Source of the DNA: Bacillota bacterium
Lineage (GTDB): Bacteria; Bacillota; Clostridia; UBA1381; UMGS1253
Direction: 5' to 3'
DNA: 40,242 bases
Assembly: GCA_022706785.1 (NCBI GenBank)
Contig: JAKJBW010000018.1
Location: 1-40,242, forward strand
The stretch's first letter is position 1, and every line of letters begins with the position of its first letter. The position numbers were made by a program, and so were the translations under genes. Below the pieces are notes generated by a model. That model was not told the DNA's origin. It saw only the letters and a program-made list of their open reading frames with translations, and ran no database searches. Positions 1 to 40,242 of the stretch are shown in pieces.

Positions 1-2136
1 CACTACCGATACATTCTGTGCCCTGAGCGTGTAGTTCGCAAAGTTGACCATACAGGTCAGGCTGCTGCCCGCATCCGCCAGATCATAGATCCGGTTGCCG
101 GATCCGTCCTTATATACTATACTTCCCGCACATGGCACATCGGCGGTATTGAGCAAAACATTGCCGTCTGTCGTTGGGACATGCGCTGTTTGCCAATGGT
201 AGAGTCCGTACCTGTAACCTTCGCCGATCAGGTTATATGAATACGATGTATTGGTTATATCATAAGGTTTTTCATCGCAATAGAAGGTATACCCTCCGCC
301 GTTAACCCAGTTGTACATGACATACAGGTTGCTGACCGGACCTATGCTGGCGTTGCCCATGATGACTGAGGTGCCGTTATACTGGGGCGGCAGCTGCAGC
401 GACTCTATACGGTTGCCGAGAATGCGGATGTTGGTCGCCGCAAACGTGGGGCTTACGCCTGACGGCTGAATACCGTCCGAATGCTTTTCAGGATTTATGC
501 CATTCGAGTGCATATAGCACGATTCTACCAGCCAGTTATAGGCCGGCTTCAAGTAATCTCCCTCCGCCTCATGAAAATGCAAACGTCTCATTGTCATGAG
601 CCCCGGTCCGCCGCCCTGAATATTAGCGGATGCTGATCCTACCAGCTCGCCGTCTTGAATAACAAGGTCTCTTCCGCCAAAGTTCTTGATGTGGTAGTCG
701 GCATTTCCGGCTGTGTAGAAGTCCCTGATTATTACGTTGTCTGCGTACACATCTATGCAGCCGGTTTGCATGACGAAGCCTTCGAATACCCTGCCGTACT
801 TGTCGGCTATCTCCTGGGTAATTTCTTTACGCCAATTGGCCAGTTCAGGATACTTTGTGCCAATGTCCACAAGGTCTTCATAGTCGCTTGTATGCCCTGT
901 GTTGTACTTGTCGGGCATGACATACCCTCCCGGAGGCTGGGCAGGTACCGGCATGGGCGTAGGCAGTGTGCCGGAAGCGCCCGCTGTGCTGAAGTACCCT
1001 GTATTGGTCGCCGCGCTCAAGACCCTTCCCGTTACATCTCCAAGACTTGTGCTCAGAACCACTTTGTAGTTTGTGTAGTAGCTTAACGGATTGGAGGCAA
1101 AGCTGATTACAAGTACATTCGGGATGGACTTATCTATAATTGCCGATGTAAAGTTTACAGTTGTGTTGTCCAGCTTCTTAACACTTACCATGCCTGAATT
1201 AAACGCTGAAACGTCAATATCGTGGTTAAACTTAAGCGTCACATTGCCGTCCAATTTAACATTCCGGTATATGTCGTCAGAGTAGGTGTCCGGGGCCATA
1301 TTCGAGATGATAAGCGAATCCGGCAGGTATATGCGCAAATCGTCAAGATAGAAGCCGCACTTGCTCCCCATGGGTGCGCTCATGACTGCGGAAAAACGCG
1401 GATAAGCAGATGAACCCCAGTCCGCCGTATAGGCAATGCTTACGCTGCGCGTTACCGCTATTTTACTCTGCGCTTCGCTGTTCATATTTTTAAGGTTTCC
1501 GCTCAGCACCGCTGTCATGGCAGTATTTGCCCACCGGATTTCATTGGTATCGCCGCTCCCGGGGACAAAAATTCCGTCAAGCTTAATCCACTCATTGGCG
1601 CCTGCTCTGCCCGAAGCTGCCGCATCATCACCCGCCGTCCAGGTATAGTCCCCTGCGCCGCTGTCATATGTAAACGTAACAATCTTATTTCCCGCAAAGT
1701 TGATGGTCAGTGGCTGGCGGCTGCCTATCTCGGCCTCCGGCAGATAAATTCTGGTGCTGACCACCGTTTCGCCCTGCGCATTCAAAAATCCTTTAGCTGC
1801 CGTCAGCGTCTTTGTTTTAGATGCTGAAGCCGCATTCGCAAGAAAATATCCTGTGATATTGCTGGTGTCCCCTGTGGGGTCATATTTTCTTGAAGCTGTG
1901 CCCTCAAAGATCATATTCCACCGGGACGGATCGGTACTGTCGGCGCCGATGCCGGCTATTGCTCCGGTAAAATCCATGCTCCACAGCTGCGTGTCACCGG
2001 GCAAAGAGGCAGTGGCAGACGGGGTAGTATCGTCTGCGAACACAGAGAAAAGCCGCAACGGCCCTGCGCACGTCAAAAGCATGGCAAACACCATAAGCAG
2101 TGATATAGCTTTAAGCATTTTAACCTTTGATTTCAT
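1..2136 (-). CDS. Secreted beta-helix protein with Ig-like domain (partial, C-terminus off the left edge)
   Basis: The reading frame is open for 712 codons from an ATG at 2136 to the window edge, with a GGAGG ribosome site just upstream. Residues 1-36 are a signal peptide: a Lys-rich start, a hydrophobic core and a likely cleavage after VFA. Residues about 45-265 form a beta-rich region that I do not recognise with certainty and that resembles a jelly-roll. Residues about 275-375 look like a bacterial Ig-like (SbsA/Big_5) domain, with a conserved FNHDIDVSAFNSG stretch. A Pro-rich linker (about 385-402) follows. Residues about 405-670 look like a right-handed parallel beta-helix of the pectate-lyase type, with repeated ILGNRIES- and YMHSNGI-like turns and a HSDGIQ motif. 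A further Ig-like domain may begin near 672. The protein is exported and probably acts on or binds a polysaccharide. The substrate, catalytic residues and any wall anchor cannot be judged because the C-terminus is missing. Confidence 0.8.
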   Translation of the reverse strand, partial: MKSKVKMLKAISLLMVFAMLLTCAGPLRLFSVFADDTTPSATASLPGDTQLWSMDFTGAIAGIGADSTDPSRWNMIFEGTASRKYDPTGDTSNITGYFLANAASASKTKTLTAAKGFLNAQGETVVSTRIYLPEAEIGSRQPLTINFAGNKIVTFTYDSGAGDYTWTAGDDAAASGRAGANEWIKLDGIFVPGSGDTNEIRWANTAMTAVLSGNLKNMNSEAQSKIAVTRSVSIAYTADWGSSAYPRFSAVMSAPMGSKCGFYLDDLRIYLPDSLIISNMAPDTYSDDIYRNVKLDGNVTLKFNHDIDVSAFNSGMVSVKKLDNTTVNFTSAIIDKSIPNVLVISFASNPLSYYTNYKVVLSTSLGDVTGRVLSAATNTGYFSTAGASGTLPTPMPVPAQPPGGYVMPDKYNTGHTSDYEDLVDIGTKYPELANWRKEITQEIADKYGRVFEGFVMQTGCIDVYADNVIIRDFYTAGNADYHIKNFGGRDLVIQDGELVGSASANIQGGGPGLMTMRRLHFHEAEGDYLKPAYNWLVESCYMHSNGINPEKHSDGIQPSGVSPTFAATNIRILGNRIESLQLPPQYNGTSVIMGNASIGPVSNLYVMYNWVNGGGYTFYCDEKPYDITNTSYSYNLIGEGYRYGLYHWQTAHVPTTDGNVLLNTADVPCAGSIVYKDGSGNRIYDLADAGSSLTCMVNFANYTLRAQNVSVV

Positions 2137-2191
2137 AAATTTTTTCCTCCGTCAGCATCATACTATCAGAAAGCATATTTTTGATACTATT

Positions 2192-2219
2192 ATTGTAGCA
2201 AATGTACAGATAAAGTCAA
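2192..2219 (-). promoter_or_regulatory. Predicted sigma-A promoter of the secreted beta-helix gene
   Basis: On the minus strand a TTGACT -35 box (2214-2219) and a TACAAT -10 box (2192-2197) are separated by 16 bp. They lie about 55 bp upstream of the beta-helix gene start. Confidence 0.55.
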
Positions 2220-2356
2220 TAAAGAACTGAAGGAAATTCAACATAAAAAAGTTAAAAGTTAATTAAAATTTGACTGCTCCTGCGGGCGCAGGTTTTGTAG
2301 GTAGACTTTTTAAAATTCAGGAAACTGGGCCGAAACGGTATAATCTCCATTGTTGT
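2220..2356. other. Intergenic region without a recognised gene
   Basis: This AT-rich stretch lies between the beta-helix promoter and the terminator of the lysine operon. It contains one small hairpin (CCTGC/GCAGG, 2279-2292) followed by TTTTG. I see no gene, riboswitch or repeat in it. Confidence 0.5.
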
Positions 2357-2409
2357 AAAAAAAACGACTTCCTAATGGTTTTGCCATCATAGGAAGCCGG
2401 TCTTTTTTT
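2357..2409 (-). terminator. Intrinsic terminator of the lysine operon
   Basis: A stem made from 2368-2378 and 2383-2395 (CTTCCTA plus ATGG arms with a 2-nt bulge) is flanked by an A-run (2357-2364) and a T-run (2403-2409). It can therefore work in both directions. It lies about 70 bp past the last gene of the minus-strand asd-dapA-dapB-ACT operon, which is its likely user. Confidence 0.7.
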
Positions 2410-2478
2410 AACTATATTGGCGCCTGACTGTGCGAGTCTGCGTACAGCTAGCTGCATGCCTTACACAGGCGATATCCG

Positions 2479-2946
2479 CTATACGCCAAACCCGTCCCTG
2501 AGCACGGTGGCCGCCTTGTCGGCATCCTTCGCATCCACCAGAAAGGCTATCTCTGTTTCACTTGTGGTGATCAGCTTGGCTTCTATCATGCTTTGCGCCA
2601 GATGTCCGAAAACCGCCGCCGCAACCCCCGGCGCATCACGCATGGCTTCACCGTGCAAGGTAAGCTTGACATTGCCGGCGTTCACCTGCGTAGCATGATC
2701 GCCCAGCACCTTCTGAAACCTTCCCAGGATTTCAAGCGTTTTTGCAAAATCCCTGTCTGAAACGGTAAAGGAAACCACCGTCGTATCCTTCTGGTCAGGC
2801 AAATAGCTGATCATGTCTATGTTTATCCCAGCGCTGCCCAACGCGTCAAACACTCTGGCAACGCTGGTGATGCCATTGGGCATATTACCCACTGTAATCA
2901 TGGAAATATCGTCTGCGATCCATAAATCCGTGATACTCCTAATCAT
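2479..2946 (-). CDS. Stand-alone double ACT-domain protein (aspartokinase regulatory-subunit-like)
   Basis: This 155-residue protein consists of two ACT domains (about 14-80 and 92-155) and nothing else. The second half, with its GVAAAVF and TTSETEIAFLVD stretches, closely resembles the C-terminal regulatory half of aspartokinase, which binds lysine or threonine. The catalytic kinase domain is absent. A strong AAAGGAGG ribosome site precedes the ATG. The gene is last in the asd-dapA-dapB operon, 44 nt after dapB. In Bacillus the beta subunit of aspartokinase II is a similar separate polypeptide, but it is made from an internal start inside lysC. I infer that this protein senses a pathway amino acid and may regulate an aspartokinase encoded elsewhere. 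Binding to another operon product cannot be excluded. Confidence 0.8.
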   Translation of the reverse strand: MIRSITDLWIADDISMITVGNMPNGITSVARVFDALGSAGINIDMISYLPDQKDTTVVSFTVSDRDFAKTLEILGRFQKVLGDHATQVNAGNVKLTLHGEAMRDAPGVAAAVFGHLAQSMIEAKLITTSETEIAFLVDAKDADKAATVLRDGFGV

Positions 2947-2990
2947 GGAAACCTGCCTCCTTTCAGCTTCTATACTAACGCTGTGTCATG

Positions 2991-3749
2991 CTATATCTGA
3001 CTGACAAGATCCTTCATGCTATACAGACCTGCCGCCTTGCCCGCCAGAAACTTTGCCGCACGTATTGCGCCTACGGCAAACACTTCTTTGGACGTTGCCT
3101 GGTGCTTGATCTGGATAACCTCATCGGTTCCCGCAAAAAGCACCTCATGCTCCCCCACAATGGTGCCGCCGCGGACAGCATGCAGACCGATTTCACCAGC
3201 GGAGCGTTTTTTTCGAGACGAGTGGCGGTCATACACATAGGCGGGACGGCTGGCAAGCGCGTCTGAAATCGCATCAGCGATGGCAAGCGCTGTTCCGCTG
3301 GGCGCGTCAATCTTTTGGTTGTGGTGCTTTTCTATGATTTCAATGTCAAAATTGCCCTCTAAAAGCTTGGCAGCCCGCGTCGCCAAATCAATGATAAGAT
3401 TTACCCCCAGACTCATATTGGCTGAGAAGAAAATCGGAATCTTGCCGGAGGCATGGTGCAGCCGCTCAATCTGCCCGCCCGACAAACCTGTTGTGCAGAC
3501 CACAGTTGGGATCTTACGACTCATCGCAAAGCTGAGCAGCTCGCCCAGCCCGTCCGGATGCGAAAAATCGATAATGACATCCGCACTTCCCCCGAAAGCG
3601 TCTGCATCGGTGTAGACCGGGTATGGGTTTTTTCTTGAATCATTGATATCAAACCCGGCAACGATACCGATACCTTCCTCTTGCTCAACAAGACGCGATA
3701 TCACCTGGCCCATCTTGCCGTTGCAGCCGCTTAGCAGTATTTTTAACAT
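2991..3749 (-). CDS. dapB: 4-hydroxy-tetrahydrodipicolinate reductase
   Basis: DapB reduces the DapA product with NAD(P)H in the cytoplasmic diaminopimelate/lysine pathway. The 252-residue length fits the family. Residues 8-15 (GCNGKMGQ) form the nucleotide-binding turn. Residues 140-154 carry the family signature E-K-HH-N-x-K-x-DAPSGTA, with the catalytic His pair at 142-143 and the substrate-binding Lys at 146. It follows dapA in the same direction, but the 143-nt gap between them holds an R1 repeat (3835-3894), which may tune transcription into dapB. In a sporulating cell the same pathway also supplies dipicolinate for the spore core. Confidence 0.96.
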   Translation of the reverse strand: MLKILLSGCNGKMGQVISRLVEQEEGIGIVAGFDINDSRKNPYPVYTDADAFGGSADVIIDFSHPDGLGELLSFAMSRKIPTVVCTTGLSGGQIERLHHASGKIPIFFSANMSLGVNLIIDLATRAAKLLEGNFDIEIIEKHHNQKIDAPSGTALAIADAISDALASRPAYVYDRHSSRKKRSAGEIGLHAVRGGTIVGEHEVLFAGTDEVIQIKHQATSKEVFAVGAIRAAKFLAGKAAGLYSMKDLVSQI

Positions 3750-3834
3750 GCTTTCACATCCCTTATCCTTGGTAAGTCGAAGCTTTTCTTATAACGGCAG
3801 GAAATACGCCATTTTAGCATATTTCCTGAGTTTT

Positions 3835-3894
3835 AAAAAAGTTTACCTTACAAAGTGAGCGTCGCGAACATTTGCTGCCGAAGGCAACTTTTTT
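3835..3894 (-). repeat. R1 intergenic repeat, copy 1
   Basis: This 60-bp element has imperfect terminal inverted repeats (AAAAAAGTTTACCTT at the left, AAGGCAACTTTTTT at the right) and a small inner hairpin (GCTGCC/GGCAAC). It matches the reverse complement of 6088-6148 at about 55 of 61 positions. The right end overlaps the stop codon of dapA. Flanking A- and T-runs give it the form of a bidirectional terminator or attenuator between dapA and dapB. Confidence 0.8.
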
Positions 3895-4780
3895 ATTTTA
3901 ATGCCAAACCGTAGTCTGTCAACGCCTTTTTCAAGATCTCAAGGTTGCCGGACTCCATTTCGCACAACGGCATTCGAAGATCACCCACGCCAAAGCCCAG
4001 CAAATTCATGGCAGTTTTGATCGGAACAGGGTTGACTTCAATAAACAGCTTGCGGATGAGGTCAAGTGTCTTAAGCTGCAGCGCAGCTGCCGCTTTTGTA
4101 TCGCCGTCTAAATAAAGCCGGCACATATCGTGTATCTGAACCGGGATGATATTGGCCGCAACGGAGATGACGCCCAGCGCGCCCACCGACATGGCGGGAA
4201 TAATGATATCGTCATTGCCCGAATAAATATCTAAGTCCGGTATTTCGGCCGCGATTCGCGACAAATAAACCAGGTCGCCGCTTGCCTCTTTGATGGCGGT
4301 AATATTTTCTATGCTGGCAAGCTCACCAAGCGTCTCTATAGAAACGCAAAGGCCCGTTCTGGATGGGACATTATAAATCACCACAGGAATATGTACGCTC
4401 CCGGCAATCTCCCTGTAGTGGTAATAAAGTCCTTTCTGAGTTGTCTTGTTATAATACGGCGTAACCACCAAAATTCCGTCCGCACCGCAGTCTTGCGCAT
4501 ACACGCTCAGTTCAATCGCATGGCGTGTGTCGTTGGAGCCGGTGCCCGCAATCACAGGGATTCTGCCCGCCGTCTTCTCCACCGCATACGCAATCGCCGC
4601 TTTGTGCTCCGGGTCGGGCATGGTGGACGCCTCGCCTGTTGTGCCGCATATGATAATGGCATCTGTCTTGCTGGCGATATGCCATTCGATCAGCTCGCCG
4701 AGCTTTTCAAAGTCTATGCCATCCTTGGTAAACGGGGTCACGATCGCGACGCCCGAACCGGTAAACAATGTCTTTTTCAT
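3893..4780 (-). CDS. dapA: 4-hydroxy-tetrahydrodipicolinate synthase
   Basis: DapA condenses pyruvate with aspartate semialdehyde, the first committed step to diaminopimelate and lysine. The 295-residue length is typical. GTTGE at 46-50 binds the pyruvate carboxylate, Tyr136 sits in YNVPSRTG, and the Schiff-base Lys164 sits in the AIKEASGD motif. The gene lies 134 nt after asd in the riboswitch-controlled operon. That gap holds a hairpin (ATAAACC/GGTTTAT, 4891-4911) and a TATAAT box (4846-4851) with only a weak -35, so a secondary promoter for dapA is possible but not convincing. The stop codon is overlapped by R1 copy 1. Confidence 0.96.
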
Positions 4781-4914
4781 GCTGCCATCCCCTTCTTTAC
4801 TGATTTGCCCTCCCGCCCCGGCAGGCGCAAAAAAGTCTCTGCTATATTATATGTCTGTTTTATTCAAGTTGTAATCACTGCCTGCAAACAATAAACCATT
4901 GCCCGGTTTATGCA

Positions 4915-5994
4915 TCAGTCAAAATAGCCTTTCGCTGCCAAAAGCTCCGCCATCAGCACCGCTCCGCCTGCCGCGCCGCGAAGCGTATTGTGCGATAAGC
5001 ACACAAATTTCAGATCGAACAGGCTATCGCCCCTTGCCCTGCCGATAGACACAGCCATACCTTTTTCCAACTCACGCTCGGTTTTAGCCTGCGGACGGGC
5101 CGGATCTTCGAAGTAGTGCAAAACCTGCTTAGGCGCCGACGGAAGGTTAAGCTCCTGCGGCTCGCCTTTGTAGCTGCGCCATTTTTCTATTACCTGCTCC
5201 ACCGTGGGCGGGTTTGCAAACGACACAAACACCGCGGCCGTATGGCCGTCTGTGACAGGCACGCGAATACACTGGGTTGTGATTGCAGGCTCTGTGGCGG
5301 GCACAATCACATCACCTGCGATGCTGCCCCATATCTTCATAGGCTCTGTTTCGCTCTTTTCCTCTTCACCGCCGATGTAGGGAATGATATTATCCGCCAT
5401 CTCGGGCCATGTCTCAAAGGTTTTGCCCGCGCCCGAAATCGCCTGATAGGTACATGCCGCCACTGCCTTGATACCGAATTCCTTCAGCGGATGCAGCGCC
5501 GGCACATAACTCTGCAGGGAGCAGTTTGATTTTACCGCAATAAACCCGCGTTTTGTGCCGAGCCGTTTGCGCTGCGCGTCAATGATGCAGGCGTGGCCGG
5601 GATTGATTTCGGGGATAATCATGGGGACATCCCCGACCTGTCTGTTCGCCGAATTGTTGGAGATGACGGGGCACTCGAGCCTGGCATAGCTTTCCTCAAG
5701 CGCTTTGATCTCATCCTTTTTCATATCTACCGCGCAGAATATGAAGTCAACCGCACCGGCAATGATTTCCTTGTCCGCCTCCGCGTCCAACACAACCATA
5801 TCCTTAAGCTCAGCAGGGACAGGCGTACTCATAGCCCACCTTTCGCCCACAGCCTGGCCGTATGTTTTGCCGGCAGAACGCGGCGACGCCGCCAAAGCAA
5901 CCACGTTAAACCAGGGATGCCCGCTCAAAAGCGTCGCAAACCGCTGCCCTACCATTCCCGTTGCACCCACAATGCCTACTTTATAGCTTTTCAT
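4915..5994 (-). CDS. asd: Aspartate-semialdehyde dehydrogenase (archaeal/fungal type)
   Basis: Asd reduces aspartyl phosphate to aspartate semialdehyde, the branch point to lysine, threonine and methionine. I place the start at the ATG at 5994, giving 359 residues, because GGAG lies 9 nt upstream; the in-frame TTG at 6009 is less likely. GATGMVGQ (10-17) is the NADP-binding turn. The catalytic Cys158 sits in SNCSLQ, and His251 in RVPVTDGHTA is the acid/base. These motifs and the overall length fit the archaeal/fungal-like branch better than the usual enterobacterial one. It is the first gene of the operon and lies behind a lysine riboswitch and an R1 repeat. Confidence 0.94.
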   Translation of the reverse strand: MKSYKVGIVGATGMVGQRFATLLSGHPWFNVVALAASPRSAGKTYGQAVGERWAMSTPVPAELKDMVVLDAEADKEIIAGAVDFIFCAVDMKKDEIKALEESYARLECPVISNNSANRQVGDVPMIIPEINPGHACIIDAQRKRLGTKRGFIAVKSNCSLQSYVPALHPLKEFGIKAVAACTYQAISGAGKTFETWPEMADNIIPYIGGEEEKSETEPMKIWGSIAGDVIVPATEPAITTQCIRVPVTDGHTAAVFVSFANPPTVEQVIEKWRSYKGEPQELNLPSAPKQVLHYFEDPARPQAKTERELEKGMAVSIGRARGDSLFDLKFVCLSHNTLRGAAGGAVLMAELLAAKGYFD

Positions 5995-6087
5995 AATAAT
6001 CTTCTCCAATCATATCATAATAAATTTTGCGGCAACACCTTTTTCACGTCTCCCCCGCCCTGCAAAGCGCTTTGGGGAAACAAATAT

Positions 6088-6148
6088 AAAAAAGTTGCCT
6101 TCGGCAACAAACGTTCGCTGCGCTCACCTTTTTAAGGTAAACTTTTTT
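6088..6148 (+). repeat. R1 intergenic repeat, copy 2
   Basis: This 61-bp element is the inverted second copy of the R1 repeat at 3835-3894, with about 90 percent identity. It has A-run and T-run ends and an inner perfect GTTGCC/GGCAAC hairpin (6094-6108). It lies in the leader between the lysine riboswitch and the asd start codon. Confidence 0.8.
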
Positions 6149-6159
6149 GATTTTCCGTC

Positions 6160-6181
6160 ATTACTACCTTTGGGTAGTAAT
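6160..6181. other. Perfect 9-bp hairpin in the asd leader
   Basis: ATTACTACC (6160-6168) pairs exactly with GGTAGTAAT (6173-6181) across a 4-nt loop. It lies between the riboswitch terminator and R1 copy 2. There is no clear T-run on either strand, so its role is unknown. Confidence 0.5.
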
Positions 6182-6196
6182 TTCCTTCAAATTAAC

Positions 6197-6223
6197 AAAA
6201 AGCACCGACTACGAGCCGCTGCC
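6197..6223 (-). terminator. Riboswitch expression-platform terminator upstream of asd
   Basis: On the minus strand an 8-bp stem (GCAGCGGC with GTCGGTGC, one mismatch and one wobble pair) is followed directly by TTTTTGTT. It starts about 30 nt after the lysine aptamer, as expected for a transcription-terminating lysine riboswitch. A shorter AGGCG/CGCCT hairpin (6232-6247) lies between them and could take part in switching. Confidence 0.6.
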
Positions 6224-6254
6224 ATAAGTTTAGGCGAAAAAACGCCTGTCTCTA

Positions 6255-6436
6255 TAAGCAAATAGCTCTCCACCGCAAGGCTGCGGTGACAGTTGCACGG
6301 CTGTTAACCATACCCCCAGGCATCAAAGCGGACGGACGCTTCAACCCTTCGGCGTTTGCCCCTTTCGTGCCAGACTCCAATCGACCGCCGCCGGTCTTGT
6401 CTGACCCTACTGATGAAAAACGCGCCTCTATCATTA
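6255..6436 (-). promoter_or_regulatory. Lysine riboswitch (L-box) controlling asd-dapA-dapB-ACT
   Basis: The minus-strand leader contains the conserved L-box blocks in the right order: GATAGAGGCGCG (at 6432-6421), an AGTA block, GGGGCAAACGCCGAAG, then GACAG-type and GGAGAGCTATTTG blocks near 6261-6272. The first and last blocks pair through GATAG/CTATT to form P1. Known lysine riboswitches bind L-lysine and stop transcription of lysine synthesis or uptake genes. The position between a promoter and asd, with a terminator just downstream, fits an OFF switch in high lysine. Confidence 0.88.
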
Positions 6437-6442
6437 TTTTAT

Positions 6443-6471
6443 ATATTAACACCGCACTAAGGATATGTCAA
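6443..6471 (-). promoter_or_regulatory. Predicted sigma-A promoter of the lysine operon
   Basis: The minus strand has a perfect TTGACA -35 (6466-6471), a 17-bp spacer and a TAATAT -10 (6443-6448). It lies a few bases upstream of the lysine aptamer. Confidence 0.75.
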
Positions 6472-6516
6472 GTATTTTTTTGTGCTTTCCCGTAAGCCGC
6501 ATAAACAGGCCTACGC

Positions 6517-6951
6517 TTACGGCGCCCCAAGGAGCCGTATAAATGCCTGACGGAACGCTTCATCCCGATCTTTTCCGCGTTTTTTCGGACCTTTGGTCCG
6601 GCCGCCCGCACGCCGCACCTTGCCGCCCAAAAACCGCTCAAAAAGCAAACGGTCTAAATTTTGCGAATCAAATACCGTACCATCCTGGCTCACTGCCCGC
6701 GCACCCTTGGAAAGCGCCATGGCCGCCACACCGAAATCCTGCGTTACCACAACATCGCCGGCCTCCGTCATGTTCACCAGTGCAAAATCCGCACTGTCGG
6801 CACCCTTATCAACCGTGACGACACTGCTGTAACCATCACTGATAATATGACTGTTGTCGCACACCATAACAACCGCCATACCGCGTTTCTTGGCTTCTTC
6901 CACAATAATCGCCCGCACAGGGCAAGCATCGGAATCCACAAGGATTTTCAT
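6517..6951 (-). CDS. UPF0178 (YaiI/YqxD, DUF188) family protein
   Basis: The protein opens with the family pattern MKILVDSDACPV and has the conserved VTQDFGVA and C-terminal GGRTKGPKKR stretches. Conserved acidic residues (Asp6 and Asp8 in DSDAC) give it the look of a PIN-like nuclease fold, but the family has no firmly established function. I chose the ATG at 6951 (144 residues) because it gives the usual N-terminus and has AGGG upstream. An ATG at 6972 overlaps the dtd stop codon as ATGA and would add seven residues. It is probably co-transcribed with dtd. Confidence 0.88.
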   Translation of the reverse strand: MKILVDSDACPVRAIIVEEAKKRGMAVVMVCDNSHIISDGYSSVVTVDKGADSADFALVNMTEAGDVVVTQDFGVAAMALSKGARAVSQDGTVFDSQNLDRLLFERFLGGKVRRAGGRTKGPKKRGKDRDEAFRQAFIRLLGAP

Positions 6952-6968
6952 ATTCGCACCCTGCCCTT

Positions 6969-7427
6969 TCATGTGCGCGGCATGATATCGCGGGTGTCAA
7001 GCACCAGCGTAACCGGCCCGTCGCAAAGCTGACGGATCTGCATATCCGCACCGAACACGCCTGTAGCGACAGTCAGCCCTGCAGCCGCGCATTTTTCTAT
7101 AAAGTGCGCATAGAGCGCATTTGCCTGCTCCGGGCGGGCTGCCGCATCAAAGCTCGGACGTTTTCCCTTGCGGCAATCTCCGCATAGGGTAAAGTTCGAT
7201 ACAATCAAAAGCCCGCCGCCCACGTCTGTGCATGAAAGGTTCATTTTCCCGCCGTTATCCTCAAAAATCCGCAGACCGCAGCATTTTTCGGCCAGATATT
7301 CTGCTTCCCGCAGTGTATCACGCCTGTCAATGCCGAGCAAAATAAGCATACCGCGTCCGATTTTGCCTGACGGCAAGCCGTCCGCCGTCACATCTGCCTC
7401 CAATACCCTGGATACCACCGCCCGCAT
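6969..7427 (-). CDS. dtd: D-aminoacyl-tRNA deacylase
   Basis: Dtd hydrolyses D-amino acids (and glycine) mischarged on tRNA. This 152-residue protein begins MRAVVSRV, typical of the family, with GGAGG 8-9 nt before the ATG at 7427. An in-frame TTG at 7445 is ignored. SNFTLCGD at 77-84 corresponds to the SQFTL catalytic motif, with Asn in place of the usual Gln. GP at 137-138 in DGPVT is the Gly-cisPro chirality filter. It is the first gene of a pair with the UPF0178 gene. Confidence 0.93.
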   Translation of the reverse strand: MRAVVSRVLEADVTADGLPSGKIGRGMLILLGIDRRDTLREAEYLAEKCCGLRIFEDNGGKMNLSCTDVGGGLLIVSNFTLCGDCRKGKRPSFDAAARPEQANALYAHFIEKCAAAGLTVATGVFGADMQIRQLCDGPVTLVLDTRDIMPRT

Positions 7428-7461
7428 CAGTTTCCCCTCCCACAATCATCTCGCAGCTGCG

Positions 7462-7568
7462 TTATATCATAAGTGCAAGCCGCAGTCAGCTTGCTACACA
7501 CCGATCCAATAAACGCATATTGGATAAACCCAAGAGGGTTTATTCCCTTGATTGCATTTATTATATCA
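7462..7568 (+). repeat. R3 structured repeat, unit 1 of a tandem pair
   Basis: This 107-bp unit has three stems: GCAAGC/GCTTGC (7475-7494), an outer AATAAACGCA with TTGCATTTATT, and an inner AAACCC/GGGTTT with an AAGA loop (7526-7541). The blocks ending CACCGATCCAATAAACGC recur exactly 100 bp later in unit 2. The first 57 bases match unit 3 (37588-37687, inverted) with about five differences. It lies between the divergent dtd and spoVAD genes. Confidence 0.85.
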
Positions 7569-7667
7569 AAAATGCAATCCGCAAATCGGCCCCGCTCCTA
7601 CCGATCCAATAAACGCGAAAGAAATAAAACCGACAAGGTTTTATAACGTTGGCGCGTTTATTATACC
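7561..7667 (+). repeat. R3 structured repeat, unit 2 of a tandem pair
   Basis: This second unit shares its first eight bases (TTATATCA) with the end of unit 1. The first hairpin is decayed. The outer stem (AATAAACGCG with CGCGTTTATT) and the inner stem (AAAACC/GGTTTT) are perfect, although their sequence differs from unit 1. From 7668 to the spoVAD start I see no gene. A CATTTTA motif in that stretch resembles a sigma-G -10, but no good -35 matches it. Confidence 0.8.
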
Positions 7668-7884
7668 ATTTAATTCCCTATTGTCAATTTGGCCGCCAAA
7701 CACAAGCGGCAAACAAAATCAGATTTTCATTTGGCTGTATATATACCGCCCGAACTGGAAAATATAAATCTGGCATTTTACATGACGCCCAACAGATCGT
7801 GCCTGCACGAACTAAGCTCCGGGACCGGCAATGACTTGTGACAAACACACCGGGGCGGGCGCGGGAAAAGAGGTAGAATTCTTC

Positions 7885-8904
7885 ATGGCAAAAAAAAAGC
7901 TGGGTAAACAAACAGTAGCTCTGGAAACTCCGCCCACCATTCTGGCGGAGGCAGGTATTGTAGGCACAAAGGAAGGCCAGGGCCCGCTTGCGCGCTGGTT
8001 TGACGAAATACTGACCGACGATATGTATGGCGAAACGTCGTGGGAAAAGGCGGAAAGCAAGCTTCAGAAGTCCGCCATCCAAAAGGCGCTGGATAAGGCG
8101 AAGCTGACCACTGGCGACATCGATTATATCTTTGCCGGGGATCTTTTGAACCAATGTGCCGGGTCGCACTACGCCCTGAAGGACATAAACATTCCGTTCT
8201 GGGGCCTTTACGGCGCATGCTCCACCATGGCCGAGAGCATAGCTATTTCCGCGCTCACATTGGATGGCGGCTACGCAGACTATACCGTGGCGGTAACGTC
8301 GTCGCACTTTTGCTCTGCCGAAAAGCAGTACCGCTATCCGCTTGAGTACGGCGGACAGCGTCCGCCAACCGCACAATGGACGGTTACGGGCTCGGGAAGC
8401 TGCGTGCTTGCCTCCTGCGGCGGCGGCCCGTATGTGACGCACGTTACAACAGGGAAAATCGTGGATATGGGTATCAAGGACGCAAACAATATGGGTGCGG
8501 CAATGGCGCCCGCTGCGGTGGACACCATTGCCGCACACTTTGCCGACACCGGCAGAAAGCCGTCCGACTACGACTTGATCGTTTCGGGTGATCTGGCTTC
8601 CATCGGCACACAGATCACAAAAGAGCTGCTGGCCGCACAAGGATATGACCTTTCTGCCAATTACAACGATTGCGGCAATATGATATTTTACACAGAGGCG
8701 CAGGATGTTCACGCCGGCGGCAGCGGCTGCGGGTGCAGCGGCGTGGTATTTTGCAGCTATATCTTAGAAAGGCTGCGGCGAGGCGAGCTTAACCGCGTGC
8801 TGTTTGTTGGCACAGGCGCGCTGATGAATCCCCTGTCCTTGTTGCAAAACGAGAGCATACCCTGTATCGCTCACGCCATTACCGTACAAAGGAGTCTTGC
8901 GTAA
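7885..8904 (+). CDS. spoVAD: Stage V sporulation protein AD
   Basis: SpoVAD is the thiolase-like component that binds dipicolinate and helps move it into the forespore and out during germination. I place the start at the ATG at 7885 (MAKKKLGKQTV, 339 residues), which matches the usual SpoVAD N-terminus and has AGAGGT upstream; the ATG at 7831 would add 18 atypical residues. Cys112 in YGACSTM occupies the thiolase nucleophile position, and the conserved RPPTAQWTVTG, KDANNMGAAMAP and VHAGGSGCGCS stretches are all present. spoVAE follows directly. No spoVAC is seen upstream, where it is usually found. Confidence 0.96.
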   Translation: MAKKKLGKQTVALETPPTILAEAGIVGTKEGQGPLARWFDEILTDDMYGETSWEKAESKLQKSAIQKALDKAKLTTGDIDYIFAGDLLNQCAGSHYALKDINIPFWGLYGACSTMAESIAISALTLDGGYADYTVAVTSSHFCSAEKQYRYPLEYGGQRPPTAQWTVTGSGSCVLASCGGGPYVTHVTTGKIVDMGIKDANNMGAAMAPAAVDTIAAHFADTGRKPSDYDLIVSGDLASIGTQITKELLAAQGYDLSANYNDCGNMIFYTEAQDVHAGGSGCGCSGVVFCSYILERLRRGELNRVLFVGTGALMNPLSLLQNESIPCIAHAITVQRSLA

Positions 8905-9264
8905 ATGTGGACAATGTATTTAAAAGCGTTTTTAGTCGGCGGCGCTATTTGCGCCATCGGTCAGATCCTAATTGACAAAACCAAGCTCACTCCTGCCAGG
9001 ATCCTCGTTTCATTTGTGGTAGCCGGCGTGATTCTAACGGTGCTCGGGCTGTATGAAAAGCTTGTGGAATTTGCCGGTGCCGGCGCGACGGTGCCGATAG
9101 TGGGCTTTGGCTACTCGCTCGGCAAGGGCGCAATCAAAGGAATTACAGAAAACGGCCTGATAGGCGTTTTCACAGGCGGCATTGCCGCCACTGCAGGCGG
9201 TATCGCCGCTTCTATCGTATTCGGCTATTTTATTGCACTGATCTTCAGTCCCAAAGCAAAATAA
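8905..9264 (+). CDS. spoVAE: Stage V sporulation protein AE (SpoVAEb type)
   Basis: This 119-residue integral membrane protein has about four hydrophobic segments and the Gly-rich GGAICAIGQ, VPIVGFGYSLGKGA and GGIAATAGGIAASI stretches typical of SpoVAEb. It is thought to form part of the inner-membrane dipicolinate channel with SpoVAC and SpoVAD. The ATG comes directly after the spoVAD TAA, with GGAG inside the end of spoVAD, so the two are translationally linked. A strong terminator follows at 9327. Confidence 0.93.
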   Translation: MWTMYLKAFLVGGAICAIGQILIDKTKLTPARILVSFVVAGVILTVLGLYEKLVEFAGAGATVPIVGFGYSLGKGAIKGITENGLIGVFTGGIAATAGGIAASIVFGYFIALIFSPKAK

Positions 9265-9326
9265 TTTGCCATATGCCGGATAGTGCCCGCACCATCTATG
9301 ATCTCGTTGCCAATCCATACCATTTC

Positions 9327-9383
9327 AAAAGACCATTTCTGACTAAGGTAGTCACAAGCCTGTCAGGCGTGGTCTTTTGTGTT
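9327..9383 (+). terminator. Intrinsic terminator after spoVAE
   Basis: AAAAGACCA (9327-9335) pairs with TGGTCTTTT (9370-9378), followed by GTGTTTT. An inner GCCTG/CAGGC hairpin (9358-9368) adds to the structure. A second small hairpin, GCCGGC/GCCGGC, lies at 9386-9401. The rest of the gap up to 9538 shows no gene. Confidence 0.75.
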
Positions 9384-9538
9384 TTGCCGGCCCTTGCCGG
9401 CTAAACAGTTTTATACATAGCCCATCGTGCGCTTTATCGTTGCAGCCGCAACTATTTTCTTAACCATAGAAGGATATTTGAGGCGCAAAATAGAACTATA
9501 TATAAATCGCGAACTTTGTAGAAAAAGAGGGATATATA

Positions 9539-10243
9539 TTGAAATTTGACAAAAAATCGAAGATGATTGCCATGATTTGTTTTGCAGCTGTTCTTGCCAT
9601 TGCAGGCACGCTTATGTTAAACTATGGCTATGAGAAAGATTCCGGTGAAACCATGAGTATCGGTGCGATGCCGGTTGAATATTTCAGTCCGTCCCCTTCC
9701 CCGCTCCCGACCGCCCAGCCGACCCCTTCTCCCGCTGTTAAAATCACGGTTCATATCAAGGGCGAGGTGGCAAATCCCGGCCTTTACGAACTGGACGACG
9801 GCGCACGCGTAAGCGATGCGATAGCGGCAGCAGGCGGACTTACCCCAAACGCCGGCGAGGAATACATCAATCTTGCCTTAAAGCTCTGCGACCAGGACGA
9901 AATCAATATCCCTTCAAAATCGTCGGGCGCGTCGGAGGCCAAAAGCGCATCCTCCGGCAGCGTAGTGAAAAACGCGCAAGGCAGCGCGGGCGGCACTGTG
10001 AAAAGAGTTGCCCCGCAAACGCCCGCCAAACCTACCCCGTCGGTGGACAACAAGGTAAACATAAATACGGCAGGCGCAGAAGAACTCGACATGCTTCCCG
10101 GCATCGGCCCTGCATATGCCAAAAATATTATAGATTACCGCAGCAAAAACGGTGCGTTTGAAACCATTCAGGACATCATGAAGGTCACCGGAATAGGCGA
10201 AAAGCGCTTTGAAGCCATCAAGGACCTTATCTGTATTAAATAG
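9539..10243 (+). CDS. ComEA-like DNA-binding membrane protein (SLBB plus helix-hairpin-helix)
   Basis: The 234-residue protein has an N-terminal membrane anchor (about 9-28), a Pro/Ser-rich spacer, an SLBB domain (about 67-128, with KGEVANPGLYEL), a second low-complexity linker and a C-terminal double helix-hairpin-helix (173-234, with NINTA, LPGIGPAYA and VTGIGEKRFEAI). This is the architecture of ComEA, the outward-facing DNA receptor of natural competence. The start is a TTG at 9539 with GAGGG upstream. The next genes are a two-component system rather than comEB or comEC, so the role in DNA uptake is inferred from family only. Confidence 0.88.
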   Translation: MKFDKKSKMIAMICFAAVLAIAGTLMLNYGYEKDSGETMSIGAMPVEYFSPSPSPLPTAQPTPSPAVKITVHIKGEVANPGLYELDDGARVSDAIAAAGGLTPNAGEEYINLALKLCDQDEINIPSKSSGASEAKSASSGSVVKNAQGSAGGTVKRVAPQTPAKPTPSVDNKVNINTAGAEELDMLPGIGPAYAKNIIDYRSKNGAFETIQDIMKVTGIGEKRFEAIKDLICIK

Positions 10244-10269
10244 CATGTCAAAGGAAGGAGCCTGCAAAT

Positions 10270-10953
10270 ATGAAGATACTTATTGTGGACGACGAAAAGC
10301 TTTTGGTCAAGGGGATCAAGTTCAACTTTGAACAGGACGGGTTTGTCTGTGAAACCGCCTATGACGGTGAAGAAGCCGTGAAAATGGCAAGGGACAAATC
10401 CATAGACTTAATTATTCTTGACCTTATGCTGCCAAAAATTGATGGGCTTACTGCATGCCAGAAAATACGTGAGTTTTCAAACGTGCCCATTCTCATGCTC
10501 ACTGCCAAGAGCGAGGATATGGACAAGATCATGGGCCTCGAATACGGTGCGGACGACTATATGACAAAGCCCTTTAACATATTAGAGCTGAAGGCAAGGG
10601 TCAAAGCCATCACCAGGCGTCTGTCACACAAAGAATCGGCATCGGCCGCGAAAGTGCGCTCTGTCGGGCGCGTTGAGCTTGACTATAATTTCAGGCGCGC
10701 AAAAATCGGTGACAAGCGCACAGACCTGACCGCTAAGGAATTTGACCTTTTGGATCTGTTCATCTCCAACCCGGGCCGTGTGTACAGCAGGGAAAACCTG
10801 CTCGATATCATCTGGGGGTATGAATATCCCGGCGATATACGCACCGTGGACGTGCATGTCCGCCGCCTGCGCGAAAAGATTGAGCCCGATCCCGCGCAGC
10901 CCGCCTTCATCCACACCAAATGGGGGGTAGGTTACTATTATAAAGAGGATTGA
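10270..10953 (+). CDS. OmpR/PhoB-family response regulator
   Basis: The receiver domain (1-117) has the acidic pair Asp7/Asp8, the phosphorylation site Asp51 in LDLMLP, Thr77 and Lys99. A winged-helix DNA-binding domain covers about 125-225 (LTAKEFDLLD and TVDVHVRRLREKI). It resembles the PhoP/WalR group. GGAAGGAG precedes the ATG. It lies 26 nt after the comEA-like gene and directly before its kinase, so the three genes probably share a transcript. Confidence 0.94.
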   Translation: MKILIVDDEKLLVKGIKFNFEQDGFVCETAYDGEEAVKMARDKSIDLIILDLMLPKIDGLTACQKIREFSNVPILMLTAKSEDMDKIMGLEYGADDYMTKPFNILELKARVKAITRRLSHKESASAAKVRSVGRVELDYNFRRAKIGDKRTDLTAKEFDLLDLFISNPGRVYSRENLLDIIWGYEYPGDIRTVDVHVRRLREKIEPDPAQPAFIHTKWGVGYYYKED

Positions 10954-10987
10954 CTTTAAAATACATCCTTCCTCACTGCGTTGGAAA

Positions 10988-12388
10988 ATGGTGTTTACCT
11001 ATGTTTTAATCATTCTTCTGACGCTTTTTTTGCTGAGCGTATATATTCTTTCTTCCCTCAAGGAATATTTTTATGAGCGTGAAAAGGTTACTATGTTCAC
11101 CAAAGCAAATGTTGTGGCGGAGGTGATAACGAGCAAGGGTGATATCGCTTCGGCCGATATCACGGATATGATAGACGTCACAAGCGCTACCAAGGATCTG
11201 TTCATTGACAAGCCCATGCGTCTGCTGGTGCTTGACACACAGTCCATGGTGCTTTATGACAACGACACCACAAACAGCCTGAAGGATAAAATATTTATTA
11301 AAGATACCGTGAAGTCTGCCTTGGTAGGCATCACGTCAAACAGCGTTTATCAGAATGAGAACGCCTCCTACAGCATGGATGCGGCAATACCTGTTTTAAA
11401 GGACGGCACAACTGTCGGCGTGATCTATCTGCGGCAGTCTTTGCAGGACGTAACCGACTTTCTGCACGACACACAGTCCTCCTTAGTCACCCTGTCGCTT
11501 ATTATCAGTATTATGATCGCCGTTTTAAGCGCGCTTTTAGCGGGCGTCGTCACCTCGCCTCTGGCAAGGTTTACACAGGTGGCCGATGCTGTCGCGGCAG
11601 GCAATTTCAATCAGCGTATGGATGTCCATGGCAAGGATGAGATCGCACGCCTGGGTGTGGCCTTCAACACCATGAGCCAGCACCTGATGGTGCTTGAGGA
11701 AAAGCGAAAAATGTTTGTTTCGGACGCATCGCATGAGCTTAAAACGCCGCTTTCCACAATAAAGCTGCTCTCGGAATCCATTCTGCAGTCGCCCGATATT
11801 GATCCTGAAATGGTCAGGGAATTCCTGGTAGATATGAATAACGAAGTAGACCGGCTTAACCGTATTATAGAGCGTCTGCTTGAGCTGACCAAAAACGATT
11901 CGGCGCACAACCGTGCGGAATTTGAAACGGTGAATGTAAACCGCCTGCTTGAGGTGATTGTCCGCAAGCTGCGACCCCTCGCCAAAGAAAGGGGCATCGC
12001 GCTTTCCTTTGCCCACAGTGCCGAAGATGAAGTTGAAATGCTTCTTGATAAGGACAAAATCTATGAAGCAGTCTACAATATCGTGGACAACAGCATCAAA
12101 TACACCGAGCAGGGCGGTGCGGTGGGCATCCGGCTGTCCACAGATTTAAACAGCACCATCATAGAAATAGAGGATAACGGAATCGGTATCCCGAAAGAAG
12201 AAACGGGACGCATTTTTGACCGCTTTTACCGGGTCGACAAGGCCAGAGCGCGCACTACAGGCGGCACCGGCCTCGGGCTTGCAATCGCTTCGGACGCAGT
12301 GAACCTCCACGGCGGCCATATTGAAGTCATCAGCGAGGAAGGCGTAGGCAGCAGGTTCATTATTATCCTGCCATATGCCGGAAAATAA
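10988..12388 (+). CDS. Membrane sensor histidine kinase (HAMP, WalK/PhoR-like)
   Basis: The order is TM1 (about 3-22), an extracytoplasmic sensor region (about 23-165), TM2 (about 166-188), a HAMP linker (to about 238), a HisKA domain with phospho-acceptor His249 in SHELKTP, and an ATPase domain with DNSIKY, EDNGIGIP and TGGTGLGLAIA. It is the obvious partner of the regulator just upstream. The first ATG (10988) has no ribosome site. The 13 codons before it stay open and encode SSLRWK, a stretch that normally begins such kinases, so translation may start at an unusual codon (ATT 10949 or ATA 10961). Confidence 0.92.
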   Translation: MVFTYVLIILLTLFLLSVYILSSLKEYFYEREKVTMFTKANVVAEVITSKGDIASADITDMIDVTSATKDLFIDKPMRLLVLDTQSMVLYDNDTTNSLKDKIFIKDTVKSALVGITSNSVYQNENASYSMDAAIPVLKDGTTVGVIYLRQSLQDVTDFLHDTQSSLVTLSLIISIMIAVLSALLAGVVTSPLARFTQVADAVAAGNFNQRMDVHGKDEIARLGVAFNTMSQHLMVLEEKRKMFVSDASHELKTPLSTIKLLSESILQSPDIDPEMVREFLVDMNNEVDRLNRIIERLLELTKNDSAHNRAEFETVNVNRLLEVIVRKLRPLAKERGIALSFAHSAEDEVEMLLDKDKIYEAVYNIVDNSIKYTEQGGAVGIRLSTDLNSTIIEIEDNGIGIPKEETGRIFDRFYRVDKARARTTGGTGLGLAIASDAVNLHGGHIEVISEEGVGSRFIIILPYAGK

Positions 12389-12492
12389 GCATTTTTCGGG
12401 TTTTAACAGTTTTGTAATGATTTTAGCTTATAATGAAAATAGTCTTCACTTTTTCAGCATAGAACCAAGTATGAATTTGGCGGTGATATTTA

Positions 12493-13485
12493 TTGAAAAA
12501 AAGTAAAACGGCAATTCTTATTGTGTTGATTGTTACAGCCGTTATCGCTTTAGCCGCGGCCGGGTACCTGGCCGCTACGCACACCTTTAACCCCAACGCT
12601 GATTCCGGCAACGGGAATACCGTGTCGCTGTATTTTTTGGACAATACCAAAACAACGCTTGTGAAGGAACAAAGGAAGATGCAGTTTACCCCAGGTGAGG
12701 CCGGTCTTGCAGAGCTTGTGAATATGCTGATCGCCGGTCCCAAAAACAGCGTTGATTTAAAGCGGGCCATCCCCGAAAAAACACAGCTGCTTTCCTTAAC
12801 ACTTAAAGAAGATATCGCAACGGTTGATTTTTCAAAAGACTATTACAGCGCGTCAAACGCCGATAATATGCTTGCGGCATTTACTGTGGTCAACACCCTC
12901 TGCGATGCAGCTGGCGTGTCCAAGGTGGTAATTTTAGTGAACGGTCAGGAGCTGATCGGCACCAATAAAAAGCCGCTTGGCGCTCTCGGCAAAGACGATA
13001 TTGTCTATGAAGGCTCCAAAACCCAGACAGATTCGGTCGAGCTTTCATTATACTTCCCCGCCGCCGACGGCGAGCATCTGCAGCCGGAAAAACGCACGGT
13101 GACGCTTAAGGACAAAGAGCCGCTTGCCAAGCTGGCTGTGATAGAGCTTATGAAAGGCTCGGAAAACAAACAGCTTCAAAAGCCGATCCCCGCCGAAACC
13201 AAGCTTTTGTCGGTGGAAACCAAGGAAAATATTTGCTTTGTGAATTTTTCAAAGGAATTTATTGAAAAATATACGGCAGGCAGCAGTGCAGAGATTATGA
13301 CCGTATATTCTATTGTTGATTCGCTTACCGAGATCAGCGGCATAGAAAGGGTACAGTTCTTAATTGAGGGCAAAAAGGTTGAAAGCTTCGGCAGCCTTGT
13401 GTTTGACGAGCCTCTTGAAAGGAGTGCCTTGCTGATCAAAGATAATAGCGAAGCAACCGGCCTGCCGCCCCAGGCAACGCCTTGA
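12493..13485 (+). CDS. Membrane-anchored protein with two GerMN domains
   Basis: The start is a TTG at 12493 with GGTGAT upstream. A single N-terminal membrane segment (about 7-28) without a lipobox Cys is followed by two GerMN domains (about 43-165 and 180-315), which share the pattern LLSxxxxxxxxxVxFSKxF and the IVDSL/VVNTL helix. GerM proteins take part in spore formation and germination; GerMN domains also occur in other extracytoplasmic proteins of Firmicutes. The gene lies 104 nt after the kinase. A TATAAT box near 12430 and TTTTAACA/TTTGTAAT motifs between 12400 and 12420 suggest its own promoter, perhaps a target of the upstream regulator. Confidence 0.85.
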   Translation: MKKSKTAILIVLIVTAVIALAAAGYLAATHTFNPNADSGNGNTVSLYFLDNTKTTLVKEQRKMQFTPGEAGLAELVNMLIAGPKNSVDLKRAIPEKTQLLSLTLKEDIATVDFSKDYYSASNADNMLAAFTVVNTLCDAAGVSKVVILVNGQELIGTNKKPLGALGKDDIVYEGSKTQTDSVELSLYFPAADGEHLQPEKRTVTLKDKEPLAKLAVIELMKGSENKQLQKPIPAETKLLSVETKENICFVNFSKEFIEKYTAGSSAEIMTVYSIVDSLTEISGIERVQFLIEGKKVESFGSLVFDEPLERSALLIKDNSEATGLPPQATP

Positions 13486-13498
13486 GATATTGAATGAT

Positions 13499-13656
13499 AT
13501 AGTCGATCCACCCCAAAACAGTCTGGTCTTTGGGGCCTTTTTCCCACCATGCTGCGTTGTCGTCCTAGGCGGGCGCCAGCCCACCGTCGTCCTCCGCCCT
13601 GCCTGGCGGAAAAAATTCTCGCAAATCTTCAGACCCTTTTGGAGTGGATCGACTAT
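13499..13656 (+). repeat. R2 palindromic repeat element, copy A
   Basis: The element is 158 bp. Its ends are 20-bp inverted repeats with one mismatch (13499-13518 against 13637-13656, ATAGTCGATCC/GGATCGACTAT). The core (about 13541-13630) contains GCTGCGTTGTCGTC, a GGCGGGC/GCCCACC hairpin, CGTCGTC and CGGAAAAAATTCTCGCAAAT. The core is shared with copies B and C, but the end arms are not. Confidence 0.82.
13511..13543 (+). terminator. Probable terminator of the GerMN gene
   Basis: CCCCAAA (13511-13517) pairs with TTTGGGG (13529-13535), followed by CCTTTTT. The left arm is also part of the R2 copy A end repeat, so the two structures exclude each other. Confidence 0.6.
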
Positions 13657-13674
13657 AAAAATGATACGCATGAT

Positions 13675-13715
13675 AAAAAATCAGCGTCTGTATCAAAGAC
13701 AGACGCTGATTTTTT
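13675..13715. terminator. Bidirectional terminator between the GerMN gene and hydG
   Basis: A perfect 16-bp stem (13675-13690 with 13700-13715, AAAAAATCAGCGTCTG/CAGACGCTGATTTTTT) has a 9-nt loop and T-runs on both strands. It separates two convergent genes. Confidence 0.88.
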
Positions 13716-13743
13716 AATGCTTTGGCGGATTACAAACCGATTA

Positions 13744-15165
13744 CTAAAATCTTAAGTCCCGCTCACCGCTGCGGATACGCGCCAAATATGCCGTCGCCGC
13801 CGCCCTCCGCTTTTCATCGGGCACATTTGCGATTTCTTTATCGATAAGCTTTCTGCCCATTTGCCTAAGCTCGTCATCGCCATAATCGCTTAGATATTCT
13901 TCAAAGGTAAGCAGGGCGTTCGGCGAGCAGAAATTGCCTATCTGCCCGGACTTGGCAAGCGGCATAAAACGGTCGCCCGTCCTGCCCTCACGGTAACACG
14001 CGGTGCAGTAGCTGGGCACATACCCGTCCTCTACCAGCCACTTTAGCACATCGAGCGGCTTTCTGTGGTCGGCCAGGTAAAACTGCGGTGTTTCCCCGGT
14101 TTCACATGCCTGCTCCCCGCCTTTCTGGGCGTATCCGCCCACCCCGACACATGAGCCCGCGCTCATTTGTGAAATGCCGATATCAAGCAGCTCCCTGCGA
14201 AAGCTGATGCCCTCCCTGGTGGAGAGGATCATGCCGGTGTATGGCACGGCCAGGCGGATAATAGCAACAATCTTTTTAAAGTCCCTGTCGTTCACCAATT
14301 GGAAGCTGCCGTAATCCACCCCTTCGGCGGGAAGCAGACGCGGGAACGAAATGGTGTGGGGCCCCACCCCGTACGCCGCTTCGAGGTGCTCTGCGTGCAT
14401 CAGAAGCGCAACGGTTTCATAGCGGTAATCATACAGCCCGTATAATGCGCCTATCCCCACATCGTCTATGCCGCCCTGCATAGCCCGGTCCATTGCCTCG
14501 GTATGCCACTCGTAGTTGCGCTTCGGGCCGCTGTGCATGGCAAGATAGGTGGGCTTGTGGTAGGTTTCCTGAAACAGAATGTATGTACCAATCCCCGCGT
14601 CTTTGAGCTTTCCGTAGTTTTCCACCGTGGTAGCGGCAATGTCTACGTTCACCCTGCGGATCGCACCGTTTTTGAACTTCTCACTGTAGATGGTATTGAT
14701 ACATTCCAGGATATATTCGATGGGGCAGTTGCTGTCGTCCTCCCCCGCTTCTAAAAGCAGCCGCTTATGCCCCATAGCTTCCAGAGCGCGCACCTCTTCG
14801 CGCAGCTCCTCTTGTGAGAGTCTGCGCCTTGCGATATCGTTCTGGCATTTGTAGCCGCAGTATTTGCAGTTATTCACACAATAGCTGGAAAGGTAAAGGG
14901 GCGCAAATAAAACGATGCGCTTGCCGTATATCGTCTCCTTCATTTCCCTTGCAATCTCATACATTTTATTTAACGTTTGCTCGTCCTGGATTTCAAGCAA
15001 AACAGCGGCTTCCCTGTGGGTAAGGCCATGATACTTTTGCGCTTTGGCCAGGATCCTGTCAATCTCTGCTTTATCCGCCGACAGCTTTTTTGCCGCTTCA
15101 AGCGAAGCAAGCACCTCTGCGTCATCGATAAATTCGTTTGCGTCCTTTGATTTTACATCATACAT
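13744..15165 (-). CDS. hydG: [FeFe]-hydrogenase maturase HydG (radical SAM tyrosine lyase)
   Basis: HydG splits tyrosine and makes the CO and CN ligands of the hydrogenase H-cluster on an organometallic iron synthon. The 473 residues match the family. The radical SAM cluster ligands are Cys96, Cys100 and Cys103 in SYCVNNCKYCGYKC. The C-terminal extension carries the auxiliary cluster ligands in CTACYREGRTGD and NFCSPNAL, about 390-420. This extension separates HydG from ThiH. GAGGAG precedes the ATG. It is the last gene of the operon, 134 nt after hydF. Confidence 0.95.
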   Translation of the reverse strand: MYDVKSKDANEFIDDAEVLASLEAAKKLSADKAEIDRILAKAQKYHGLTHREAAVLLEIQDEQTLNKMYEIAREMKETIYGKRIVLFAPLYLSSYCVNNCKYCGYKCQNDIARRRLSQEELREEVRALEAMGHKRLLLEAGEDDSNCPIEYILECINTIYSEKFKNGAIRRVNVDIAATTVENYGKLKDAGIGTYILFQETYHKPTYLAMHSGPKRNYEWHTEAMDRAMQGGIDDVGIGALYGLYDYRYETVALLMHAEHLEAAYGVGPHTISFPRLLPAEGVDYGSFQLVNDRDFKKIVAIIRLAVPYTGMILSTREGISFRRELLDIGISQMSAGSCVGVGGYAQKGGEQACETGETPQFYLADHRKPLDVLKWLVEDGYVPSYCTACYREGRTGDRFMPLAKSGQIGNFCSPNALLTFEEYLSDYGDDELRQMGRKLIDKEIANVPDEKRRAAATAYLARIRSGERDLRF

Positions 15166-15299
15166 TTTGACTCACTCCTCAAATTGGCGGGCGGACTGTC
15201 ATCAGCTTTCGCGCTGCGCCCGACTGCCTGCTTTAGCGTAATTCCTTATATATTTGCTCCTGCCGGCACTGCTTTTGCAGCTTTAGCGCAAACTTTCGC

Positions 15300-16535
15300 T
15301 CACCCCTGCTCCAGTTCCAAAAGCGCGGCGGGAAACGGGCTTAAAACCCTCGGCAGGATGCCCTGCACATAGGCAATGAGTACGCCGGAGTTGGTAATGG
15401 CGACGCCGGAGGCGCGCGCCTTCTCCAGCCTAAACTGCATCTCCCGGCGGTTTAGCATACAACTGCCGCAATGCACGATCACCGCATACTGACTAAGGTC
15501 CCCAGGAAACTGCGCGCCGCTCACCCACTCGAATGCAATGTCAGCGCCCGCTATCTGGCGTATCCAGCGCGGGATTTTTACTTTTCCGATATCATCGGCC
15601 TGCCTGTGGTGACTGCAACCCTCGGCAATCAGTACCACATCCTTTGGCCTCAGCTTTTCAATACGCTTTACACCGCGCACCATTTCGGCAAGGTCCGCGT
15701 TGCGCCTGGCAAACAGGATGGAAAATGACGTTAAAGGAACGTCTGGCGGTGTATCAGCCGATACTTTTAAAAACGCCTGAGAATCGGTTATCACAATGGC
15801 CGGCGGTTCTGCCAGCCGCCCAAGCGTCAGTTTCAGCTCATGCTCCTTGGTAATTACCGCCACCGCGTCGTTTTCTATGATGTCGCGTATGGTCTGCTGT
15901 TGCGGCAAAATCAGCCGCCCCTTTGGCGCCGCGTTGTCGATGGGCGTTACCAAAACCGCGATATCGCCCGCCCGCACCAAATCTGCGACCAGCGCGGGTT
16001 CAGCATCGTCGTATGCCGAGCTTGCGATGATCTGCTTTTTGAGCTCGTCTATCCCCTCACCCGTCCGCGCGCTTGCACGCACTATTGGTATTTTTAAAGC
16101 CTTTTCTGCCTCGTTTAGCGCATCTTCCCCCGCGCTTAGCCTGTCACATTTGTTCAGCACACCTACGCAAGCGATTTTCCTGCCCACAAGCTCAGCTGCA
16201 AAGTTAATCTCAAACTCGCTTGCGCCCGCTTCGGCGTCAATCACAACAAGTGCCAGGTCTATCTTTCGCAGCACCTCATACGTTTTTTCAACACGAAGCC
16301 TGCCAAGCTCGCCGGTATCGTCAAGCCCCGCCGTATCGATCAATACCACAGGTCCTATGGGTAAAATCTCCATCGCCTTATATACAGGATCGGTAGTGGT
16401 GCCCGCCACGTCAGACGTTACCGCCACATCTTGTCCCGCCAGCGCGTTGATGAGCGAGGATTTGCCGGCATTGCGCCTGCCGAAAAGCCCTATGGCAAAC
16501 CGGCTCGCTCTGGGCGTTTCATTCATGCTCTGCAT
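15300..16535 (-). CDS. hydF: [FeFe]-hydrogenase maturation GTPase HydF
   Basis: HydF is the scaffold GTPase on which the diiron subcluster is assembled before delivery to the hydrogenase. The N-terminal GTPase domain has the P-loop GRRNAGKSS, the DTAG switch and NKCD. The C-terminal domain has the iron-sulfur ligands CSHH and, about 50 residues later, HCGSC. I place the start at the ATG at 16535 (411 residues) with AGGGGGAG five bases upstream; 16541 (GTG) and 16526 (ATG) are alternatives. The start overlaps the end of aspA by 17 nt, which implies coupled translation. Confidence 0.94.
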   Translation of the reverse strand: MQSMNETPRASRFAIGLFGRRNAGKSSLINALAGQDVAVTSDVAGTTTDPVYKAMEILPIGPVVLIDTAGLDDTGELGRLRVEKTYEVLRKIDLALVVIDAEAGASEFEINFAAELVGRKIACVGVLNKCDRLSAGEDALNEAEKALKIPIVRASARTGEGIDELKKQIIASSAYDDAEPALVADLVRAGDIAVLVTPIDNAAPKGRLILPQQQTIRDIIENDAVAVITKEHELKLTLGRLAEPPAIVITDSQAFLKVSADTPPDVPLTSFSILFARRNADLAEMVRGVKRIEKLRPKDVVLIAEGCSHHRQADDIGKVKIPRWIRQIAGADIAFEWVSGAQFPGDLSQYAVIVHCGSCMLNRREMQFRLEKARASGVAITNSGVLIAYVQGILPRVLSPFPAALLELEQG

Positions 16536-17937
16536 GCTCACTCCCCCTTTCTACCGATGCCGACGGCGACGTCAGCCGCTGTGGTGTGAATATTGCATCA
16601 AGCCTTTCGGCGCTCATCAGCCCCTGCGCAAGCACTGCGTCGCGCACACTCATGCCCGTCTGCCTGCAGCCTGCCGCAACCTCGCACGCCTTGTCATACC
16701 CGATGCAGGGGACCAGCGCTGTGACAAGCGCAAGGCTTGCTTCCAAATTTCGCAGACAGACCTGCTCATTTGCCGTGATCCCCTTCACACAACGCTGTGT
16801 GAAAAGCGGCAATACACCGTTTAAAATATCAAGCATTTCAAAAAGATTTTTCGCCATAAGCGGCAAAAACGCATTTAGCTCAAGCTGCCCCGATGCGGCC
16901 GCCAGCGTGACGGCCGTATCGCAAGCCATCACCTGAAACGCCGCCTGGCTCACAGCCTCGGCCATAACAGGATTGACCTTGCCCGGCATGATGGATGAGC
17001 CCGCCTGCACGGCTGGCAGCATAATCTCGCCGATCCCGCCCGCAGGCCCGGACGACAGCAGCCGCAAATCGCCCGAAAGCTTGGTCAGATTGACCGCCGC
17101 CGCCTTCAAAAAGCCCGAAACCTCCGCAAACACATCGGCGTTCTGCGTGGGATCCATCATATACTCCGCCCGCGCAAGCCCAAGCCCCGTCAGCTCGCGC
17201 AGCCGCTCGATCACATTGAAAATATATTCCCTCGGCGCGTCAAGCCCGGTGCCGACGGCTGTGCCGCCAATATTCACCTGCCGCAGCCGCTCCTCCGCCT
17301 TATACAGCCGCCACCTGTCACGCGAGACAGCCTGCGCCCACGCACCAAACTCCTGCCCCAGCGTAACGGGCACGGCATCGGCAAGCTGTGTCCTGCCAAG
17401 CTTTAGCACGCCCGCGAATACCTCTTCCTTTTCCTGCAGCGCCGACTGCAGCTCGGCAAAGCAGTCCGATACCCGCTTTAAGAGGCGTATCACCGCAATG
17501 CGCAGCGCCGTGGGAAACACATCGTTGGTGGACTGATGCCGGTTTACATGGTCGAGCGGATGGATTACAGCATAATCGCCCTTGCTGCCGCCGAGCAGCT
17601 CTATGGCACGGTTGGCAATCACTTCATTAACGTTCATGTTTGCAGATGTCCCTGCCCCTCCGGCCATGCAGTCCACCACAAACTGGTCGCGCAGCGCACC
17701 GGCAAGTATTTCGTCGCACGCCACAATAACGGCGTCCGCCTTTTTTCCCTCCAGCGCGCCTATGGCGCGGTTGGCAAGCGCCGCCGCCTTCTTGACCGTG
17801 ACAAGCGCGTCTGCAAGCTCACGGTGTATCGGCACGCCTGTTATGGGGAAGTTTTGCAGCGCCCGCGCCGTGTATATGCCGTAGTAAACCTCATCATCAA
17901 GGCGCATATCGCCAAGCATATCATGCTCAAGCCTCAT
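16519..17937 (-). CDS. aspA: Aspartate ammonia-lyase family protein in the hyd operon
   Basis: This 472-residue protein belongs to the aspartase/fumarase superfamily. It has the N-terminal GDMRLDDEVYYGIYTARALQNF stretch, TSANMNVNEVIANRA, HVNRHQSTNDVFPTA and the flexible GSSIMPGKVNP catalytic loop. Aspartases release ammonia from aspartate to give fumarate. It overlaps hydE upstream by 4 nt (ATGA) and hydF downstream by 17 nt, so it is clearly part of the hydrogenase maturation operon. I infer that it supplies ammonia, possibly for the bridging amine of the H-cluster. A simpler role in catabolism cannot be excluded. Confidence 0.88.
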   Translation of the reverse strand: MRLEHDMLGDMRLDDEVYYGIYTARALQNFPITGVPIHRELADALVTVKKAAALANRAIGALEGKKADAVIVACDEILAGALRDQFVVDCMAGGAGTSANMNVNEVIANRAIELLGGSKGDYAVIHPLDHVNRHQSTNDVFPTALRIAVIRLLKRVSDCFAELQSALQEKEEVFAGVLKLGRTQLADAVPVTLGQEFGAWAQAVSRDRWRLYKAEERLRQVNIGGTAVGTGLDAPREYIFNVIERLRELTGLGLARAEYMMDPTQNADVFAEVSGFLKAAAVNLTKLSGDLRLLSSGPAGGIGEIMLPAVQAGSSIMPGKVNPVMAEAVSQAAFQVMACDTAVTLAAASGQLELNAFLPLMAKNLFEMLDILNGVLPLFTQRCVKGITANEQVCLRNLEASLALVTALVPCIGYDKACEVAAGCRQTGMSVRDAVLAQGLMSAERLDAIFTPQRLTSPSASVERGSEHAEHE

Positions 17938-19019
17938 GTGCAGCCACCTCCCTCTCGCAAATCTGTATGGTCTCCGCGGGAAAAATCCGGTTCAAATCCA
18001 GCGCTGACGATCCTTTTTGTCAGGCAGCCCAGACACTCCGCGGCTTCCTCCCCGGTGCATATCTTGTTATCGTAGAGCGCATAGTCCTTGCGGTGCGCGA
18101 CCGGCGACAAATTCGGCATCACCACGTTCGCCCCCGCCGCAAGCCCCTTTTCGCGCCCTGTCGCGTCCACCGTCCCCAGCGCCGTGGTGGAAGGGAGCAA
18201 GACCTTCGGCAGCATGATGCGTACCAGCGCAAGCATGACAAGCGTCCTGTCAGCGGCAGGCGTGGCCAGATGCGCAAAGGGCGTGTCCCTGTGCGGGATA
18301 AATGGGCCTATCCCCACCATATGCGGCGACAGCTCCCGCAAAAATATCATATCCTTGGCCAATGCTTCAAACGTCTGAAACGGCGAGCCCACCATAAAGC
18401 CCGCCCCTACCTGATAGCCAATTTCCTTGAGGTCATACAGGCACTGCTTGCGGTTTTGAAGGCTTAACTGCGGCGGGTGCAGCTTGGCATAGTGGCAGTC
18501 GTCGGCCGTTTCGTGACGCAACAGGTATCTGTCGGCGCCTGCGTCAAACAGCCGTTTGTAGGATTCATAGCTGCGCTCGCCCAGTGAGAGCGTCAGTGCG
18601 CAGTCACAGAAATCCTGCTTAATCTTACATATCATATCGCATAAGCGGTCGTCATTAAAATAGGCATCTTCGCCGCCCTGCAGCACGAAAGTGCGGAATC
18701 CCAGATCGTAGCCTTTGCGGCAGCAGTCCAGAATTTCATGCTTTGTCAGCCTGTAGCGCACGGCGGCGGCATTGCTTTTTCTGATGCCGCAGTAATAGCA
18801 GTCGTTTTTGCAGTAACTTGAAAATTCTATCAGGCCGCGAAAGAAGACCTTGCGTCCGTAGTGCGTCTCGCGAAGCGTATTGGCACATGCGAAAAGCTGC
18901 TTTAGCGCCTCCTGCGAGGTATTCTGGCAAAAATAGCTTATACCGTCTGCCAGCTCACTTTCCGTAGCCATATTTAAATACGCGCTAAATTCATTTGCAT
19001 CCATCTTGTTCCATTCCAT
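17934..19019 (-). CDS. hydE: [FeFe]-hydrogenase maturase HydE (radical SAM)
   Basis: HydE is a radical SAM enzyme that acts on the HydG product during H-cluster assembly. With the ATG at 19019, preceded by GGGGTGAG, it has 361 residues and the cluster ligands Cys70, Cys74 and Cys77 in SYCKNDCYYCGIR. The GGEDAYF, MVGIGPFIPHRDTPF and STTALGTVD stretches are typical of HydE. An ATG or other start further upstream (19073) would add atypical residues. The stop overlaps the aspA start. Confidence 0.94.
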   Translation of the reverse strand: MEWNKMDANEFSAYLNMATESELADGISYFCQNTSQEALKQLFACANTLRETHYGRKVFFRGLIEFSSYCKNDCYYCGIRKSNAAAVRYRLTKHEILDCCRKGYDLGFRTFVLQGGEDAYFNDDRLCDMICKIKQDFCDCALTLSLGERSYESYKRLFDAGADRYLLRHETADDCHYAKLHPPQLSLQNRKQCLYDLKEIGYQVGAGFMVGSPFQTFEALAKDMIFLRELSPHMVGIGPFIPHRDTPFAHLATPAADRTLVMLALVRIMLPKVLLPSTTALGTVDATGREKGLAAGANVVMPNLSPVAHRKDYALYDNKICTGEEAAECLGCLTKRIVSAGFEPDFSRGDHTDLREGGGCT

Positions 19020-19059
19020 AGACTCACCCCTATCCGCATGCTGACCGCCCAAGCAAGAC

Positions 19060-19335
19060 TCACACAGCGCCACTGCCGCCGCCTTTGTCCGAAGTCTTGG
19101 TAATCATTGATTTTACCGAAGCACCGGCGATTCTGCCCAGTTTACCTGTGAGGGCGCTGATCTCATCGTTGCTGCCGTCGACAATAATAGATATTACCGA
19201 CACACCGCGCTCCCTGTGGGGAAGCCCCATTCTCCCCACAATTAATCTGGCATATTCATGCAAAACAGCGTTCACCTGCTCGGTGCAGGACAAATCCTCT
19301 ACCACAATGCCAACAATTCCTATTCTCGTATCCAA
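19060..19335 (-). CDS. TM1266-type iron-only hydrogenase system regulator
   Basis: A 91-residue protein starting at a TTG (19335) with AAAGGAGG eight bases upstream. Its core (RIGIVGIVVED, HEYARLIVGRMGLPHRERGVSVISIIVDG, ALTGKLGRIAG) matches the small ACT/NikR-like family annotated as putative hydrogenase system regulators. Members are typically found beside hydEFG. It is the first gene of the maturation operon, 40 nt before hydE. It has no DNA-binding domain of its own, so how it would regulate is unknown. Confidence 0.88.
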   Translation of the reverse strand: MDTRIGIVGIVVEDLSCTEQVNAVLHEYARLIVGRMGLPHRERGVSVISIIVDGSNDEISALTGKLGRIAGASVKSMITKTSDKGGGSGAV

Positions 19336-19358
19336 CTTATACGCCTCCTTTCTGCGGA

Positions 19359-19401
19359 TAAAACAAAAGCACCCATTCCGAAAATCATACGGAAAGGGTG
19401 C
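19359..19401 (-). terminator. Terminator/attenuator between rpmF and the hyd operon
   Basis: On the minus strand a 12-bp stem (19369-19380 with 19390-19401, one mismatch, arms GCACCC...CG) is followed by TTTTGTTTTAT. It ends only about 25 nt before the TTG start of the hydrogenase regulator. A hyd promoter does not fit in that gap, so it may attenuate the hyd operon as well as end rpmF. The region 19402-19627 shows no supported gene. Confidence 0.7.
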
Positions 19402-19627
19402 AAACCAGCAAAAAAACACACATCTGCCGAATGCGCGCCTTCCCGCTCGGAGCCTACCTTGCGGTCAGGTAAAAATAACACAGGCGCTTCACAGCCGGCG
19501 CAAGGGCAGTACTGCCACACCCTGCGGCCCAAAACGAAGCCTGCCATACCACAAAACAAGCCATGTGCCTCCGAGCGCAAACAGCGCAGGCAGACACATT
19601 GCCCATTGTGCAGTTTTTACAAAAAGC

Positions 19628-19807
19628 CTATTGCGCTTTTTTCAGAACCTCTTTGCCGTTGTAATAGCCACAACTGCCACATACGCGATGGGGCATTTTA
19701 AATTCCTGACAATGCGGACATCTTACAAAGTTAGGCGCTTCAAGCTTCCAGTTTGCGCGCCTTTTATCTCTTCTGGCTTTGGATACTTTCCCCTTTGGTA
19801 CTGCCAC
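19628..19807 (-). CDS. rpmF: 50S ribosomal protein L32
   Basis: The 59-residue protein starts at a GTG (19807) behind GGAGG and reads MAVPKGKVSKARRDKRRAN. A zinc-binding CPHC and CGSC pair identifies the zinc-containing form of L32. It follows the DUF177 gene, as in most bacteria. Confidence 0.97.
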   Translation of the reverse strand: MAVPKGKVSKARRDKRRANWKLEAPNFVRCPHCQEFKMPHRVCGSCGYYNGKEVLKKAQ

Positions 19808-19837
19808 GTGACACACCTCCTACCAATAAAAAAACAT

Positions 19838-20344
19838 TTATTTATCATTAAGCTTTGATAACACAGCTAACCGGGGATCGATTTTCTCATGCCTGCAGCC
19901 GCATCCGCCTTCGTTTAGGTCCTTGCCGCACTCGGCGCACAGCCCCCTGCAGCCTTCGCTGCACAAATACCTTATGGGCATTGCCAGCAAAATATTAGCC
20001 GTAACCATTTCATCAAGCATCAGCTCACTGCCCGTAAACACAACAACATCGTCGCCCTCACGCTCATCCGCCTGCTCTTTGGGCAAAAGGGTTTCTTCAA
20101 AGTCGAAAGCAATTTCCCGCCGAAACTCCCTGGCGCAACGCCCGCACCGAACCAAAAGTCCGCCGCTCACCGATGCTGTCAGCCTGAAAACCTCACCCTC
20201 ATTGACAATCTTTCCCCAAACCCGCACGGGCTCCGGAAAACTTATGATATCCTCCGTCTGCCCGGCTTGGCCGATACACACCTCATCCTCGAATGTAATC
20301 CGGCCGCCTTCGCTTTTTAATATTTCGGATAACGATACAAGCAT
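19838..20344 (-). CDS. DUF177 / YceD family protein
   Basis: The 168-residue protein starts at the ATG at 20344 with GAGGTGG upstream. It has the family pattern: an N-terminal beta-rich part, then a CxxC (CGRC) and a C-terminal Cys-rich CxxxCRGLCAECGKDLN stretch with GCGCRHEKIDPRLAVL. The family is linked to 23S rRNA processing and ribosome assembly in other organisms, and is almost always next to rpmF, as here. Confidence 0.92.
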   Translation of the reverse strand: MLVSLSEILKSEGGRITFEDEVCIGQAGQTEDIISFPEPVRVWGKIVNEGEVFRLTASVSGGLLVRCGRCAREFRREIAFDFEETLLPKEQADEREGDDVVVFTGSELMLDEMVTANILLAMPIRYLCSEGCRGLCAECGKDLNEGGCGCRHEKIDPRLAVLSKLNDK

Positions 20345-20372
20345 AATCCACCTCATTAAAACCGCAAGTTGT

Positions 20373-20401
20373 ATTATACTAGTAATCTTTTAACTTGTCA
20401 A
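20373..20401 (-). promoter_or_regulatory. Strong sigma-A promoter of DUF177-rpmF
   Basis: The minus strand has a perfect TTGACA (20396-20401), a 17-bp spacer and a perfect TATAAT (20373-20378), about 30 bp before the DUF177 start. Confidence 0.88.
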
Positions 20402-20419
20402 GGAATTTTGCCTATTTTT

Positions 20420-20445
20420 GTACGGTCTTACGGTAAGCGCCGTAC
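20420..20445. promoter_or_regulatory. Inverted repeat between two divergent promoters
   Basis: GTACGG (20420-20425) and CCGTAC (20440-20445) enclose CTTAC/GTAAG, giving a near-perfect 26-bp palindrome. It lies between the DUF177-rpmF promoter and the SGNH gene promoter. There is no T-run directly after it, so an operator is more likely than a terminator. Confidence 0.45.
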
Positions 20446-20460
20446 AAAGAGTGAAATTTA

Positions 20461-20489
20461 TTGACATTTCACAAAAAATTTGCTATTTT
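20461..20489 (+). promoter_or_regulatory. Predicted sigma-A promoter of the SGNH hydrolase gene
   Basis: TTGACA (20461-20466), a 17-bp spacer and TATTTT (20484-20489) lie about 90 bp before the gene start. Confidence 0.6.
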
Positions 20490-20581
20490 TATTTAAAGCT
20501 GGGCTATTCTATTATGAATTTAAGAAGATACACGATTGTCTCAGACCGGCAGCGAATTTTTAGCGAAAGGGAAGAACATAA

Positions 20582-21124
20582 ATGAAAAAGGTTTTATTGC
20601 TGGGTGATTCCATCCGGATAGGGTATCAGGACTATGTAAAAAGCCATATTGACGCAGACGTTTATTTTCCGGAAGAGAACGGCCGATTTGCAAAATATAC
20701 ATTATGGGGCGTCCATGTGTGGATTAGAGAACTTGGCATACCCGATATTGTCCACTGGAACAACGGCCTTTGGGATGTGCATCACGAAGCACCCAGGGTT
20801 GAAGCATTAACGCCGCTTGATGAATATATTCAAACGCTCGGCAGAATAATAAATGAGCTTAAGCGGATGGGCTCAGCCATTATTTTTGCGACAACGACTC
20901 CCGTTGCCCCAGATGCCGCCGACAGGAGCAATGCCGAAATCGACAGATACAATGCCGCGGCAGCGGAGCTGATGGCGTTTCACGGTATAGAAGTAAACGA
21001 TTTAAACGCTCTTGTCAGACAGGATATGAAAAACAACATCTGCGAGGATAAGCTGCACTTGAGTGCGCAAGGATATGAATTATGCGGACGTCAGGTATGC
21101 GATATGATTAAAAAATATCTGTAA
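20582..21124 (+). CDS. SGNH/GDSL-type hydrolase
   Basis: This 180-residue cytoplasmic protein has the SGNH family blocks: GDSIRIGY at 8-15 with the nucleophile Ser10, a central WNNGLWD block with Asn, and the C-terminal catalytic DKLHLSAQGYE. The family hydrolyses ester or acetyl groups on lipids or sugars; the substrate is not visible here. There is no signal peptide. AAAGGGAAG precedes the ATG. It appears to be a single-gene unit. Confidence 0.85.
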   Translation: MKKVLLLGDSIRIGYQDYVKSHIDADVYFPEENGRFAKYTLWGVHVWIRELGIPDIVHWNNGLWDVHHEAPRVEALTPLDEYIQTLGRIINELKRMGSAIIFATTTPVAPDAADRSNAEIDRYNAAAAELMAFHGIEVNDLNALVRQDMKNNICEDKLHLSAQGYELCGRQVCDMIKKYL

Positions 21125-21298
21125 AACACCTCACTTCTACTGCCTGTACGCTATCGCGCATTAATAAACACGCAAAGGCTGCCAAAATAATTCCCCTGCC
21201 TGCCGGTTTTAAGACATGCCCGCTCATTTTTTGCGGACATACCGCATAGAATGGTTAAAACAAAATAAATCCAAAGGATGCAAAACAGGAGGAAAACT

Positions 21299-22192
21299 AT
21301 GCTGAATATCAAGTATTTTGTAGACTCCGCTGCCGACATTACCAGGGATTTTGCCGCAGAAAATAACATCGGAGTTTTGGGGATGCCAATATTGTTTGAG
21401 GACGGCGCATACCTCGACTGGACAGAGCTTTCGGGCAATGCGTTTTATGAAAAGCTCGCCGCGTCAAAGACCATCCCCACCACTGCTCAGGTTCCCGTTC
21501 CCACCATAGATACCGCCTTCCGTGACGCACTGCAAAGCCACGACGCCATTGTCTACTTTGCTCTTTCCTCCAAAGGAAGCGGCACCTATCAGGCGGCCAA
21601 TCTTGTAAAAAACGATATCCTGACTGAGTTTCCCGGCGCGAAGATTGAAATTGTAGATTCGCTTGCCTACTCGCTCTATATCGTCGCCATGCTTATGGAG
21701 GCCATGGAATTGAACCGGCAGGGCAAAAGCCTTGAGGAAATCGTGGCCGGCGCTAAAAAGCGGCGTGAATATTCCGATACGGTTGTGGTTGTGGACACGC
21801 TTAAATATCTGGAAAAGGGCGGACGCATCAACAAGGCAAGCCTGATTATGGGCACACTCTTAGACTTAAAGCCCGTGCTCTCGGTACGCGGCGGCGTTAT
21901 GGAGTCTATCGACAAATTCAGGGGCAGCAAGACGGTCATACCGAAAATAATACAAAAGATGAAAGACTTAAACATAGACGAATCATACAAGCAATTCTTT
22001 ATCGTGCACAGCAACGCTTCGGAAAGAGCTCAGGCCCTGTGGGATGCGATCAGGGCGGAATTCGGCGCCGACAGCACGCTTGTCATGCAAAGTGAAATCG
22101 GCGCGACCGTGGGCACCCATATTGGCCCCGGCACACTGGCGGTGTTCTTTAAAACAAAGACGTCCCAACAGCTTTATGACGATACTATGTGA
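21299..22192 (+). CDS. DegV family fatty-acid-binding protein
   Basis: The 297-residue protein (ATG 21299 behind AGGAGG) begins with the DegV pattern YFVDSAADIT. It also has ALSSKGSGTYQ and the lipid-cradle stretches DTLKYLEKGGRI and GTHIGPGTLAVFF. DegV/FakB proteins bind a fatty acid for the FakA kinase, which makes acyl phosphate for membrane lipid synthesis. No fakA is seen nearby. Confidence 0.93.
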   Translation: MLNIKYFVDSAADITRDFAAENNIGVLGMPILFEDGAYLDWTELSGNAFYEKLAASKTIPTTAQVPVPTIDTAFRDALQSHDAIVYFALSSKGSGTYQAANLVKNDILTEFPGAKIEIVDSLAYSLYIVAMLMEAMELNRQGKSLEEIVAGAKKRREYSDTVVVVDTLKYLEKGGRINKASLIMGTLLDLKPVLSVRGGVMESIDKFRGSKTVIPKIIQKMKDLNIDESYKQFFIVHSNASERAQALWDAIRAEFGADSTLVMQSEIGATVGTHIGPGTLAVFFKTKTSQQLYDDTM

Positions 22193-22285
22193 TGTAAAAT
22201 TCACAGAAAGTTCAAATTTTAAACATGCCGATTCCGTTGACGAGTAGGTTATTCTGTGGTATTCTTTAAAATGACAGGATAATTT

Positions 22286-22324
22286 GCGCAATTGTTGGCG
22301 CGGCATTATTTTTTTGTTTTTTTT
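22286..22324 (+). terminator. Possible terminator after the DegV gene
   Basis: A short GCGC/GCGC stem (22286-22301) is followed by a long T-rich run (22309-22324). The stem is weak, so this is tentative. Confidence 0.35.
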
Positions 22325-22436
22325 ACCATGTAATTTATCAGGGATTTTGATATAAAATAGGTAAGCTGTGTTGCAGGTACGCCTGAAAGGGAATTGCTTT
22401 TTAGCGTATGCCAATTAACTCAAGAGAGGGAAAAGG

Positions 22437-23708
22437 ATGAAAAAACATATCATAACCACAAACAGTATCATGCCGCCGGAGCCTTCCGGGGGAGGCAGAG
22501 GCCGCAAAATGCGTAAAAAGCTCAGTCCTGAAAAGAAAAAGGCTGTTACCATAAGCACTATCGTCAGCATCGTGCTGCTTTTATGTTTGGCCGCATGGGG
22601 CATAAACGCCTTTTTAAACACATCCATCGGTATAGAGCCGACAGGTGATCCCGACTTGGACAGTGCCTTGGACAGCCGTGTCACCGACAAGGTGACGGTG
22701 CTTTTGCTCGGCATTGACGCGCAGGGCGTTAATACAGACACCATCATGCTTGCCATGCTTGACTGCAAAAATAAAACCATGAATATCATGTCCATCCCGC
22801 GCGACACCAGGGTAGCCAATCCTTGGGGCGGCGGCGGATACGCCAAGATTAACTCGGTGTATATCGCAAAAGGCATGAGTGGGGTCATAAAGCAGGTAGG
22901 TGAGCTCACCGGTCTGCCCATAAACTATTACTTAATGGTGAATTACGAGGGTTTCAGAAAGGCGGTTGACGTGCTCGGCGGCGTTGACTTTGATGTGCCT
23001 ATGCGCCTTAAATACGATGACCCGGCACAAAATCTGCACATAAACCTTCAGGCCGGCATGCAGCACCTTAACGGCGATAAGGCGGAACAGCTCGTACGCT
23101 CAAGAAATCAGTATCCCGAAGCGGATCTCACCCGTACACAGGTGCAGCGCGATTTCCTTAAAGCGATGATCAAGCAGCACGCGGTTGCTTCCAATATTCC
23201 GAAGATCGATGATCTGTTTAAGCAGCTTGAATCGTATGTCACGACAAATATGAAGATAGGTCATCTGCTCAAATACGCGCCTGTGCTTGCCAAGATACCG
23301 GACGAAAATATCAGGCTGTTTATGATCCCCGGCCATGTCAATGACTATGCTGCGGCCGGCGAGTCCTGGTATTTATGTGACGCGGCGGAAATGGAGAAGC
23401 TGGCCAAAGACATATTTGCAACCGATGTAAAAATCGCACAGACATCCAAACCCATTGTTGGTTTAAGCCCGCCCTCGCCTTCCAAAGCAACATCTGCACC
23501 AAAGAATACCCCGACCATTATTGATGTTCCAGATGACAACGAGGATCCGGCTACGCCGAAGCCTGCCGCCGAGCAGCAGCCGACACCAAAGCCTACTCTG
23601 GCGCCTGTACGCACCCATGACCCTGTTCCCGATACGACGAGCGCGCCTACAAGAAAGCCTAGTCCGACGCATTCGCCCTCGGGTACCGCTTATCCGGATG
23701 GGCTCTAA
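22437..23708 (+). CDS. LytR-CpsA-Psr (LCP) family cell-wall protein
   Basis: This 423-residue protein has a cytoplasmic tail, one membrane segment (about 38-60) and an extracellular LCP domain (about 85-250). That domain has LLGIDAQG (90-97), DTIML, IPRDTRV (with Arg122 and Arg126) and the AEQLVRSRNQYPEADLTR block. LCP enzymes transfer polyisoprenoid-linked polymers to peptidoglycan. A Pro/Thr/Ser-rich tail (about 340-423) probably extends through the wall. AGAGAGGG precedes the ATG. The capsule sugar genes at 37.7-40.2 kb could supply one of its substrates, but that is inference. Confidence 0.93.
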   Translation: MKKHIITTNSIMPPEPSGGGRGRKMRKKLSPEKKKAVTISTIVSIVLLLCLAAWGINAFLNTSIGIEPTGDPDLDSALDSRVTDKVTVLLLGIDAQGVNTDTIMLAMLDCKNKTMNIMSIPRDTRVANPWGGGGYAKINSVYIAKGMSGVIKQVGELTGLPINYYLMVNYEGFRKAVDVLGGVDFDVPMRLKYDDPAQNLHINLQAGMQHLNGDKAEQLVRSRNQYPEADLTRTQVQRDFLKAMIKQHAVASNIPKIDDLFKQLESYVTTNMKIGHLLKYAPVLAKIPDENIRLFMIPGHVNDYAAAGESWYLCDAAEMEKLAKDIFATDVKIAQTSKPIVGLSPPSPSKATSAPKNTPTIIDVPDDNEDPATPKPAAEQQPTPKPTLAPVRTHDPVPDTTSAPTRKPSPTHSPSGTAYPDGL

Positions 23709-23714
23709 TGCTGA

Positions 23715-23860
23715 TTTCAATTTAAAATATAGATAAAAACTTGTTTTTTTTCCGCCATGCTTTGTTGTCGCCAGTGGGGATACACCAAGTATTCCCGCCG
23801 GCTGCCGTCTCGCCTGACGAAAAAAATCTTGCGTTTTTATTGCTATATTGCAAAATGAAA
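23715..23860 (+). repeat. R2 palindromic repeat element, copy B
   Basis: This 146-bp copy has a different pair of end arms (TTTCAATTT...ATATAG...AAAAAC against GTTTTTAT..CTATATTG..AAATGAAA). Its inner hairpin is GGGGATAC/GTATTCCC in place of the GGCGGGC type. The conserved core words GCTTTGTTGTCG and CGAAAAAAATCTTGCG are recognisable. It lies just after the LCP gene. Confidence 0.72.
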
Positions 23861-23908
23861 TAGTATAAACAGCGCACGCATGCAAAAAACATACCGGTTT
23901 TCAATCGC

Positions 23909-23949
23909 AAAAAAGCGGTCTGCCTTCAAAAAAGGCTGACCGCTTTTTT
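23909..23949. terminator. Bidirectional terminator between the LCP gene and radC
   Basis: AAAAAAGCGGTC (23909-23920) pairs exactly with GACCGCTTTTTT (23938-23949), and an inner GCCTT/AAGGC stem (23922-23936) extends it. T-runs are present on both strands. It sits between R2 copies B and C. Confidence 0.88.
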
Positions 23950-24107
23950 ATACTAATCTCCAATACAAATCACAATACCTTCCCTGACCTTTTTGCACCG
24001 GGCTGCGTTCTCCTCTTTGGCGGGCGACGGCCCGCCTGTGTCGTCAGCCTTGCCGGGCTCGGAAAATCCTCGGAAATCTTATCGCGCTTTCTATTGGAGA
24101 TTGGTAT
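23950..24107 (+). repeat. R2 palindromic repeat element, copy C
   Basis: This 158-bp copy has the same length as copy A. The end arms are ATACTAATCTCCAATACAAA (23950-23969) and its complement with two mismatches (24088-24107). The inner hairpin GGCGGGC-GACG-GCCCGCC is perfect. The core words GGCTGCGTTCTCCTC, TGTCGTC and TCGGAAAATCCTCGGAAATC match copy A. It abuts the terminator on its left. Confidence 0.82.
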
Positions 24108-24181
24108 TAATGCCCACGCCTGACCAACCGCCTTGCAGGTGATCCGGCAGGGATTTTTTTAACAGAATCAGGCCGCTTTGC

Positions 24182-24898
24182 TCAGCGGCACCCGTCAAGG
24201 CTGACATAGCCCAGATCGGCCATGCTGATATAACCGTCGGCGCCTACAATAATATGATCCACCAGCTCAATATCCACATCACTCAAAACCCTTGCCAGAA
24301 CCTGAGTGTACTCAATATCATTTGTCGAAGGATTGCGTTTGCCCGACGGATGGTTGTGCGCAAAAATGACCTTCTGCGCCTGATGCCTCAGTACCGTTTC
24401 CATAACCAGCCTGGGGTAGCAGGGCACCTCGTCAATAGTTCCTTCACATACCTTAACTTCATGCTGTATTTTGTTGTTTTTATCCATGCATATCACAAAA
24501 AACGCTTCGTAGAGCCTGCCGGTAAACAGCGTCTGCACATATTCACAGGCCTTTGTCGAGCTGTCCACCACCGTCATGCTGCGCATACGGTCCTTTTGAT
24601 ATATCCGCGAAAGCTGAGGAATCAAGGCAATAAGGGCTGATGTATTCTCACTGATACCCCCGATACTTTGCAAATCCTTGGGGTCTGTGTCAAACACACG
24701 CGAAAGCGAACCGAACCTGTCGATGAGCTTATGGGCAAGCTCATTGGTGTCGCGCTGGGGCAAAGCATAGAAGAGCAAAAGCTCCAGTATCTGATGCGGC
24801 TGAAAACTGTCAAGTCCCTCCTTTAGGAATCTTTCCTTCAGCCTTTTTCTGTGCCCTGCGTGAACATTTGACTTTGACTTGTCCGCATCCTTTTCCAT
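24182..24898 (-). CDS. radC: RadC family JAMM-domain protein
   Basis: The 238-residue protein has an N-terminal helix-hairpin-helix region (about 30-95) and a JAMM/MPN domain. The metal ligands His181, His183 and Asp194 lie in HNHPSGKRNPSTND, followed by DHIIVGADGYISM. The name comes from a supposed role in DNA repair that is not well supported. Members are also seen on mobile elements, but nothing here suggests one. GGAGGTG lies upstream of the ATG at 24898. Confidence 0.93.
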   Translation of the reverse strand: MEKDADKSKSNVHAGHRKRLKERFLKEGLDSFQPHQILELLLFYALPQRDTNELAHKLIDRFGSLSRVFDTDPKDLQSIGGISENTSALIALIPQLSRIYQKDRMRSMTVVDSSTKACEYVQTLFTGRLYEAFFVICMDKNNKIQHEVKVCEGTIDEVPCYPRLVMETVLRHQAQKVIFAHNHPSGKRNPSTNDIEYTQVLARVLSDVDIELVDHIIVGADGYISMADLGYVSLDGCR

Positions 24899-24961
24899 AC
24901 CCTTTCACCTCCCCGGATCGGTATAAGAAAACGTCCCTTTTCCCAAATCTATACCGAGATT

Positions 24962-24990
24962 ATTATATCGGTTTGAAAATATAATTGCAA
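24962..24990 (-). promoter_or_regulatory. Predicted sigma-A promoter of radC
   Basis: The minus strand has TTGCAA (24985-24990), a 17-bp spacer and a perfect TATAAT (24962-24967). An inverted repeat CGGTATA/TATACCG lies in the leader between the promoter and the gene. Confidence 0.6.
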
Positions 24991-25040
24991 GCTTTTGTCG
25001 AAATATCGCAAATTGCGGATATACAAAGCATGCGTCTGCC

Positions 25041-25070
25041 GGAATATATCGTGAAAATCAGGGTAAACTA
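25041..25070 (+). promoter_or_regulatory. Candidate sigma-G/sigma-F promoter of the germination operon
   Basis: GGAATA (25041-25046), a 17-bp spacer and TAAACTA (25064-25070) resemble the forespore consensus GNATA and CATNNTA. It lies about 30 bp before gerAB, and such operons are normally forespore-expressed. Confidence 0.45.
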
Positions 25071-25099
25071 GGTGAAACTATTTTCTTGGGAGAGCGCGT

Positions 25100-26185
25100 A
25101 TGAGTAACAGTATTTCCAACCGGCAGATGGTTTTGCTGATCTTTTTGTCCATGACGACCTATAATGTTGTAACCATTGCCAATTCCATGGCACGTGCTGC
25201 GGGCCGCGGCGGCTGGCTGCCGCTTTTGGCCGCCGCCTTTATTTTTGCCGTTATTGCGGTTATTATCACAAAGCTGGGCGGCATGTTTGAAGGACAAATG
25301 CTGTTTGACTACAGCAAGCAGATAGTGGGCGCATTTTTTGCGTATGTAATTGCATTATATTTTATTCTTTACTTCATGATCGTTTTCGTATACCTGCATG
25401 TCCAGATCATAGATTTGCTCAAGGTCAACTTTCTTCCCAGGACACCTAAATGGGCAACAGCACTCTCGGGGATTATTGTGTTTGGCTTCATTGCGAACAA
25501 GGGCATACGAAACGTTGCCAGACTCTTTGAGATCATCGCGCCCATTTTTATTGTAGTTTCCGTCTGCATTTATTGCTTAGCCTTGTTTCAGGGCCGTGAG
25601 TTTAACCTTCTTCCCCTGTTCGAATCCAGCAGGATGTGGGAATATGCGGACGCCTTAAAAAAATCGGTGGTACCGTTTTTGGGATTGGAGCTGCTGTTGG
25701 TAATTCCGTTTACGCCGCAAAATAAAAAGGTTCCCAAGCTGATGTTTTTTACCGTGCTGCTGGTAGGCCTTTACTATATCCTCGTTTTGCTCAGCAATAT
25801 AAAAATACTTGGCGTAAACGCCGTCATGTATTATCAAGCGCCCTTGGTGGAGGCGCTCAAGCTTGTCCAGATTCCTATACTGGAAAGAGTAGACATTTTG
25901 TATCAGACCATCGGCTTTTGCGGTTTGTTTCTGGGCACTATCATCGTATATACCGCAATCGTTGAACTGTTCTGCAAGATGTTTGCAAAATCAAACCGCG
26001 CAATCGTTGTTGCCGTGACCGGCGCTGTCCTGTATGCACTTGTGCTGGTCAGCAATTTAATAAAACATCCTATACCCAAGCTTGTCTTTGTCATCGCGGT
26101 TTTAGGCCTGCTTTCCTCGGCCCTGATTCCGGCCATACTCTATGTGATAGCGAAGGTGAAAAACTATGCCCAAAAAACGCTTTAG
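25100..26185 (+). CDS. Spore germination permease, GerAB family
   Basis: This 361-residue protein has about ten hydrophobic segments and the GerAB/APC-type amino-acid permease pattern, starting ISNRQMVLLIFLSM. It is the B subunit of a GerA-type germinant receptor in the spore inner membrane and is thought to bind the nutrient germinant. It overlaps the next gene by 20 nt. The order B-C-A differs from the common A-B-C order. Confidence 0.92.
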   Translation: MSNSISNRQMVLLIFLSMTTYNVVTIANSMARAAGRGGWLPLLAAAFIFAVIAVIITKLGGMFEGQMLFDYSKQIVGAFFAYVIALYFILYFMIVFVYLHVQIIDLLKVNFLPRTPKWATALSGIIVFGFIANKGIRNVARLFEIIAPIFIVVSVCIYCLALFQGREFNLLPLFESSRMWEYADALKKSVVPFLGLELLLVIPFTPQNKKVPKLMFFTVLLVGLYYILVLLSNIKILGVNAVMYYQAPLVEALKLVQIPILERVDILYQTIGFCGLFLGTIIVYTAIVELFCKMFAKSNRAIVVAVTGAVLYALVLVSNLIKHPIPKLVFVIAVLGLLSSALIPAILYVIAKVKNYAQKTL

Positions 26186-27287
26186 ACGTGCAGCCGTAAT
26201 TGCGCTTGTTCCGCTTGTGCTGGCGGGCTGCTGGGATTTTGTAGACATTAACCAGAAAAACATTATAACCACTGCAATCCTGGATAAGAAGGACGGTGCC
26301 TACATGTCTTATCTTGAAATCGCAAACACCGACGCGAGCGGCCCGGATGCCAAAAAAGACGCTGGCAGTGATGAATATGTCTTTTTAAAGGGAAACGGGA
26401 AAACGTATCCCGAGATGAGAGACGCATTGGAAAGATCAACGGATCAGCCCATTTATTTAAATGCCATGCAGGCACTTGTGCTTACTGAAAACCTTACGAA
26501 TGACGATATAGCGGAATATCTCAACAGATTGCGCTCAGATGTGAATTACCGCAAGAGAGTCATTATTGTCACCACATCCGAGGAGCCCGAAGCGCTTTTT
26601 AAGATTTCCAAAAATGGGGAGTCCATCGGCTTTTATATACAGGATATGTTTAACCACCTTAATGCCCAAAATCAGATATTTGTACGCGAAACGTCACACT
26701 TCATCGAAAGCTTGTCAAGCAGCTACAGCAGCTTTCTGATCCCAAGCATCGGAATCAACGACAACGCGCTTGAGCTGAGGGGATATTCAGTGGTGGACGA
26801 CACCAAAACGGTGGGGCTGATACCGATACAGCAAGCGGATGGAATCGTGCTTTTAAAGGATAGCAAAGCGCATTTTCAGTATTTCATATCCGCCCAGGAA
26901 ACCGCCTACACGGTAAACACTCATCTTACCAAAAAGAAAGTTACGCCTTATTATCAGGATGGCCAGGCCGGTTTTAATCTTGATTTTAAATTCTCCGCGG
27001 AAGTCGCGTATTCTACCGGCAGCGTGGATGATGGCATCAAACAGGAGCTGCGCTCAAGTCTGGAGCAACTGTTATATGACAAAATTACAGACGCCGTCTG
27101 GGTTTCACAAAAACAGTACGGCTGCGATTATTTAACCCTGCACGATACCTTCCATGCCATCTATCCGGAAACGTATCACAACTTATCCTGGGCGGAGGTA
27201 TACCCGGATGCCCAGATCAATGTGACTGTTTCAGCCGACCTTGACACCCAGCCGCTGATGGACTATGAAGCGTATCGTAAAGAATGA
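26166..27287 (+). CDS. Spore germination lipoprotein, GerAC family
   Basis: The 373-residue protein has a signal peptide ending in the lipobox LVLAGC (Cys22), then WDFVDINQKNII, the start typical of GerAC (GCWDxxEIN). It is the lipid-anchored C subunit of the germinant receptor on the outer face of the spore inner membrane. The start lies inside the end of gerAB, and the stop overlaps a possible gerAA start. Confidence 0.92.
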   Translation: MPKKRFRRAAVIALVPLVLAGCWDFVDINQKNIITTAILDKKDGAYMSYLEIANTDASGPDAKKDAGSDEYVFLKGNGKTYPEMRDALERSTDQPIYLNAMQALVLTENLTNDDIAEYLNRLRSDVNYRKRVIIVTTSEEPEALFKISKNGESIGFYIQDMFNHLNAQNQIFVRETSHFIESLSSSYSSFLIPSIGINDNALELRGYSVVDDTKTVGLIPIQQADGIVLLKDSKAHFQYFISAQETAYTVNTHLTKKKVTPYYQDGQAGFNLDFKFSAEVAYSTGSVDDGIKQELRSSLEQLLYDKITDAVWVSQKQYGCDYLTLHDTFHAIYPETYHNLSWAEVYPDAQINVTVSADLDTQPLMDYEAYRKE

Positions 27288-27301
27288 AAAGGGGGATAGC
27301 G

Positions 27302-28744
27302 ATGTTCAGACAAAGCGTTAAATGCCAAAAAGCGCTTGATGCGATAAAGGATAAAAATCTTGACATCACCCAAAAGCATATTCCGTTTCAGGGCGGGTTT
27401 GTTGTAATATGCTTTGTCAAGCAGCTGATCGATAACGCCCTGCTGTCGCAAGGCGTAATAAAACCGCTCATGCGGTATTGTTCGGGCGATTCAAAAGGGC
27501 TGAACGCGGCCGTATCTCTGGAAAAGGTGCTGTATGCGGCAGACTGCAAAACAGACAGTGACGAGGGAAAGGTCTTAGACACCATTCTTTCCGGCATGGC
27601 GGTTATCCTTTTTTCCTCCGATACGCAGTATGTTATTGTTAATTTGAAAAGTGTGGCGCACAGATCGGTGCCCACGCCGGAAGTCGAATATGCCATCAGA
27701 GCGCCGAAAGACTGCTTTATGGAAAACCTTGATGAAAACCTGTCGCTGCTGCGAAACCGTATCAAGGACAAAAATTTGCGCATTAAAACCTTTGACGTCG
27801 GCAGAAGAACCAAAACCAAAGTTGCCGTGATTTATATAGAAGATGTGGCTAACAACACCGTAGTGACCGAGCTGCAAAACCGTATCAAGGGCATAGACGT
27901 TGACGGGATTTACGAATCTGGAGAGCTGCAGGAATTTTTGCTGAACAAAAAAAATGATCTTTTCCCCCAAATGGGCATATTAGAACGCTCGGATATGGCG
28001 GCGCGCCATCTTTTGGACGGCAGGGTAGTCACTCTTGTGGAAGGAAGCGGATTTGCCCTTTCCGCCCCCATTACGTTCAACGAGTTTTTCTACTCCTGTG
28101 ATGATTTTTACGGCAACAAGTATTTTGCCGTATTTTCAAGGTTTATACGGTATGCGTCACTGATGATTGCGTTTATGTCCACCAGTATATATGTCGCCGT
28201 TTCAGCGTTCCATACCGAGGTATTGCCGTCCTTGTATGCGATCCTGCTTTCTGAAATGCGGGCAAGCGTGCCCTTTTCATCGCTGATAGGCGCTTTGATG
28301 CTTGAATTTTTCATGGAAATCATACGCGAGTCCTTACTTCGTGTGCCAAAAAATATCGGCTCGGCAATCGGTATTGTCGCCGCAATCGTGATCGGTCAGG
28401 CTGCCATCTCGGCAGGCCTATTCAGCGCATTGCTGCTCATTTTAGCTTCGGCGGGTCTGCTGGCATCATTTACTATTGTTGACTATACCTTAATCAATGT
28501 ATTTCGTATGCTAAAATTCCTTTTGTTGATCGCAACAGGCGCATTCGGGTTTTACGGTTTTACCCTGTTCATCCTGCTGGTGCTGTCGCAGCTTGTGTCG
28601 GGCAGCAGCTTTGGTATACCGTATCTTGCGCCCTACGCTCCGTTTAATTTTAAAGACTTTCTCAGAACCTTTGTGGATAACCGGTCTATTATGCCTCACC
28701 GGACAGGATTTTTAAACAACAAAAATACAAGACGCCTGAAATAA
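27302..28744 (+). CDS. Spore germination protein, GerAA family
   Basis: With the ATG at 27302 (480 residues, AAGGGGGATAGCG upstream) the protein has a soluble N-terminal part (to about 270) and a C-terminal membrane part with four to six segments. It carries the conserved PFSSLIGALMLEFFMEIIRES and GSAIGIVAAIVIGQAA stretches of GerAA/SpoVAF proteins. It is the A subunit of the receptor, recently viewed as forming an ion channel. An ATG at 27284 overlapping the gerAC stop would add six residues. It is the last gene of the operon. Confidence 0.93.
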   Translation: MFRQSVKCQKALDAIKDKNLDITQKHIPFQGGFVVICFVKQLIDNALLSQGVIKPLMRYCSGDSKGLNAAVSLEKVLYAADCKTDSDEGKVLDTILSGMAVILFSSDTQYVIVNLKSVAHRSVPTPEVEYAIRAPKDCFMENLDENLSLLRNRIKDKNLRIKTFDVGRRTKTKVAVIYIEDVANNTVVTELQNRIKGIDVDGIYESGELQEFLLNKKNDLFPQMGILERSDMAARHLLDGRVVTLVEGSGFALSAPITFNEFFYSCDDFYGNKYFAVFSRFIRYASLMIAFMSTSIYVAVSAFHTEVLPSLYAILLSEMRASVPFSSLIGALMLEFFMEIIRESLLRVPKNIGSAIGIVAAIVIGQAAISAGLFSALLLILASAGLLASFTIVDYTLINVFRMLKFLLLIATGAFGFYGFTLFILLVLSQLVSGSSFGIPYLAPYAPFNFKDFLRTFVDNRSIMPHRTGFLNNKNTRRLK

Positions 28745-28841
28745 AAGCGGGCAGCGCCCGCCGGCATCACGCAGGCAGTTTGCTGTCAGACAACAATCGT
28801 TGCCCGGTAACCTATTTTAGTGTCATTTCCTATCATACTAA
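28743..28841 (+). repeat. R4 tandem repeat, unit 1
   Basis: This 99-bp unit directly follows gerAA. It aligns without gaps to the next 99 bp; the first 70-75 bases differ at about a dozen positions (shared words AAAAGCGGGC, ACGCAGGCAGT and AATCGTTGCCCGGTA), and the tail is more diverged. It contains a local GCGGGC/GCCCGC hairpin. Confidence 0.75.
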
Positions 28842-28940
28842 AAAAGCGGGCCGCGACCGCTGGCATTACGCAGGCAGTCTGCCGCCAGCCCGCAATCGTT
28901 GCCCGGTAGCCGGTTTTGGCATAATCGGCTATAGCGTAAA
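28842..28940 (+). repeat. R4 tandem repeat, unit 2
   Basis: The second unit begins exactly 99 bp after the first. Here GCGGGC can pair with a GCCCGC located about 45 bases later rather than locally, and TAGCCG/CGGCTA forms a second stem. It abuts the gap terminator. Confidence 0.75.
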
Positions 28941-28975
28941 AAATACCACCAGTGTATGCACCGGTGGTATTTCGC
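28938..28975 (-). terminator. Intrinsic terminator of the gap gene
   Basis: AAATACCACC (28941-28950) pairs exactly with GGTGGTATTT (28963-28972). On the minus strand the hairpin runs into a T-tract. It lies about 20 nt past the gap stop codon. Confidence 0.8.
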
Positions 28976-28992
28976 TTTATTAAGATGATAAA

Positions 28993-30030
<1,038 letters not shown>

Positions 30031-30054
30031 TTACATTATTTCATAACGGAAAAT

Positions 30055-30083
30055 ATTTTACATCACTTTGCCCCGCTTGACAA
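30055..30083 (-). promoter_or_regulatory. Predicted sigma-A promoter of gap
   Basis: The minus strand has TTGTCA (30078-30083), a 17-bp spacer and TAAAAT (30055-30060), each one base from consensus. It lies about 50 bp before the gene. Confidence 0.72.
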
Positions 30084-30134
30084 GACCTTTTATGTTAAAA
30101 ATTTAATTATTCTTACGCTTATTTAACCATTGCG

Positions 30135-30800
30135 CTATTTTCTAAAACGGATGCTCTTGATTTTAGGCTGGTTTTCCTTGCTCACCGTGCCGTTTTGGTC
30201 GGTAACGGGCGTATCTGTGGCGATCTTGTCCACAATATCCATGCCTTCCGTCACCTTGCCAAAGGCCGCGTACTGGCCGTCAAGATAGTTTGCATCCTTC
30301 TGAACGATAAAGAACTGGCTTGATGCGGAATTCATATCCGTGCTCCTGGCCATTGACAAAACTCCACGCTCATGCTTCAGGTTATTTTCCACACCGTTTT
30401 TTGAAAACTCACCCTTGATCTTTGTCTCCGACCCTCCTGTACCATTACCCTTTGGATCTCCCCCCTGAATCATAAATCCGTTGATTACCCGGTGAAAGGT
30501 AAGCCCGTCATAAAACTTCTGATCTATCAGATTTTGAAAGTTTGCCACAGTGACAGGTGTGATATCCGGATACAGCTCTGCCTTGATCTTGTCGCCGTTG
30601 TCCATGGTAATCACAATGTTGGTTTTTGAAAGATCAGGCGTACCCTCCATCATGGGTGTAACTTTAGGCGAAGCGCTCGCTGCCGCGCCCGGCGATGCTG
30701 TCGTTGTTGATTTCACGTTTTTTCCTCCTCCATTGCACGCGCTGAGCGCGAAAATAAGTACAAATGACAAAAACAGAAAACCCACTCTTTTTTTCATCAT
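30135..30800 (-). CDS. Cyclophilin-type peptidyl-prolyl isomerase lipoprotein
   Basis: The 221-residue protein has a signal peptide with the lipobox FALSAC (Cys22), a Ser/Thr/Ala/Pro-rich spacer (about 28-55) and a cyclophilin domain (about 60-220). Family blocks are [35 protein letters not shown] and YAAFGKV. It should sit on the outside of the membrane and help fold secreted proteins. AGGAGG lies upstream; the second Met, three bases on, is an equally good start. It follows larB at 31 nt. Confidence 0.93.
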
Positions 30801-30831
30801 ATTTCCTCCTAAAAATAATGAATTGATTGTT

Positions 30832-31596
30832 TTATCTGCTGCCTATGATGGTAGACGCAAGATATGCGGCGCCAAAGCCGTTGTCTATCCCGACCACACC
30901 CACACCGCCGGCACAGCTGGAGAGCATGGCCATCAATGCCGTCAGCCCGCCAAAGCTTGTGCCGTATCCCACGCTTGTCGGAACGGCGATAACCGGCACA
31001 TCAACAAGTCCGCCGACCACGCTGGCAAGCGCGCCTTCCATGCCCGCAGCGACGATTATCACACTGGCCGAATAGATAAGCTCAAGGCTGGAAAGCAGCC
31101 TGTGCATTCCCGAAACACCCACATCGTACAACGTTTGAACAGAATTGCCAAACATCTTTGCCGTGACCGCCGCCTCTTGTGCCACGGCAATATCGGCCGT
31201 TCCGGCTGTGATGATGAGTATCGTCTTATCGGGATGCCTTATCTTTGCCCCATCCCCGATAGTAATAACGCGCGCAAGGCTGTGGTAAACAGCCTGCGGG
31301 CAGGCCTGCTTCAACGCATCATAGATACCGGGAGCGGCGCGTGTCGCCATAAAATCCACGCCGTCGGAAATAAACTTTTGGGCAATCCCTATAATATGCT
31401 CTGTTTCTTTGCCGGGACAGTATATGACCTCGGGATAACCGTTTCGCAAGGCGCGGTGGTTGTCTATTTTTGCGTAGCCAAGGTCGGAATAAGGCAAAGC
31501 CTTAAGCGTTGTCAGGGCAGCCTCAATGTCGATCGTTCCGTCGCGCACGTTTTTTAAAAGAACGCGCAGGTCCTCTTTATCATACATAGTCCTCAC
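30832..31596 (-). CDS. larB: Nickel-pincer cofactor biosynthesis protein LarB
   Basis: The 254-residue protein has an N-terminal helical part and a C-terminal AIR-carboxylase-like domain (about 120-250, with [18 protein letters not shown] and [32 protein letters not shown]). This arrangement identifies LarB, which carboxylates nicotinic acid adenine dinucleotide at the start of nickel-pincer nucleotide synthesis. No larC, larE or larA is in the window, so the pathway may be split or the protein may act alone. The GTG at 31596 (AAAGGG upstream) or the ATG at 31587 may be the start. Confidence 0.88.
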
Positions 31597-31644
31597 CCAT
31601 ACCCTTTAGATTTCGTACGGTTACACAAAGATGCCTGGCATACC

Positions 31645-32460
31645 CTAATTGCGGTCTGTGCCCGCCATCTCCAAATGGCGCGCTATCTCGGCTTCCGGTA
31701 CCGTCGTCATAAAGGAGCGCGGCGACTGCTGCGCCTTGGCAAACAGCTCGGCGGCTTGTTGCCTGTTTCCTTTCGCAAGCTCGATCTGCCCCGCATGGAA
31801 ATAAACCTCCACACCGTCATTTCCTGCGGCAAGCGTCTTATCGGAAAGCACCTTCGCCTTCTCATACTGACCGCGTAAAATATACATCTGAACCAGATTG
31901 TCTATGATGATTTTATCGTCGGAATTATAGTCGTAAGCCTCCAGCGCAAATTCCATTGCGTCAGGCGCGTTCATAACAATCTTATAATAGCCTAAAGCAC
32001 CATATACGCCTGTGCTTTTATAGCTTTCAAATACCTCCTCCATCAAACGGAGAGCTTCTTCCATGTCGCCCTGCCGGTAACGTACCAGCGACAGGTTCTG
32101 CTTTGCCTGCATCCTCTGGGCAGGCTTGAGCCGTGAGCTGAACAGCACCATGTTAAGCACCTTTGCCGCCTCGTCATCCTGTCCACAGCGCAGTAATATG
32201 TAGGCATAGAGGATATTGTTAGCCGGCGAATTGCGGTTTGTGCGGTGCGCCTTTTTGAATATCTCCAATGCCTTTGTATTATTGCCCTTGGCATATTCGC
32301 GCTGGGCACGCTGCGTCAGCAGATTGGGCCGCTGCTGCCACAAGACGAATGTCAGAAAACAAACGACAACCGCAATCCCTAAGAAGGCATTATAGGAAAA
32401 TGCCGCAACCACCACGATAAACGGAATTAAAATCAGCCAAAGATATTTTTTATAGTCCAC
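31645..32460 (-). CDS. Membrane-anchored TPR-repeat protein
   Basis: The 271-residue protein starts at a GTG (32460) behind GAGAGG. Two hydrophobic segments (about 5-22 and 26-42) form an N-terminal hairpin anchor. Residues about 48-265 are tetratricopeptide repeats (for example AKGNNTKALEIFKKAH, RYRQGDMEEALRLMEEVF and LRGQYEKAKVLSDKTL). The TPR part should lie in the cytoplasm and bind other proteins; the partner is not visible. It sits between asnS and larB in the same direction. Confidence 0.85.
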   Translation of the reverse strand: MDYKKYLWLILIPFIVVVAAFSYNAFLGIAVVVCFLTFVLWQQRPNLLTQRAQREYAKGNNTKALEIFKKAHRTNRNSPANNILYAYILLRCGQDDEAAKVLNMVLFSSRLKPAQRMQAKQNLSLVRYRQGDMEEALRLMEEVFESYKSTGVYGALGYYKIVMNAPDAMEFALEAYDYNSDDKIIIDNLVQMYILRGQYEKAKVLSDKTLAAGNDGVEVYFHAGQIELAKGNRQQAAELFAKAQQSPRSFMTTVPEAEIARHLEMAGTDRN

Positions 32461-32513
32461 AACATTTACCTCTCTTTAAACATTAAGATCCGGACCACCC
32501 CGCAAAAGCAATA

Positions 32514-33902
32514 TTAAAACGCAGCATTGCCTGTCGTACGCGGATAGGGTATCACATCGCGGATATTTCCCATGCCGGTGATATACATGATCGCCCGCTC
32601 AAAGCCAAGGCCAAAGCCTGCGTGCTTGCAGCCGCCGTAGCGGCGCAAATCCAAATACCACCAATAGTCGTCTGCGCAAAGTCCCAGCTCCTGCATACGG
32701 GCCTCAAGCCGCCAGAGCCTTTCCTCCCTTTGGCTTCCGCCGATAATCTCACCGACGCCCGGAACCAAAAGGTCCATAGCAGCCACCGTTTTGCCGTCGT
32801 CATTCTGACGCATATAAAACGCTTTGATATCCTTAGGATAATCTGTCACGAATACAGGCTTTTTAAAAACCTTTTCGGTAAGGTAGCGCTCATGCTCGGT
32901 CTGCAGGGCAGCTCCCCACGGAATTTCATACGCAAAGCCTTCCTTGCTTTTGCCCAGTATTTCCACCGCTTCGGTATAACTGATGCGGATAAAATCACTG
33001 TTTACAATGCCGTATAGACGTTCTGAAAGGCCGTTATCCACATGCTTATCCAAAAATGCAATTTCCTCGGGCGCATGTTCCATACAGTAGCTTATCATAT
33101 ATTTAAGCATATCCTCCGCCAGCGCCATGTCGTCTGCAAGATCTGCAAATGCAATTTCCGGCTCTATCATCCAAAACTCCGCGGCATGGCGGGCCGTATT
33201 GGAATTTTCCGCCCGAAACGCAGGCCCGAAGGTGTACACATTGGCAAACGCAAGCGCAAAGGCTTCCGCCTCCAGCTGGCCGCTCACAGTCAGCCCTGTG
33301 CGCCTGCCGAAAAAATCCTTTGCATAGTCAACCCCGCCTGTTTCACAAACGGGCAGATTTGCAGCATTCAACGTTGAAACGCCAAACATCTCACCCGCAC
33401 CCTCACAGTCATTGCCTGTGATGATAGGCGTGTGCACATAGACAAAGCCGCGTTCGTTAAAAAATTTGTGAACGGCATACGCGGCCAAAGAGCGTATGCG
33501 AAACACCGCCGAAAATGTATTGGTACGCGGCCGCAAATGCGCCACAGTGCGCAAAAATTCCATAGAGTGCCGCTTGGGCTGGATAGGATAATCGGGCGCG
33601 GACGCCCCTTCAATACCGATTGATGAAGCTTTCAGCTCAAAAGGCTGCCTGGCCTCGGGCGTGAGCAGGAGCATACCTGTAACACAGACTGCCGCACCTA
33701 TGTTTAAACGGCTGACTTCGTCAAAGTTTGCCAAGCTGTCATCAAATACCACCTGAACAGTCTTAAAAAAAGAGCCGTCGCTCAGCTCAATAAAGCCGAA
33801 GTTCTTTGAAACGCGCAGATTGCGGACCCATCCCGCCGCTGCTACATTCCTATCCAAAAAGCGCTGCGCATCGTAAAACATTTGTCTGACAGAGGTCCTC
33901 TC
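32514..33902 (-). CDS. asnS: Asparaginyl-tRNA synthetase
   Basis: A class IIb synthetase that charges tRNA-Asn. With the GTG at 33902 it has 462 residues and starts [16 protein letters not shown] lies eight bases upstream, which favours it over the GTGs at 33914 and 33917. An OB-fold anticodon-binding domain (about 15-105) has [19 protein letters not shown]. Motif 2 is [21 protein letters not shown] and motif 3 is [29 protein letters not shown]-box leader is not seen upstream. Confidence 0.95.
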
Positions 33903-34277
33903 CACTGTATACACCACCTATAATTCAGTGAACACAGGCGCATTTGCCCGTATGCGCATAAACAGCGCCCATATCTTACCATCGCTTTATATTTTAGAAA
34001 GGATCCGTCTCCCCTTACATTACGCCTTTCTTGGCACTGTAGGGAATAAACGCATACATTTCTATATATTAAATCATAGTTTAGCCAGTTTGTCCATATT
34101 TATTAAGAAAAATTTTCCCCTGTAGGCAGGATACCCCAGATGCGATAATTAGCCCGACAAAAGGTGGTATTAGAGCAAAATCCGGAAACGCGCGAAATTT
34201 GTCGATATTCTGTAAACCTGCCTGTTTTCAACACTTTATGGGCAGGATGTACTTTACGGCCGATATCTGGTTACATC

Positions 34278-34338
34278 TGTGGATAAAGTGGATAACTGTG
34301 TGTATAAGTTGTATTATGGCATTTTTCTCTGTGGATAA
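34278..34338 (-). promoter_or_regulatory. Cluster of DnaA boxes
   Basis: Within 61 bp there are three exact matches to the DnaA box TTATNCACA, read on the minus strand, at 34278-34286, 34299-34307 and 34330-34338. A fourth with one mismatch lies at 34287-34295, directly abutting the first. All have the same orientation. The DNA to the right is AT-rich. It could titrate DnaA, control replication or regulate the flanking genes. No dnaA, dnaN or rpmH gene is nearby, so calling it an origin is not justified. Confidence 0.6.
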
Positions 34339-34439
34339 CTTAATTGCATTAACCCATTATGTACCTTTTTGTTGACATAATGCATCCATTCTTTTGCAGA
34401 TTAAAAAACATAACGCTAATACGCAATAAAATCATCCGG

Positions 34440-34469
34440 TTTACTTCTGATAAGCTGTTGTGGTATAAT
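34440..34469 (+). promoter_or_regulatory. Predicted promoter of the EamA transporter gene
   Basis: TTTACT (34440-34445), an 18-bp spacer and a perfect TATAAT (34464-34469) lie about 115 bp before the gene. Confidence 0.5.
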
Positions 34470-34583
34470 AAATGCGATTGCGGCGCAATTATGGTATAAT
34501 ATCAAAAAACCGTTTAACGGACTAAAGTACCCCTGACATATGTCGCTGTGTCCTGAAAAATTCACTGCTAAGGAGCGCACACC

Positions 34584-35459
34584 GTGAAAAAAGCCTTATT
34601 CTACATACTTCTGACATCCGTTGTTTTTACAACTTTAGAACCTATCAGCAAGCTTATCGCGGCTCAAGTCAGCCCTTTAAGCATCACTTTCTTGCGTTTC
34701 TTTATTGGCGGCGCTATTCTGCTGCCGTTTTCTGTGGCAAGGATTAAAAAATATAACATAGTCCTTGGAAAAACAGATTATCTTGCCATGGCCCTGCTGG
34801 GGGTGCTTTGCATCTGCGTCAGCATGGTGCTGCTGCAATATGCGGTCTTAAAAGCGGCCTCTCCCGCACTCATAGCCATTATTTTTTCATCCAACTCCGT
34901 GTTTACAGTCCTTTTCGCAGCGGTTTTGCTGAAAGAAAGGATAACTTTAATAAAGGGCTGTGCCGTCGTTTTATGCGTGAGCGGCGTGCTGGTCTGCGCC
35001 GATTTCAAGTCGGGCGCAAGCGCGCTATCGGTGCTTCTGGCACTGCTTTCCGCACTCACCTTCAGCCTGTACACCGTCTTGAGCAAGAAGTTTATGACCA
35101 AGGTCAGCGGCATTATTCAGACCGGTTTCTCGTTTTTTGCCGGAAGCCTTGTACTGCTCACAGCGCTTCTTTTTATGGGAACCGGTGTGGTGACAGACAT
35201 TCACCCGGGCAGCCTGTGGCATTTATTATATTTAGGCATTTTCGTCACCGGCATAGGATACTGGTCGTATTTCAAAGCCATGGAACACGCATCGGCCATG
35301 GCGGCGTCATTAGTGTTTTTCATAAAACCGATTCTCACGCCGTTTGCCGCTTTCTTTATCAATGGTATTGTGCCCGATGTCAGGGTATTTATTGCGCTGG
35401 TTTTGGTTGTGGCGGGCTCATACCTGGCGACTGTAAAGCCAAAAAAAGCCGTGCAATAA
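34584..35459 (+). CDS. EamA/DMT-family transporter
   Basis: The 291-residue protein starts at a GTG with AAGGAG eight bases upstream. It has ten hydrophobic segments in two repeated EamA halves (about 5-137 and 148-285), with conserved FLRF near the first and YWSYFKAMEHASAMAASLVFFIKPI in the second. DMT members export amino acids, metabolites or drugs; the substrate cannot be told from sequence. It stands alone. Confidence 0.9.
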   Translation: MKKALFYILLTSVVFTTLEPISKLIAAQVSPLSITFLRFFIGGAILLPFSVARIKKYNIVLGKTDYLAMALLGVLCICVSMVLLQYAVLKAASPALIAIIFSSNSVFTVLFAAVLLKERITLIKGCAVVLCVSGVLVCADFKSGASALSVLLALLSALTFSLYTVLSKKFMTKVSGIIQTGFSFFAGSLVLLTALLFMGTGVVTDIHPGSLWHLLYLGIFVTGIGYWSYFKAMEHASAMAASLVFFIKPILTPFAAFFINGIVPDVRVFIALVLVVAGSYLATVKPKKAVQ

Positions 35460-35523
35460 AATAGAGAAGGCCGCCTTGTTTGATTGGCAGCCCGCGCGCA
35501 TATATATTTTTTTTAAAAACAGC

Positions 35524-36591
35524 TTATCTGGCAGTCAGCCGCTTGACCCTGTCGATGATGTCCCTAAAAGCTTCAAGACTGACCGAACTCGGGACAGAAT
35601 GGTCGGAGGAAAAGATATATCCGCCGTCCTTGTTCAAAAGCGGGATATTTTTTTCCACCTCCATAACAATCTGATCATGCTTATCCCACAGTGCGGCGTT
35701 GATTCCGCCGTGCAGCACAAGCGTCTTTCCGTATTTGTCTTTCAATTCTGCAATATCCATACCCGCCTTGATTTCGATAGGGTTTAAAGCGTCTATGCCT
35801 GTTGCGGCCACGTCCGGCATCAGTGGCATAATATCGCCGCAGGAATGCAGATGGGCATATATCCCCTTATTATGCGCCCAGTCCACCGCACGTTTGTGCA
35901 CCGGTGCCAAAAGCTCCCGATACATTGCGTTTGAAAAGAAGGGCGTATTTTTGTAGCCCATATCGTCCCACCAGAAGATACTGTCAAACCGATAACCGGC
36001 ATCCCATACCATGTCAAACTGGGCGATGCTCATGTCAAGATAGGTGTTAAACATATCCATTACCCACTCCGGCTCCTCAATCAGCGCGATCAGAAGCGTT
36101 TCTGTGCCTACCATCCACGAATGGGTAACGTCAAACCCAAACCAGAAATTTGCCTGTACCCATCTGTTATCTGCCCGCCATTTGGGGTAGTTTTCTTTGA
36201 GATAATCCCAGTTTATCCTGTCCGGCGACGGCGTCATGGCTTGTTTGGCCTGCCGCCATTCTTCTTCCGTCACAATAGTGAAGTCAATAAATTCCGGCGT
36301 GGAATCCTCTTCCTTAAAGTTTTTCAGCGTAACACCCCAGGGCGTCGTGCTTATCGTATACCTGTCGGTTTCCTCCAGCACCCTGCATTCATACCGCGGA
36401 GAAATATCCGCGTCAATCCACTCAACCTTGTCGACGTCAAAATAATCCCGCCAGTCCATACCGGCAGGCATACCTTCCCTGTGCCATCTTTTTATGGTGC
36501 TGGCCCAAGGCTTGTCATAGATGGGCGCGCGATCAGTATCCTTATGCAAAAACGTTCGCAGCATCCTTTCACAGTCTGTCATTTTACCCAT
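35524..36591 (-). CDS. Uroporphyrinogen decarboxylase (URO-D) superfamily protein
   Basis: The 355-residue protein has the URO-D fold pattern, but its HSCGD motif (His249, Cys251) matches the zinc-binding site of MtaA/MtbA-type corrinoid methyltransferases rather than heme decarboxylases. Other marks are FWWDDMGYKNTPFFS, LVLHGGIN and SSDHSVP near the C-terminus. No heme, cobalamin or methyltransferase partner gene is nearby, so neither substrate nor reaction can be named. It is transcribed away from an AraC regulator, which probably controls it in response to a carbon source. AGAGGCG precedes the ATG. Confidence 0.85.
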   Translation of the reverse strand: MGKMTDCERMLRTFLHKDTDRAPIYDKPWASTIKRWHREGMPAGMDWRDYFDVDKVEWIDADISPRYECRVLEETDRYTISTTPWGVTLKNFKEEDSTPEFIDFTIVTEEEWRQAKQAMTPSPDRINWDYLKENYPKWRADNRWVQANFWFGFDVTHSWMVGTETLLIALIEEPEWVMDMFNTYLDMSIAQFDMVWDAGYRFDSIFWWDDMGYKNTPFFSNAMYRELLAPVHKRAVDWAHNKGIYAHLHSCGDIMPLMPDVAATGIDALNPIEIKAGMDIAELKDKYGKTLVLHGGINAALWDKHDQIVMEVEKNIPLLNKDGGYIFSSDHSVPSSVSLEAFRDIIDRVKRLTAR

Positions 36592-36628
36592 TGCTTATCG
36601 CCTCTTTTTGCTGTATGATATCTTTAAT

Positions 36629-36662
36629 ATTATATGGCGTGTTTATCAACTATTCAATAGTT
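36629..36662 (-). promoter_or_regulatory. Promoter of the URO-D gene with an overlapping palindromic operator
   Basis: On the minus strand TTGAAT (36652-36657), a 17-bp spacer and a perfect TATAAT (36629-36634) form a promoter. The -35 lies inside the perfect 15-bp palindrome AACTATTCAATAGTT (36648-36662). The neighbouring AraC protein is the natural candidate to bind there. A further TATAAT near 36709 may serve the araC-type gene. Confidence 0.6.
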
Positions 36663-36730
36663 CGCTTCATATTGGTCAAATATACATAAATTTATATCAA
36701 TATTATTATAATGCTAAGGCGTGATTTTTT

Positions 36731-37591
36731 ATGTATGACACAGATGGCGATTTTGGAAGGGTGCGGCTGTCAACGCGGTCACAATTTCGCGAATATGAAA
36801 ACTTTTTTAATTGCATACGAATATGCGGCTGGCATTGCTGCAACGATAAATACCGTATCAATCGTTTGAGCAAAGACAACGACAGTCATTTAATTTTATA
36901 TACCGTGTCAGGCTGCGGTGAATTGTCCATGAACGGCACCGTTTACAAGCTCTTGCCTGCTACATCTGTTATCATAAAAGAAAATACCGGCGCATCCTAT
37001 TATACGCCCAGAAACGGAATATGGGAATTTTATTGGATCCATTTTAACGGCAAACCATGCAAACCATTGCTTGATTTGATATGCGCTCAAACCCAGCTTG
37101 TTGTACCCTTTGAAAATGATGATTGTATTAAAGCCTTAACAGAATACGCTCTTGCCGACCAAAGCGGCGAAAGCCTGGCTGCCATAATAAAAGTTTCCGG
37201 CATGCTGTCGCATATGCTCCACAGATTTATTTCCTATCAAACGCTCGACAAACTAACGCAGCACGGTCTTGGCACCGTTGCGGAAAGCACGATAGCCTAT
37301 ATCACAAACCACTACCACGAAAATATAGAAATTACTGATATCAGTAATAGCCTCTACATGAGCCGTGAACACCTGATCAGGGTATTCAAAAAACAGGTGG
37401 GGTTGTCGCCTTACGCATATCTTTGCAAATTCAGGGTTGAAAAAGCCAAAGAACTGCTCCGGCTCACCAATATATCTGTGGAGAAGATTTCCCAAATGGT
37501 AGGCTTTAAGAGCCACAGCAATTTTTCAAAACAATTTAAAACTGCGGTAGGCGTAACGCCTACCGCATACAAAAATGGCTGTATGAAATAA
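36731..37591 (+). CDS. AraC-family transcriptional regulator
   Basis: The 286-residue protein has an N-terminal cupin-like sensing domain (about 40-130, with GCGELSMNG and PRNGIWEFYWIHFNG) and a C-terminal double helix-turn-helix (about 185-285). The latter has ISNSLYMSREHLIRVFKKQVGLSPYAYL and the AraC signature ISQMVGFKSHSNFSKQFKTAVGVTPTAYK. Regulators of this type usually respond to a sugar and act on a divergent gene, here the URO-D gene. Its stop codon overlaps the R3 unit 3 repeat. Confidence 0.93.
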   Translation: MYDTDGDFGRVRLSTRSQFREYENFFNCIRICGWHCCNDKYRINRLSKDNDSHLILYTVSGCGELSMNGTVYKLLPATSVIIKENTGASYYTPRNGIWEFYWIHFNGKPCKPLLDLICAQTQLVVPFENDDCIKALTEYALADQSGESLAAIIKVSGMLSHMLHRFISYQTLDKLTQHGLGTVAESTIAYITNHYHENIEITDISNSLYMSREHLIRVFKKQVGLSPYAYLCKFRVEKAKELLRLTNISVEKISQMVGFKSHSNFSKQFKTAVGVTPTAYKNGCMK

Positions 37592-37687
37592 TAAATGCAA
37601 CCATGGTACAAAGCCCTTCGGCTTTGCTTCATGCATTTATTGTATCGGTGTGTAGTAAGCCGACTGCGGCTTACACTTATGATATAA
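37588..37687 (-). repeat. R3 structured repeat, unit 3 (inverted single copy)
   Basis: Read on the minus strand, this 100-bp unit matches R3 unit 1 at about 52 of the first 57 bases. The first stem is GTAAGCC/GGCTTAC, the outer stem AATAAATGCA/TGCATTTATT and the inner stem CAAAGCC/GGCTTTG. All three are perfect and differ in sequence from units 1 and 2. It lies between convergent genes. Confidence 0.85.
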
Positions 37688-37748
37688 TGTTTGCTAAATT
37701 ATTCGTATAGCAAACGATGTGCGCGGTTATGACCGCATCCCAAACCCG

Positions 37749-38873
37749 TTATTTTCCCCACACAACTCTGTTGACATAGTCTGTATATGACAGTATGATC
37801 CGCAGCACCTTATCCGATACGTTGGGCATACTGTAGTCCGCCACAGTGCGCAAGACACCCGTCGCTTGGGTTTCTAGTATCTCAAGCCCCTGCAGGATCC
37901 GCTCCTTTTTAAGCCCCACCATCATGACCGAAGCCTCTTCCATAGCCTCTGGCCGCTCGTGCGCCTGCCTGATGTTTAACGCTTTAAGTCCTAAAATAGA
38001 CGCTTCCTCACTGATGGTCCCGCTGTCGCTGAGCACTGCCTTCGCTTTTATCTGCAGCTTCAGATAATCGTTAAAGCCCATGGGCTTCATTGTTTTCACC
38101 AGAGGGTCAAACGTTATGCCCTTGGCGTCAAGCATGTTCCTTGTCCTGGGGTGCGTGCTTACAATCACAGGCCGGCTGTATTTTTGGGCGACCGCATTTA
38201 AGCTATCCACCAAATCCGGAAAATTCGTGTCCGAATTGATATTTTCTTCCCTGTGCGCCGATACGACAAAGTATTCCCCTTCCTCCAGCGCAAGCCTTTG
38301 GAGTATGTCAGATTTTTCAATATCTTCTCTTCTTGAATTAATAACCTCAAACATGGGACTGCCGGTTTTGATGATCCTGTCTGACGGCAGGCCTTCCCGA
38401 AGCAGATACTCCCTTGCGATATCGCTGTAAGTCAGATTAATGTCCGCCGTATGGTCGACAATCTTTCTGTTGGTTTCCTCCGGCACCCGCTGGTCAAAAC
38501 ACCGGTTGCCCGCCTCCATGTGGAATATGGGAATATGCCTCCTCTTGGCCGATATGGCGCACAGGCAGCTGTTGGTATCGCCAAGCACCAAAAACGCGTC
38601 CGGCCTGACCTCCTCCATAACAGCCTCAATTTTGATCAAAATGTTGCCGATTGTCTCCACAGCCGTTCCGGTCGCCGCGCCCAGAAAATAGTCGGGCTTC
38701 TTTAAATGGAAGTCACTGAAAAAGACTTCGTTTAGCTCATAATCGTAATTCTGCCCGGTATGAACCAGAATGTGCTCTACCGCATCAGACGCCTCAAGCT
38801 TATGAATAACAGCCGACAGCCTTATGATTTCGGGTCTTGTGCCCACCACTGTCATTACCTTCAATTTCTTCAT
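37749..38873 (-). CDS. UDP-N-acetylglucosamine 2-epimerase family (CapG/WecB-like)
   Basis: The 374-residue protein (ATG 38873, GGAGG about ten bases upstream) has the epimerase pattern VVGTRPEIIRLSAVI, VHTGQNYD, VLGDTNSCL, HMEAGNRC, VPEETNRKIVDH, SAHREENI and SDSGTISEEASILG. Because it follows capF- and capE-like genes, I infer that it acts as CapG, the last step to UDP-N-acetyl-L-fucosamine, rather than as a classical WecB. It is the last gene of this operon inside the window. Confidence 0.9.
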   Translation of the reverse strand: MKKLKVMTVVGTRPEIIRLSAVIHKLEASDAVEHILVHTGQNYDYELNEVFFSDFHLKKPDYFLGAATGTAVETIGNILIKIEAVMEEVRPDAFLVLGDTNSCLCAISAKRRHIPIFHMEAGNRCFDQRVPEETNRKIVDHTADINLTYSDIAREYLLREGLPSDRIIKTGSPMFEVINSRREDIEKSDILQRLALEEGEYFVVSAHREENINSDTNFPDLVDSLNAVAQKYSRPVIVSTHPRTRNMLDAKGITFDPLVKTMKPMGFNDYLKLQIKAKAVLSDSGTISEEASILGLKALNIRQAHERPEAMEEASVMMVGLKKERILQGLEILETQATGVLRTVADYSMPNVSDKVLRIILSYTDYVNRVVWGK

Positions 38874-38878
38874 GTGTG

Positions 38879-39988
38879 TCAAACCTCCAAGTAATAGGTA
38901 TCGGGCTTATCGGGATCAAAACTTTCGTTCGCCCACATCAGAGTAACCATATCGGTATCACCCAGATTTTCAATATTGTGCGTGTAGCCCGGCGGAATAT
39001 CCACCACCTCAAGCTTTTCGCCGCTCACGTAATATTCTATGATTTCGTTTGAATCGATTTTTCGAAACCGGATGACGCCGGCACCGCTTACCACAAGAAA
39101 TTTTTCATTTTTAGAATGATGCCAGTGGTTTCCCTTGGTAATGTGCGGCCTGGAAATGTTTACGGAAAATTGTCCCCTATTCGGCGTTTTGATAAACTCT
39201 GTAAACGAGCCTCTGTTGTCAATATTCATTTTCAGCGCATAGCTAAAATCGTTTTCCGGCAGATAGCTCAAATAGGTACTGTACAGGTTTTTTTCGAATC
39301 CGTCCGCCATATCGGGCACAGTAAGCGTTTTCCTGCTTTCTTTGAATGACCTGATCCTATCGGCTATTTCACCAAGCGTAACGGTGTGCACTACCGGCAC
39401 TTCACAGAAGCCCTCATTTCTGTTCTCTTTGCCGCTAAGCGCGCCAATCAGCTCATCCACCACATTGTCTATATAAACCAGCCGCATGACAACGCCCGGG
39501 TCATTGACCTGTATGGGTAAGTCATGCGCGACATTATGGCAAAAGGTCGCCACCGCGCTGTTATAGTTGGGCCGGCACCATTTTCCAAACACATTCGGAA
39601 AACGGTATACAAGCACCTTAGCGCCCGTTTGCCCGGCATATTCGAGCATCAGCTCCTCGCCCGCCTTTTTGCTTTGGCCGTAAGGATTATCAAGCGATGC
39701 CTGTATGGATGAGGATATCATGACAGGACAGGTATTATGGTGCTTTTTAAGGGTATCCAAAAGGGCAGAGGTAAAGCCGAAGTTGCCGGCCATATACTCA
39801 TCCTGCTCTTTGGGGCGGTTTACCCCCGCAAGGTGAAATACAAAATCCGCTGCTTTGCAATATGCGTCAAGCAATTCCGCTTTTGTGTCCACGTCATATT
39901 CAAATATGTCGGTGTATTTTTGGTTTTTCAGCTCGGCTATCAAATTTTTGCCGATAAAGCCCTTTGCTCCCGTAACGAGTATTTTCAT
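38879..39988 (-). CDS. CapF-like reductase/epimerase with C-terminal cupin (UDP-L-FucNAc pathway)
   Basis: The 369-residue protein has an N-terminal Rossmann SDR domain (GAKGFIG at 7-13; active-site Tyr103 and Lys107 in YGQSK) and a C-terminal cupin (about 255-369, with HITKGNHWHHSKNEKFLVVSG and PPGYTHNIENLG). This two-domain arrangement is specific to CapF of the Staphylococcus aureus type 5/8 capsule pathway, where the cupin epimerises and the SDR reduces the sugar. The start overlaps the upstream stop by one base (TGATG), and the capG-like gene follows at once. Confidence 0.92.
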   Translation of the reverse strand: MKILVTGAKGFIGKNLIAELKNQKYTDIFEYDVDTKAELLDAYCKAADFVFHLAGVNRPKEQDEYMAGNFGFTSALLDTLKKHHNTCPVMISSSIQASLDNPYGQSKKAGEELMLEYAGQTGAKVLVYRFPNVFGKWCRPNYNSAVATFCHNVAHDLPIQVNDPGVVMRLVYIDNVVDELIGALSGKENRNEGFCEVPVVHTVTLGEIADRIRSFKESRKTLTVPDMADGFEKNLYSTYLSYLPENDFSYALKMNIDNRGSFTEFIKTPNRGQFSVNISRPHITKGNHWHHSKNEKFLVVSGAGVIRFRKIDSNEIIEYYVSGEKLEVVDIPPGYTHNIENLGDTDMVTLMWANESFDPDKPDTYYLEV

Positions 39989-40242
39989 CAGCGATCCCTC
40001 CAGGCTGAGAGCTCTTCCTGTATATAGGATAACGTCAAAAGCTTTTCCTTGGTCTGCGCCACAGTCAGCAGCTGGGTGTTATTGGAATTAAACTCCGACA
40101 ACTCAGCGCGCTCCTGATTGCCTGCCGTAAAGTACTTGTCATAGTTCAAATCGCGCTTATCGGCAGGTACGCGGTAAAAACTGCCCATATCAACCGCGTG
40201 CAGGCATTCTTCATTGGTGAGAAGTGTTTCATACATTTTTTC
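39988..40242 (-). CDS. CapE-like UDP-GlcNAc 4,6-dehydratase/5-epimerase (partial, C-terminus only)
   Basis: The last 84 residues of a protein whose start lies beyond the right edge. The stretch TNEECLHAVDMGSFYRVPADKRDLNYDKYF is typical of the C-terminus of CapE/FnlA/WbjB enzymes, which carry out the first step from UDP-GlcNAc to UDP-L-FucNAc. The frame stays open to base 40242, so the ATG at 40236 is internal. Confidence 0.82.
   Translation of the reverse strand, partial: EKMYETLLTNEECLHAVDMGSFYRVPADKRDLNYDKYFTAGNQERAELSEFNSNNTQLLTVAQTKEKLLTLSYIQEELSAWRDR

Follow-up and report, generated by a model that had tools for sequence, protein, structure and literature searches.

A cluster of predicted DnaA boxes outside the replication origin, between divergent asnS and EamA-family genes, in a Clostridia genome

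The window, meaning the whole stretch of DNA that was analysed (40,242 nucleotides), is the complete contig C18 of a genome (G000) of 2.03 Mb in 52 contigs that is 91% complete. The organism is a spore former with SpoVAD and GerA-type germination genes, and the relatives of its asnS are Clostridia. A run of closely packed DnaA boxes lies between two divergent genes of the window, with the following features:

32514-33917, minus strand: asnS, a class II tRNA synthetase of the D/K/N type; the array is located upstream, about 360-420 bp from the start codon
33918-34583: intergenic region of 666 bp between the divergent genes, delimited by the start codons of the longest ORFs
34068-34096, minus strand: candidate asnS promoter, TGGACA-17-TTTAAT, a consensus match only
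34278-34286, minus strand: DnaA box 1, TTATCCACA, exact
34287-34295, minus strand: DnaA box 2, TTATCCACT, one mismatch, abutting box 1 in a 9-bp register
34299-34307, minus strand: DnaA box 3, TTATACACA, exact, starting 12 bp from the start of box 2 and 21 bp from that of box 1
34330-34338, minus strand: DnaA box 4, TTATCCACA, exact, 31 bp start to start from box 3
34440-34469, plus strand: candidate EamA promoter, TTTACT-18-TATAAT and a TG ahead of the -10, a consensus match only
34584-35459, plus strand: EamA-family transporter gene; the array is located upstream, about 245-305 bp from the start codon

The initial annotation had described a 681-bp gap with AT-rich DNA on its right; the size is corrected here to 666 bp, and the right side is indeed moderately AT-rich (AT content 0.64-0.70 in 50-bp bins over 34300-34499), with a higher value in the left bin 34050-34099 (0.72). 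No Rfam match was found near asnS, so that a structured asnS leader is without support and was rejected; the sole match is a lysine riboswitch at 6255-6438 (minus strand), upstream of a run of lysine-biosynthesis genes (window 2479-6438: aspartate-semialdehyde dehydrogenase, DHDPS, DapB and an ACT domain). Within the asnS coding sequence, an exact box and a near box stand 12 bp apart on the plus strand (33034-33054).

The array at 34278-34338 is made up of four minus-strand boxes, three matching TTATNCACA exactly and one departing from it at a single position, and the box coordinates confirm the earlier count of three perfect and one near-perfect box in the same orientation within 61 bp. Dinucleotide shuffling of the gap, repeated 20,000 times, never produced three exact boxes in 61 bp, and at the observed box rate triplets of this density are expected 3.6e-4 times in the 2.03 Mb genome. 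The DnaA-box pattern occurs 103 times in the whole genome versus 58 times for the reversed control pattern, and by this control the earlier estimate of one box per ~30 kb by chance is about right. The boxes of the array are clustered beyond chance.

The dnaA, dnaN, recF and gyrB genes were identified on contig C16 from translations and a DnaA profile, and the initial description of the cluster as far from dnaA is borne out, with dnaA and oriC on C16 and the array on C18. GC skew flips sign at the dnaA-dnaN-recF-gyrB locus. Upstream of dnaA come two plus-strand boxes and then two on the minus strand, with 11 and 12 bp between the starts of the last three, and this layout is common to G000, G001 and G002, which represent three genera of one family (L002:3248-3344, L162:1322-1417 and L163:651-734). 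Because of the skew flip and the recurrence of the box layout in G001 and G002, the C16 locus is the replication origin. The canonical box-recognition stretch, GREFGGRDHTTVMHA, is present in the translated DnaA of G000; the residues that contact the bases of the box are described in PMC7561715. A profile search for a YabA homologue found none in G000 (91% complete). Elsewhere on C16, a pair of exact TTATACACA boxes that face opposite ways at a spacing of 30 bp lies just upstream of a small ORF resembling a helix-turn-helix regulator (L003:1474-1512, corresponding to C16:28473-28511).

Among 100 of the 103 exact boxes, the only clusters of same-direction exact boxes outside oriC are the window array and one at C16:69997-70121. 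The latter has three exact and several near boxes, is flanked by genes for a PPIC-type isomerase and an S-layer-homology protein, and is ~67 kb from oriC; C18 is unordered relative to C16. A count over 61 genomes of the order gave 58 tandem pairs in which the gap is at most 30 bp, versus 3 for the reversed control. Their spacing is far from uniform, with 12 bp in 17 of the 58, 11 bp in 7 and 21 bp in 7, by a test that assumes independent hits; its p-value is only indicative, since some pairs overlap and some genomes are related. An alignment of eleven arrays (also of non-independent hits, and thus indicative) gave the common core TGTGGATAACTnTGTGGATAAnGTGGATAAC; the window array, with box starts 9, 12 and 31 bp apart and 21 bp from the first to the third, has the 9 and 12 steps in reverse order.

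Thirty loci, most of ~3 kb, were fetched around the tandem pairs, and dnaA was present in only one. Clusters adjacent to trmK were found in six genomes of family f4 (G006, G008, G024, G028, G050 and G058), with serS on the opposite side wherever scanned and dnaA 3 to 31 kb away in the four genomes checked. The cluster is dense, with up to ~10 exact and near boxes (L146/G008, L150/G024 and L151/G006; L119, L124 and L131), and in family f4 it has the look either of a conserved DnaA-box cluster close to oriC or of a section of the origin region itself. Two family f4 genomes (L166:1367-1492 and L165:2799-2864) have boxes downstream of dnaA, towards dnaN, as in a bipartite origin. Tandem boxes adjacent to radA occur in G014, G018, G044, G055 and G059 (L117, L123, L129, L132 and L137), and clusters adjacent to hisD in G004 and G007. 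Both trmK and radA clusters were rejected for G000, in which trmK has a single exact box, located where its coding sequence begins, and radA no more than a near-box upstream. The same-family genomes G001-G003 contain no tandem pairs anywhere.

The position of the window array is not shared by the relatives sampled. A conserved gap sequence was rejected, as 60 related genomes gave no DNA match to 33918-34583. Within 800 bp upstream of asnS at 109 related loci (a few shortened by contig ends and a few duplicates of one genome), two or more boxes were found in none and one exact box in six. Close homologues of the EamA gene were found in only five relatives, and the cluster is absent upstream of all five. 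As far as sampled, the asnS/EamA position thus appears particular to this lineage. The initial annotation had tied its reading in part to conservation of the boxes in close relatives; at the level of family and order they are not conserved at either gene, in a sample of relatives that included three same-family genomes (G001-G003) and none of the same genus.

The array is probably a DnaA-box cluster (DBC) outside the origin, of the type found in Bacillus subtilis, which would bind and titrate DnaA and may have a local effect on transcription. This reading is favoured by the exact, clustered boxes, the genome-wide excess of boxes, the canonical DnaA, the C16 cluster, the recurring spacing and the trmK and radA arrays; against it stand the unconserved position at asnS and EamA, the lack of tandem pairs in G001-G003 and the number of boxes, which is only four. 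DnaA would bind the tandem boxes cooperatively, aided by the 9-, 12- and 21-bp registers, and the main effect would be to hold DnaA away from oriC, keeping initiation sensitive to free DnaA. The window array and the C16 cluster together would form a reservoir that lowers free DnaA, and transcription of asnS or the EamA gene may be affected secondarily.

B. subtilis has six DBCs outside oriC, and their joint deletion leads to early initiation (PMC5295017, PMC13220808). Like the window array, they pack several consensus boxes outside oriC beside ordinary genes, with more than one cluster per genome (Okumura et al. 2012, as cited in PMC5295017 and PMC13220808). Unlike them, the window array is at asnS/EamA, which are not the B. 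subtilis loci, and no YabA homologue was found in G000. A further point against the DBC reading is that the effect of the B. subtilis clusters is described for oriC-proximal ones, and the contig of the window array is unordered relative to oriC. The initial interpretation is supported in part: among the four roles that the initial annotation had offered, namely a titration site, a DnaA-reactivating site, a second origin and a DnaA-regulated promoter, titration fits best, a second origin is disfavoured, and regulation of asnS or the EamA gene is possible, with boxes unconserved at both.

Control of asnS or the EamA gene, positive or negative, by DnaA at these boxes, in the manner of sda and other B. 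subtilis genes, is rather unlikely as the explanation of the array. In B. subtilis, sda is activated by DnaA, which appears to act as a repressor of ywlC, vpr and others (PMC4447404), and the two genes that diverge on either side of the array have candidate promoters ~180 bp (asnS) and ~100 bp (EamA) from it; one weak promoter-like match, at 34289-34317, overlaps the boxes. The best candidate promoters, however, are clear of the boxes, the promoter scan is near the shuffle expectation (4 vs 2.8), and the boxes are unconserved upstream of asnS (109 loci) and EamA (5 homologues). The sda promoter array of B. subtilis resembles the window array in placing multiple DnaA boxes upstream of a gene, and there DnaA is a transcription factor; it differs in that the window array is flanked by asnS and an EamA transporter gene, with boxes conserved at neither in relatives.

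We regard it as very unlikely that the boxes are a chance cluster, or the sites of another regulator, with no role for DnaA. Such an explanation would accord with the unconserved position and with the ~58 of the 103 genome boxes that are expected from composition; against it stand the shuffles and the recurrence of the spacing registers in other genomes.

A DnaA-inactivating or -reactivating site like E. coli datA or DARS, altering the nucleotide state of DnaA, has a remote chance of being correct. A small array of DnaA boxes would suit it, and no YabA homologue was found in G000, so that control of initiation must rest elsewhere. Against this, IHF sites are required by datA and DARS2, and a flanking element by DARS1 (PMC4585315), and B. 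subtilis has no known regulator that converts DnaA between nucleotide states (PMC5295017). E. coli datA is likewise made up of clustered DnaA boxes at a distance from oriC and could reduce the amount of free active DnaA, and DARS1 and DARS2 likewise have a core of about three DnaA boxes; datA, however, has an IHF-dependent element and promotes ATP hydrolysis, and the DARS sites have flanking, IHF or Fis elements and act by nucleotide exchange, whereas the features recognised in the window array are its DnaA boxes.

A second or auxiliary replication origin, for which the clustered boxes and the moderately AT-rich DNA to one side of them could be cited, is almost certainly not what the array represents: on two of the comparisons that the initial annotation had proposed, GC skew in the window is negative on either side of 34.3 kb and the opposed-box oriC layout of G000, G001 and G002 is absent, so that a second origin is unsupported, and furthermore the dnaA-dnaN-recF-gyrB locus with its skew flip sits on C16, housekeeping genes surround the array, and no initiator gene was found among the window genes scanned. 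A plasmid origin was also rejected, the gap having no match in 72,556 plasmid records and its neighbours being housekeeping genes.

The array is most likely of a kind already known, an ordinary Firmicutes cluster that soaks up DnaA or tunes a gene, and not a second origin. It adds a statistically solid array of predicted DnaA boxes outside the origin for an uncharacterised Clostridia lineage, and the consequence of this single locus is modest. A broader proposal, that the recurring 9/12/21-bp array at shifting sites is a main brake on initiation in the YabA-less lineages of the order, with the window copy particular to its lineage, is improbable on the present data. The comparison across the order suggests that such arrays keep their box spacing yet sit at different loci from one lineage to another, a pattern relevant to the way initiation is limited in Firmicutes that lack E. 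coli-type regulators.
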